Made by a program: the position numbers and the translations under genes. From Archaeoglobus sp. JdFR-27 (GTDB lineage: Archaea > Halobacteriota > Archaeoglobi > Archaeoglobales > Archaeoglobaceae), in the NCBI GenBank assembly GCA_002011235.1, contig MTMO01000013.1:1-45044 (forward strand): a stretch of DNA of 45,044 nucleotides, written 5' to 3'. Below are positions 1 to 45,044 of this stretch, piece after piece; the first letter of the stretch is position 1; every line of letters starts with the position of its first letter. The notes beneath the pieces are model-generated. The model did not search any database, had not been told where the DNA came from, and worked only from the letters and a program-made list of their open reading frames with translations.

Positions 1-108
1 AGACTAAACCCCAAATGTCTTGGGAGGGTACTTAATCTCCTGAACACAGGAATTCTAGATTCTACTGAGGCGGAGATAATAGAGATGAGTTACTACGATG
101 CAAAATAA
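1..108 (+). CDS. C-terminal end of an unidentified protein (partial)
   Basis: An open frame enters from the left edge and ends at a TAA at 106-108, giving the last 35 residues of a protein (ending MSYYDAK). The stretch has a plausible coding composition and a helical, leucine-rich character, but it is too short to assign a family. It converges on tbp, whose stop lies at 140, so the 3' ends of the two genes are about 30 bp apart. The rest of the gene lies outside the window, and I cannot exclude a chance open frame. Confidence 0.4.
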   Translation, partial: RLNPKCLGRVLNLLNTGILDSTEAEIIEMSYYDAK

Positions 109-139
109 ATGGAAAATCAAAATACTTTTTCCATCTCCG

Positions 140-679
140 TCAAAATCCATGACTAGCGAGCATTTCCTTAAATTCGTTTGCAGCTTTCTTTACATCAGCA
201 ATTTTTTTGCAGCCAACAATAACAATCCTCCCAGTGCCAAATACGAGCATAACTGCTCTTGGATCTCTAAGTCGGTAAACAAGGCCAGAGAACTGCTCAG
301 GTTCGTATTCACACTCCTCAAGAAGCAGTATTGCCAGTGCATTTAAATTCAATCCTCTCCCAACATCAGTATGTGCAACGATATTCTGAATTTCGTACCA
401 CTCGACTTCAGAGTCAATACCAGCCTCTCTTAAAACTTCTTCTAGCCTGTTCATCGCTCTTTTAACCTCTTCCATACTTTTAGCTCCTGTGCATACTATT
501 CTCCCTGAGCTGAAGATCAAAAATGTTGTCTTAGGTTCATTGAGTCTTAATGCTAGACCGGGAAATGCCTTGGGATTGTAATTCGACTCACTTGCCTTAA
601 AAGCTAATTCATTCAGCTTGAAATGCCTGTCCATTTTTCCAGCAGCAACGATGTTGACGATTTCAACCACAGTCTTCAT
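140..679 (-). CDS. tbp: TATA-box binding protein (TBP)
   Basis: General transcription factor that binds the TATA box and, with TFB, recruits archaeal RNA polymerase. The 179-residue product is the standard archaeal length and consists of the two imperfect direct repeats of the TBP saddle: residues about 1-90 (beginning VVEIVNIVAAG, with FPGLALRL and FSSGRIVCTG) and about 91-179 (EIQNIVAHTDVGRGLNLNAL, FSGLVYRL, FGTGRIVIVG). Paired FPGL/FSGL and SGRIV/TGRIV elements in each half are diagnostic. The acidic C-terminal tail seen in some TBPs is absent. Upstream on the minus strand is an AT-rich element (AAAAGCTTAA) about 20 bp from the ATG that could be its own TATA box. The gene is monocistronic in this window. 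Confidence 0.97.
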   Translation of the reverse strand: MKTVVEIVNIVAAGKMDRHFKLNELAFKASESNYNPKAFPGLALRLNEPKTTFLIFSSGRIVCTGAKSMEEVKRAMNRLEEVLREAGIDSEVEWYEIQNIVAHTDVGRGLNLNALAILLLEECEYEPEQFSGLVYRLRDPRAVMLVFGTGRIVIVGCKKIADVKKAANEFKEMLASHGF

Positions 680-1296
680 CCAATCTTTAGACGTTAAGCT
701 TTTCGGCTGTCTTTGAACCTTTGGCTTTACCTAAAAAAGCAGGCAAAATTGGTGCTGCCTGGACTGAAGCGCCTACTTCCGAATTTTTTCCCCTTCAAAC
801 AGTTTTAGGAGTTTAATTGTGGTATCTTCGTCCATACTGATATCGAATTTCTGTCCCTCTTTGATCATACTTGGAATTTCACGTCCACCTTGCCTATTAA
901 CTTTTATAGGTAGCTAATCTTTTCCCCTTTGTTATTTCTGGCCTCATGGGCAGAACGATCGTTTTGGTTATGCCAACCATTTTTTTGGTTATGATAACCG
1001 TTTGGATAACCTTTAATGCATTCTCAGCCATCCTTTCAGCTATTCACTCTATGACCATCCCCTTCTATTAATATACTCACTGCATGTTTATGCTTTTGCC
1101 GCTGTATCATGCTAGAGTTGCAGGGATAGTAGCGATAAGTTTCCTAAAAATTTCTGATTTACTTGATTGAGATATATAGATATCCTGATCAGCTCTATTG
1201 CCAGTATCATAAGCAGTATGTAAAGGATCCATTTTATAGTCTTTAGGAGCATCTGATCCCTTCTGATCCTTTTATCTTCATGTTACTTGCAAGAGA
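680..1296. other. 617-bp gap with only fragmentary coding signal
   Basis: No convincing full gene lies between tbp and the decayed gene at 1297. What is visible: an open minus-strand stretch ending at a TAG at 773-775 (C-terminal residues LLKLFEGEKIRK) with a TATAAAAG-like element near 901-908 but no good start codon; a 41-codon hydrophobic plus-strand frame at 946-1071; and a 46-codon membrane-peptide frame on the minus strand at 1112-1252 (listed separately). A 13-bp perfect palindrome GGTTATGATAACC sits at 987-999 and a 10-bp tandem duplication (TCTGATCC core) at 1252-1271. The mix of short hydrophobic pieces and simple repeats fits decayed or accessory DNA. Confidence 0.5.
1112..1252 (-). 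CDS. possible 46-residue single-pass membrane peptide
   Basis: A 46-codon frame with an ATG at 1252 encodes a short basic N-terminus (MLLKTIKW), one strongly hydrophobic segment at about residues 8-24 (ILYILLMILAIEL), then a polar amphipathic tail. No family is recognised. The layout resembles small archaeal membrane proteins, but the length is near what chance allows in AT-rich DNA. The only ribosome-binding hint is a purine-rich GGGATCAG just before the ATG, which is part of a 10-bp duplication. It diverges from the decayed gene at 1297, whose start is 44 bp away. Confidence 0.3.
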   Translation of the reverse strand: MLLKTIKWILYILLMILAIELIRISIYLNQVNQKFLGNLSLLSLQL

Positions 1297-1987
1297 ATGA
1301 GAGGGAGTTTCGTTAACATCTCTGGAGAGCTCTCACGATCTGGTTTTACTGGTTTGGCTGAGGTTTCTTACAAACTCGATGGGATCTCAAAAGCTAAGAT
1401 CGTTTTTATTAAGGGGAGAATTGTTGATTGCAAGATCACCAAACTAATAAGTAAAACAGAAATTAACGGAGATCATGCTATAAATGAATTATTAAAAGTA
1501 GATAAATGTGTTGTAGACCTATATACCATTAATGAAAGCTCTGTCGATGATTTTGGGTTGAATGAAGTTTATTTAAAAGATTTGAAAGATAATCCTTTTG
1601 CTGGCCGAAGAAAATTCTATTGAAATTGAAGTGGATAGAGAAGAGATTTTGAAGAAATACAAGATAAAAGAACCTTCTGAGGAAGAGATAGAAGCGATAA
1701 TACTGAGAGCAATTGAGGACGAATTTGAAAGATTATAATTTGATGAGCTGGGCCAAGTAAAGAAGGAGCTTAAAGCCATTGCAAGAAAATATCTCAGAAA
1801 GTTAGCAGAGAAAATTGAGAATTCGATAGATCAATCGACAGTTCCGGAAGAACTCTTTAATTTGGTGAACGACATCAAGAAATCAAAATCTTTGCTGATG
1901 TTTGTTCAAAAAGAGAAGTAGAATAAGTTGATTGAGGAGATGAACTCTGTGCTGAAAGTTAAAAATGTTGAAAAGGTCAACAGCTGA
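1297..1987 (+). pseudogene. decayed DUF2226-like archaeal protein (frameshift plus two in-frame stops)
   Basis: The intact N-terminal part (1297 to about 1600, beginning MRGSFVNISGEL) looks like the archaeal DUF2226 family: an N-terminal beta-rich 'G-x-I-V-D' domain and a GDHAINELLKV segment. The frame then stops at 1621-1623 after an abrupt change of composition (GRRKFY). The +1 frame from about 1600 continues the same kind of sequence (AEENSIEIEVDREEILKKY, then a charged helical region) through an in-frame TAA at 1736-1738 and an in-frame TAG at 1919-1921, to a final TGA at 1985-1987. Reading through these gives a helical C-terminal part with KELKAIARKYLRKLAEKIE. One frameshift and two nonsense codons make this a pseudogene. 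The family name is from memory; the decay is directly visible. Confidence 0.7.
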
Positions 1988-2016
1988 TTATTTGATTAAC
2001 AGAACTTAGACAGATA

Positions 2017-2211
2017 TTACTCATTTTTCTTTTTCTTTGACTTCAGATTCTTCTTAATTTCAAAATCCCAGCTTCTTCTTGAATGCTCCTTACCAAGAGA
2101 CCTTCTGTAATCAGCCTTAAGTTGTGATAAGGCCATCTGGATCATAAGCTCGTCAGAATTCTCGGGTACTTCCTTTCCTGGAAACTTTCTTTTCCCCTCA
2201 TCGTCACTCAT
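2017..2211 (-). CDS. small charged hypothetical protein (64 aa)
   Basis: A 64-residue hydrophilic protein with an acidic N-terminus (MSDDEGKRKF), a central helix (ELMIQMALSQLKADYRRSL) and a lysine-rich tail (KSKKKKNE). No domain is recognised. It has an upstream AT-rich element (AAAATTAATATC on the minus strand, roughly 45 bp before the ATG) and a purine-rich GGTAGAGAG before the start, which favours a real gene. It converges on the pseudogene ending at 1987. The basic tail could bind nucleic acid, but that is inference. It might also be a chance frame. Confidence 0.5.
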   Translation of the reverse strand: MSDDEGKRKFPGKEVPENSDELMIQMALSQLKADYRRSLGKEHSRRSWDFEIKKNLKSKKKKNE

Positions 2212-2351
2212 TTTAGATTCTCTCTACCTATGAAGATATTAATTTTGCCAAAAGTAGTTCGATAAGTTCTGAAGAACAATTAAAAAAGAATAGCTAAATA
2301 GCTAAAAGATGAAAAATAAAAAATTTAAAGTGGAGGTTCATTTAAACGATC

Positions 2352-2900
2352 ATGGTGAACAAAGAGCAGAATGTCAAAAAAGATCCATCCTTCAAATTCA
2401 AAGAAGTAGTTAGGGGAAAAGCTTGGAAATTCGGGGATGATATCTCAACAGACCATATTATACCCGGTAGGTATTATCATCTCAGAAGTAACCTTCAAGA
2501 ACTTGCAAAACATATTATGGAGGATGCAGATCTGGATTTTGTAAAAAAGATGAATTCTGGAGACTTTATAGTGGCGGGTTATAATTTTGGGATGGGGAGT
2601 AGCAGAGAGCATGCCCCTCTTGTTATAAAAATAGCCGATGTGTCAGCAGTCATAGCAAAATCCTTTGCAAGAATCTTTTACAGGAATTCCATCAACGTTG
2701 GCCTCCCACTTCTGATAGCAAATACCGACGATATAGAGTCAGGTGATGAGCTTGAGGTTGATTTCAAGGAGGGATTAATAAAAAATTTAACTAGAGGAAA
2801 AGTAATTCAAGCCAAACCTTTGCCAGAATTCATGCTGAAAATAATTGAGGCTGGAGGGCTTGTTGCGTATATTAAGGAAAAGGGTAATCTCGTAATTTAA
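2352..2900 (+). CDS. leuD: 3-isopropylmalate dehydratase small subunit (LeuD/HacB family)
   Basis: Swivelling small subunit of the aconitase-family isopropylmalate isomerase. Together with a large [4Fe-4S] subunit (not in this window) it interconverts 2- and 3-isopropylmalate in leucine synthesis; the homoaconitase small subunit belongs to the same family. Seen: GDDISTDHIIPGRYYHLR (residues about 28-45, containing the substrate-specificity loop), the GSSREHAP phosphate/carboxylate-binding motif at 82-89 and AKSFARIFYRNSINVGLPLL. At 182 residues it is about 20 longer than typical, the extra being a polar N-terminus before RGKAWKFGDD. No alternative ATG/GTG start lies nearer that point, so the ATG at 2352 is kept; a GGAGGT lies about 15 bp upstream. 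The next gene begins within 14 bp of its stop. Confidence 0.9.
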   Translation: MVNKEQNVKKDPSFKFKEVVRGKAWKFGDDISTDHIIPGRYYHLRSNLQELAKHIMEDADLDFVKKMNSGDFIVAGYNFGMGSSREHAPLVIKIADVSAVIAKSFARIFYRNSINVGLPLLIANTDDIESGDELEVDFKEGLIKNLTRGKVIQAKPLPEFMLKIIEAGGLVAYIKEKGNLVI

Positions 2901-2913
2901 GTTGAGTGATTCG

Positions 2914-3846
2914 ATGGATCTCATTAGATATTTAAAGAGAAAAAAGCCTAAAAAGGCTCTCGTTTTTGGTATGGGTGGAGGTGGCGATATTGTTGCCACT
3001 GTTCCTACCTCATCTTTTCTGAAAGAGTTTGGATATGATGTAATCCATGGAAGTATAGTGTGGGACAGATATATAATTGATCCAAAACCCGGACCCAGGG
3101 CTGTTGAGGAACTAGAGAGTTGTGAAATTGTGAACGAAACTGTTGCGATAGCCTATCCAGAAACCAATGTTGATGGGCTTAAACTAACGGTTTCAAAGGC
3201 AGCAAAGCACTTTGGAAAGGTTGTATGTTTGGATATTACCAAAGGCTCAAAGAAACTCGCTGATGGGCTAAAGGATTTCATGAAAAAATATGAGATACCA
3301 GTTGTGATAGCGATAGATAGCGGAGGAGACGTCCTTGCATTTGGATTTGAATCAGGTTTAAGGAGCCCTCTCGCAGATTCTACTTCTCTCGCAGCAATTT
3401 CTGAAATAAAAGACTCTATCGTTGGTGTTTTTGGTTTCGGGAGTGATGGTGAACTCAGAATAGAAGAACTCCTTGAAAGAATTGCATTTCAGATGAAAAA
3501 AGAGGGCTTTTTAGGATGTATTTCGATGGATTATGAAGATTTCAGGCTGATGGAGAAACTTACGAAGGATATAGCTACAGAAGCCAGTTCAATCCCGCTT
3601 AAAGCATTCAAAGGTGAATTGGGTCTTGAAAAAATTAGGCTGGGTAGGACAGTTCCAGTTTCGCCTCTCTCTATTCTTACATTCTATTTCAAAGCCTCAA
3701 AGCTTTGCGAGAGCAATGAACTTGCAAAAAAGATAATCGAGGCAGAAGGGATCGATGATGCAAGGAAGATTTTGAACTCATTGGGAATCTTTACTGAAAT
3801 GGATTACGAATTTCTAGTTGAGAAAAAAGAGATTCGATGGGATTGA
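2914..3846 (+). CDS. DUF1152 family protein
   Basis: Archaeal protein of about 310 residues with a nucleotide-binding-like opening (KALVFGMGGGGDIVATVPTSSF) and an IAIDSGGDVLAFGFESG segment that marks the DUF1152 family, found widely in Euryarchaeota and some bacteria. Function is unknown; the glycine-rich loops suggest a Rossmann-type fold. The frame is open from a TTG at 2902, one base after the leuD stop, but the ATG at 2914 preceded by GAGTGAT is a more likely start. It is probably cotranscribed with leuD. No membrane segment is present. Family assignment is fairly secure; the role is not known. Confidence 0.85.
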   Translation: MDLIRYLKRKKPKKALVFGMGGGGDIVATVPTSSFLKEFGYDVIHGSIVWDRYIIDPKPGPRAVEELESCEIVNETVAIAYPETNVDGLKLTVSKAAKHFGKVVCLDITKGSKKLADGLKDFMKKYEIPVVIAIDSGGDVLAFGFESGLRSPLADSTSLAAISEIKDSIVGVFGFGSDGELRIEELLERIAFQMKKEGFLGCISMDYEDFRLMEKLTKDIATEASSIPLKAFKGELGLEKIRLGRTVPVSPLSILTFYFKASKLCESNELAKKIIEAEGIDDARKILNSLGIFTEMDYEFLVEKKEIRWD

Positions 3847-3858
3847 AAAATAATAAAG

Positions 3859-4401
3859 TTACCAGTTTTTCAAAAGTTTTTTAAGATCTTCTCCTGAAAT
3901 TTCTGATTTTTCTTCCTCTTCCTCCATCTCATCAACCTCTTCAATGACCATTCTCGGCTGATAGCCTAGCTTGTCACCATACAGCTCGAATACATATTTA
4001 GCGGCTAATTTTGCGATTTCATGGACGTTTAGTCTTACGTTTTCCATTCCTTCAACTTCAACCCCCTTTCTCACAAGCTTTCTCTTGTCATGGAAGTGGA
4101 GGCAGAAAAGGCATTTGAAGGGTGAGAGTGGCTCGGGCTTCTTTTCCTCAAAAATATCGTCGAGCACTTCAAGAGCACAATGTGCCCCATCACTGTATTT
4201 ACAGTAGAGCTTTCTCTCATTTGCTATTTTCATAGCTGTGTTGACAAATTCATGGGTCTCTGGTGATGATTTTTTCTTTTTCTTAAGGAAATACCACTCT
4301 ATGAGGGCATGAACGAATTCGGAAGGGGAAACACCTGCCTCTTCACATTTCTTGTATAACTTCCCCTCAATATCTGGGGGAATATCAATAATTATTCTCA
4401 T
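3859..4401 (-). CDS. ribbon-helix-helix protein with Cys/His centre, next to an actin-like ATPase
   Basis: 180 residues. The first 40 or so (MRIIIDIPPDIEGKLYKKCE, then SPSEFVHALIEWYF) fit a ribbon-helix-helix DNA-binding domain: one beta strand, two helices. The middle carries Cys67, Cys75, Cys97, Cys100 and His102/His104 (CLFCLHFH), a possible metal site. The C-terminus is a strongly acidic run (residues 155-165) followed by a short helix (EDLKKLLKNW). It lies downstream of the actin-like gene at 4467 on the same strand, the gene order of plasmid parM-parR cassettes, in which ParR is an RHH protein. It has its own upstream TATA-like element flanked by two TATCATAT copies. A ParR-like role is inference; a simple autoregulator is the alternative. 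Confidence 0.75.
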   Translation of the reverse strand: MRIIIDIPPDIEGKLYKKCEEAGVSPSEFVHALIEWYFLKKKKKSSPETHEFVNTAMKIANERKLYCKYSDGAHCALEVLDDIFEEKKPEPLSPFKCLFCLHFHDKRKLVRKGVEVEGMENVRLNVHEIAKLAAKYVFELYGDKLGYQPRMVIEEVDEMEEEEEKSEISGEDLKKLLKNW

Positions 4402-4423
4402 CTACTTTAAAATGTGTTTTAAA

Positions 4424-4448
4424 TATCATATAAAGTTTATTATCATAT
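4424..4448 (-). promoter_or_regulatory. promoter region of the RHH gene with two TATCATAT copies 17 bp apart
   Basis: In the 65-bp gap between the actin-like gene and the RHH gene, the exact octamer TATCATAT occurs at 4424-4431 and again at 4441-4448. Between them, on the minus strand, lies CTTTATATG, a plausible TATA box about 28 bp upstream of the RHH start. RHH proteins commonly bind short direct repeats overlapping their own promoter, so this is a candidate operator. The spacing is directly visible; binding is inference. Confidence 0.4.
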
Positions 4449-4466
4449 CATCATGAGGTGGTGTTT

Positions 4467-5492
4467 CTACTTCCTCCCTTTCTTTTTCTCTTCAGTCTTT
4501 TTTATTTCCTTTTTCTCCACCTTCTCTTTCTCTGCTTTCTTTACATCCTCAGATTCAGGTTTCTTCTCGATTTCTCCTGAAAAAATCTTTGCAAGCACGT
4601 AATACCCCTTTGCATTTGCCTTTAAAGGATCATCAGGCATTATTATCTTTCCGACATCTTCAAACCTTTTCTGGAATTCCTCATAAACATTCGGCAGAGC
4701 TGCTCCACCACCAGTTAGAACTATCTTGTCGACGATAGAGGTAGAAAGCCCCTCCATTAGCATCTTGGCTCTGTTTGAGATTCTTTCAACCCATGACACC
4801 ATTAGTGAGTTGTAATCATCGATGATTGTTTCATGCTTCACAGAGATTCTTCTGCCACTCCTTATTCTTCCAATCTCGTAACCCTCTTTGGTGAGAAGAT
4901 TTGTCATTTCTTCTGGAGTGAGACTTATTCCGGCCTTGTTTCTGATTGTAACTTCGAAATTCTCATACAGCCTGTCGACACCCATCAACATAGTGTCTCC
5001 TTTCAGATACTCCATGTGACTAATGACAACGAGATCTGTTGTTCCGAATCCGATGTCAATGCAGACTCCAGTTTCAACTCCCATATGGGCAAGTGTTCCA
5101 ACAGGTTCAGGGAAAAGGATCACTTTAGCGTTAAGCTCAGTTTCAAGATTCTTTGTTAGTTCTTCCCTTTCCTGTCGGGATGATTTTACAGGCAATCCTG
5201 TACCAATCACTGGTTCACTAACGTTTAATGACGAAAGAGCATATTTTGCGAGCTCCAGGTATGACTTATGCATCAGTCTGCCCTCATGAAGTGGTCTCAG
5301 AACCTCTACGTTCTCAATATTCTGAACGATGTCAAGAGCTTCCTGACCAATGTATACATCTTTGTGGCTCTTCTTTAGACTCCAATCCTTCTCTTCTCCA
5401 AATACAACAACGCTCGGAAATAACAGCACTTCCTTTCCATCAGCAGTGGTTTTAGTGTAATTGGTGCCGATATCCAATCCAACTGGTTTCAT
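4467..5492 (-). CDS. actin-like ATPase (ParM / Ta0583-like)
   Basis: 341 residues with the actin/Hsp70 ATPase motifs in order: phosphate-1 GLDIGTNYTKT (5-15), phosphate-2 CIDIGFGTTDL (144-154) and adenosine motif VLTGGGAALPN (258-268). Size and spacing match the ParM-like archaeal actins such as Thermoplasma Ta0583, rather than MreB or Hsp70. The last 30 or so residues are a Lys/Glu-rich tail after the fold. Such proteins polymerise into filaments; plasmid relatives push DNA apart. A TTTATAAG box about 22 bp before the ATG (near 5515-5523) predicts a leaderless transcript. The RHH gene follows 65 bp downstream. The cellular role of chromosomal archaeal ParM-like proteins is not established; the family call is firm. 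Confidence 0.9.
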   Translation of the reverse strand: MKPVGLDIGTNYTKTTADGKEVLLFPSVVVFGEEKDWSLKKSHKDVYIGQEALDIVQNIENVEVLRPLHEGRLMHKSYLELAKYALSSLNVSEPVIGTGLPVKSSRQEREELTKNLETELNAKVILFPEPVGTLAHMGVETGVCIDIGFGTTDLVVISHMEYLKGDTMLMGVDRLYENFEVTIRNKAGISLTPEEMTNLLTKEGYEIGRIRSGRRISVKHETIIDDYNSLMVSWVERISNRAKMLMEGLSTSIVDKIVLTGGGAALPNVYEEFQKRFEDVGKIIMPDDPLKANAKGYYVLAKIFSGEIEKKPESEDVKKAEKEKVEKKEIKKTEEKKKGRK

Positions 5493-5561
5493 GCTTCAAG
5501 TAAAACTACCATCTCTTATAAATTTTTTTATTCAATCTTGTTTTTATAACTAAAACGCTTC

Positions 5562-6425
5562 CTAATTCTTAAATGTTCCATCTGTAATTTTTAATTTTCC
5601 ACTTGTCTCTGAACAAACATGAATTGACACAAAATCAACTTCTGGAATTTTATCTTTTATCTTTGATGAAATTTGAATGGTTAATTCATCCGCCTCTTTT
5701 ACACTCATGCTTCCATCAACCGTTACATGCATGTCAAGATGAACCTTATTTCTACCAATGTAAATGGCCGAAACATCATGTACATCGTGTATTTCACTAA
5801 AACTTGTCATTACGTTTTTTAATTTGGAATAGAATCCTTCATCGGGGCTTTTTCCAAGCAATATGCTTGCATTTTCTTTGTAAAGCTTTAGGGCATTTGA
5901 CGCTATGATAATCCCTATCAAGATCGTAAAAAATCCATCAGCAACAGGATAGAGTCTAGAAAGGACTACTCCCAAGATTGCAGCGGATGTGGAGAGGGTG
6001 TCATTGAGAAGTTCAGTTTTTATTGCTTTGGAAAGAACATCCTTTTCTTTTGATACTCTGTAAAATGACAGGAATAAGAGTGTTAAGGTTAGAAAAAGAA
6101 CCCCAATCGCAATCTCAGGATAAAAGAACTCTCTTGGTTTGAGTATTCTCCCAACTCCTTCTCTGAAAAGTTCAAAAGATACTATCGTTATGAATGCAAT
6201 TGAAACAGTAAGGGATCCGATATTTTCAGCTAGCCCATGTCCATAGGGATGATGTTCATCAGGAGGTTTAAGAGATATGCTCCGAGATTTTTTTAGGACA
6301 GAGAGGATTATCAGATCGATGACGCCATGGAAAAACTCTGCCAGCATTACGAGATAACCCGTAGCGAGATAAGCTCCAAATCTGAGAACTCCTATGATTA
6401 TATAAACAAAAAAATACAGATGCAT
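5562..6425 (-). CDS. cation diffusion facilitator (CDF) family transporter
   Basis: Membrane metal-cation/proton antiporter family. Several hydrophobic segments precede a C-terminal soluble domain (from about KLKNVMTSFSEIHDVHDVSA) with a HLDMHVTVD strand, as in CDF ferredoxin-like cytoplasmic domains. HHPYGHGLAENIG after TM2 and VADGFFTILIGIIIA in TM6 are family signatures. The TM2 metal site reads H-x3-D (FFHGVID) and the TM5 position reads E-x3-D (ELLND), so one ligand differs from the common H/D pairs. The frame is open from 6503, but the extra N-terminus is phenylalanine-rich and AT-driven; the ATG at 6425 (MHLYFFVYIIIG) places TM1 where expected. Substrate cannot be told from sequence. 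Confidence 0.85.
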   Translation of the reverse strand: MHLYFFVYIIIGVLRFGAYLATGYLVMLAEFFHGVIDLIILSVLKKSRSISLKPPDEHHPYGHGLAENIGSLTVSIAFITIVSFELFREGVGRILKPREFFYPEIAIGVLFLTLTLLFLSFYRVSKEKDVLSKAIKTELLNDTLSTSAAILGVVLSRLYPVADGFFTILIGIIIASNALKLYKENASILLGKSPDEGFYSKLKNVMTSFSEIHDVHDVSAIYIGRNKVHLDMHVTVDGSMSVKEADELTIQISSKIKDKIPEVDFVSIHVCSETSGKLKITDGTFKN

Positions 6426-6550
6426 AAAGATGGTTGTCTTATCCTCATAAAAAAAAATTTCGCTGAAAAATTGAAAAATTAAAAATTGAGAATTCAAAAC
6501 CACTCAAAAAACCATAAACCTTTATTAGCAATTGAATTGACCCGAATTTA

Positions 6551-7105
6551 ATGTCACCTAGCAAATCCAATCTAAAGTTCAAGAGCATTCCAGATACAAA
6601 TTCAAACATCCTAGAAAAAATAAAATGGGCTGAAGATATTTTTCGTAACCAATACTTTAAAGGCAATCTTTTAGATAATGAAATTAAATCGTTGGTGTCT
6701 GAACTTGATTTAGCTGTGAATGAATGCTTAAAAGTCATGAAAGAGAAGGGTGTAACTTCGCTGTGTTCTGGATGTGGCGAGTCAAGCTGTTGTGGTGAAG
6801 GGATTGAAGATAAATTTGATGCGGTAACACTCTTGATAAATCTGCTGCTGGGAGTGAAGCTACCAGAGCGAAGAGAGATTGAAGGTGGTTGCTTCTTTTT
6901 AAAAAGAGACGGTTGCTCGTTGAGAGTTAGAGAAGTTATCTGTTTAAACTATTTCTGTGAAGAGATCTATAAGAGACTAGAATTTCAAAATTTGATTGCA
7001 GTTCAAAAAACCTGCGGCAAAGAGATGGATATTCTTTTTACCCTCAGTGAGCGTATAAAGAAAAAGATCTTTAATCTCGGTTGGATGAAAAATGAGTCTA
7101 GATAA
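6551..7105 (+). CDS. Cys-rich protein resembling the YkgJ/CxxCxxCC family
   Basis: 184 residues. A helical N-terminal part (about 1-65) is followed by a cysteine cluster: C72-x2-C75-x4-C80-C81, then C114, C122, C131 and C136, plus C155. The arrangement GGCFFLKRDGCSLRVREVICLNYFC resembles the '..CPFL..G.CSIY..RP..CR' half of YkgJ-type (CxxCxxCC, UPF0153) proteins, which bind zinc or possibly iron-sulfur. The match is partial: the first half is C-x2-C-x4-CC, not C-x2-C-x2-CC. A TTTATTA element about 25 bp upstream suggests leaderless transcription. The ATG of the next gene overlaps its end by 14 bp, so the two are translationally linked. The biochemical role is unknown. Confidence 0.7.
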   Translation: MSPSKSNLKFKSIPDTNSNILEKIKWAEDIFRNQYFKGNLLDNEIKSLVSELDLAVNECLKVMKEKGVTSLCSGCGESSCCGEGIEDKFDAVTLLINLLLGVKLPERREIEGGCFFLKRDGCSLRVREVICLNYFCEEIYKRLEFQNLIAVQKTCGKEMDILFTLSERIKKKIFNLGWMKNESR

Positions 7106-7799
7106 GCCACCAATCGGAAAATCACCAATCGAAAAGGTTTTGTCATTTTTTGAGGAGGATGAGATTGCGTTTATGAATAAAGTCTATTATGAAGTCTTCG
7201 ATCCCTATACAAGCCTGCCTGTTTTGTATGCTGGTTCTGGAGGAGATCTGGAGCATGCTTTAATTCTCGGAAGAAATCTCGTTTTCTTTGAGTCTCATCT
7301 ACCACAAGAGAATATTTCTGAGATAACTTCCAAGATTGATGAAATAGGTAAGATTAGGAATCTGAAGAAGAGTGGTGAACTCGGAAGAGGTGGAAAAATC
7401 ATCATCGATTTTGATATCGCTGGAGTCAACTTTAAGCTTACATATTACGCTGAGGATGCTACAACAATTGGAGTGAAAAGCTACCCGGAGCTTGAAAGTG
7501 GGATCTACGTTTACTTTGTAAAGGTTCCTTTTCCAAAAGAGGAACGTGTGGGATCTCTCCGTGAACCTGGATTTTTTGGAAGAATTTTGAGTAAAATTGA
7601 GGTTGGTGGATTCTATTTTGAAAGAGAATGTCCGCTAACTTTCAAGATCTCCTCCAGCAAGTTGGGTTTTAAAAAAATCGCTTCAGGATACATCTCAGCT
7701 CTGTCGATACACAAAAATGCGATGGGAAATCTCTATAAAAAAATTAGAAGGGTTGATAACTTGCAGGAGTTGATCCATCAGGACTACCAGGAAATGTAG
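7092..7799 (+). CDS. hypothetical protein (235 aa), coupled to the Cys-rich gene
   Basis: No family recognised. The protein has a glycine-rich VLYAGSGGDLEHALIL segment at about residues 43-58 that looks like motif I of a Rossmann-type (methyltransferase-like) fold, followed by a strand ending in FFESH, where such folds place an acidic residue. The middle and C-terminal parts are mixed alpha/beta. There are no membrane segments. It starts inside the last 14 bp of the preceding Cys-rich gene, so the two probably act together. Its 3' end lies 2 bp from the convergent hydrolase gene. A methyltransferase-like activity is only a guess from the glycine motif. Confidence 0.7.
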   Translation: MSLDKPPIGKSPIEKVLSFFEEDEIAFMNKVYYEVFDPYTSLPVLYAGSGGDLEHALILGRNLVFFESHLPQENISEITSKIDEIGKIRNLKKSGELGRGGKIIIDFDIAGVNFKLTYYAEDATTIGVKSYPELESGIYVYFVKVPFPKEERVGSLREPGFFGRILSKIEVGGFYFERECPLTFKISSSKLGFKKIASGYISALSIHKNAMGNLYKKIRRVDNLQELIHQDYQEM

Positions 7800-7801
7800 A
7801 G

Positions 7802-8623
7802 TTAGCTAAAAACCTTTCCAACAAGTGTTGGATCGTGTCCTGGGAGGATTTGACTTCTTTTAGCTACTCTCATCGCTTTAAAGCAGCTGTCGAACCATTC
7901 TGTTAAGTCTACATGTAATCCAGGGGGTAGAAAAGGAAGGGAGGTTGGTTGAAGCTTGATCTTATTTCCTTTCAAGTCTTCCAACTCTATCGGTTCCTTC
8001 GGCGGATTTATATTGAGGTATGAATAAAAGTGGTCACCAGCAAGCAGATATGTCCTATCTTCAACTTTTTTGCTTTCCGTAATTCCAACCTCCACTCTAA
8101 CTCCTTGCAATCCTTGGGTATGTCCTGGAAGGAAAACCAGTTCGAGGCCCTTTTCGATAACAAAATCTCCATCAACAAGGCAAAGGTCCATGTTTTCCAT
8201 TTTCTGAATATGTTCTAAGTCGTATATGAACCTATAATGTATGGGAGGATTAAAAGCCGACATCCATTCCTTCTTTTGAACATAAATTCTAGCATTTTGG
8301 AAAAGCTCTATTATGGCAACATGATCGAAATGTAAATGTGTTAGGATAACTGTATCAATCTCTCCTGGTTTCACATTAACGGAGTCCAAAGCATCTCTGA
8401 CTCCCTTTTCCCCACCTCCAGAAACGGGAAATCCATGGACAAAGCCATTTACTGGCTCTTCAATCCCTGCATCAACGAGAATTTTTCTACCATTCCCCTC
8501 AATAAACCATATAAACACAGGGGCAACAACAAATGAGTTCATATCTCCAAGCATCTGCAAAACCCCTACCGGTGCCATGATTTCTGCCTGCTTTAATGGC
8601 CTTATCGTATATATATCGATCAC
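7802..8623 (-). CDS. metallo-beta-lactamase-fold hydrolase (N-acyl homoserine lactonase-like group)
   Basis: Soluble hydrolase of 273 residues with the binuclear-metal motif HLHFDH at 96-101, FLPGHTQG at about 163-170, AGDHFYS near 195 and a final PGHDP near 262. The order and the early ILVDAGIEEP segment resemble AHL lactonase-type members of the superfamily, but these sequences are widespread in archaea with unknown substrates, so quorum quenching should not be assumed. The gene is on the minus strand with no operon partner. The next gene upstream (8811) is divergent. Confidence 0.85.
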   Translation of the reverse strand: MIDIYTIRPLKQAEIMAPVGVLQMLGDMNSFVVAPVFIWFIEGNGRKILVDAGIEEPVNGFVHGFPVSGGGEKGVRDALDSVNVKPGEIDTVILTHLHFDHVAIIELFQNARIYVQKKEWMSAFNPPIHYRFIYDLEHIQKMENMDLCLVDGDFVIEKGLELVFLPGHTQGLQGVRVEVGITESKKVEDRTYLLAGDHFYSYLNINPPKEPIELEDLKGNKIKLQPTSLPFLPPGLHVDLTEWFDSCFKAMRVAKRSQILPGHDPTLVGKVFS

Positions 8624-8733
8624 TGGATTTACTTCATTTTGAAATTATTTAACATTTTAGGCATTTTTAAGATGCAATCTCTGAAATGGAAACTCGACGA
8701 TTACGACAGCAGAGTCTGGTAAATCTTTACAAA

Positions 8734-8755
8734 AAAACACAACCAAAACACAACT
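8734..8755 (+). repeat. 11-bp tandem duplication AAAACACAACY
   Basis: AAAACACAACC at 8734-8744 is immediately followed by AAAACACAACT at 8745-8755, in the divergent gap between the metallo-beta-lactamase gene and the next gene. The gap is otherwise unannotated. It is one of several such duplications in this window. Confidence 0.7.
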
Positions 8756-8810
8756 AAAACAAAAACAAATAAATAGCGGTGTGATATTTTATAAAAAGGA
8801 GTTATTAAGA

Positions 8811-9653
8811 ATGATAAAAATCGTATTAATCGCTTTAGGAACAATCTTTTTTCTGGTGATATCTTGTGTTATAATCGGAGACATTACCTTTAAGAAAAGT
8901 GCAAGAAGTGAAGCTGAGCAACTTTTTAAAAATAGTAAGATGGCAGAGATTGTTACTGAAGAAGATGTAAAAGATCTGCCTAAACCTGTTCAGAGATATT
9001 TGAAGTACACACAGATAATAGGCAAAGAAAAGATCAATTTTGTAAGACTGAAACAGGATGGATATTTTCGAATGAAAGAGGACCAAGGATGGATGCCGAT
9101 AGAGGCGGAGCAGTACTTCAACGCTGATTCGGTCGAGTTCATATGGATTGCAAAGGCTAAATTTGCTCCGCTGCTGTCGATTTACGCAAAAGATGAATTC
9201 ATTGATGGTAAAGGTAACTTGGTCGTAAAACTGCTTGGGCTCATCAAGGTTGTCGATGCAAAGGGATATGAGGTTGATCATGGAGAACTTCTGAGATTTC
9301 TCGCTGAATGTATTTGGTTTCCCTCAGCGTTTTTAAACGATTATATTGAATGGGAATCTATCGATAACGATTCAGCAAAGGCGACTATAAATTACAGGGG
9401 GATCTCGGCCTCAGCCGTTTTCTATTTCAATGAAAAAGGGGAGGTTACGAGTATTACTGCGAAAAGATACAGAGAAGTAGATGGAAAATTCGTGCTCGAA
9501 GACTGGGAAGGGAGAGTTTTGGAATATGAAAAGTTTAATGGCATAGTTGTTCCAAGTGGAGTTGATATAATCTGGAAATTAAAATCCGGGGATTTTTGTT
9601 ATGATAAAATCGGAATAATTGATATCGAGTACAACGAAGCTTCAACATATTAA
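8811..9653 (+). CDS. DUF6544/DUF6920-like membrane-anchored protein
   Basis: About 280 residues with one N-terminal transmembrane segment or uncleaved signal (IKIVLIALGTIFFLVISCVIIG, first 20 residues of interest) and a soluble beta-rich domain outside. The segments LPKPVQRYLKYTQIIG, LKQDGYF and IEAEQYFNADSVEFIW match what I recall of the DUF6544 (later DUF6920) family, found in bacteria and some archaea, with unknown function. The frame is open from a GTG at 8781, but the ATG at 8811 has AAAAGGAG about 9 bp upstream and starts directly before the hydrophobic segment. Family name confidence is moderate. The gene stands alone. Confidence 0.7.
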   Translation: MIKIVLIALGTIFFLVISCVIIGDITFKKSARSEAEQLFKNSKMAEIVTEEDVKDLPKPVQRYLKYTQIIGKEKINFVRLKQDGYFRMKEDQGWMPIEAEQYFNADSVEFIWIAKAKFAPLLSIYAKDEFIDGKGNLVVKLLGLIKVVDAKGYEVDHGELLRFLAECIWFPSAFLNDYIEWESIDNDSAKATINYRGISASAVFYFNEKGEVTSITAKRYREVDGKFVLEDWEGRVLEYEKFNGIVVPSGVDIIWKLKSGDFCYDKIGIIDIEYNEASTY

Positions 9654-9748
9654 CACACTAAACTAATGAATGAATTAGCATCTTTTCCTACCTCTCCGAC
9701 AAAAACGAGCATGAAAGATTTTATAAGTAAGGAAAATCCAATCTTGCC

Positions 9749-9997
9749 ATGAAATTGGCCGATGAAGTAAAAGTGGCTTTGATAACTGCTGCTTGCGTGC
9801 TTACAATTGCAATTGTATTCAAAAACATATTTCATGCTCAACCCGACTTTGTCCTATCGAATGCCCCAGTGTATCTACTTATCCTTTACCTGATTACAAG
9901 AGGTAAAAGTAGAAGATCAGAATGCAATAAACCCCTTTACTGGAGCATATCGATAATCTTTGTCACTTTGTTCATCATAGGATTCTATGCCATATGA
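9749..9997 (+). CDS. small two-pass membrane protein
   Basis: 82 residues with two hydrophobic stretches: about 8-24 (VALITAACVLTIAIVF) extended by 40-49 (PVYLLILYLI), and a C-terminal one at about 65-81 (WSISIIFVTLFIIGFYAI), separated by a basic loop (RGKSRRSECNK). No family recognised. It lies 95 bp after the DUF6544-like gene on the same strand, with TTTATAAG at 9720-9727 about 25 bp before the ATG, so it probably has its own leaderless promoter. A role cannot be given. Confidence 0.6.
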   Translation: MKLADEVKVALITAACVLTIAIVFKNIFHAQPDFVLSNAPVYLLILYLITRGKSRRSECNKPLYWSISIIFVTLFIIGFYAI

Positions 9998-10062
9998 TCT
10001 TGTCACCATATTTAACTAAAAACCAAAAGCGGCATCTAAAACTCAAATCAATCTTAAACCGA

Positions 10063-10146
10063 TGCGGGGGGAGGGATTTGAACCCTCGGACCCCTACGGG
10101 ACTAGACCCTCAATCTAGCGCCTTTTCCTGACTCGGCAACCCCCGC
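10063..10146 (-). tRNA. tRNA-Leu (anticodon GAG)
   Basis: On the minus strand the 84-nt RNA begins GCGGGGG at 10146 and ends CCCCCGC plus discriminator A at 10063, a perfect 7-bp acceptor stem. The anticodon arm is CTAGA-TTGAGGG-TCTAG with GAG at the centre (reads CUC/CUU leucine codons). The long variable arm (CCCGTAGGGG region) and GGTTCAAATCC T-arm are those of a class II tRNA. CCA is not encoded (ATC follows). No intron is seen. A TTTATAAAAT box lies only about 5-15 bp upstream of the mature end, closer than a normal promoter spacing. Confidence 0.95.
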
Positions 10147-10274
10147 TTTATTTTATAAAGATTTTCGAAGATTTTTAGGTGTTATTCTCGAACCCTTTTT
10201 ATTTTAAACCTCTAAATCGTGGCCTCTTACAACCTCTTATATAACCTCATCTTTGAGCTGTTTATGAAATTTGT

Positions 10275-10303
10275 GGTTTCAAGTTTAAGGTTTCAAGCTT
10301 TAA
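10275..10303 (+). repeat. 14/15-bp imperfect tandem duplication GGTTTCAAGYTTTAA
   Basis: GGTTTCAAGTTTAA (10275-10288) is followed at once by GGTTTCAAGCTTTAA (10289-10303) in the 222-bp gap between the tRNA-Leu gene and the phosphoribulokinase gene. The gap also shows repeated ACCTCTTA blocks near 10225-10245. No gene is seen in it. Confidence 0.6.
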
Positions 10304-10368
10304 AAGTTCAGAAAAGATTCTCTCAAAATTAGAGTTCCATTGTCAATATTATTTTTCGATTCTTTAGT

Positions 10369-11277
10369 CTACATCTCTCCATCTTTCGATCTGTACCTCT
10401 CGGCAACTCTCCAAGCAATTATAAGCCTTGCAACATCTACTTCATCTACCTTTTCCTTTTCGAGTATCATTCCACCACCAGCCACATTGGCGATTAATTC
10501 CTCAATCTCTGACAGGGTCTCTCTATCAACAATGCCATTGAATTCGATCAAGCTGTACCTTTTGCCCCCTCTGCTAATTTTTCTGTATTCTAAATAAAAT
10601 TCATCTGCTTCAAGCTCAACCATCGATGAAAGGTTCAGTGGAAAATGGATTTCACTCAACCTCTCGCCTGTAATCAGTTGGAGGATCCTTATCCAGTACG
10701 GTGAGCCTTTCTGGTATTCTTTCTTTGATTTATCTTTCCTTATTTTGACAATAATCTCAGCCCTTCTTTTTTGAGGTTCGACGTACTTTTTATAGTCGAT
10801 CTTTCTCGACTCCATCTCTTTAAGCACTTCTCCAAGTTTGTATCCCCGCTCATTAACATCCCTTTTTATCTTCCACTCCCTTCTTACCTCTAAATCTGGA
10901 TCTATAAATATCTTAAAATCGAACAGCTCACTAATTTTCTTTTTATAGAAAGGATGAAGTCCTTCAACAATCACGATTTTCCTAGGCTTTACTCCAATGG
11001 GCTCGGAAAATTTTCCTGTTGAGTGATCGTAAACGGGCATTAAGATTTTTTTATCCTCTTTCAATGATTTTATATCCTCATAAATCTTTTCAAAATCATT
11101 TGCTTTGGGATGAAGTGGAGTAAGGTTTAACTTTCTTCTTTGTTCCCTATCGTATTTGTGGTAGTTATCCAACGAGATTGTAATAACATTTTCCTCTCCG
11201 AAAAGCCTCACTATGCCTCTAGCAAACGTTGTTTTGCCGGATGCACTATCGCCAGCTATTCCGACGATGAATGCCAT
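10369..11277 (-). CDS. prk: phosphoribulokinase (archaeal type; PRK/uridine kinase family)
   Basis: P-loop kinase predicted to phosphorylate ribulose 5-phosphate to ribulose 1,5-bisphosphate. Seen in 302 residues: Walker A GDSASGKTT at 9-17, SLDNYHKYDR at about 35-44 followed by TPLHPKANDFE, PVYDHSTG near 82-89 and IVEGLHPFY near 104-112. The DNYHKYDR/HPxAN/YDHxTG set and the length of about 300 match archaeal and cyanobacterial PRK more than uridine kinase. In archaea this enzyme feeds RuBisCO in the reductive hexulose-phosphate route; RuBisCO itself is not in this window. It diverges from DNA ligase across a 61-bp shared promoter region. Confidence 0.82.
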   Translation of the reverse strand: MAFIVGIAGDSASGKTTFARGIVRLFGEENVITISLDNYHKYDREQRRKLNLTPLHPKANDFEKIYEDIKSLKEDKKILMPVYDHSTGKFSEPIGVKPRKIVIVEGLHPFYKKKISELFDFKIFIDPDLEVRREWKIKRDVNERGYKLGEVLKEMESRKIDYKKYVEPQKRRAEIIVKIRKDKSKKEYQKGSPYWIRILQLITGERLSEIHFPLNLSSMVELEADEFYLEYRKISRGGKRYSLIEFNGIVDRETLSEIEELIANVAGGGMILEKEKVDEVDVARLIIAWRVAERYRSKDGEM

Positions 11278-11308
11278 GAAACTCTTTCTTTACTAATTCT
11301 TAAATACT

Positions 11309-11317
11309 TTTATATAT
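11309..11317 (+). promoter_or_regulatory. TATA box for the DNA ligase gene
   Basis: TTTATATAT at 11309-11317 is centred about 27 bp upstream of the ligase ATG at 11339, which predicts a leaderless transcript. The same 61-bp gap must also hold the divergent phosphoribulokinase promoter. Confidence 0.55.
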
Positions 11318-11338
11318 CCTCATGAGAACTCAATATAA

Positions 11339-13030
11339 ATGAAATCTAATAATGAGAGCCTTTCATTTGCTGAATTCTCAGAATTCTGTATGGAGCTTGA
11401 AAAGATTTCTTCGACTTTAGAACTTGCTTCCAGAATTTCAGAGTATTTAAGAAAAATAAAGAATGATAAAGACCTCTACAACTTATCCCTTTTCATTCTT
11501 GGCAGAATTTATCCACCATGGGATGAGAGGGAAGTTGGTGTAGGTATCGGTTTGATATATGAGGCTTTAAGAATATCTACCGGCTTGAATAAAGCTCAGA
11601 TAGAGAATTTCGTAAAAGAGACAGGCGATCTGGGAATCGCATCAGAAATGGCCCTATCAAGAAAACTCCAAACCTCTCTTTTCGTCCAAGAACTCACCTT
11701 GCAATACGTAAGAGAGGTTTTTGACTCTATGAGTGCGTTGAAGGGTGAAAAAAGCCAGAAAAAGAAGATAAAGATGCTTGTCGATCTCTATTCCTCCGCT
11801 TCACCAATCGAAGCTAGATACCTTACGAGACTCCTTCTCGGTGAGATGAGGCTGGGTGTTGGAGAGGGTATTCTGAGAGATGCAATTGCTAAAGCTTGGG
11901 GACTTGACGCAGAGCTCATTGAGAGAGCATACATGATAACGAACGATTTTGGGACGGTTGCAATTACAGCCAAAAATGAAGGGCTTGAAGGACTGAAAAA
12001 GCTGAAGATAAAGCCACACATCCCGGTTAGGATGATGCTCGCTCAGGTGATTGAAAGCGTCGAATCAGCAATCAGCGAAATGGGAAAAGCAGCGGTAGAA
12101 TGGAAGTTCGATGGAACAAGGGTTCAAATCCATTATTCAGACGGCAAAATAACGATATTCTCCAGAAGACTTGAAAACGTAACAAGAGCATTGCCGGATG
12201 TCGTCAACATGGTGAAGGAGAATGTGGAGGAGGGAGTAATTCTTGATGGAGAGGCCATTGCAGTGAAAGATGGTAGACCACTTCCATTTCAGAACATCCT
12301 GAGGAGATTCAGAAGGAAGCACGATGTTGCGAAAGCAGCAGAGAGAATCCCCATAATCGTGCAGCTGTTCGATGTTCTCTATTGTAAAAACGATTATTTT
12401 AATGGCGAAACGATTGATTTACCACTGAAGGAAAGAAGGAAGATACTGGAAAGAGTCGTGAAGGAGAACGAAGGTTTGAAGGTTGCGAAACAAATTCTGA
12501 CTTCTGATCCCAAAGAGGTTAAAAGGATCTTTGATGAGTCGATTGAAGCTGGACATGAAGGGGTGATGATAAAGAATCCTGAATCTCCATACATCCCTGG
12601 AAAAAGAGGAAAGAACTGGTTGAAAATTAAGGAGGTTATGGAAACCCTCGATCTGGTTGTTATAGGTGGTGAGTGGGGGGAGGGTAAGAGAAGCCATTTG
12701 CTCAGCTCCTTTGTTCTTGCTTGTGTTGACGAGAATGGAGAGCTAATTCCAATTGGCAAAGTTGCGACTGGTTTTACAGATGAGGATCTTGAGGAGCTAA
12801 CTGAGCTTTTCAAACCTGAAATAGAGTTCGAAGAAGGGAAAAAGGTAACAATAACTCCTAAATATGTTTTCGAGGTCGCATATCAAGAAATTCAGAAGAG
12901 TCCCAAGTACAAGAGTGGTTTCGCCCTTCGTTTTCCACGATTCGTTAGATTGAGGGAGGATAAAGATGTATCCGAGGCTGATACATTGGAGAGAGTTTCA
13001 AAGCTTTACGAGAGCCAGTTTAAAGCCTAA
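11339..13030 (+). CDS. lig: ATP-dependent DNA ligase (replicative type)
   Basis: Seals nicks during lagging-strand synthesis and repair. At 563 residues it has the usual archaeal Lig1-like layout: an all-helical DNA-binding domain (about 1-225), then the nucleotidyltransferase domain with motif I EWKFDGTR (adenylated Lys256), motif III LDGEAIA near 304, motif IV HEGVMIKNP near 405 and motif V NWLKIK near 420. The C-terminal OB-fold ends in a KSPKYKSGFALRFPRFVRLRED segment (motif VI, with RFPR). All catalytic elements are present. It has its own TATA box. Its 3' end converges on ftsY across a 107-bp gap with a 12-bp duplication. Confidence 0.97.
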   Translation: MKSNNESLSFAEFSEFCMELEKISSTLELASRISEYLRKIKNDKDLYNLSLFILGRIYPPWDEREVGVGIGLIYEALRISTGLNKAQIENFVKETGDLGIASEMALSRKLQTSLFVQELTLQYVREVFDSMSALKGEKSQKKKIKMLVDLYSSASPIEARYLTRLLLGEMRLGVGEGILRDAIAKAWGLDAELIERAYMITNDFGTVAITAKNEGLEGLKKLKIKPHIPVRMMLAQVIESVESAISEMGKAAVEWKFDGTRVQIHYSDGKITIFSRRLENVTRALPDVVNMVKENVEEGVILDGEAIAVKDGRPLPFQNILRRFRRKHDVAKAAERIPIIVQLFDVLYCKNDYFNGETIDLPLKERRKILERVVKENEGLKVAKQILTSDPKEVKRIFDESIEAGHEGVMIKNPESPYIPGKRGKNWLKIKEVMETLDLVVIGGEWGEGKRSHLLSSFVLACVDENGELIPIGKVATGFTDEDLEELTELFKPEIEFEEGKKVTITPKYVFEVAYQEIQKSPKYKSGFALRFPRFVRLREDKDVSEADTLERVSKLYESQFKA

Positions 13031-13114
13031 TTGGAGTTTTTGAATAGGGTTTTTGGAAGAGATTCAAGATCTATAATTTGTTTTCAACTTGTTTTTCAAA
13101 CGTTCAATAAACGG

Positions 13115-13138
13115 TCTAAAACGATGTCTAAAACGATC
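13115..13138 (+). repeat. 12-bp tandem duplication TCTAAAACGATS
   Basis: TCTAAAACGATG (13115-13126) is directly repeated as TCTAAAACGATC (13127-13138), ending at the ftsY stop codon, in the convergent gap between lig and ftsY. Eleven of 12 positions are identical. Confidence 0.75.
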
Positions 13139-14151
13139 TACTCAAAAATCCTTTCAATCAACCACTGGGAATCGAACTTCACAAGATCGTCGTAATCTTG
13201 CCCGGTTCCAACGAAGAGAACTGGTTTTTCGGTGACATAGCTTATTGAAATCGCTGTCCCACCCTTTGGGTCTGCATCAAGCTTCGTTAGAATGCTTCCA
13301 TCTATCCCCACAGCCTCGTTGAACATCCTTGCCCTCTCAACGGCATCGTTTCCCGCTAAGCTTTCATCGACGAAAATAGTCAAGTCAGGCTTTGTCACCC
13401 TCTTTATCTTTCCAAGCTGATCTATAAGATTCTTTTTCGTGTGCATCCTACCAGCTGTGTCTGCAAGGACAACGTCTATCCCTCTCGCCTCAGCATGCCT
13501 TACGGCATCGTAAATAACGGCAGCGGGATCTGCTCCTGCCTTATGCTTTATCAGCTTAACATCAAGCCTTTTTGCATGTTCCTCAAGCTGTTCTATCGCT
13601 CCAGCTCTGAACGTATCGCCAGCAGCGATAACAACAGAAAATCCATCATCCATCAATCTTTTTGCCACCTTTGCTATTGTCGTCGTTTTTCCTGTCCCGT
13701 TCACTCCGACGAAGATTATATTCGCTGGCTTCTCTGCCTGTTTTATGTACTCATCGAAGTCAAACCTGTTTGCATCGAGAATCTGTTTTAGTATGTCCTT
13801 AAGTTCATCAACTACCAAGTCAGAAAGTTTCTGACCTATTTTCTTCCTTTTACCGATAAGCCTATCTTTCAGCTTTGAATTTATCTCCTCAACAACATCA
13901 AACGCAACATCGCTTTCTAAAAGGAGAATTTCAAGTTCGGAAAGAATTCCTTCGAGTTTTCCCTCATCGATTATTATCTCTCTCTCTAAAACTAAGGCAG
14001 AGAGTTTCTGTTTTAATCCGATTTTATTTTTTTCTCCGTACTTCTTTGCTTCTTCAATCTTAGTTGGCTCTTCTGCCTCGATGGCTCTTTCTGCTTCTTC
14101 ATCAACCTTATTTTTAAAGACTCTCAACCTCTCTTTTAAACTCTTAAACAT
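13138..14151 (-). CDS. ftsY: signal recognition particle receptor FtsY
   Basis: SRP-family GTPase that receives ribosome-SRP complexes at the membrane. The 337-residue protein starts with a charged, helical A-region (about 1-60), then a four-helix N domain (GLKQKLSALVL onward) and the G domain: GVNGTGKTTT (149-158), DTFRAGAIEQL (179-189), DTAGR (231-235), TKLD (289-292) and GGTAISISY with GTGQDYDDL near the end. GVNGTGKTTT and DTFRAGA are the FtsY form rather than SRP54. It is the last gene of the translation/secretion cluster, 31 bp after the prefoldin gene. Confidence 0.97.
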   Translation of the reverse strand: MFKSLKERLRVFKNKVDEEAERAIEAEEPTKIEEAKKYGEKNKIGLKQKLSALVLEREIIIDEGKLEGILSELEILLLESDVAFDVVEEINSKLKDRLIGKRKKIGQKLSDLVVDELKDILKQILDANRFDFDEYIKQAEKPANIIFVGVNGTGKTTTIAKVAKRLMDDGFSVVIAAGDTFRAGAIEQLEEHAKRLDVKLIKHKAGADPAAVIYDAVRHAEARGIDVVLADTAGRMHTKKNLIDQLGKIKRVTKPDLTIFVDESLAGNDAVERARMFNEAVGIDGSILTKLDADPKGGTAISISYVTEKPVLFVGTGQDYDDLVKFDSQWLIERIFE

Positions 14152-14182
14152 CTATATCCCTTTTCCTTTTACTGCAAAGGTT

Positions 14183-14611
14183 TTACTTCTGGGATTTTGA
14201 TATCTCGGCTATCTCTTTTTGGATCTCTTGGGCTTGGGAATAAATTCTCTCTAGAAGTTGAACGTACTGATCTTTGCCTTTTTCAACCTTCTCTTTTCTT
14301 TTCTTCAGTATATCGATAACTTCTCGAACTTCCCTCTCAATAACAACTCCCGCACCAACATCGACAAGCATCTTTTTGGATTCTTTCACATCGACATATG
14401 CGAAAACTCCAGCACCGAGATTCATCAGTGCATCAACGCCATCTTCCAACCCATCGAAGTATTCTAGGGTTTCGATTGTTTTGTCGAGCTCAGATTCCAC
14501 AACTTCCATCTCAAAAATCCTTTTCTGGATCGTTTCAGCCTCATTTTGAAGTTGCTGTAGCATAAGCAACTTTTCTTGTACTTCACGAGGCATTTCATTT
14601 CTTTCTTCCAT
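14183..14611 (-). CDS. pfdA: prefoldin alpha subunit
   Basis: Subunit of the archaeal alpha2-beta4 holdase chaperone that passes unfolded proteins to the thermosome. 142 residues: an N-terminal coiled-coil helix (about 5-50), a beta-hairpin region (MNLGAGVFAYVDVKESKKML, then VDVGAGVVIEREV) and a C-terminal coiled coil (about 100-140). The GAGVFAYV and VDVGAGVVIE strands are typical of the alpha subunit. It sits between ribosomal protein LX and ftsY, its conserved place in Euryarchaeota. Confidence 0.93.
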   Translation of the reverse strand: MEERNEMPREVQEKLLMLQQLQNEAETIQKRIFEMEVVESELDKTIETLEYFDGLEDGVDALMNLGAGVFAYVDVKESKKMLVDVGAGVVIEREVREVIDILKKRKEKVEKGKDQYVQLLERIYSQAQEIQKEIAEISKSQK

Positions 14612-14619
14612 TGTATCAC

Positions 14620-14826
14620 CTAATATTCAGCGGTTTTAATTTCCTCTATCTCTTTTATCTCCTCTATTTCAATCAGATTCCTTTTTATTTTATGGTTGCT
14701 TCCAATGAGAGAGAGTATTTTTTCAATTGCGAATCTTTCGTTATGTGCCTCAATAACCTTTGTGAACCTATTCCATGAGTCCCCATTTCTGAATCTTCCT
14801 CTAACCTCAAATCTCATTTCAACCAC
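14620..14826 (-). CDS. rpl18a: 50S ribosomal protein L18Ae/LX (L20a)
   Basis: Small archaeal large-subunit protein of 68 residues. MRFEVRGRFRNGDSWNRFTKVIEAHNE and ERFAIEKILSLIGSNHKIKRNLIEI match LX, which usually runs about 55-80 residues. The C-terminal tail repeats EIEEIK twice in tandem (residues about 53-64), an 18-bp in-frame near-duplication that seems to lengthen the tail. It is followed after 8 bp by pfdA. The gap before it (118 bp to eIF6) contains repeated GCCAACCA blocks. Confidence 0.92.
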   Translation of the reverse strand: MVEMRFEVRGRFRNGDSWNRFTKVIEAHNERFAIEKILSLIGSNHKIKRNLIEIEEIKEIEEIKTAEY

Positions 14827-14944
14827 CTTTTCGAGCTTTAACAGGATGTACCTCGGATTTTAAAAGCTTTGGTTTTTGTAAAACTTTTGGTAAACTTTTT
14901 GCCAACCATTTGCCAACCAATTTCAATTTTTACAAGGTTCTGGA

Positions 14945-15601
14945 CTATATGAAACCTAGAGCCTCCTCAATAACCCCAAGCTCAAACCCGGTTGTGTCCC
15001 TTCCCGCTATATATCCTTTTGTATTAGCAACCAAGCCAGTTCCTACCATATCGCTACCGAAGTTAACGGTACCCGTTTCAACCTCTACCCCAAGTATTTT
15101 GTTAATTTTTTTGATCTCCCATTCCTTGGAATTTGGATTTATAAGGCCACCTTTGTTCGTCACTACAGCTGACATACCGACGGTTTTTATACCCCCTATC
15201 GTGCCTGTTGAAACCTTTACATCAAGAAATTCAGAGACTTTTTCAACAACTTTTTTCTCGATCTCAGGGTGAACAATTGCACCATAGTCGTTAAGACAGA
15301 CGTTGTTTCCCAAGCATGTCATATTTGTTTCCACAATTTCCACTTCAAATACCCTCGATAATCTCTCGATCTCTTTTTTTCTAACATATTGACTGACGAG
15401 TATTCCATTGGAATTTGCTGCAGCCATAGCTCCCACAAGCTCCGAGCCAGCAATGGTTGTTTGAATAACCTCAACATCAAGTTCATCCTTTAGAATGCTC
15501 TCAATCTTTTTATCTCTCAATCCCAATACTGCAGCGCTCTCTGTAACTCTTATGTAAAGGCCAATCAGTGGAATTCCGTTGATGGATAAAAGCTTCGCCA
15601 T
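14945..15601 (-). CDS. eif6: translation initiation factor 6 (aIF6)
   Basis: Anti-association factor that binds the large ribosomal subunit near L23/L14e and blocks premature joining of subunits. At 218 residues it has the expected five quasi-repeats of the pentein fold, visible as recurring [IV]-x-x-[ST]-x-G-x-x-[VL]-[GV] units: GSELVGAMAAANSNGILV, GTIGGIKTVGMSAVVTNKG and FGSDMVGTGLVANTKGYIAG. It belongs to the L39e-L31e-aIF6-LX-pfdA cluster. Confidence 0.96.
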   Translation of the reverse strand: MAKLLSINGIPLIGLYIRVTESAAVLGLRDKKIESILKDELDVEVIQTTIAGSELVGAMAAANSNGILVSQYVRKKEIERLSRVFEVEIVETNMTCLGNNVCLNDYGAIVHPEIEKKVVEKVSEFLDVKVSTGTIGGIKTVGMSAVVTNKGGLINPNSKEWEIKKINKILGVEVETGTVNFGSDMVGTGLVANTKGYIAGRDTTGFELGVIEEALGFI

Positions 15602-15630
15602 TCTATCTTAAAAACAAAAACTAATCAAAA

Positions 15631-15900
15631 TTACTCTGCAATTTCAACTTCAACTATCCCGTCGTCGAACTTCACAGCCCTAACCTTGATCTTCCCAGGT
15701 GGTTTCTGAGCTCCTCTTTCCCAAAGCTTCTCGTTCAGTTTGGTGTCGAACTTGATGTTCTCAGGCAATGCTTTCATGTGTCTGCTAAGGAAGTTCCTCA
15801 AGTACTTCACAGCTTTTTTCGTCCTGAGCCATCTGGGATACTTCTTCAATTTCTGTCTCAAACGAATTGAATAGACCCTCTCCAGAACAATTTTCGCCAT
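15631..15900 (-). CDS. rpl31e: 50S ribosomal protein L31e
   Basis: Large-subunit protein near the polypeptide exit. About 89 residues beginning MAKIVLERVYSIRLR, with KYPRWLRTKKAVKYLRNFLSRH and a C-terminal VRAVKFDDGIVEVEIAE, all standard for L31e. The frame is open from 15909 (MMV), but the ATG at 15900 preceded by GGTGATGG fits the family start better. It follows L39e by about 20 bp. Confidence 0.96.
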   Translation of the reverse strand: MAKIVLERVYSIRLRQKLKKYPRWLRTKKAVKYLRNFLSRHMKALPENIKFDTKLNEKLWERGAQKPPGKIKVRAVKFDDGIVEVEIAE

Positions 15901-15920
15901 TACCATCACCTACTTCCTAT

Positions 15921-16073
15921 TTAAACTTTCAGTTTTGAAGTCCTCCAGTGTCTTCTCTTCGGACTACCAAACACTCTCCTCTTTGTTTTTAACGAAACCC
16001 AGACCGGAGCCCTTCTGTTCTGTTTTGTAAACTTTGCAAGCCTGAATTTAACTCCAACAGTTTTTTTGCCCAT
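15921..16073 (-). CDS. rpl39e: 50S ribosomal protein L39e
   Basis: A 50-residue, very basic protein lining the exit tunnel. Translating the minus strand from the ATG at 16071-16073 gives [19 protein letters not shown], continuing with [16 protein letters not shown] and [11 protein letters not shown], then TAA at 15921-15923. The [13 protein letters not shown] and [10 protein letters not shown] elements identify L39e, and the usual length is 50-51. It lies 15 bp after the PDCD5 gene, next to L31e as in other Euryarchaeota. Confidence 0.96.
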
Positions 16074-16088
16074 CTAAACACCTCAAAA

Positions 16089-16424
16089 TTATTTTCTGAT
16101 GATTCTCGTTTCTCTTTTCTTGGGTAAAGCCTTTTTAAGAATTTCAACAAGCATCTCGTCGGTTATCTTCTGTCTGAGCCTTCCTGACTGAGCTAGAGCT
16201 ATCAGCTGGTTTTCGATGGATTCAGAAATCTCTGGATGAGCTAATTTAATCCTAGCAAGCCTCTCACGGGCTTCTGGCTCAAGAATAACTCTAAGTATCG
16301 CTCTCTTTTGAGCCTCGATCTCTCTTTGTATTTCTTGTTGCCTTCTGATCTCTTCAATCTCTCTCTGTCTCTGCTGCTGAAGTTCTGCAAGCCTCCTCCG
16401 TCTTATCTCTTCAAGTTCGTCCAT
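16089..16424 (-). CDS. PDCD5-family DNA-binding protein
   Basis: Archaeal homologue of eukaryotic PDCD5/TFAR19. 111 residues: a long N-terminal charged helix rich in Arg/Gln/Glu (about 1-45, with [16 protein letters not shown]), then the three-helix core ([19 protein letters not shown], then [13 protein letters not shown] and [12 protein letters not shown]) and a basic C-terminus. It always sits beside S19e in Euryarchaeota. Reported to bind DNA non-specifically; its cellular role in archaea is unclear. Confidence 0.93.
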
Positions 16425-16441
16425 TTTATCACCTTTAAAAC

Positions 16442-16891
16442 TTAGTATTTCTCAAGAGCTGGGATCTTTTTTACTAGATCTTTTTTTAGCTCAGAAGCTG
16501 ACTTATCCAGGAATGCTCTTCCCTTCGGGGTTACAACTCTTCCTTTATCTTTCTTCTCTACAAAACCAGCGCTTTCAAGTTGCTGTAGAGCCTTTCTTAT
16601 TATTGACCCGCTCCCTTTTCTGAATTTAGGAGGTTTGGAACCCCTTCTCTTTCTTCCACCGTAGATACTCCTAAGCCTTTCAATCCCAACGGGTCCATCG
16701 GTATATACCTTCCTCAGGATTGCTGAAACCCGAATATACCACCAGTTGGGCTGTTGAGGGGATCTTTCCTTATGTACTCCCGTTTTGACATAGGCAGCCC
16801 ATTCAGGTGGCTTGAATTCTTCCATTTTTTCCAGTTTCTTCGCAACATATTCAATTAGCTCGTCAGCCGGAACATCATATACCGTTGTCAT
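16442..16891 (-). CDS. rps19e: 30S ribosomal protein S19e
   Basis: Small-subunit protein needed for head assembly. 149 residues with [20 protein letters not shown] at the start, [37 protein letters not shown] and [23 protein letters not shown], all family hallmarks. It starts 1 bp after the YhbY-type gene stops and is followed by PDCD5 after 17 bp, a continuous operon. Confidence 0.97.
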
Positions 16892-16892
16892 T

Positions 16893-17147
16893 TCAACCCT
16901 CCTTTATGAAAGTTAGCACCATACCCCTAAGGCTTACAAGCCTGCCATTAATACTTTTCCCAATCAATTTGGCAAGCTCCTTCCTGTCAAGTTCTGAACT
17001 ATCTCTGAAACTTCTCAGCATTTTAACCTTTACCCTTCCATGCTTCTCTAGCTGAAAATTAATCTCGTTAATTAAACTTTGTGTTAATCCATTTTTCCCG
17101 ATGTTAATCACCGGAATTTCAGCCTTGCCCTTGCGTTTAGGAGCCAT
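16893..17147 (-). CDS. YhbY/CRM-domain RNA-binding protein
   Basis: 84 residues with the CRM fold signatures: an N-terminal basic stretch, [17 protein letters not shown] (the 'IGKxGLT' element) and a C-terminal [16 protein letters not shown] strand pair. The usual GxxG loop before the last strands is weak here (ISNGR-type turn replaced by IGKSINGR). Family members bind rRNA precursors during large-subunit assembly. It is the first gene of the ribosomal operon and diverges from tgtA over about 140 bp. Confidence 0.88.
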
Positions 17148-17288
17148 AAAATTTTCACCGTCTAATTATGGTTTTTCGTGGATTAAAAATCTTATGGGGC
17201 CTAATTCATTTGATTTAGTTTGAAGCTAAGAGAGGTTAATCGTTAAATTAAAAACCTCTTAAAAATTTCTCTAAAAACAAGAATTTAA

Positions 17289-18812
17289 ATGTCATCCTTT
17301 CAACTTTTTTCAATGAATTTTGAGATCACAGCTAAAGATGTGATGGGAAGAATCGGAAGGTTGAAAACTCCTCATGGGATTGTAGAGACTCCAGCTTTGA
17401 TGCCTGTAATAAATCCGAATCTGAAGTTCATTTCTGTCAAAGAAATGAAAAAGATGGGAGCACAGATAGTAATCACGAATTCCTACATCATCTACAGGAA
17501 CGAAAATTTGAAGCAGATAGCGATTGAGAAGGGAGTTCATGGGTTGATAGAAAGCGATCTGCCTGTAATGACTGATAGCGGTAGCTACCAGCTCATGGTT
17601 TATGGGGATGTAGAGATTGACAATAGAACTATCGTGGAATTTCAAAATCAAATCTGTTCAGATATAGTGGTTCCTCTTGACATCCCAACTCCACCGAACG
17701 CATCTATAAGTGAGGCTGAGAAGGATCTTAAAGAAACACTGAAAAGGGAGAAGGAGGCTATGGAACTCCATGAGAGGATTGATGATAACAGATTGATTGC
17801 AGCACCAGTTCAAGGAGCAGTGTATCCGGAGTTAAGAAGACTCAGCGCGAAAAGGGCTGCAGAACTCAGAGCGGATTTTTACCCGATTGGAGGTGTGGTT
17901 CCTCTCCTCGATACCTATAGATTCTCTGATGTTATCAGAGTTATACTGGAGGTTAAGTCGGAACTCCCACCTTCTGCTCCAGTCCATCTATTTGGTGCTG
18001 GACATCCTATGGTCTTTGCGATGGCCGTTGCTTTGGGTTGTGACTTCTTTGATTCGGCTGCATACGCTTTATATGCAAAGGATGACAGGTATCTGACAGT
18101 TCAAGGCACTAAGAAACTTGAGGAACTGCAGTATTTTCCATGCAGCTGTCCTGTATGCAATGATTTTACACCCAGAGAACTGAAGAAACTCCCCAAGGAT
18201 GAAAGACAGCTTTTGCTTGGAAAGCACAACCTTTACGTTTCGTTTGAGGAGATCAATGTCATCAAGCAGGCGATAAAAGAGAAATCCCTCTTCGAACTGG
18301 TTGAAAGCAGGATAAGGAGCCATCCGTACCTCGTTTCTGCCTGGAGGGTGATAAAAGAGTATAAAGATCTCATAGAGCTTTATGATCCTTCGGCAAAGCA
18401 AGGTTTCTTTTACACCGGCATAGAAAGCATTTATAGGCTGGCTGTTCAGAGACATCATAGAAGAATTCTGAATCTTTCCCTTGATGAAAAAAGATATGTT
18501 ATTTCAGCAAAACATGTTTTGGAGGATGGTCAAACAGCCCAAGCAGATTTCTACCTCCTTCCAGTATTTGGTGTTGTTGTGGGGGAGTTCTATCCAGGAG
18601 GACACGCTGAGCTGCCAGAGGATGAGTATATTGAAGAAGAAGCACTGGAAGAAGGGTTTAATTGCCTTCTTGATTTCCTTAAGAAAAATAGGGATAAAGG
18701 TTTTGAATTAAGATTGACCAAGAGGTGGGTCGATTTTATCAGATCTAGGAGGTTAAAACTCCCTGAAAATGCTGAAATCGTCGAAATAGAAGAGGTCAAG
18801 CGGGATAATTAA
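17289..18812 (+). CDS. tgtA: archaeosine tRNA-guanine transglycosylase (ArcTGT)
   Basis: Exchanges guanine-15 of tRNA for preQ0, the first committed step of archaeosine formation. 507 residues: the TIM-barrel TGT domain with TPHGIVETPALMPV (27-40), DSGSYQL (96-102), VPLDIPTPPNASISEAE, FDSAAYALYA (about 254-263) and a zinc site CSCPVC (285-290) plus a downstream His. The C-terminal 170 residues form the archaeal C1-type extension, but the PUA domain that ends many archaeal ArcTGTs (usually about 580 aa) is not evident. The ATG at 17289 lies about 27 bp after CTTAAAAAT; an ATG at 17313 is an alternative. arcS follows after 18 bp. Confidence 0.95.
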   Translation: MSSFQLFSMNFEITAKDVMGRIGRLKTPHGIVETPALMPVINPNLKFISVKEMKKMGAQIVITNSYIIYRNENLKQIAIEKGVHGLIESDLPVMTDSGSYQLMVYGDVEIDNRTIVEFQNQICSDIVVPLDIPTPPNASISEAEKDLKETLKREKEAMELHERIDDNRLIAAPVQGAVYPELRRLSAKRAAELRADFYPIGGVVPLLDTYRFSDVIRVILEVKSELPPSAPVHLFGAGHPMVFAMAVALGCDFFDSAAYALYAKDDRYLTVQGTKKLEELQYFPCSCPVCNDFTPRELKKLPKDERQLLLGKHNLYVSFEEINVIKQAIKEKSLFELVESRIRSHPYLVSAWRVIKEYKDLIELYDPSAKQGFFYTGIESIYRLAVQRHHRRILNLSLDEKRYVISAKHVLEDGQTAQADFYLLPVFGVVVGEFYPGGHAELPEDEYIEEEALEEGFNCLLDFLKKNRDKGFELRLTKRWVDFIRSRRLKLPENAEIVEIEEVKRDN

Positions 18813-18830
18813 AAGAGAAAAGGTGAAGAA

Positions 18831-20477
18831 ATGGTTGAAGTTTACCTAATAAAAAGGGATGGTTGGGCAAGGATTTGCCAGATGAAAGTCGAAAATCACG
18901 ATATAACCACCCCCGCCGTCATAAGCTTGGACGGTAAAAAGAGCTTGCTTGGAAAAATAGATTTTGATCTCGTACCATACAGCCTTAAAGCTTTGAATGA
19001 AGAAAAATTCAATAAGCTTTACCAAGAAGACAGAAATTTTATTGTTGGTACTGGCCTCAGCGTGCTCTCTCCCCCCGAACTTGTGAAATACCTGATAGAG
19101 CTCAGAAAAAAGAGCATCACTAAACCTTTCATCGTAACAGGAATCGCTACTCCACAGAATCTTCCCATCCTCTGCTATTATGGAGTTGACCTTGTAGATG
19201 ATTCAAGAGTTGTGATGGCAGCCTATGAAGGATATTATTTGCTCGAAACTGGTTCCTTTCTGGTAGAAAAGTTGAAAGAGCTACCATGCTCCTGTAAAGC
19301 ATGTGAAAGGGTTAGAGCCAACTTCCCAAATCTTAAAAGAGAAGAAAAAGTCGATTTTCTAAAAGAACACAATACTTTGAAGCTTCAAGAGCAAGCTAGG
19401 CTTTTGAGAGAAATCATCCGTTCTGAGACTTTAAGGAATTATATCGAAGTTAGGGCAAAAACCAGTCCTGAGTTAACTGTAATGCTGAGGAAAGCAGATG
19501 AAACTGACTTTTTTGAAAGAATGTATCCCAGATTCAAAAGGAGCATTGTCTATATGAACACAATGGAATCTTTTAAAAGGCCTGAAGTGGGTTATTTCCT
19601 TAAAAGGATAGCCGAGGTTTACAAGCCCCAAACAAAAACCGCTCTTCTTTTACCATGTACTGCCAGAAAGCCTTATTCACTTTCAAAAACTCACAGAAAG
19701 GTTCTTAACAGTATTGGAAAACTTGTGAGCTTTGTAGACGAGATAATTATTTCGTCTCCTTTGGTTTGTCCAAGGGAATTTGAGCTAACGTACCCAGCTC
19801 AGAATTACGATACTCCTGTAACAGGAGTTTGGAGTGGTGAAGAAATCGATTTCGTTGCTGAAAATCTATTAAATCTCCTAATTGGTTTTGAAAAGATCAT
19901 AGCCCACGTTGAAGGAGGATACAGGAAAGTTGTTGAAAAAGTTGAAAAGGAAATCGAAGGTGAGGTTATTTACACGTCAGAGAATGGTGTTACTTCTAAA
20001 AAATCCATTAAAAATCTTAGAGAGAAGCTTGAAGAAGTTAGAATTGAAACAAGAGATAGGAAAGACAGATATTTAGCGATATTCAACTCGATGTTCAGAT
20101 ATCAGTTCGGGCTTGAACTGAAGGAGTTCATCAAAGGTGGAAAAGTAAGGGGCAGGTATCCAAATCTTGAACTTTATCTCAAAGAAAGAGTCCTTAGAAT
20201 TGACAATCTTTATGGAATGTTGGATGTTGATTTAGGACTGGCAGAAGATTTGGTTAAAAAGAAGATGAACTTGGTTGAAATTGGTGAATTTGAACCAAAG
20301 GGAACGATTTTCTCCGCCGGTATCGTTGATGCCGATGAAGAGATAAGACCGAATGACATTGTTTTTTTCAAAAACGATAGCTTTGTTGGAGTAGGTAGAG
20401 CTTTAATGTCCGGTGAGGAAATGGTTGAGGCTGCTAAGGGTGTTGCTATAGAGGTCAAAAGGAAAAAGGTCATATAA
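18831..20477 (+). CDS. arcS: archaeosine synthase alpha (ArcS / TgtB)
   Basis: Converts preQ0-15 in tRNA to the lysine adduct or archaeosine. 548 residues: a degenerate TGT-like N-terminal domain retaining the zinc motif CSCKAC (153-158) but without the catalytic aspartates, then the ArcS signature PCTARKPYSLSKTH (275-288; family pattern PC-x3-KPY-x2-S-x2-H), and a C-terminal PUA domain (about 465-548, with GTIFSAGIVDADEEIRPND and FVGVGRALMS). Same strand and 18 bp downstream of tgtA. In many archaea ArcS works with a radical SAM partner (RaSEA); that partner is not in this window. Confidence 0.95.
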   Translation: MVEVYLIKRDGWARICQMKVENHDITTPAVISLDGKKSLLGKIDFDLVPYSLKALNEEKFNKLYQEDRNFIVGTGLSVLSPPELVKYLIELRKKSITKPFIVTGIATPQNLPILCYYGVDLVDDSRVVMAAYEGYYLLETGSFLVEKLKELPCSCKACERVRANFPNLKREEKVDFLKEHNTLKLQEQARLLREIIRSETLRNYIEVRAKTSPELTVMLRKADETDFFERMYPRFKRSIVYMNTMESFKRPEVGYFLKRIAEVYKPQTKTALLLPCTARKPYSLSKTHRKVLNSIGKLVSFVDEIIISSPLVCPREFELTYPAQNYDTPVTGVWSGEEIDFVAENLLNLLIGFEKIIAHVEGGYRKVVEKVEKEIEGEVIYTSENGVTSKKSIKNLREKLEEVRIETRDRKDRYLAIFNSMFRYQFGLELKEFIKGGKVRGRYPNLELYLKERVLRIDNLYGMLDVDLGLAEDLVKKKMNLVEIGEFEPKGTIFSAGIVDADEEIRPNDIVFFKNDSFVGVGRALMSGEEMVEAAKGVAIEVKRKKVI

Positions 20478-20528
20478 CCCATAATCCATGAAGGTAACTT
20501 TAATATGTCTTAGAAAAGACTAAATCTT

Positions 20529-20744
20529 ATGCGAATGGACTTCATATTTGCCGGATTCATCCTGCTAATGGTTGGTTTGTCAATGATCACCCTATCATCG
20601 GCAAATCCGGAATTTGGAGGTATAATACTCATAGGTCCTATACCAATCATTTTTGGAACTTCAGTTAATGCTACAGTCTCTGCTGCTCTGATTGGGATCG
20701 TTCTTTTATTTTTCCTCCTTGGATTGGCTAGGATTATGAGGTAG
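20529..20744 (+). CDS. TIGR00304/DUF131 family small membrane protein
   Basis: 71 residues, two membrane segments (about 5-23 and 48-67) flanking the family signature GGIILIGPIPIIFG (about 30-43). Members are short archaeal membrane proteins of unknown function. It starts 51 bp after arcS and is followed 40 bp later by a second, longer member. The C-terminal end is basic (LARIMR). Confidence 0.85.
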   Translation: MRMDFIFAGFILLMVGLSMITLSSANPEFGGIILIGPIPIIFGTSVNATVSAALIGIVLLFFLLGLARIMR

Positions 20745-20784
20745 CTCCTCGGAGGTTGCACATGGTATGCAAGGAGGTGATGAG

Positions 20785-21177
20785 ATGATTGAAACTCTCG
20801 GAATTGTGCTGATTTTTATCGGAATCATTCTCATCTTCATAGGGATGATAAGTAGTGGAGATAGAATTAGCGAGAGAAGTGTTTTTGAGAGAGAATCTCG
20901 AGCTTATGAAAGGAAAAAAAGAAGAACCTATGTTTCCGAAATACCTGAGATTCATGAGGTACCCGAAGAGATCAATGGGATTTACGAAGATTATGGTGAA
21001 CATGGAAAGTATGGTTGGAAGAATAAAGAAAAGAGGGAAGTTAGGGGCGCTGGAATTATAATGATAGGACCAATTCCGATAATTTTTGGAGATTCAAAAT
21101 ATGCCTTTTACCTCGGGATTATTGCAATGATTTTAATGCTTCTTAGCATTCTGATTATGTTTTCCGTTTGGATTTAG
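20785..21177 (+). CDS. second TIGR00304/DUF131 protein, with a charged insertion
   Basis: About 130 residues. TM1 (IETLGIVLIFIGIILIFIGM) is followed by a roughly 60-residue hydrophilic, Arg/Glu/Tyr-rich insertion (from RISERSVFERE to EKREVRG) before the same motif as its neighbour, GAGIIMIGPIPIIFGDSKYA, and a final TM segment. The ATG at 20785 has GGAGG 7 bp upstream and is preferred over the in-frame ATG at 20767. It looks like a paralogue of the upstream gene carrying an inserted cytoplasmic loop. No function is known. Confidence 0.82.
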   Translation: MIETLGIVLIFIGIILIFIGMISSGDRISERSVFERESRAYERKKRRTYVSEIPEIHEVPEEINGIYEDYGEHGKYGWKNKEKREVRGAGIIMIGPIPIIFGDSKYAFYLGIIAMILMLLSILIMFSVWI

Positions 21178-21345
21178 GTTTGATAGGTTTAAAAAGGTGT
21201 TTAAGAAAATTAAGAGAAAAATTGATTCTTCTATAAGTTTTAAGTTAAGTATACTTTTTCGACTTTAAATATCGATTTTTTAGGCACATTATTAGCAGTC
21301 AAGCTTCAATAATAATCCACACATTTATAAATTTTCTAAATCTAC

Positions 21346-21744
21346 CTAAGAGACCTTAAAATTAGCCTTTTTAACTACTTCACCGTTTATTCTTAAGATA
21401 ATAGTATAATCTCCCTTTTCAAGCTTTCCAAGGTCGATTGTATGATTGTAATTTGTTATAACTTGTGCACATGGTTTTTCAGGTTCTTCATAAGAGAAAT
21501 CAAGGTAATATTCATTCCCTCTGAGTTGTTTTCCGACATACCCGAACTTGTGGCATGGAGTTGGAAGGGCCATCAAAATATTTACCTTCCAGCCGCTATC
21601 TGTTTCCAAAACAAAGATATTTGGTTTAGATGACAAGTTTGCCTCCTTTTTAGGTACTTTTGGCTCTTTCTTTTCCACACATCCTGATAATGCGATGACC
21701 ACTATAAGGAAAACGAGAATCCACTTTATTTTTCCTGAAATCAT
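21346..21744 (-). CDS. small predicted lipoprotein
   Basis: About 132 residues. The N-terminus is a lipoprotein signal: basic start (MISGKIKW), hydrophobic core (ILVFLIVVIA) and lipobox LSGC, with Cys the predicted first mature residue. Then a charged Lys/Glu/Pro linker and a soluble beta-rich domain with two further Cys (TPCHKFG, KPCAQVI), probably a disulfide. No family recognised; it may be a small immunoglobulin-like domain. The ATG at 21744 sits about 27 bp from a TTTAAA element; a TTG at 21768 is in frame but unlikely. Confidence 0.75.
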   Translation of the reverse strand: MISGKIKWILVFLIVVIALSGCVEKKEPKVPKKEANLSSKPNIFVLETDSGWKVNILMALPTPCHKFGYVGKQLRGNEYYLDFSYEEPEKPCAQVITNYNHTIDLGKLEKGDYTIILRINGEVVKKANFKVS

Positions 21745-21818
21745 TGTTTGCTTTTTGAGAAATACCAATTTAAATTTTTCCCAAATGCTTTTTTTATCTC
21801 TTTCTTATGGGGATTAAT

Positions 21819-21836
21819 GAAATTCGTGAAATTCGT
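21819..21836 (+). repeat. 9-bp exact tandem duplication GAAATTCGT
   Basis: GAAATTCGT at 21819-21827 is repeated exactly at 21828-21836, followed by a further GAAT, upstream of the 5S rRNA promoter. Confidence 0.75.
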
Positions 21837-21870
21837 GAATATAGGTAGTACCGAGCCTTCGACACCATAA

Positions 21871-21880
21871 CCTATTTATA
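21871..21880 (+). promoter_or_regulatory. TATA box of the 5S rRNA gene
   Basis: CCTATTTATA at 21871-21880 is centred about 25 bp upstream of the mature 5S 5' end at 21901, the expected spacing for an archaeal promoter. Confidence 0.6.
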
Positions 21881-21900
21881 CCCATCTGAAAAGGTTATTT

Positions 21901-22023
21901 TGCCGACGGCCATAGGATCGGGGGAAACACCCGGACTCATTCCGAACCCGGAAGTTAAGCCCCGTTCCGTTCCGTGTTGTACTGTGTTCCGAGAGGGCAC
22001 GGGAACCACGGAAGCTGTCGGCA
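21901..22023 (+). rRNA. rrf: 5S ribosomal RNA
   Basis: A 123-nt RNA starting TGCCGACGGCCATAGGATCG and ending GAAGCTGTCGGCA. The 5' TGCCGAC and 3' GTCGGCA pair perfectly as helix I. Internal hallmarks: GGCCATA, the loop-C CCGAACCCGGAAGTTAAGC element and a GGAACCACGG 3' arm. No 16S or 23S gene or tRNA adjoins it; it has its own TATA box, so it is transcribed apart from the main rRNA genes. Confidence 0.97.
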
Positions 22024-22139
22024 TTTCTCTGTATTTCTAACTTCTTTCTCTATTTTAAGCTTTAAAGTTTTAGTAGCTTTATAGCTTAGCTTCAATGATT
22101 TCAATAAATTCTTTAATATCTTCTAATGTTCATTTCTTG

Positions 22140-23006
22140 ATGGTTACTACCGAACTTCTAGGGGAGATACTGGCAATAATCTCGGCAATATTCTGGGCAA
22201 TTGGTGCGAGTGTTTATAAAAAAGGTCTGGAGAGCACGGATGTTTGGTCAGGGAATTTGATGAGGACGGGTTTCACCTCAGTGGGTTTTATAATTTTCAT
22301 GCTTTTAAAGGGTAGCTTTTTTGAATCCCTTGCATCCTTTTATCCTACCCTCTTTTTCTGGCTTTTTGTTTCAGGTTTCTTTGCATTTTTTCTCGGTGAC
22401 ATTCTTTATCTTGTTTCCCTTAATGAGGTTGGAGTGGCTAGGGCCGTGCCGGTAAGCTCTACGTATCCACTTTTTGTTGCTTTATGGGCTTTCCTGATCT
22501 ATAGAGAAGAGATAAGTTTTCTTCTAATTGTCGGAACGATAATGATCTTATTCGCAATAAAGTTGATTTCTGAGGAGGAAAACGGATCAAAAGAATCAAG
22601 GAAAGGAATAATTTTTGCCCTTTTTGCTGCAATATGCTGGTCTCTGAGCATAACAATACTTGATTATCTCACAAATTTTCTGCCTTCGGAGGCTGTTGCT
22701 GGATTTAGATTTATGATAGCATTCTTGTTGGTTAGTGCTGTGGTAAAGAAAAGAGGTTTCAACTTCAATCGAAAAGCAGCCCTATGGATTGGATTCGGAG
22801 GAATGATTGTCTTAGTAACGAGCAACTACACCTTCGTCGAGGCGATCAGAATTATTGGTTCAGCAAAGGTCGCTCCAGTTTCTTCAACCTATCCTGTTAT
22901 CTCAGCCTTTTTTGCAGCGGTCTTTTTGAAAGAAAAGCTCACCTTGAAAATAATACTTGGTACTTTACTTTCCGTTTTAGGAGTTTTGGTAGTGGTAATC
23001 TCATAA
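22140..23006 (+). CDS. EamA/DMT-family transporter
   Basis: Integral membrane protein of about 288 residues with roughly ten hydrophobic segments in two homologous EamA halves: first half from LLGEILAIISAIFWAIG to about 138, second from GIIFALFAAICWSLSITILDY to the end. Both halves carry ARAVPVSSTYP / AKVAPVSSTYP, the typical EamA turn before the last helices. Substrate unknown; family members export amino acids or metabolites. The frame is open from 22095, but the ATG at 22140 gives a normal N-terminus. Its 3' end converges on the RPA-like gene. Confidence 0.9.
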   Translation: MVTTELLGEILAIISAIFWAIGASVYKKGLESTDVWSGNLMRTGFTSVGFIIFMLLKGSFFESLASFYPTLFFWLFVSGFFAFFLGDILYLVSLNEVGVARAVPVSSTYPLFVALWAFLIYREEISFLLIVGTIMILFAIKLISEEENGSKESRKGIIFALFAAICWSLSITILDYLTNFLPSEAVAGFRFMIAFLLVSAVVKKRGFNFNRKAALWIGFGGMIVLVTSNYTFVEAIRIIGSAKVAPVSSTYPVISAFFAAVFLKEKLTLKIILGTLLSVLGVLVVVIS

Positions 23007-23017
23007 TTCATTCTTGG

Positions 23018-24040
23018 TTAATCTGAAGGTAACAGAACAATAGAATTGCCCCCACAGTGAATTTCCCCTTCTTTAACCCTCGAATTTAATATTACGACTT
23101 TGTCCCCTATGTCGGCCTTTTTGAAAACGTCAGACTTGTCACCCCATAAAAGAACTCTTACTCTCCCGCTCTCGTCTGAGATAAAAAGATCCGCATACTT
23201 GATCTTTCTCTCTTCCCTTACGATTTTTCTGAGCATTCCTATACCACTGATTCTCCCGGTTACATTTACACCGCGCATGTCTTCTGCCTCTCTTACTTTA
23301 GAAAGTTTTGTAAAGAAGTTCTCTTGATAAAATTCCCTTTGAAAGACTTCAATTTCCTCAAGGCTGGTAGAATAAAACCTAATCTTAATGTAATCTCCAA
23401 ATCCGAGTGATTTAAGTTTGTCTAACGCATCCTCTGTGAATGAAAATGTCTGAATCGCATCATCCCCAGCAATAATCACGTCCACCCTGTCAGAAATTTT
23501 TTGAAGTCCTATGAAAAACCCTTCAACTTCAGCCTCTCTCTGTTCTAGGATGTTAACGTGAGTGGCATCATTGACAGAGAGCTCTATTCTTTCCCCAAAT
23601 TCTCCAGATCGCCTAATAAATCCCTTTAGCTCTACCTCACATCCTGGAAAAATGTCTCCGACTTTCACGAGTTCTGCGGCATCATTCCAAAGAACGGCTG
23701 TTATCTCGGCTGTATCATCGGCAATCCTTATCCTTGCCAGAAGCCCCGAACCGTCTTTTTTCTTAAATTCTTTTACACTTGTTTGAAGAACTCTGCCGGC
23801 TATCGATACTTCCCCTTTGAAATTTCCAAGTTCAGCAATTTTAATCCTTGGTAGATATCCGAATTCATAGGCAGTGAGAAGCAAAGCTGTTTCCATGGTT
23901 ATCGTATCTCCAAAGTGTTCAGAAATCTCACTGAATTTTTTCAGAAAATTTTCTTTTGTGATTTTATCTTTAACTTTAGAATAAATTTCATCTATTAGTT
24001 CATCAAAATTGGTGAAATTACCTTGCATTTTTTCGCTCAT
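23018..24040 (-). CDS. OB-fold single-stranded DNA-binding protein (RPA/replication factor A-like)
   Basis: 340 residues. After a helical N-terminal part (1-65), a first OB-fold is evident at about 70-160 (VSIAGRVLQTSVKEF, LLARIRIADDTAEITAVLW), a less clear middle region, and a second at about 245-335 (VNVTGRISGIGMLRKI, YADLFISDESGRVRVLLWG). The 'D(D/E)(S/T)G.(V/I)...LW' strands are typical of archaeal RPA subunits that bind ssDNA in replication and repair. The start has GGTGG upstream. No zinc finger is seen. It is the last gene of a minus-strand run beginning with DUF2240. Confidence 0.85.
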   Translation of the reverse strand: MSEKMQGNFTNFDELIDEIYSKVKDKITKENFLKKFSEISEHFGDTITMETALLLTAYEFGYLPRIKIAELGNFKGEVSIAGRVLQTSVKEFKKKDGSGLLARIRIADDTAEITAVLWNDAAELVKVGDIFPGCEVELKGFIRRSGEFGERIELSVNDATHVNILEQREAEVEGFFIGLQKISDRVDVIIAGDDAIQTFSFTEDALDKLKSLGFGDYIKIRFYSTSLEEIEVFQREFYQENFFTKLSKVREAEDMRGVNVTGRISGIGMLRKIVREERKIKYADLFISDESGRVRVLLWGDKSDVFKKADIGDKVVILNSRVKEGEIHCGGNSIVLLPSD

Positions 24041-24100
24041 CTTACCACCTGATTAGGTTGATTTGATCCTGTTTTAGTTTTGTTTGCACTTATTTCTAAA

Positions 24101-24130
24101 TTTTGATCTTTAAGCTTTTGATCTTTGAGC
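24101..24130 (+). repeat. 15-bp tandem duplication TTTTGATCTTTRAGC
   Basis: TTTTGATCTTTAAGC (24101-24115) is directly repeated with one change as TTTTGATCTTTGAGC (24116-24130) in the 130-bp gap between the Lhr-like helicase and the RPA-like gene. Confidence 0.75.
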
Positions 24131-24170
24131 AGTTCGAGAGTGGTGAATGTTGGAAAAAATCTTGGTTAAA

Positions 24171-26888
24171 CTAGTCCCAAAATCCCCTGGTTCTTATATA
24201 TCTTCTCTCAGCCTCCATCAATTCAAGACAGAACTTGTCATCGCTCTCGTAATACTTAGAAAGAATTCTTGCTGCATTTTCTGCCCCAACTCCATGGGTG
24301 TTCATCGTAAGCACGGCCTTTTTGCCGTGAGAAAGGACAAGATTCGCGATTCGATGGAGTTCTCTCTTTGGAATTTCTTCCAGCTTTCTCCTTGCATTGA
24401 AACAGGCAATCAATCCAGAATGGCACTTTGGGCACCTTAAATCTTTTATCAGCCTTATTGGGGTTTTAATGGTATACTTGCAGTTCAGACAATGGAAAAC
24501 TGTCACCTCATTCTCTAACCTCTGCCTGAAGATTCTTAATAAAGCTTCCACAGGCTTACCTGGCATAAGGAGGTCGAACGCATGCTCTCTTGATGCAAGG
24601 CCTATGGGGCTCAAGGAATCGTAAACCTTGATCTTAATGCTCCTTCCAAACTGAGAAATCAGCTCAGAGGCTTTTTCAACATCCATCTTCTCAACAAAAA
24701 TCTCTCTTACAGCCTCCCTATATATCGGTGTGTCCTTCAGCTTTATCACGAGTTTTCTGAGATTTATCCTTGAAAGATCCAGATCCTTGCTGAGATACCC
24801 GAACTTTCTGGCTGAATGAATAACTTTCCACTGGAGCAGCTTTGTGTCGAGCAGAGCCCTTTCTGCCAGTTCTGGAATTGCATCTGGCCTTAACGATTTG
24901 ATAATTTCTAACACCTCTTCAGAGGAAGCAGGAGTTAGCTTAATCCTGTATGGATCGATCTCGATGCCAACGTTTCTGCCTTTCCTCGCTGAGAGCAGAA
25001 GGGCAACTATCCTTCCTATCGTCTCATTCACCCTATGCCCAAAGCAGCAGTTGATTATTGCAACGTTGTCTGAAGATTCAATTGTTATCACTTTGTCGGA
25101 AGGAATTTCAAATCCCTTCTCTATTTGCTCAGAAATCAAATCAACTACAGTCTTCGTCGCTTCTACATTTGAACTATACACCTCTAAAAGCTTGGTATAC
25201 AGATCTTCCTTCTTTTCAACTCTTAATCTTTCCCCTATCTCCCTCCTAAGCTTTCCCACTTCGAATGCAACTTCAAATGGGACTGGGATTTCCTCACCAA
25301 CCCAGGATGGTATCTCTCCTTCTCTAACAACTGGCTCAACTTTCACAACATCATCAACAGCCAGAACCCTCCAGAGCTCACCTTTAATGGCAAAAACCTC
25401 ACCGCTAAAAGTAGAGAGAAAGCCCTCATCTAGGCTCCCAATCGTTTTTCCCGTGGTGACATCAACGACTCTATAACTTTTCTCATCTGGAATCATCGAG
25501 ATGTTGTCGTAGAAGTACCTCCTCGTCTTCCTTCTTGGAGAGATCCACTCGCCATCAAAAAAGATTACGTTTCCATTTGCGAGAAACTCGCAGATCTGGA
25601 TAAACTCTTCAAATTCAAGGTTTCTGAAGGGATATGCTCTCTTAATCAATGAATATACCCTCTCCACATCTATCCTTTTGTATTCTAAGGCAATCGCGGA
25701 GATCTGATTTGCGAGAGTGTCAAGGCTGTTGTGGTGGATTCTAAGGAATTCTATTTCGTTACTTCTTGCCTTCCTCGATATTACCCATGATTCAAGAATA
25801 TCATCGAAAGTTCTGCAGATGACATAACCCTTTGATATCTTATCCTTTCTGTGACCACTTCTCCCAACCCTCTGGAGGAGCCTTGCTACCTCCCTAGGGC
25901 TGTTGAACTGAATGACTACATCCACGTGCCCGATATCAATGCCTAACTCCATCGAAGATGTGCATATCAAGGCTTTCAGATCTCCATCAACGAACCTCCT
26001 CTCAGCTTCTATTCTCGCCTCTCTTGAAAGGGAGCCATGGTGAACCTCAACGTCTATCAGCTTCTTTAGCTTAATACCAAGAGCTTCAGCTGTCTGCCTA
26101 GTGTTTACAAAGATCAGGGCGGAGTTATGGCTCTCAACAATCTCCTTTATCATCCTAAGTTCTGCTGCGACCTCTGGCTCAACATTAAGCTCTTGGGACA
26201 ATTTGGTGTCTTCTTCAGTTACCTCAGGCTTAACGACTCGAAACTCGTATTCTTTGCTCTCTTCATCTACCAAGATTACCGGATTCGAAGAAAAGAAAGC
26301 TGAGACATCCTCACTCCTTACCGTTGCAGATAAACCAATTAAATTGTACTTAGAAAGCTCTTTAAGCCTTTCAAGTGCTATGGAAAGCTGAACCCCCCTC
26401 TCGCTGTCAACCATCTCATGGATCTCATCAACGACGACGTACCTCACATTTGTAAGGGCATCTCTCAGCCTCCTTCCTTGGAAAAGGATCTGAAGAGTTT
26501 CAGGAGTAGTTATGAGTGTTTGAGGGGGTTTAAGACTCTGCCTCTTTCTCTCCGAATCAACCGTATCGCCATGTCTTACAGCTATCGAAAAACCCAGTTT
26601 TTTTGATATCAGACTTATTCTTCTCAGCATGTCTCTATTCAATGCTCTCAATGGAGTGATGTAAAGGAGAAAGATCCCTTCAGGGTTCTTACTCTTTTCT
26701 TTTAGCATGAGCATTTTCTGGAATATGGGGATTATCGCAGCCTCCGTTTTTCCAGCTCCAGTTGGAGCTATGATAAGAACATCCCTATTCCCAACTATCT
26801 CCCTAAATGCCTTTTTCTGTAGCTCGCTCAGTTCTTTAATCCCAACCTCATTTAGAGCTTTCAGTAATCTGTTACTCGATTCGGGCAT
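24171..26888 (-). CDS. lhr: Lhr-family DEAD/DEAH-box DNA helicase
   Basis: Superfamily 2 helicase of 905 residues. Q-motif region near LSELQKKAF, Walker A APTGAGKT (41-48), motif Ia TPLRALNRD, motif II VDEIHEMV (DEIH at 154-157), motif III LSATVR, and in RecA domain 2 IFVNTRQTAE, SSMELGIDIG and QRVGRSGHRKD (motif VI). The long Lhr-specific winged-helix and core domains follow, ending with a Cys4 zinc element (CLNCKYTIKT and CPKCHSG) near residues 810-835. Archaeal Lhr enzymes are 3'-5' helicases implicated in replication-coupled repair. A metallophosphoesterase gene lies just upstream on the same strand, a pairing also known in bacteria. Confidence 0.93.
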   Translation of the reverse strand: MPESSNRLLKALNEVGIKELSELQKKAFREIVGNRDVLIIAPTGAGKTEAAIIPIFQKMLMLKEKSKNPEGIFLLYITPLRALNRDMLRRISLISKKLGFSIAVRHGDTVDSERKRQSLKPPQTLITTPETLQILFQGRRLRDALTNVRYVVVDEIHEMVDSERGVQLSIALERLKELSKYNLIGLSATVRSEDVSAFFSSNPVILVDEESKEYEFRVVKPEVTEEDTKLSQELNVEPEVAAELRMIKEIVESHNSALIFVNTRQTAEALGIKLKKLIDVEVHHGSLSREARIEAERRFVDGDLKALICTSSMELGIDIGHVDVVIQFNSPREVARLLQRVGRSGHRKDKISKGYVICRTFDDILESWVISRKARSNEIEFLRIHHNSLDTLANQISAIALEYKRIDVERVYSLIKRAYPFRNLEFEEFIQICEFLANGNVIFFDGEWISPRRKTRRYFYDNISMIPDEKSYRVVDVTTGKTIGSLDEGFLSTFSGEVFAIKGELWRVLAVDDVVKVEPVVREGEIPSWVGEEIPVPFEVAFEVGKLRREIGERLRVEKKEDLYTKLLEVYSSNVEATKTVVDLISEQIEKGFEIPSDKVITIESSDNVAIINCCFGHRVNETIGRIVALLLSARKGRNVGIEIDPYRIKLTPASSEEVLEIIKSLRPDAIPELAERALLDTKLLQWKVIHSARKFGYLSKDLDLSRINLRKLVIKLKDTPIYREAVREIFVEKMDVEKASELISQFGRSIKIKVYDSLSPIGLASREHAFDLLMPGKPVEALLRIFRQRLENEVTVFHCLNCKYTIKTPIRLIKDLRCPKCHSGLIACFNARRKLEEIPKRELHRIANLVLSHGKKAVLTMNTHGVGAENAARILSKYYESDDKFCLELMEAERRYIRTRGFWD

Positions 26889-26998
26889 CGTAATCTTTTG
26901 GTTAGATGAAAAGGTTTATAATTTTAGCTTTGGGTTATTGGTTATAGTTTTTGTTTTGGACTTTTCAGGTATATCGATATGTAGATAATAACCTAAAA

Positions 26999-27700
26999 TC
27001 AAATCGACCAAAGATCACCAACTCTACCCAATCTCGTCCCGTCCAACATGACTGCAGAGAAGTTCCACAACTTATAGCGATTGGTAATTTTTTTATCCAT
27101 ATTTACGGCTATTGAAGAGCATAGTTCATTGAAAGCAGGCATAACGAGCACTTTTTTAACATTTTTAATGTCTTTACTTTCACCACCCTCTATTTCACCT
27201 TCTACCCATTCCCCCTCAAGCCAGACTCTCCTTTTAACCCCACCTATGGTGTCAGAGATAAAAATCGCCGGATGAATATGGGCGAATACAAGAAATTTTG
27301 ATTGCAAAACTTCGGCTGATGGTTTCGCATGTCCATGAAAAAAACCATATTCGCCGAAAACCATACCTGAAGAAGGTTCGATCCTTATCAGGTCGTCGAG
27401 TCCACTATCGTGGTTACCCCTTAGGAGAATTATTTTATCCTCCTCTATTCCCAGGTTTAACAAACTATTTTTAAAAAGCTCAACTTCTTTCCTTTCCCTT
27501 ATCCTCAGCCCAATGTCATGTTTTAAATCCCCAAGAACTATTACTCCATCTGCTTTCTCAGATTCAGCCAGAGATACAGCATCTTCTATCACGGTTCTAT
27601 CGGGAAAGTGAACAATACCGAGATGTAAATCAGCTATAACAATCCATTTCTCTCTTCCACTAATACTTAATGCGGGTTTGTCAGGGATCATCTTGAGCAT
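26999..27700 (-). CDS. metallophosphoesterase (archaeal, Lhr-associated type)
   Basis: Calcineurin-like phosphoesterase of about 233 residues with a complete metal set: VIADLHLGI (D-x-H), VLGDLKHDI (GD), LLRGNHDSG (GNHD), YGFFHGHAKP and VFAHIHPAI. It resembles the TIGR00024-type SbcD-related phosphoesterases encoded beside Lhr helicases in archaea and bacteria; these are thought to act on nucleic acid ends or damaged nucleotides, but the substrate here is not shown. The frame is open to 27766, but the AT-rich N-terminus is atypical; the ATG at 27700, about 25 bp after a TTTTAAAT element, is chosen, with 27691 as an alternative. Confidence 0.85.
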   Translation of the reverse strand: MLKMIPDKPALSISGREKWIVIADLHLGIVHFPDRTVIEDAVSLAESEKADGVIVLGDLKHDIGLRIRERKEVELFKNSLLNLGIEEDKIILLRGNHDSGLDDLIRIEPSSGMVFGEYGFFHGHAKPSAEVLQSKFLVFAHIHPAIFISDTIGGVKRRVWLEGEWVEGEIEGGESKDIKNVKKVLVMPAFNELCSSIAVNMDKKITNRYKLWNFSAVMLDGTRLGRVGDLWSI

Positions 27701-27800
27701 CAAACAAATTAGGCTATAGAATTTAAAATATTTTAAAATATCTTGTTTCAAGTAATCGGTTTTCAAAATTTAAAATCAAATCCTCAAGATCTTCAAATTT

Positions 27801-28250
27801 TCAAAATATCTCGCTCCACAACCTCTTTATATAGGGTGAAACGTCTAACCCAACTTTCTTAGCATAGATTAAGGCTACAACCTCTGCAGAAAGCAAACCT
27901 GAAAACTTCTCCTGCATCCTGTTAATCTCAGCAACAACTTCAGGTTTGCTCACTCCAAGCTTCTCAGATATCAACTCCACAAGCTCATCAAAGATTCTGA
28001 ACTTGAATATCCTCTTTATGTCCGGTTTAAAATCTATAGGGATTTCTACCTTTTTCAGATCAAAGGTTGGCTCAAGCTTACCCTCATCGAAGGTAAGCAG
28101 TCCATTTTTGATGGCTTCTTCAACAACCTTCTTGCTCATGCTATGGGAAAACCATTTGAAATCGAATGAGAGGATGTATGTTAAATCGGATTTTGTCATC
28201 TTTCTTTTCCCTTTGCTTTTAAAAGCAGCAGCTATAATCTGAGAAAGCAT
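27801..28250 (-). CDS. DUF2240 family protein
   Basis: 149-residue archaeal protein, mostly helical, with a winged-helix-like first half (KSDLTYILSFDFKWFSHSMSK, then KKVVEEAIKNGLL) and a C-terminal helical part (GVSKPEVVAEINRMQE, EVVALIYAKKVGLDV). I recognise it as DUF2240, whose members are euryarchaeal and uncharacterised. It is the first gene of the minus-strand DNA-processing group, about 100 bp ahead of the metallophosphoesterase. The winged-helix reading is inference. Confidence 0.8.
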   Translation of the reverse strand: MLSQIIAAAFKSKGKRKMTKSDLTYILSFDFKWFSHSMSKKVVEEAIKNGLLTFDEGKLEPTFDLKKVEIPIDFKPDIKRIFKFRIFDELVELISEKLGVSKPEVVAEINRMQEKFSGLLSAEVVALIYAKKVGLDVSPYIKRLWSEIF

Positions 28251-28322
28251 GGGCTAATTGCTGGTATTCTGATTAAAAATTTATGGGTTTTTGATGATCA
28301 TAACTAGAACCTCACTGGAACC

Positions 28323-29017
28323 TCATTCAAGAGGAATCTTTAATGTTTCATAACCTATTTTGCCAGCTCTCTCAGGGAACTTGAAATAGAAAGTTACCTC
28401 TCCCCTAGGAGGGGTCGTGTTAGGATAGGAAAGAACCAGATCCTTCGCCTTGAAGGGTTCTATTTCAAAAATGTTTCCGAAGATGAAATTTTCACTGGCC
28501 ATTTCAAAGCTCTGTGTTCCATTGAATATTGCCTTTACCACAATTACCTTAAGCGTAGCATTCTGCTTGTTTGTGATGTTGAAGTATAGAAGCGTACCTG
28601 GCTCTTTCTTTTCAAAGCTGTAGCTCACAGAGGGTGAGTGATGATGCCTTGGATCGTTGTGAACATATTCGAGCTTGCCCCTGCTCTCATTGGATGTTTT
28701 GTTATATACGAGCTTCTCATAGAGAAAAATTTTAAGATTTATCCAGTTAAGTGTACCTCTTTTTTGCTCCCAAGTAAGAACTATTGACTTGTCATTGTAA
28801 TCTAAATGGTAAACTAAAAAGTCTGAGGTCTCAGTAATAACGTATGAAGGGAAGGAATTAACCATCCCCTCTCTATAACCATTGTACCACAACTCAAAAC
28901 CCCTTGAAGAGGTGATGTGAATCGGCTTAAAGCTCTCCTTAACCGGTGTCTTTTCTACCTCTTCTACTTCTTCTATATAATCGTAAGCAATAATGCAAGG
29001 ACGATCAGCTTTTTCAT
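28323..29017 (-). pseudogene. secreted protein gene with its signal peptide in another frame
   Basis: The main frame (open from a GTG at 29024 to the stop at 28323-28325) encodes a soluble, beta-rich domain with many N-glycosylation-type sequons (YNKTSNES, FNITNKQNAT, FNGTQSF) and no signal peptide; its first residues are LDEKADRPCIIAYDY. The adjacent frame from the ATG at 29015-29017 reads MKKLIVLALLLTII, a textbook secretion signal, and meets a stop at 28973-28975. Joining the two needs a one-base shift near 28976-28985, inside a simple GAAGAAGTAGAAGAGG region that encodes the EEVEEVEK linker. So the gene carries a frameshift, natural or from sequencing. The family of the domain is not recognised. 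Alternatively the GTG start is real and the protein is cytosolic, which the sequons make unlikely. Confidence 0.6.
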
Positions 29018-29024
29018 CCAGCAC

Positions 29025-29369
29025 AAATTGATTTTATTTTATATTAAAATTGTTGAATGTCAATGATGATGTGATTTAAAGAATTATTTTTACCTAACTC
29101 TCAATTTGGTTCACTCAATCCATTTGGCGTTTTCAATCTAAATTACTCTTTTTATTGTCGAAAAGATTTTGGTGCATCTCATTCGCAAGAGTGGTTGTGA
29201 TGCTAACAGCCTTCGCTATTCTTTCCATCGAAGCCTCGTTAATGCGTTAAAATATATTTCCAGTATCTTTAAAGCTCCATCAAACTTCAATTTCTTATCT
29301 AAACTCTTTGAATTTTTTACTGAAAAACTTCACCAAAAAGTTAAAGCAATTGGAATTTAAGTTTCGCTT
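29025..29369. other. 345-bp gap with no supported gene
   Basis: Between the frameshifted secreted-protein gene and nep1 I see only weak frames: a 63-codon plus-strand frame from a TTG at 29169, and a 31-codon minus-strand frame starting MERIAKAVSITTTLANEM near 29165-29230. Neither has a convincing start signal or recognisable family. A TGATGATG C-box-like string near 29060 lacks a matching D box. Probably non-coding or decayed. Confidence 0.5.
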
Positions 29370-30056
29370 ATGCCTGCTATGCCTACTATTACTTTCATAT
29401 TCCTTGAGGCGTCTATTGAACCAATTCCTAAAAGCATAATAAATCACCCCATCATCCTCAAAGACTCCAAAAGGCGGAAAAGACCACCATCTGAGATCCT
29501 TTTAGATGACTCTAAGCATCATGCTGCCATGAAAGATCTTGAGAACTGCAGAAAAAGGGGAAGACCTGATATAATTCATTTTTGCTTACTATCAGTTTTT
29601 GATTCCCAGCTTGGTGAGTTATCAGACGTTTATGTACACACTATCGACGGGAAGATCATCAAATTCTCAAAAGGATTAAGGTTACCAAGAAACTACAACC
29701 GTTTTGTTGGGCTTATGGAGCAGCTTTTAAAGGAAAGGAAAATTGAGAGTGGAGGAAAAACCTTAATTGAAATAAAAGATTACGACCTCAAGTCCACCCT
29801 TCGATCGATAGATCCGTCTCAAACACTTTTCCTTACAGAAAAAGGCAGAAAAATTGATGATTTAAAAATTAACGTCAATTCGAGAAATGCAATTCTGATT
29901 GGTGCTTTCCCCCACGGGGATTTCGATCATAAGGTATTAGAAGTCATAAAAAATTTCAATCCTGTATACGTATCTCTCGGAAGTAAAAGCTTCACTTCAC
30001 TTTACGTAACAAATAGGGTTATATGCCTGCTAGAGGATTTATTTGATATTACTTGA
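29370..30056 (+). CDS. nep1: rRNA pseudouridine N1-methyltransferase Nep1 (Emg1)
   Basis: SPOUT-class methyltransferase that N1-methylates a pseudouridine in 16S rRNA helix 35 and helps small-subunit assembly. 228 residues: TFIFLEASIEPIP at the start, PDIIHFCLLSVFDSQL (about 68-83), VYVHTIDGKIIKFS, LPRNYNRFVGLMEQLL and a C-terminal trefoil-knot half with LIGAFPHGDF and VSLGSKSFTSLYV. GAFPHGDF and the last Leu-Gly-Ser segment are the SAM-binding loop. Two ATGs (29370, 29379) are equally possible starts. The last codons lie inside a 10-bp duplication. Confidence 0.93.
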   Translation: MPAMPTITFIFLEASIEPIPKSIINHPIILKDSKRRKRPPSEILLDDSKHHAAMKDLENCRKRGRPDIIHFCLLSVFDSQLGELSDVYVHTIDGKIIKFSKGLRLPRNYNRFVGLMEQLLKERKIESGGKTLIEIKDYDLKSTLRSIDPSQTLFLTEKGRKIDDLKINVNSRNAILIGAFPHGDFDHKVLEVIKNFNPVYVSLGSKSFTSLYVTNRVICLLEDLFDIT

Positions 30057-30064
30057 TATTACTC
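30045..30064 (+). repeat. 10-bp tandem duplication GATATTACTY
   Basis: GATATTACTT (30045-30054) spans the nep1 stop and is directly repeated as GATATTACTC (30055-30064). One mismatch in ten. Confidence 0.7.
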
Positions 30065-30114
30065 AACAAGTACTTAATTACTCGAATAGGTAGATAGGAG
30101 ATAGGGTAGAGAAA

Positions 30115-31029
30115 ATGAAAGAATTTGATTTCATCAAAATCGCTTCAAATATTTTCAGGAAAAAGAAAGAGGAGGTTATAGCAGGAGCTGGAGAGGATGA
30201 TTGTGCAGTTGTCAGAGTAAATGATAAGTATCTACTTTTCACAGCTGACTCTCTCCACGAAAAAACGGATTTTCCCAAGCAAATGCTGCCCTTGGAAATC
30301 GGACACATGGCTTTGGCGGTTAATCTGAGCGATTTGGCTGGGAGTGGAGCAAAACCCGAGTACTTCCTCTACACGATAAGCCTGAGAGAAGGTATAGACG
30401 AGGAGTTTTTCAGCCAAATTCTCACAGGAATTAAAAACCTCGCAGACAAATACGATGTAGGGGTGATAGGCGGAGACATCGATTTTGCAGATGAACTCTA
30501 CATCTCGGGCTTTGCCGCGGGCTTTGCAGAAAGGTTTGTGCTACAATCTGGAGCAAGGCCAGGAGATAAGGTTTGGATGACTGACATAACTGGAAAAGCC
30601 CAGCTTGCCCTTGAAATGCTTTTCTCTGGTAAAGAAAGAGATGAGGTCCCGTTCATTAAATCCTTGTTAACTCCAGAACCGAGGATTGATGAAGGTCTTA
30701 AAGCCTCCTCCTATGCAAGTGCAATGACCGACATAAGTGACAGCCTTGCAATCTCACTCAATCTCATTGCAAGGAAAAGTGGGGTAAAAATTGAGATTTT
30801 AGAGGATCTTTTAGATTTGTCGGAGCTTACAGAGATTGTGAATTATAACAAGGCTCTTGAACTTTTCCTATATGGTGGAGGAGACTTTGAACTTGTTTTT
30901 ACAGCTGAAGAAGATGAAGATATTAATGGAATGGAGATAGGGAAAGTAGAGGAGGGAGAGGGAGTCAAATTAAAAAGGAAAAGTGGGGGGAGTGTGGAGG
31001 TGCAATTCAGGGGTTATAGCCATTTTTAG
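30115..31029 (+). CDS. thiL: thiamine-monophosphate kinase
   Basis: Phosphorylates thiamine monophosphate to the pyrophosphate cofactor. 304 residues of the PurM/ThiL fold: GEDDCAVV (27-34), LFTADSLHEKTDF (about 40-52), MALAVNLSDLAGSGAKPEYFLY (long glycine-rich segment near 65-86), DVGVIGGDI (113-121) and GDKVWMTDITGKAQLALEM. The metal-binding aspartates of the first two motifs are present. It starts 58 bp after nep1 on the same strand and converges on pyrH. Confidence 0.93.
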   Translation: MKEFDFIKIASNIFRKKKEEVIAGAGEDDCAVVRVNDKYLLFTADSLHEKTDFPKQMLPLEIGHMALAVNLSDLAGSGAKPEYFLYTISLREGIDEEFFSQILTGIKNLADKYDVGVIGGDIDFADELYISGFAAGFAERFVLQSGARPGDKVWMTDITGKAQLALEMLFSGKERDEVPFIKSLLTPEPRIDEGLKASSYASAMTDISDSLAISLNLIARKSGVKIEILEDLLDLSELTEIVNYNKALELFLYGGGDFELVFTAEEDEDINGMEIGKVEEGEGVKLKRKSGGSVEVQFRGYSHF

Positions 31030-31041
31030 TTGGAATTAACT

Positions 31042-31728
31042 TCACTCGATAACCGTGCCTATTTCATCAACGTCGCCGTTTACTGCCCTCAAAATGTTTT
31101 CTGGAGTGCCAAGGAAGATTAATGTCCTTATTTTACTCCTTTGGATTATTTTTGCTGCAAGCAAATCGATGACATTACTGCTTCCTGCAACAGCTTCACC
31201 TTTCGAAACTATCTCAGACAACTCATCAAAGCTAAGTCTATCAAACCTTTTTGCATCCTTAACTCTTTTAGGATCAGCAGAATAAACCCCGTCTACCGAT
31301 GTTGCATTTAAAAGCAAATCTGCTCCGACAAATTCTGCAAGCAAGGCCGCAGTTGCATCCGTCGTGTGGCCCGGAAATGTTCCCCCCATGATGATGACAG
31401 GATGAACTAAAGATAACTCAAACGCTGATTTAAAATCCTCCGGAATCACTTTCGGTGAGTTTTCCACAGCTATGGCAAGAAGCATCGCATTCAATCTTGT
31501 AACAGCGATGCCGAGGTAATCGCTGTAAGTTTCGTCCGCTCCTAGAGCTCTTGCAACTTTGATGTAGTCTCTTGAAACCTTTCCACCACCGACCACTACA
31601 AACAGAGAATGTTCTTGTGAAATTTTGCTTATAACCTTACCGAATTCAGAAACTCTTTTCGACAACAGTTCAACATCAAACTTCTCTCCGATCAAAACAG
31701 AGCCCCCGAGTGACAGAACGATTCTCAT
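31042..31728 (-). CDS. pyrH: UMP kinase (archaeal PyrH)
   Basis: Amino-acid-kinase-fold UMP kinase of 228 residues, the short archaeal form. Seen: IVLSLGGSVL (3-12), VVVGGGKVSRDYIKVARALGA, DYLGIAVTRLNAMLLA, VIIMGGTFPGHTTDATAALLAE and DLLLNATSVDGVYSADPKR with DAKRFDRLS. GTFPGHTTDA is typical of archaeal PyrH. It produces UDP for pyrimidine nucleotide synthesis. Transcribed alone on the minus strand, 3' end to 3' end with thiL. Confidence 0.94.
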   Translation of the reverse strand: MRIVLSLGGSVLIGEKFDVELLSKRVSEFGKVISKISQEHSLFVVVGGGKVSRDYIKVARALGADETYSDYLGIAVTRLNAMLLAIAVENSPKVIPEDFKSAFELSLVHPVIIMGGTFPGHTTDATAALLAEFVGADLLLNATSVDGVYSADPKRVKDAKRFDRLSFDELSEIVSKGEAVAGSSNVIDLLAAKIIQRSKIRTLIFLGTPENILRAVNGDVDEIGTVIE

Positions 31729-31800
31729 CCAAAAGCAATAAATTCTCAGGAATTAAACTCTTTCGATCAGGTTTTCATTCTCTGCCAACAATCCAAAAAG

Positions 31801-31808
31801 TTTATATA
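31801..31808 (+). promoter_or_regulatory. TATA box upstream of the orphan gene at 31834
   Basis: TTTATATA at 31801-31808, preceded by an A-rich BRE-like CAAAAAG, is about 26-30 bp before the predicted GTG start. A TATTTATC follows it. This is the clearest TATA box in the divergent region between pyrH and this gene. Confidence 0.5.
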
Positions 31809-31833
31809 TCATTATTTATCATGAACATTCGAG

Positions 31834-32310
31834 GTGGTAAAATCGTACGAGGTGGTTTTTGAAGATATAACGGAAATCAAACCGGCTGAGATATTGGCAA
31901 GGTCGGTTTACCGTGAGGGGAGAGAGTATAAAATTGATATCCAGAAATATTTGGGAAAGACCGTATTGAGAATCAAAATAAGTGATAAAAACGGAAATTG
32001 TACAAAATTTAAGAAAATTCTGATCTCTAAAGAGTGTAAATATGAGTATGGAAGTGATACGGTTGTCATTATGGATTACCCAGGCAAGGACTTTCATAGT
32101 ACCGGTAAAAATGTTTGGTGCATAAATGCCTCAAAAATTGCCAAAAGGTTTTCATGTAGTAGAGAGTACCCCTTGATTGGAGCAATTGCAAGAGCAGGAC
32201 TTATCTCACTCCACTCCATCATTCTTGAGATCTACAAGGATTATGACAAAATGGAGGCCCACAAAAGGGCATTGGCTGTAAGGAGAGGCTTTGAGGGATT
32301 AAAGGTTTAA
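31834..32310 (+). CDS. hypothetical protein (158 aa), no family recognised
   Basis: The first half is beta-rich (KIDIQKYLGKTVLRIKISDKNG); the second half is helical after a central DYPGKDFHSTGKNVWCINASK segment. Four cysteines (NCTK, KECK, VWCI, FSCS) are spread out and not an obvious metal motif. GTG at 31834 is taken as the start because it sits at the expected distance from a TATA box; an out-of-frame ATG at 31821 leads nowhere. No membrane segment. It is not part of an operon with queC, whose start is 103 bp after its stop. Confidence 0.65.
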   Translation: MVKSYEVVFEDITEIKPAEILARSVYREGREYKIDIQKYLGKTVLRIKISDKNGNCTKFKKILISKECKYEYGSDTVVIMDYPGKDFHSTGKNVWCINASKIAKRFSCSREYPLIGAIARAGLISLHSIILEIYKDYDKMEAHKRALAVRRGFEGLKV

Positions 32311-32412
32311 AGGAATTGAGTCTGAATTAGTCTAAATTCATATTGCTATTTCAATTTTGTTTTTTCTGCAAAACGAATAAAAACTCTTTAATCGAGTTGG
32401 AAATTCATTCTT

Positions 32413-33135
32413 ATGCGAAGTGTGTTGATATTCAGTGGTGGTATAGATTCGTCGACTCTTCTGTTTTATTTGATGGAAAGAGGTTACGAAGTGTACACCC
32501 TAACTTTCAATTATGGTCAAAAACACTCAAAGGAAATTGAGTATGCTAGCCGAATTATCGAATTTGTGCGAAAAAAGGGAAAGATTAAGCACAAAACTGT
32601 AGATATATCAACAATTCATTCTCTTATTGCGTCTGGAGCTTTGACGGGTGAAAATGAAATACCAAGAACATTCTACACAGAAGAAACCCAAAAACAAACG
32701 ATTGTACCTAATAGAAACATGATTCTGCTTTCAATTGCCGCTGGTTATGCCTTGAAGGAAAAAGCCAAGGAGGTTTTCTACGCTGCTCACAAAAGCGATT
32801 ACAGTATCTACCCTGATTGCAGGAAAGAATTTGTTAAAGCAATTGATACGGCTGTCTACTTAGCCAATTTATGGGAGCCAGTTGAAATTAGAGCACCATT
32901 CATAGATATGACTAAAGCTGAAATCGTCTTCTTAGGCTTGAAGCTAAAGGTTCCATATGAGCTTACTTGGAGCTGCTATGAGGGGGAGGAAAGACCCTGT
33001 CTCAGCTGTGGAACCTGTCTGGAAAGAACTGAAGCATTTCTGCTCAATAAAACAAAAGATCCCCTTTTAACCGACGAAGAGTGGAAAGAGGCTGTAATGA
33101 TTTACGAAGAAAAGAAAAAGGAGGCTGAATCTTAA
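32413..33135 (+). CDS. queC: 7-cyano-7-deazaguanine (preQ0) synthase
   Basis: Makes preQ0 from 7-carboxy-7-deazaguanine using ATP and ammonia; preQ0 is what TgtA inserts into tRNA. 240 residues: PP-loop SGGIDSSTLL (8-17), LTFNYGQKHSKEIEYA, an AAHKSDYSIYPDCR segment, APFIDMTKAEIV and a C-terminal Cys4 zinc site in CYEGEERPCLSCGTC. All catalytic elements are intact. It stands about 12 kb from tgtA-arcS in the same window, but not in one operon with it. Confidence 0.96.
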   Translation: MRSVLIFSGGIDSSTLLFYLMERGYEVYTLTFNYGQKHSKEIEYASRIIEFVRKKGKIKHKTVDISTIHSLIASGALTGENEIPRTFYTEETQKQTIVPNRNMILLSIAAGYALKEKAKEVFYAAHKSDYSIYPDCRKEFVKAIDTAVYLANLWEPVEIRAPFIDMTKAEIVFLGLKLKVPYELTWSCYEGEERPCLSCGTCLERTEAFLLNKTKDPLLTDEEWKEAVMIYEEKKKEAES

Positions 33136-33246
33136 AATTTCCCCGATCTCAATTCTTTAGGTTTACAGAATTTTCTCGATATTTACACAAATTTTATCTT
33201 TTTGATATCATAAAATTATTTTTTTCGAGAATTTGTCTTTCATCAT

Positions 33247-34038
33247 CTATCTTATTTTTTTCAACCGATCCGCAATTCTGGCTATTCTGTTTACTGGGCT
33301 CTCAAAGAAAACCGCAGGATATTTGGATTCAAGTATCTCTACTTCATCTCCGGGAAAAACCTCTTTTGTTTTCTGGCCATCTGCGATAGCTAAGGCCTTC
33401 CTTTCTGGATGGAGCTCAACCCGAATTCTGCTTTTACTGTTGACAATCCATGGTTTCCATCCCAGCTTGAAGGGGGCGATTGGGATGATGAGTATTGATG
33501 GCAAGTAGGGATCAACTATGGGTCCACCAGTCGAGAGAGCATAGGCTGTTGAGCCGATCGGTGTTGAGAAAAGCATTCCGTCAGCTCTCATGTCCTCAAT
33601 TTCAACTCCATCAACGAAAACTTTCATTCCAATAAGCCTTGCGGGTTCAGAACTCAGGATTGCTATCTCGTTAAGAGCAGTATGGATTCTTGAGTCATTA
33701 ACATAACAGTCGAGCCTCATGAACTTTTCCGTTTTAATTTTCCCTTCAAGAACTTTCTTTAACCCCTCTCTGAAATTATCTGGCTCTGCATGGGTGAGAA
33801 TACCAATTCTTCCACGATTTATTCCAAAAATAGGTGGACATTCCTCTATATCTTGCAAGATTTGGAGAATCGTTCCATCCCCTCCAACACTCACGATAAA
33901 ATCATATTTTTCAAGTTCGGAGGAGGGGAGATGAAACTGCTCAACCTCGATACCATTTTCCTCTAAGAACGCTGAAACTTCCCTTGCTAGCCCAAGGGAA
34001 TCGTATTTGTAAACGACTCCAACCTTTCCGACCCTCAT
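33247..34038 (-). CDS. nadK: NAD kinase
   Basis: Phosphorylates NAD to NADP with ATP or polyphosphate. 263 residues: the diagnostic GGDGT at 52-56 (VSVGGDGTILQ), IFGINRGRIGILTHAEP, ALNEIAIL near 117, DGMLFSTPIGSTAYALSTGGPIV and a C-terminal beta-sandwich (FKLGWKPWIVNSKS). It is the second gene of a minus-strand pair: the IMPase-family gene ends 35 bp upstream of its start. Confidence 0.95.
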   Translation of the reverse strand: MRVGKVGVVYKYDSLGLAREVSAFLEENGIEVEQFHLPSSELEKYDFIVSVGGDGTILQILQDIEECPPIFGINRGRIGILTHAEPDNFREGLKKVLEGKIKTEKFMRLDCYVNDSRIHTALNEIAILSSEPARLIGMKVFVDGVEIEDMRADGMLFSTPIGSTAYALSTGGPIVDPYLPSILIIPIAPFKLGWKPWIVNSKSRIRVELHPERKALAIADGQKTKEVFPGDEVEILESKYPAVFFESPVNRIARIADRLKKIR

Positions 34039-34073
34039 TCTGCAACCCCGTTAAACCTTATTTGGTAGTTTTA

Positions 34074-34859
34074 TCACATACCTCTAATCCTTTTTATAAT
34101 TTTGTTATGAAGGTTTTTGTTGGCAACTACAAGGGTCAGTCTTTCGTCCATTGTGAACCTTTTCTTCTCAACATCATTTCCTTCCACATCCGTTGTAATT
34201 GCTCCAGCATTACGGGAAATTAAAAGGCCTGCTGCCACATCATATATCCTAAGAAATCCCTTGTTTTTGTGCGACCTTATGTCGACGAAGCAATCAATGC
34301 TTCCATCGGCCACAAAGCAAAGCTCCAAAGCAGCACTTCCGAAGATCCTTACCCTCTTAAATCCATAGTCCCTGTCGGGATAGTAGAAGATCGCATTACA
34401 TTTCAGAGAATTTGTAGAGGAGACATTAATTGGCTTACCATCTTTGAACGACTCTCCCTTACCCCAACCTCCATAAGAGTAATATTCTGTATCCGTAGCT
34501 AAATTAGCTACATATCCAAAAAACGCATCTCCTAGTATTTCCGAGTTTGAAAAGCAGAGGGAAACGGAGTAAATTGGGATACTCCTTGAGGCATTAAAGG
34601 TTCCATCAATCGGATCCAAAGCCACAATGATATCTCCATCTCCCAAGACTCCGGACTCCTCCGTGATAATTCTGAAATCGTAGTCCTTTAGAATTCCCAG
34701 AGCAATCTCTTCAGCCACTCTATCAACCTTTTTAGTTGGAGTTCCATCTTTTCCCATTCCAACCTCAATCCTAAGGTCAGATTTTGGAATCCTTCTTATC
34801 CTCTTTCTTATCTCATCTTTGATGTTTCTGCAGACGTCAAGTAGCTCAAGGTGTTTCAT
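34074..34859 (-). CDS. inositol-phosphatase/FBPase-family phosphatase, possible NADP phosphatase
   Basis: Lithium-sensitive sugar-phosphatase fold of 261 residues with EESG (67-70), the metal-binding DPIDGTFN (82-89) and a C-terminal YDVAAGLLI motif carrying the third aspartate. Archaeal family members hydrolyse inositol 1-phosphate and fructose 1,6-bisphosphate; in Methanocaldococcus MJ0917 a relative is fused to NAD kinase and removes the 2'-phosphate of NADP. Here the two activities are separate adjacent genes in one direction, so an NADP phosphatase role is a reasonable inference, not shown by the sequence. Confidence 0.88.
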   Translation of the reverse strand: MKHLELLDVCRNIKDEIRKRIRRIPKSDLRIEVGMGKDGTPTKKVDRVAEEIALGILKDYDFRIITEESGVLGDGDIIVALDPIDGTFNASRSIPIYSVSLCFSNSEILGDAFFGYVANLATDTEYYSYGGWGKGESFKDGKPINVSSTNSLKCNAIFYYPDRDYGFKRVRIFGSAALELCFVADGSIDCFVDIRSHKNKGFLRIYDVAAGLLISRNAGAITTDVEGNDVEKKRFTMDERLTLVVANKNLHNKIIKRIRGM

Positions 34860-34932
34860 TTAAAATGATTGAAAGGAGGTGTAAAAAAAGTTTATCAAGA
34901 TTTAAGATTTTTCAAATTGGCAAAAAAGAAAG

Positions 34933-35808
34933 CTAAACGTCAAGGTTGAACTTTGCAGCATTTTCATCCGCTATTTTTTGAAGCATTGAAATTATTTCTT
35001 TCCCCTTTGGATGCTTGAAAAGGTGTCTGAATCTTCTCTGAATCTTTAGATATTCCTCAACCGGTTTTCTTTCTTTGATCTTCCTTACTCTTGTTAGCTC
35101 TCCATTCTCGTATTCGACAATCGGGTACAATGCCGTTTCGTAAGCAAGCTTTGCTGAAAGAATTGTTTGTTTCCCGTCAATTCCCCATCCGGTAACACAG
35201 GGGGAGTGGATCTGGATATATTTCGCTCCTTCTATCTCTGCTGCTTTTTTCACCTTCCTTCTTAGGTCTGCGTGGAATGCGACACTGGCTGTTGCTACAT
35301 AAGGAATACCATGAGCAACTGCTATAGAAACCATATCCTTTTTTCTACCCATTTTTCCCGGGAAAAGCTCACCTACTGGCGTTGTGGTTGTATTGCTTCC
35401 AAGAGGTGTAAGTCCGCTTTGCTGGTTTCCAGTGTTTTGATATGCTTCGTTATCAAGGCATATGTAGATGACGTCGTGATTTCTGTCGAACATTCCTGAG
35501 AGTGTTCCAATCCCGATGTCAGCGGTAGCACCATCTCCTGCAAATACAACAACTTTTCCCTCGCCTTTCCTTTTTAAAGCTTTGAGCGCAAGGTCTATCC
35601 CGGCAGCAACGGCTCCGGCGTTTTCAAACAGAGAATGGATATAAGGCACGCCCCATGCACTTCTCTCATACTGCGAGCTCACAATCTCCAAACATCCAGT
35701 AGAGTTTGCTACAAAGCATTTTCCTTCCAATGCCTCCAATACGTTTCTTGTAGCTATCGTAAGTCCGCACCCTGGGCAAGCTCCATGTCCGGGGCCAAAG
35801 TAATTCAT
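34933..35808 (-). CDS. porB: pyruvate:ferredoxin oxidoreductase beta subunit
   Basis: Thiamine-diphosphate subunit of POR, which oxidises pyruvate to acetyl-CoA and reduces ferredoxin. 291 residues: the [4Fe-4S] cysteines in HGACPGCGL (about 8-16) and GCLEI, the TPP motif VVFAGDGATADIGIGTLSG with DNEAYQNTGNQQSG, and a downstream SPCVTGW cysteine. Typical archaeal size. Its ATG overlaps the porA stop (ATGA), so translation is coupled. Confidence 0.96.
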   Translation of the reverse strand: MNYFGPGHGACPGCGLTIATRNVLEALEGKCFVANSTGCLEIVSSQYERSAWGVPYIHSLFENAGAVAAGIDLALKALKRKGEGKVVVFAGDGATADIGIGTLSGMFDRNHDVIYICLDNEAYQNTGNQQSGLTPLGSNTTTTPVGELFPGKMGRKKDMVSIAVAHGIPYVATASVAFHADLRRKVKKAAEIEGAKYIQIHSPCVTGWGIDGKQTILSAKLAYETALYPIVEYENGELTRVRKIKERKPVEEYLKIQRRFRHLFKHPKGKEIISMLQKIADENAAKFNLDV

Positions 35809-36980
35809 ACGATCACCTCTTCAAATGGTTTGACAGTTCCAAAGTGGAATCCTTGATCAACCTTCCCATAGTAGACGTCGCTTATTATCCTCACGATTTC
35901 TTCCCTTGGAACATCTCTGCCCCCAAGACCTACCGCAAAGGAGTAGAATTCGGGAGTTAAGCCAAAGCATGCACTCTTAACTTCCATACCAACTGGCCCC
36001 CCATGTCCAAAAGAAACGGCCCTTTCAAAAACTAGGATTTTTTCAGCGTCCTTCAAAGCTCCTCTCACTTCTTTGGCGGGAAACGGCCTGAAGGTTCTTA
36101 TTTTCAGAAGGCCAACTTTCTTACCTTGGTTTCTGAGTTCCGAAATGACATCCCTCACCATCCCAGTTAGTGATCCCATTGAAATTGCAACTAGATCAGC
36201 ATCCTCTACTCCTTCTGCTACTATATGTCCTCCCCAGTCTCTTCCTGTGATCTCAGCCCATTCTTTGTAGGCTTTTTCGAGCACTTTTCTCGCTCTTTCC
36301 ATCGCATTTTGCAAAGCGACTCGGAATTCAGCGTAGTATTGAGGAGGAGCATAACTACCAAAAGTTAGAGGATCTTTTGTTGTCATGTAGACCGGAGGAT
36401 TGTAAGGTGGCAGGAACGTATCCACCATCTCTTGCTCAAGCAGATCAATCGGTTCATATGCATGAGTGAGTTTGTACCCGTCCATGTTGATCATAAAGGG
36501 AAGCATGACTTTGTGATCTTCAGCCACCTTAAATGCAACTGGCACCATATCGTGAGCTTCCTGGTTTGTTTCGACGTGTATCTGCATAAGCCCCCCATCT
36601 CTAAGAACCATGCTGTCTTGATGGTCGTTCCATATACTCAGTGGGGCTGATAAAGCTCGATTCGTGTTTACAAGGACTATCGGCAACCTCATCCCGGCTG
36701 CGTTAATCAAAACCTCACTCATCAGGATCAATCCCTGGGAACAAGTAGCGGTAAAGGTTCTTGCTCCTGCTGCGGATGCTCCGACAAGAATCGAAGCAGC
36801 ACCAAATTCAGATTCAGCTGTAACGTATTCACAATCTCCAAGCTCGCCGTTAGCATACATTTCTGCAAGATTTTCAACTATCTCCGTTTGAGGAGTTATC
36901 GGATATGCTGCTATCACATTCGGCTTGCACAACTTAACCGAATGGGCAATTGAATAGAAACCTCTAACAACCTTTTCCAT
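35805..36980 (-). CDS. porA: pyruvate:ferredoxin oxidoreductase alpha subunit
   Basis: Domain I/II part of POR. About 391 residues from MEKVVRGFYSIAHSVKLCKPN, with ANVIAAYPITPQTEIVE-type sequence at about 15-30, GASAAGARTFTATCSQGLILMSEVL, NTNRALSAPLSIWNDHQDSM and a C-terminal domain (VRGALKDAEKILVFERAVSFG). The frame is open to 37076 but the added N-terminus (from MRSLLLSL) has no family match; the ATG at 36980 follows GGGGTG. Third gene of porG-porD-porA-porB. Confidence 0.95.
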   Translation of the reverse strand: MEKVVRGFYSIAHSVKLCKPNVIAAYPITPQTEIVENLAEMYANGELGDCEYVTAESEFGAASILVGASAAGARTFTATCSQGLILMSEVLINAAGMRLPIVLVNTNRALSAPLSIWNDHQDSMVLRDGGLMQIHVETNQEAHDMVPVAFKVAEDHKVMLPFMINMDGYKLTHAYEPIDLLEQEMVDTFLPPYNPPVYMTTKDPLTFGSYAPPQYYAEFRVALQNAMERARKVLEKAYKEWAEITGRDWGGHIVAEGVEDADLVAISMGSLTGMVRDVISELRNQGKKVGLLKIRTFRPFPAKEVRGALKDAEKILVFERAVSFGHGGPVGMEVKSACFGLTPEFYSFAVGLGGRDVPREEIVRIISDVYYGKVDQGFHFGTVKPFEEVIV

Positions 36981-36994
36981 TTTAACACCCCTGT

Positions 36995-37291
36995 CTAACA
37001 AACCTCTAATTTGTAGATGTCTTTGAGTTCCATCTTGATTGCATCGACAGGACAGACTGAGAAGCAAACTCCGCAACCCTTACAGTATTCGTAATCTGGA
37101 ACTGCAACTTTCTTTTCATCTTCTTTCTCCACAACCACTATACATGCATCAGGGCAAAGATATTCGCATGTTTTGCATGCCGTGCATTTTTCCTCATCAA
37201 CCACTGGATATTCCGTCCCCCAGTCTCCGGTTTTCATTGTTTTAGAGGAATGGGGTTTTGATATCCCTCCAAGCGTAATTTTCATAACCAT
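36995..37291 (-). CDS. porD: pyruvate:ferredoxin oxidoreductase delta subunit (ferredoxin)
   Basis: Two-cluster ferredoxin that passes electrons from POR to free ferredoxin. 98 residues with two [4Fe-4S] motifs: CTACKTCEYLCPDAC (about 39-53) and CKGCGVCFSVCPVDA (about 72-86). The N-terminal KTGDWGTEYPVVDEEKC stretch is usual for PorD. The ATG at 37291 has GGTGAT upstream. It starts 6 bp after porG ends. Confidence 0.95.
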   Translation of the reverse strand: MVMKITLGGISKPHSSKTMKTGDWGTEYPVVDEEKCTACKTCEYLCPDACIVVVEKEDEKKVAVPDYEYCKGCGVCFSVCPVDAIKMELKDIYKLEVC

Positions 37292-37297
37292 CCTGAA

Positions 37298-37882
37298 TCA
37301 CCATCCGCAAACTTCTTTCATGTATTCGTACGCTTCCTTAACTAGCCTGAGATTCTTTTCTGCAAGTTCTTTATTGGCAAACCATTCTTTTATTGTTTCA
37401 ATTAGAGACTCGAGTTTTATAACATTGGTTGCACCAACGAAAGCCCCAACCATTGCCGTGTTGGTGATGGGTCTTCCGAGATGTTCCATTGCCATTTTCG
37501 TTGCGTTAATCGTTAAAACATCAAAATCCACTCCCATCGCTCTTCTCAAATCTTCTGCACCCTTAGGATAGTTTGCAATCAGTTTTCCTTCTGGTTTTAA
37601 CCCAGCTTCCACTTTAACTGGTCCTATAACTGTTGGATCCATCACGACAACGTAGTTCGGATGATATATCTCATCTCTGATAACTATCGGCCTATCGGAC
37701 AATCTTAGAAAGGAAGCTACGGGAGTTCCTCTTTTTTCCGCCCCAAACATGGGAAAAGACAAAGTCTGATAGCCGTCTTTGAAACCCGCTACGGCAAGGA
37801 TGTCGGCGGCAGTAACAACACCTTGCCCACCTCTCCCATGAAATCTTACCTCAATTAGAATATTAATCACCTCTTTCAACAA
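37298..37882 (-). CDS. porG: pyruvate:ferredoxin oxidoreductase gamma subunit
   Basis: CoA-binding subunit of POR, 180-194 residues: EVRFHGRGGQGVVTAADILA near the start, FPMFGAEKRGTPV and AMVGAFVGATNVI. The conserved N-terminus (IEVRFHGRGG) has no ATG/GTG/TTG just in front of it; the open frame is longer by TTG TTG and a GTG at 37870 that lies inside a strong GAGGTGAT ribosome-binding site (37866-37873). That site is correctly spaced for an ATT at 37861-37859 two codons before IEVRF, so a non-standard start is possible. Confidence 0.93.
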   Translation of the reverse strand: MLKEVINILIEVRFHGRGGQGVVTAADILAVAGFKDGYQTLSFPMFGAEKRGTPVASFLRLSDRPIVIRDEIYHPNYVVVMDPTVIGPVKVEAGLKPEGKLIANYPKGAEDLRRAMGVDFDVLTINATKMAMEHLGRPITNTAMVGAFVGATNVIKLESLIETIKEWFANKELAEKNLRLVKEAYEYMKEVCGW

Positions 37883-37929
37883 TTTAAAAGCCTCAAAATT
37901 TATATTTTTTGTTAAGAAGTCTCCAACAA

Positions 37930-38673
37930 TTATTCAGTATATACCAAAAGAGCCTCTATTGCTTTAATTATTGCTAATCGCTCTGTCGGGCTTAGTTCCT
38001 GTAAATAGTCTCCAAAGGCAGCCAGTTCTTTATTCTCGTACTTTCCATCAAGAAAAGACTTGAAGGTAATTTTTAGATCTACCTGCGACTTTGAGAAGAT
38101 CTGATTGAGCAGACTTGCAATCAAATCTCTTTTTTCCGGTGGAAACATTCTAAGAATTAATATTTTGATGAAATCATGTTTTATGGATCTGTTCACAATT
38201 GCGTTTGCCTCTTCGTCTATCTCCAAGAACACTTTTATCATCAAAAAATATAGTTTTGCTAACTCCTCTTTCTTCCACTTTTTTATGTTGTTGAGGAGTA
38301 CTCGATCTATCTTTTCTTGGATGTCTTTCATTCTGTAGACAACATATAGGAAATCTTCCATGCTCTTTGAAGAGTCATACTCCTTGTCCCTCCGTGACTC
38401 AAAAAACCATATTCTCTTAACCGTTTCGTTAATCGTATTGTAATCGAGCTGAAGGAATTCTTTCCTTGTTCTAAACATTTCGATTATCTCAAATTCATTT
38501 GGGAGTACTACGTCGTTCATTATGCTTGAGAGTTCGACAAGCCTCGTGAAAACGAGATAGAACATTGGAGAGAAGATGTTGCCGGTTCTCTTTAAATTGA
38601 TGATCTTCTCTCTGAATTTGTCATTTAAAACTCCTCTTAGCTCTTTTTCGAATTGTTCATGCTCCAATCTCAT
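37930..38673 (-). CDS. helical hypothetical protein (about 247 aa)
   Basis: No family recognised. Composition is nearly all helix, rich in Leu, Ile, Glu, Lys and Phe, with long helical runs (HEQFEKELRGVLNDKFREKI; EELAKLYFLMIKVFLEIDEE; TERLAIIKAIEALLVYTE). There are no cysteine clusters, no membrane segments and no nucleotide motif. The frame is open from a TTG at 38685, but the ATG at 38673 is more likely. It lies between rpiA and porGDAB on the same strand, with gaps of 72 and 47 bp, so it may not be cotranscribed with either. Confidence 0.7.
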   Translation of the reverse strand: MRLEHEQFEKELRGVLNDKFREKIINLKRTGNIFSPMFYLVFTRLVELSSIMNDVVLPNEFEIIEMFRTRKEFLQLDYNTINETVKRIWFFESRRDKEYDSSKSMEDFLYVVYRMKDIQEKIDRVLLNNIKKWKKEELAKLYFLMIKVFLEIDEEANAIVNRSIKHDFIKILILRMFPPEKRDLIASLLNQIFSKSQVDLKITFKSFLDGKYENKELAAFGDYLQELSPTERLAIIKAIEALLVYTE

Positions 38674-38707
38674 ACAATCGAACAAGTTTAATTTAGATAT
38701 TTATTTG

Positions 38708-38733
38708 TTTGGTGGTTAGATTTGGTGGTTGGA
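38708..38733 (+). repeat. 13-bp tandem duplication TTTGGTGGTTRGA
   Basis: TTTGGTGGTTAGA (38708-38720) is directly followed by TTTGGTGGTTGGA (38721-38733), one mismatch, in the 72-bp gap between rpiA and the helical hypothetical gene. Confidence 0.75.
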
Positions 38734-38757
38734 GGCAGGATTATTTTTCAAGATTCT

Positions 38758-39459
38758 CTAGGATTTTCTTAGGATTCTTGCCGTTTTCCCTCCAACAATG
38801 ACTTTGTCAATAATTTCACTAGAAAAAATTCCATTCTCTACAACACCGGCTATCCCGTTCAACCTTGTTTCAAGTTCTTTTGGATTTTCCAGCACTCCAA
38901 ATTCTACATCGAGAATAAAGTTACCGTTATCGCTAATACACGGTCCAATCTTGGAATCGGATTCTCTCAGATTCACTTTTCCACCCATTTTCTCGATTTT
39001 TTTTCTTACACTTCCGTATGCGAAGGGCAAAACCTCTATTGGTATAAAGCTGTTGAGTTTCTCTGAGAGCTTGCCTGAATCGATAATTATGATAACGGTT
39101 TCGGATGCTTGGGCAATCACTTTTTCTCTGAGTAAAGCCCCACCTCTACCTTTTATGCAGTTGAGATCTCTGTCAACCTGATCAGCACCATCGATGCAAA
39201 GGTCGAGCTCTCCAACTTGGAAAAGATCTGTCACAAAGAAGCCATTATCGATTGCAAGAATATGGGACTGATATGAACTTGGAATGCACCAGACCTCTAT
39301 CTCTTCTTTAGTTATCCTTTCGCCAACCTCTTTAATAAAAAATTCCACCGTTGAACCGGTACCGAGCCCAATGACCATACCATCATCGATAAGCTTTGAT
39401 GCTTCTTTAGCTGCAACAATCTTTTCACTTTCCACACCCATGTTATTCGTAACATCCAT
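38758..39459 (-). CDS. rpiA: ribose-5-phosphate isomerase A
   Basis: Interconverts ribose 5-phosphate and ribulose 5-phosphate. 233 residues: GLGTGSTVEFFI (31-42), CIPSSYQSHILA, LDLCIDGADQVDRDLNCIKGRGGALLREK region (DGAD and GRGGA motifs, active-site Asp/Lys/Glu) and VLPFAYGSVRKKIEKMG. All family motifs are intact. Its substrate is shared with the phosphoribulokinase encoded earlier in the window. Confidence 0.95.
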   Translation of the reverse strand: MDVTNNMGVESEKIVAAKEASKLIDDGMVIGLGTGSTVEFFIKEVGERITKEEIEVWCIPSSYQSHILAIDNGFFVTDLFQVGELDLCIDGADQVDRDLNCIKGRGGALLREKVIAQASETVIIIIDSGKLSEKLNSFIPIEVLPFAYGSVRKKIEKMGGKVNLRESDSKIGPCISDNGNFILDVEFGVLENPKELETRLNGIAGVVENGIFSSEIIDKVIVGGKTARILRKS

Positions 39460-39588
39460 AGAACCACCCTAATCTTTCAGAAATTAACTTTCCCAAAGAT
39501 AAAACTTCCTGAGTGGTTTTGTCTTTTGTGTTTTTATTTATGTTTTAAGAGACCAAAATTTTAAATTTGAACCTTTATAATAAAGGCT

Positions 39589-40587
39589 ATGGAGTTTCGA
39601 AAGGAGGTTGAGTTTTCTAAGGTTCTTCTTCCGAATGGCTCGATTGAGGAAAACAGGATTGAGATAAGATACGATCCTTTGACCCTTCAAACATCGAGGG
39701 TTATAAAGAAAACCCCACCCATACCTGAGATTCAGGGTTTTGACGAGGAAATTGAGAGTTCTAAAGCTTGGTGCCCTTTTTGCCCTGAGAGAATTGAATC
39801 AATGGTCGCCAGAGATCCAGATTTGCTTAAAGGTGAACTTCTTAGGAAGGGAGAAGCTATTCTTTTCTCAAACATTGTTCCGTACTCGAAGTATTCCTTT
39901 GTTATAAGGATGACAGATGCCCACTACCTCGATCTCAACGAATTTAAAAGGGAACATTTCGAAAATTCACTCTTTCTGATTCAAGATGTTCTTTCCAAGC
40001 TGAATGAAGGCAAATACTATATCAGTATAGGAATGAATTATCTGAAACCAGCAGGAAGCAGCATAATGCACCCCCACATCCAAACGCTCGTCTCAGAAAC
40101 CTCAACAGATTACTTTGCAAGAATGGATTGGAGTGCCCTAGAATTCTATGAGGAAAGAAGAAAGGACTTCTGGAAGGTTTTGTTGGAAAAAGAAAAAGAG
40201 ATCGGAAAAAGGTATGTTGGGGAAACGGAAAAAACTATGTGGCTTTCAGCATTTGCACCGAAAGGATTTTACCACTTTGTGGGAATTCCGGAAGAACGGG
40301 AATTTTTGGCAATGACTGAAGAACAGATTTCCGGAATTTCAGAGGGATTAATCAAGATACTTAAGTTTTATCAATCGAAAGGATTCAATTCGTTTAACAT
40401 CTCGATGTTCCTTGCTGACAGGCTTGGGGAGCATTTCAGAACAAATGTACATGTGGTTGCAAGAACGCCTTTCGACAAATACTACTGGTGTGACGTTTAC
40501 TTCCCCAAGATGTTCCATGATGAAACCATATCCTATCTCGTGCCCGAAGAGTACGCTCCAGAGCTTGCTGAATTTATGAAGACATGA
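39589..40587 (+). CDS. galactose-1-phosphate uridylyltransferase-like protein
   Basis: Two-domain HIT-superfamily nucleotidyltransferase of 332 residues. A CPFCPERIE zinc-type motif (62-65 CPFC) lies in the first half and the catalytic HPHIQ at 161-165 in SSIMHPHIQTLV; the second half has HFRTNVHVVARTPFDKY. The CPFC/HPHxQ pair is GalT-like, but archaeal members include uncharacterised sugar-1-phosphate transferases, so the exact substrate is open. ATAATAAAGG-type sequence precedes the ATG. The radical SAM gene follows 59 bp later on the same strand. Confidence 0.82.
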   Translation: MEFRKEVEFSKVLLPNGSIEENRIEIRYDPLTLQTSRVIKKTPPIPEIQGFDEEIESSKAWCPFCPERIESMVARDPDLLKGELLRKGEAILFSNIVPYSKYSFVIRMTDAHYLDLNEFKREHFENSLFLIQDVLSKLNEGKYYISIGMNYLKPAGSSIMHPHIQTLVSETSTDYFARMDWSALEFYEERRKDFWKVLLEKEKEIGKRYVGETEKTMWLSAFAPKGFYHFVGIPEEREFLAMTEEQISGISEGLIKILKFYQSKGFNSFNISMFLADRLGEHFRTNVHVVARTPFDKYYWCDVYFPKMFHDETISYLVPEEYAPELAEFMKT

Positions 40588-40646
40588 AATCTGGGAAAGT
40601 TGGAGGAAAAAAGGTAAAGTTTGTTTTGGTAAATTAGAAGATAGCT

Positions 40647-41648
40647 ATGATCGTTGAGTCGAGACTTTATTCAAAAAAGAATTCTGTGGTGGAATGCAAG
40701 ACTTGTATGCATTTATGCAGAATTAAACCCGAGAAGTGGGGGAGGTGTAGGGTTAGGAAGAATGAAAATGGGATTCTTAGCGTTTATAACTACGGAATGG
40801 TTTCTGCAATAGCTCTTGATCCTATAGAGAAAAAGCCTCTGCACAACTATAAGCCAGGAACAAAAGTGCTCTCCTTTGGTTCTGTAAGTTGCAATTTTCG
40901 ATGTCCTCACTGCCAGAATCACGAAATAGCTTTTTCAGATCTTACTTATCCTTACCTGAGGGAAATGAAAGCTGAAGATGTTTTTAGACTGGCAATAGAG
41001 AGAAAAGCAGATGGAATTGCCTGGACTTATAATGAACCTTCGATTTGGCATGAATTTGCTCTGGATTCAAGCAAACTTGTAAAAGAAAAAGGTCTATTTG
41101 TTGTTTATGTTACAAATGGATACATGACTCCTGAAGCGATCGATCAGTTTGAGGGAGTTTTAGATGCTGCAAATGTTGATGTGAAAGGCTTTACAGCTGA
41201 TTTCTACAAAAGATTCTGCAAGGCAAAACTTGAAAAAGTTCTGGAGTGTGTTGAATACCTTGTTAAGAAGAGGGTTTTTGTTGAATTAACATATCTGGTC
41301 ATCCCAGGTGAGAATGACAGCGAGGAAGAGATTAAGGAATTTACAGCTTGGGTTTCTGGAATAAATAAAAGGATTCCCGTTCATTTTTCAAGATTTCATC
41401 CAGACTATAAAATGCTTGACAAAGCTGTCACCCCCGTTAAAACTATTGAAAAGGCAGTCGAGATCGCAAAAGAGAGCGGCATCGAGTACGTTTATGTTGG
41501 CAATGTTTGGGGTCATAAGAATGAGAGTACTTTTTGCCCGAAGTGTGGTTATCTACTGATCGAAAGGAACGGATTCTATATTGAAAAGATCGACTTGGAT
41601 GGAAATAAGTGTCCGAGATGTGGATATGGGCAAAACATCATATTGTAG
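40647..41648 (+). CDS. amrS: AmmeMemoRadiSam-system radical SAM enzyme (AmrS-like)
   Basis: 333 residues. An N-terminal Cys cluster (C17, C20, C24, C34: CKTCMHLCRIKPEKWGRC) precedes DPIEKKPLHNYKPGTKVLSFG and the radical SAM motif CNFRCPHC (C82, C86, C89; C-x3-C-x2-C). WTYNEPSIWHEFA and FHPDYKMLDK are typical of AmrS (once called PflA-like). A C-terminal zinc ribbon CPKCGY...CPRCGYG is present. The family is genetically tied to AMMECR1 and Memo proteins, neither of which is in this window. The reaction is not established. Confidence 0.88.
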   Translation: MIVESRLYSKKNSVVECKTCMHLCRIKPEKWGRCRVRKNENGILSVYNYGMVSAIALDPIEKKPLHNYKPGTKVLSFGSVSCNFRCPHCQNHEIAFSDLTYPYLREMKAEDVFRLAIERKADGIAWTYNEPSIWHEFALDSSKLVKEKGLFVVYVTNGYMTPEAIDQFEGVLDAANVDVKGFTADFYKRFCKAKLEKVLECVEYLVKKRVFVELTYLVIPGENDSEEEIKEFTAWVSGINKRIPVHFSRFHPDYKMLDKAVTPVKTIEKAVEIAKESGIEYVYVGNVWGHKNESTFCPKCGYLLIERNGFYIEKIDLDGNKCPRCGYGQNIIL

Positions 41649-41945
41649 TTCTTATAGTGGTGGTAGTAGTGGAACAGATATGTAGTTGGAGTTTTAGCTG
41701 AGACAATATAGGGATTAGTATTTTAAGGAGCTGGAAAGGAGTGGAAATGCAAGAATTGGCAGAGATTGGGACTTAAAACTGAATACAGGAATAATGAACG
41801 TTTCTTCTTCAGATCGTTTCATGAAAATGAGAATAACTTTAAGCACCATATAAACTCCTCTCTGTAAACCACAAATTTCATAAATCCAATAAAAGTTTGT
41901 AATGAATAGGCCTCAAGTAAGCCGAAACTCAAGCACCACATAAAA
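41649..41945. other. 297-bp gap before tRNA-Gly with a spaced 14-bp repeat
   Basis: No gene found. AAGCACCATATAAA at 41841-41854 recurs as AAGCACCACATAAA at 41931-41944, ending one base before the tRNA. The first copy contains a TATA-like CATATAAA; the second lies too close to the tRNA to be its TATA box. The 5' part of the gap is rich in GTAGTGG/AGTAGT blocks. Confidence 0.5.
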
Positions 41946-42016
41946 GCGCGAGTAGTCTAGTGGTAGGACAACGGCTTTCCGAGCCGTTAACCCGGGTTCG
42001 AATCCCGGCTCGCGCA
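41946..42016 (+). tRNA. tRNA-Gly (anticodon TCC)
   Basis: A 71-nt tRNA: acceptor GCGCGAG (41946-41952) pairs with CTCGCGC (42009-42015), discriminator A at 42016. Anticodon stem ACGGC / GCCGT encloses TTTCCGA with TCC at the centre, reading GGA and GGG. D-arm TAGTCTAGTGGTAGGACA, T-arm CCGGGTTCGAATCCCGG. CCA is not encoded. No intron. Confidence 0.97.
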
Positions 42017-42311
42017 TCTTTTTGAGGTGCAAAGCAGGGAGACAAATTTGGATAGTATAAATAGCCAGAAAGCACAGAAATTAAGGAAAGACTGAAGAAA
42101 TATAATAATGCTGCTAATATCTTTAGTTCAACATCTTTTTCGCGGAAAGACTTTTGTATCTTTGATTTCCAAGCGATTGGGTTAGTGATGGTATAATTTG
42201 TATTTTCTTATTTTGATTTCCATTTTACTCGATTTTGTATTGAAATTTTTTGAAAGTGTCAAAGTGTTAAGAGATTAGACGGCTCATAAGAAGAAAGGAG
42301 GTCCCTGTAAT
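42017..42311. other. 295-bp gap with no supported gene
   Basis: AT-rich sequence between tRNA-Gly and the threonine synthase stop. No open frame with a plausible start or family, no clear repeat, no RNA structure that I can defend. Confidence 0.5.
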
Positions 42312-43409
42312 TTAAAAAATCTTCTGTATCTTGTCAACAGTCTTGATTCCCGTTCCTGTTAGTGGAATTAGAGGGCTTTTAACACCCTTTATTTTTTTAA
42401 GCCCCGCGTATGCTGCTGCCGATGTAGGTTCAACCAAAAGTCCCATACGGTACAATTCTTTCATTGCAGCAATAATTTCCTCATTATCCACTACTAAAAC
42501 ATCGCCATTAGTTTTTTCAATAACCTCCACAATTTGTTCAATTCTTGGTGGATTGACTATCCTTAAGCCATCAGCAAGATCTCCTATTCCTCCATCCCAT
42601 TTCCTGTGGATTCTGTTGTAGATAGGGGTAATGCCTCCTGCTTGCACCACGTAAAATTCGGGAAAATCATCGAAAAATCCCATCTGGATAAGGTCTTCAA
42701 ATCCTCTGTAAATCCCAAGGAGATGGCTTCCGCTTGATGTAGGTATTATCACCGAATCAACAACAATTTTTTCCTCAAATATTTCAAAAATCTCTGTTTT
42801 CATCCCCTCCAAAAAGAAAGGATCCCAAGTGTGTCCAACGTAGATATCATCATCTCCAAGTTCAGAGACCGCTCGCTCCGATGCCTCCTCCCTCGTTTTA
42901 CATTCAACAACCTCAGCATTACAAGCTCTCATTAATGCTTTTTTTCCTATAGGAGCATCAAAAGGAATGTAGATCCGTGCTCTTATGCCTCCAGCAGATG
43001 CATAGGCTGAATAAGCCAAACCTGCATTTCCTGATGAATCCTCCACCATTGTTTTGACTCTGATTGCTTTAGCCCTTGAAACACCCATTGCAGCACCCCT
43101 ATCCTTAAATGAGCCAGTAGGAGAGAAGTATTCGAGTTTGAAAAAGATGTTTTTGTTTTCAACTTTTTTTTTGACAACAGGTGTTAATCCTTCCCCCAGC
43201 GTTATACCATTTTTGAATGGTAGCAAACTCTCGTATCTCCACAGATTTCTTTGGTTTTTATCTATTAGATCGGAAAAGTTTTCAACCACTGGATACTCAG
43301 AGATTTTAAGATTTAACACTGAACCACAATCACACCTCCACTTTTTTACCACTAAATTAAATTCTCTATTGCATTTACTACATTTCAATTCGAATAATGT
43401 GTCTCTCAT
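42312..43409 (-). CDS. thrC: threonine synthase
   Basis: PLP fold-type II enzyme converting O-phosphohomoserine to threonine. 365 residues: an N-terminal zinc-like element with C10, C13, C26 and C28 (CSKCNREF, WRCDCGS), the PLP lysine in SPTGSFKDRGA (K102), the phosphate/PLP loop DSSGNAGLAYSAYAS, and IIPTSSGSHLLGIYRGF and LLVEPTSAAAYAG further on. Phosphohomoserine lyase versus a related dehydratase cannot be told with certainty. Its ATG overlaps the stop of the upstream PLP gene by 4 bp (ATGA), so it is translationally coupled to a D-amino-acid-type enzyme. Confidence 0.85.
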   Translation of the reverse strand: MRDTLFELKCSKCNREFNLVVKKWRCDCGSVLNLKISEYPVVENFSDLIDKNQRNLWRYESLLPFKNGITLGEGLTPVVKKKVENKNIFFKLEYFSPTGSFKDRGAAMGVSRAKAIRVKTMVEDSSGNAGLAYSAYASAGGIRARIYIPFDAPIGKKALMRACNAEVVECKTREEASERAVSELGDDDIYVGHTWDPFFLEGMKTEIFEIFEEKIVVDSVIIPTSSGSHLLGIYRGFEDLIQMGFFDDFPEFYVVQAGGITPIYNRIHRKWDGGIGDLADGLRIVNPPRIEQIVEVIEKTNGDVLVVDNEEIIAAMKELYRMGLLVEPTSAAAYAGLKKIKGVKSPLIPLTGTGIKTVDKIQKIF

Positions 43410-44500
43410 TTACTTTCCCTCCTTTTACCATCAATCTCAATTAAATCCTTAACAAAACCATTTTTGTGGAGAACTAAATAATTTACAGCATTATTTGCGA
43501 TGCAGGAATGATTTGGGATTATATTTATCTTTTCTCCAAGCTTTACATTATCTTCGAACCTAATTTTAGATACTTCCTGAGACAAATCGATTACCTCAAC
43601 CTTTTTTTCCAAGCCCCCTCCATAAGAGTTCCCAACCTTTCTCCTATCAAAGAACAAACTTCCTGCATTTATAAATCCAATTTTTCCTTCTGAACGCTCG
43701 TGAATGGATAGAACAGAAGTGCAGACGGTTAAAGCGCAGTTATTCAGATTTGCAGAGCCGAAAACTAATGCTTGTTGCCTATCAAAATAAACGTAATTCC
43801 CGGGAAAAAGGTGGGTGTAGATATTCTCTTCAACATCAAATCTAAAGGTTGGAGTAGAACCTATCCCAACGATTTCGGGCTGGATTCTGTGTTCTTTCAA
43901 CGATTTAATTGCTCTCCTCATTTGTTTCGAGGCTCCAGTAGCAACCATCCTAACCTCTCCGGGATTTTTCGCATAATAGGCATTTGCTGGATGTGTCACA
44001 ATTCCTGTAAATTCTAGATTTTTAAATTCTTCAAGCCTTTTAGCAAATTTTCCCACGTCATCGGGTCTCACACCGAATCTCCTACCTCCAACATCAACCT
44101 TTATTGTATATCCCATTGTTAAATCTTCTTTTTCGAGAATCGAGTTTATAAATTTGGCATTTTTGTATGTGTCAAATCTAAGAATTAACCTTCCCCCCAT
44201 TTTTACTAGATCTATTAACCTTCTAATGTTCTCAGAATCTGAAACAGGGTATCCCATAAGTATAGGCTCTTTAATTCCCGCTTTAACGAGAGTGATGGCC
44301 TCATCAACGGTTCCGGTTGTAAAGCCTTCTGCTCCAGCCTCTCTTTGCATTAGCGCTATTCTGGATGATTTGTGTGTTTTAACCATTGGAAAAAGTACCT
44401 TACCATTTTCTCTTGCTCTTTCACCAAATTTTCTGATGTTGGATTTAAGTTTATCCAAATTGATTGCAACAAAGGGTGTAGACAAGTCGTATAACTTCAT
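43406..44500 (-). CDS. fold-type III PLP enzyme, D-threonine aldolase / D-serine dehydratase-like
   Basis: 364 residues with an alanine-racemase-type barrel. The PLP lysine is expected in FPMVKTHKS (K41), followed by EGFTTGTVDEA, the KVDVGGRRFGV strand, GIVTHPANAYY, GIGSTPTFRFD and a C-terminal metal motif PNHSCIANN (H-x-C) as in D-serine dehydratase and D-threonine aldolase relatives. Those enzymes act on D-3-hydroxy amino acids with PLP and a divalent metal. It is the middle gene of a three-gene minus-strand run with a DAACS symporter upstream and threonine synthase downstream. The exact substrate is unknown. Confidence 0.82.
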   Translation of the reverse strand: MKLYDLSTPFVAINLDKLKSNIRKFGERARENGKVLFPMVKTHKSSRIALMQREAGAEGFTTGTVDEAITLVKAGIKEPILMGYPVSDSENIRRLIDLVKMGGRLILRFDTYKNAKFINSILEKEDLTMGYTIKVDVGGRRFGVRPDDVGKFAKRLEEFKNLEFTGIVTHPANAYYAKNPGEVRMVATGASKQMRRAIKSLKEHRIQPEIVGIGSTPTFRFDVEENIYTHLFPGNYVYFDRQQALVFGSANLNNCALTVCTSVLSIHERSEGKIGFINAGSLFFDRRKVGNSYGGGLEKKVEVIDLSQEVSKIRFEDNVKLGEKINIIPNHSCIANNAVNYLVLHKNGFVKDLIEIDGKRRESK

Positions 44501-44531
44501 ATTCTAATCAAAAAAATAAAAAATAAAATAC

Positions 44532-45044
44532 TCACCTCTTCCAAACCCCAACAGAAGTATTCAAAGTGCCTTCAAGCTTGCTTATCAAGGTTGAGCCCGT
44601 CAAATCTCCCGTCACATTAACCATCGTCCTTCCCATATCCAAGATTGCATCTATGCCGAGGATCATCGCGTATGCTATTGCCACGGCACTTCCAGCCTCC
44701 AAAGGCAGGCCAATAGCCTCAAGAACCATCACAAGCATTATAGCTCCTGCTCCTGGCACTCCTGCCGTCCCTATGCTCGCCATCACGGCAACAAGAACTA
44801 TTAGCAATTGCTGGCCAAAGGTCAGGGGGATGCCAACAGCATTCGCGATGAAGATTGCGCATATGGCCTGATACATCGCAGTGCCGTCCATATTAATCGT
44901 AGCTCCCAAAGGTAGGGTAAATGAGAACACTCCCCTATCGATACCAAGCTCTTCTTCAGCCACTTTCATTGTAACTGGCAAAGTTCCGCTGCTGCTCCTC
45001 GTGACAAAGGCTGTAAGCATCGCCTCCTTCGCTCCGTTCAGGAA
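44532..45044 (-). CDS. dicarboxylate/amino acid:cation symporter (GltPh-type), C-terminal part
   Basis: The right edge cuts the gene; only the last 170 residues are present, continuing in frame to 45044 ([13 protein letters not shown]). They contain the transport-domain signatures of the DAACS family: the SSSGTLPVT hairpin (HP1), [18 protein letters not shown] with the NMDGT loop (TM7), [13 protein letters not shown] (HP2) and [20 protein letters not shown] (TM8, with [12 protein letters not shown]). The closest characterised match by recall is the archaeal aspartate transporter GltPh. Its stop is 32 bp from the next gene's ATG, so it heads the operon. Confidence 0.93.

Follow-up and report, generated by a model that had tools for sequence, protein, structure and literature searches.

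An actin-like ATPase and its ribbon-helix-helix neighbour on Archaeoglobaceae chromosomes: a candidate ParMR-like pair

Background

How euryarchaea segregate their chromosomes is a question on which a gene pair in Archaeoglobus sp. JdFR-27 may bear. An actin-based route had been suggested by salactin, for which a role in chromosome partition has been proposed and no DNA adaptor or DNA-linking partner appears to be named (PMC10746226). The stretch of DNA analysed here (45,044 nucleotides, contig MTMO01000013.1, hereafter the window) carries a gene for an actin-like ATPase followed by one for a small protein with a ribbon-helix-helix (RHH) start, an arrangement reminiscent of plasmid type II partition loci. 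Do the two proteins work together, and if so, do they move DNA? The new element is a chromosomal ParM-type actin accompanied by an identifiable candidate adaptor; we found no description of the actin-RHH pair in the open-access literature. If the segregation reading is true, ParM-type segregation would extend from plasmids to chromosomes.

Results

Layout of the locus and the actin gene

Both genes lie on the minus strand, the actin gene first and the RHH gene straight after it across a gap of 65 bp, as the original prediction had described. The features of the locus, in window coordinates, are as follows.

3859..4401, minus: candidate RHH/four-Cys adaptor, 180 aa (ORF; family confined to Archaeoglobaceae)
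3862..3891, minus: its C-terminal helix, residues 171-180 (conserved; helix 171-178 in the model)
3892..3951, minus: its variable acidic disordered linker, residues 151-170 (pLDDT <50 at 151-167; poorly conserved)
4102..4203, minus: its centre resembling a four-Cys metal site, C67, C75, C97 and C100 (invariant in 41/41 homologues)
4270..4401, minus: its predicted RHH domain, residues 1-44 (Arc-like repressor PHROG in 34/35 members; modelled helices)
4402..4466, no strand: gap between the actin and adaptor genes, with a TATA-like element for the adaptor gene (sequence; repeat array absent)
4467..5492, minus: ParM/StbA-type actin-like ATPase, 341 aa (ORF; profile matches; actin-fold model; tree with plasmid ParMs)
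4470..4571, minus: disordered charged actin C-terminus with a Lys/Arg-rich end, residues 308-341 (pLDDT <50; charged tails in all homologues)
4692..4730, minus: adenosine motif (GGG; KIVLTGGGAAL), residues 255-267 (sequence; G261-G263 invariant)
5025..5066, minus: phosphate-2 motif VCIDIGFGTTDLVV, residues 143-156 (sequence; D146, I147, G148 and G150-D153 invariant)
5451..5483, minus: phosphate-1 motif VGLDIGTNYTK, residues 4-14 (sequence; D7, G9, T10, N11, T13 and K14 invariant)
5505..5535, minus: TATA-like promoter region of the actin gene (upstream sequences compared; repeat scans negative)

The actin scores best against a PHROG profile annotated 'partition protein' (3e-30), followed by MreB_Mbl (4e-15) and ALP_N (4.6e-12), and its predicted structure shows the whole of an actin fold (mean pLDDT 84). 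Together with the three motifs, this bears out the actin-fold ATPase originally read from the sequence. All complete Archaeoglobi actins finish in a charged tail, mostly with a basic end (KKGRKKK-like; 4470-4571 in the window). To our knowledge no such charged or basic C-terminal tail is known from ParM; binding of nucleic acid or of membrane is a possible role for it.

A parC-like centromere beside the pair, as in plasmid type II loci, was absent from all 39 loci compared: no 10-mer occurred in three or more copies (one mismatch allowed) within the 300 bp upstream, repeats being no more frequent than in shuffled sequence. Tandem Repeats Finder and a repeat scan of the window locus likewise found no array, either upstream or in 4402..4466; palindromes near the operon were few and none was common to the loci. 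When upstream regions were compared by eye, the sole common footprint was that of promoter-like TATA elements. The pair is thus not a standard ParMRC locus. Its distance to the main orc1/cdc6 gene varies between about 120 and 580 kb. Elsewhere in the window, a 21-bp imperfect tandem pair (TTTTGGTTATGACAACCATTT) occupies 962-1003, where long ORFs are absent.

What kind of actin

A tree was built with MreB, salactins, methanogen-side actins and six plasmid ParMs. In it the Archaeoglobi actins group together, beside the ParMs; the joint clade with plasmid ParM/StbA has support of 100/99, and MreB and salactin fall outside it. Because the ParM sequences were picked as best matches and are long-branched, and because Foldseek gives MreB rather than ParM as the top fold match to the actin model, the placement of the Archaeoglobaceae actin as ParM type is good but not final. 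The ParM-like character originally proposed for it gains from both this clade and the partition-protein match. Plasmid relatives of the actin were only ParM/StbA or MreB matches at 24-28% identity, and searches of phage and viral contigs returned zero matches.

Other actin identities were tried and rejected. The window actin falls short of the cut-offs for salactin (PF25229, 18.7 versus 27.1 bits; NF053533, 22.3 versus 400 bits), for the MreB subfamily (54.7 versus 293 bits; it clears the cut-off of the broad MreB_Mbl model in Pfam alone and lies outside the MreB clade), and for eukaryote-like, crenactin-type actin (Pfam Actin, 21.7 versus 27).

The partner protein

Evidence for the RHH start comes mainly from the family as a whole. 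The PHROG Arc-like repressor profile matches 34 of 35 members (best 4.5e-5; residues 2-45 in the window protein), and the model of the window protein (monomer only; pLDDT 70, pTM 0.47) places a strand region at 1-7 and helices at 9-22 and 26-43, as in RHH. Pfam RHH_1/RHH_5 match weakly in 4-5 of the 35, the window protein alone has zero Pfam matches, and PDB sequence and fold searches with it (monomer model) gave nothing significant. The RHH start named in the original prediction thus holds at the level of profile and modelled helices, whereas the single-sequence call is weak and a PDB fold match is absent. At strand positions 2, 4 and 6 the family has Arg or Lys, a variable residue, and Asp or Glu, the last in 40 of 40 sequences; in some members the domain has a net charge close to zero or below. 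Position 6 usually faces DNA in RHH proteins, and an acidic residue there is unusual for a base-reading ribbon such as that of Arc, CopG or MetJ. With such a residue invariant at a normally DNA-facing position, DNA reading by this domain is not assured.

Beyond the RHH domain the protein has further helices (47-66 and 119-141) and four cysteines spaced C67-x7-C75...C97-x2-C100, whose invariance across all 41 homologues upholds the Cys centre pointed out earlier. The acidic run and short end helix that had also been pointed out prove to differ in conservation, the run being a variable linker and the helix conserved. The protein ends in the consensus [KR][LI][LIV]xxW-COOH, or one residue shorter, and tryptophan is the final residue in 37 of 37 full-length proteins from actin-bearing genomes. 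In two genomes that lack the actin (G011, G014) the tails read VKKALDW and IEKLLDL, and their branches are among the longest in the tree of this protein; two cases being few, this change is suggestive only. Such a pairing of a conserved end with a linker that is not conserved has been described for arcadin-2, in which a Trp-bearing C-terminal helix following an unstructured linker fills the hydrophobic groove of crenactin; ParR-ParM is named as the bacterial case of the same groove (PMC5173319), and the ParR layout of RHH plus tail has been reviewed (PMC5016525).

Two observations from elsewhere may be added. The partner encoded downstream of a Persephonella plasmid ParM relative ends in NPQDWWG, a suggestive parallel only. 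At g4 loci (e.g. L091:5831-6409, minus strand) a divergent ORF upstream of the actin gene starts RHH-like and has no Pfam match.

Distribution and synteny

Each protein was searched against 99 relatives. Among 55 Archaeoglobaceae genomes, both genes occur in 38, the RHH gene only in 3 (G011, G014 and G025, the last at a contig edge), the actin gene only in 2 (G036 and G046, both incomplete assemblies) and neither in 12; the actin never occurs without the RHH protein in a near-complete genome. The pair is adjacent in 32 of the 38, on the same strand with the actin first, and 22 have a 4-bp overlap. The actin was found in 11 genera, and the 32 loci of fixed order span most Archaeoglobaceae genera; nearly every genus of the family has the pair on its chromosome. 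Where adjacent in the window's genus, the genes are separated by a longer gap (44-97 bp), and the second gene seems to have a promoter. An RHH protein mostly without an actin neighbour, which had been set beforehand as the pattern that would count against the pairing, was not found in this synteny search across relatives.

In six genomes (G001, G002 and four g6) the genes lie on different contigs and both are retained. In G001 and G002 the sequences upstream of the actin and downstream of the RHH gene both match the window's flanks, indicating that a rearrangement broke the locus between the two genes and that both survived intact. Relocation of the actin in g6 also left both genes intact.

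Profiles run over 295 and 247 genomes of the phylum found neither family outside Archaeoglobaceae, and the profile of the RHH protein against a collection of 84,980 species returned Archaeoglobales records only. A distant match in G182 was rejected, being another protein whose start is RHH-like. Close relatives of the RHH protein were absent from the plasmids and viral contigs searched.

Inheritance and genomic setting

A species tree built from DNA ligase is consistent with an ancestor of the family that already had the pair. On this tree the two genes were lost jointly in g8, in G050/G052/G053, in G024/G043 and in G038, and G011 and G014 lost the actin and kept the RHH protein; parsimony requires four changes for each gene. 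In an independent-pairs test the two never changed in opposite directions, with too few pairs and events for significance. The genera and the group g5+g6 are common to the actin, RHH-protein and ligase trees, and g4+g10 is a further point of agreement for the actin tree, so inheritance looks vertical and repeated transfer unlikely. Judged from these trees, the pair is ancestral to Archaeoglobaceae and vertically inherited. Since several lineages are without the module, it is dispensable.

The location is chromosomal, in megabase single-contig genomes with housekeeping flanks. In G035, G009 and G005, which we take to be A. fulgidus VC-16, A. veneficus and A. sulfaticallidus, and in G015 and G026, presumably Ferroglobus placidus and A. 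profundus, the pair sits on a megabase contig in each. Flanking genes are of housekeeping type (DUF1152, aconitase-like, cation efflux, aminotransferase). A weakly matching luciferase-like ORF adjoins the RHH gene in 27 loci and an aminotransferase gene in 12, the whole resembling one operon (e.g. L088:8503-10424). In g6 the RHH gene remains beside the luciferase-like ORF although the actin has moved; in the window's genus this neighbour is absent and the actin stays.

Discussion

The actin and the RHH/four-Cys protein are very probably functional partners, given their adjacency, co-loss, retention after separation, and altered tail in genomes without the actin. As to what the partnership is, the best explanation is a chromosomal, vertically inherited ParMR-like motor-adaptor pair, which we consider about evenly poised between right and wrong. 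We further suggest that the tail of the RHH protein probably contacts the actin groove, by analogy with the systems above, and that service in DNA segregation or positioning is a fairly open prospect, leaning slightly to doubt. The complete picture is more tentative: a ParM-type actin spindle on an archaeal chromosome, its filaments coupled by an RHH/metal adaptor to scattered sites, as an actin-based counterpart of SegAB. In such a mechanism the RHH domain would dimerise and bind chromosomal DNA at scattered sites, as SegB does, and not at one parC array; the four-Cys centre would bind metal, for structure or for sensing; the C-terminal helix would insert into the hydrophobic groove of the actin, in the manner of ParR with ParM and of arcadin-2 with crenactin; and growth of the filament would move or position the DNA-bound adaptor.

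Comparison with known systems places the pair between several of them. It resembles ParMRC (R1, pSK41) in having a ParM-type actin gene first and an RHH gene second, the RHH at the N-terminus and a C-terminal tail that would serve the motor, but it is chromosomal, vertically inherited and without parC iterons, and its candidate adaptor has an extra four-Cys domain and helix and no match in the plasmid collection. Because the parC array and plasmid location, two defining features, are missing, we do not count the pair as a member of ParMRC. Salactin of Haloarchaea (PF25229) is likewise a chromosomal archaeal actin, but of another actin clade, and several Archaeoglobaceae have a true salactin too. 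The crenactin partner arcadin-2 shares the unstructured linker and the Trp-containing C-terminal helix for the hydrophobic groove (PMC5173319), but depolymerises crenactin, itself in the eukaryote-like actin clade. SegAB of Sulfolobales and Euryarchaeota also pairs a motor gene with an overlapping RHH gene on archaeal chromosomes; its motor SegA is a ParA-type ATPase, whereas that of the Archaeoglobaceae pair is an actin, and its RHH protein has binding sites scattered over the chromosome (PMC12284271). Missing iterons and shared palindromes therefore set the pair apart from ParMRC, not from SegAB.

The DNA-adaptor reading must be tempered by the absence of iterons, the acidic RHH position 6, the inconstant link to orc1/cdc6, the non-significant independent-pairs test, the MreB fold match and the modest RHH model. 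Several of these observations would suit a filament regulator instead, in which RHH is only a dimeriser, the paired tails act like arcadin-2, capping, sequestering or severing the actin, and the actin serves shape or non-DNA positioning. The acidic invariant at a DNA-facing strand position beside a variable position 4, the absence of DNA sites adjacent to the operon, the arcadin-2 precedent for a helix-linker-core anatomy and the MreB-like fold match are all consistent with it, and the lack of operon sites and of an orc1/cdc6 link, with the unusual strand residues, leaves it real weight. We nevertheless think it unlikely, as 34 of 35 members score with Arc-like DNA-binding repressors, the actin sits with plasmid ParM in a DNA-segregation clade and not with MreB, and an mreC/mreD-like partner is not conserved in the flanks, as judged by comparing them with one another.

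Improbable, in our judgement, is a repressor that responds to metal or redox state and controls the operon in which it lies (actin, RHH, luciferase-like oxidoreductase, aminotransferase), with a link to the actin that is regulatory only. RHH combined with an invariant Cys set would fit such a repressor, as would the luciferase-like ORF and then the aminotransferase running in the same direction in many genomes, and the g6 RHH gene that keeps its luciferase-like neighbour with the actin gone elsewhere. It leaves unexplained the conserved end helix and its change in actin-less genomes, as well as co-loss with the actin; moreover, the window's genus keeps the actin though the luciferase-like neighbour is absent, and the upstream regions share no operator-like palindrome.

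A plasmid remnant, the other origin suggested in the original prediction, finds no support as a recent event. A recently captured plasmid or viral ParMR decaying on the chromosome would account for an actin of ParM type, but is very improbable given 11 genera, trees broadly congruent with the species, housekeeping neighbours, and no close plasmid, phage or viral relative; ancient capture, before the Archaeoglobaceae ancestor, is possible. Coincidental adjacency, for which one could cite the six genomes with the genes apart, is scarcely credible when both are kept after separation, are lost together and hold a fixed order in 32 loci.

If the motor-adaptor reading is pursued, module-less sister lineages provide a natural test in a family that includes cultured hyperthermophiles. 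One of them, g8 (G012, G022, G031, G037, G042), has no match to the ParM-type actin, and its sampled members also have no salactin match, so part of Archaeoglobaceae appears to live without both actins. In Geoglobus, Ferroglobus, g6 and g13, by contrast, a true salactin is encoded at a separate place in the genome. Downstream of the Archaeoglobi salactin orthologues come a coiled-coil-like ORF and then a ParA/MinD-type ATPase (Pfam AAA_31/ParA), a conserved trio seen at L223:5336-7713 (Ferroglobus), L224, L225 and L226; in Ferroglobus, pilus-assembly-like genes lie upstream of it.
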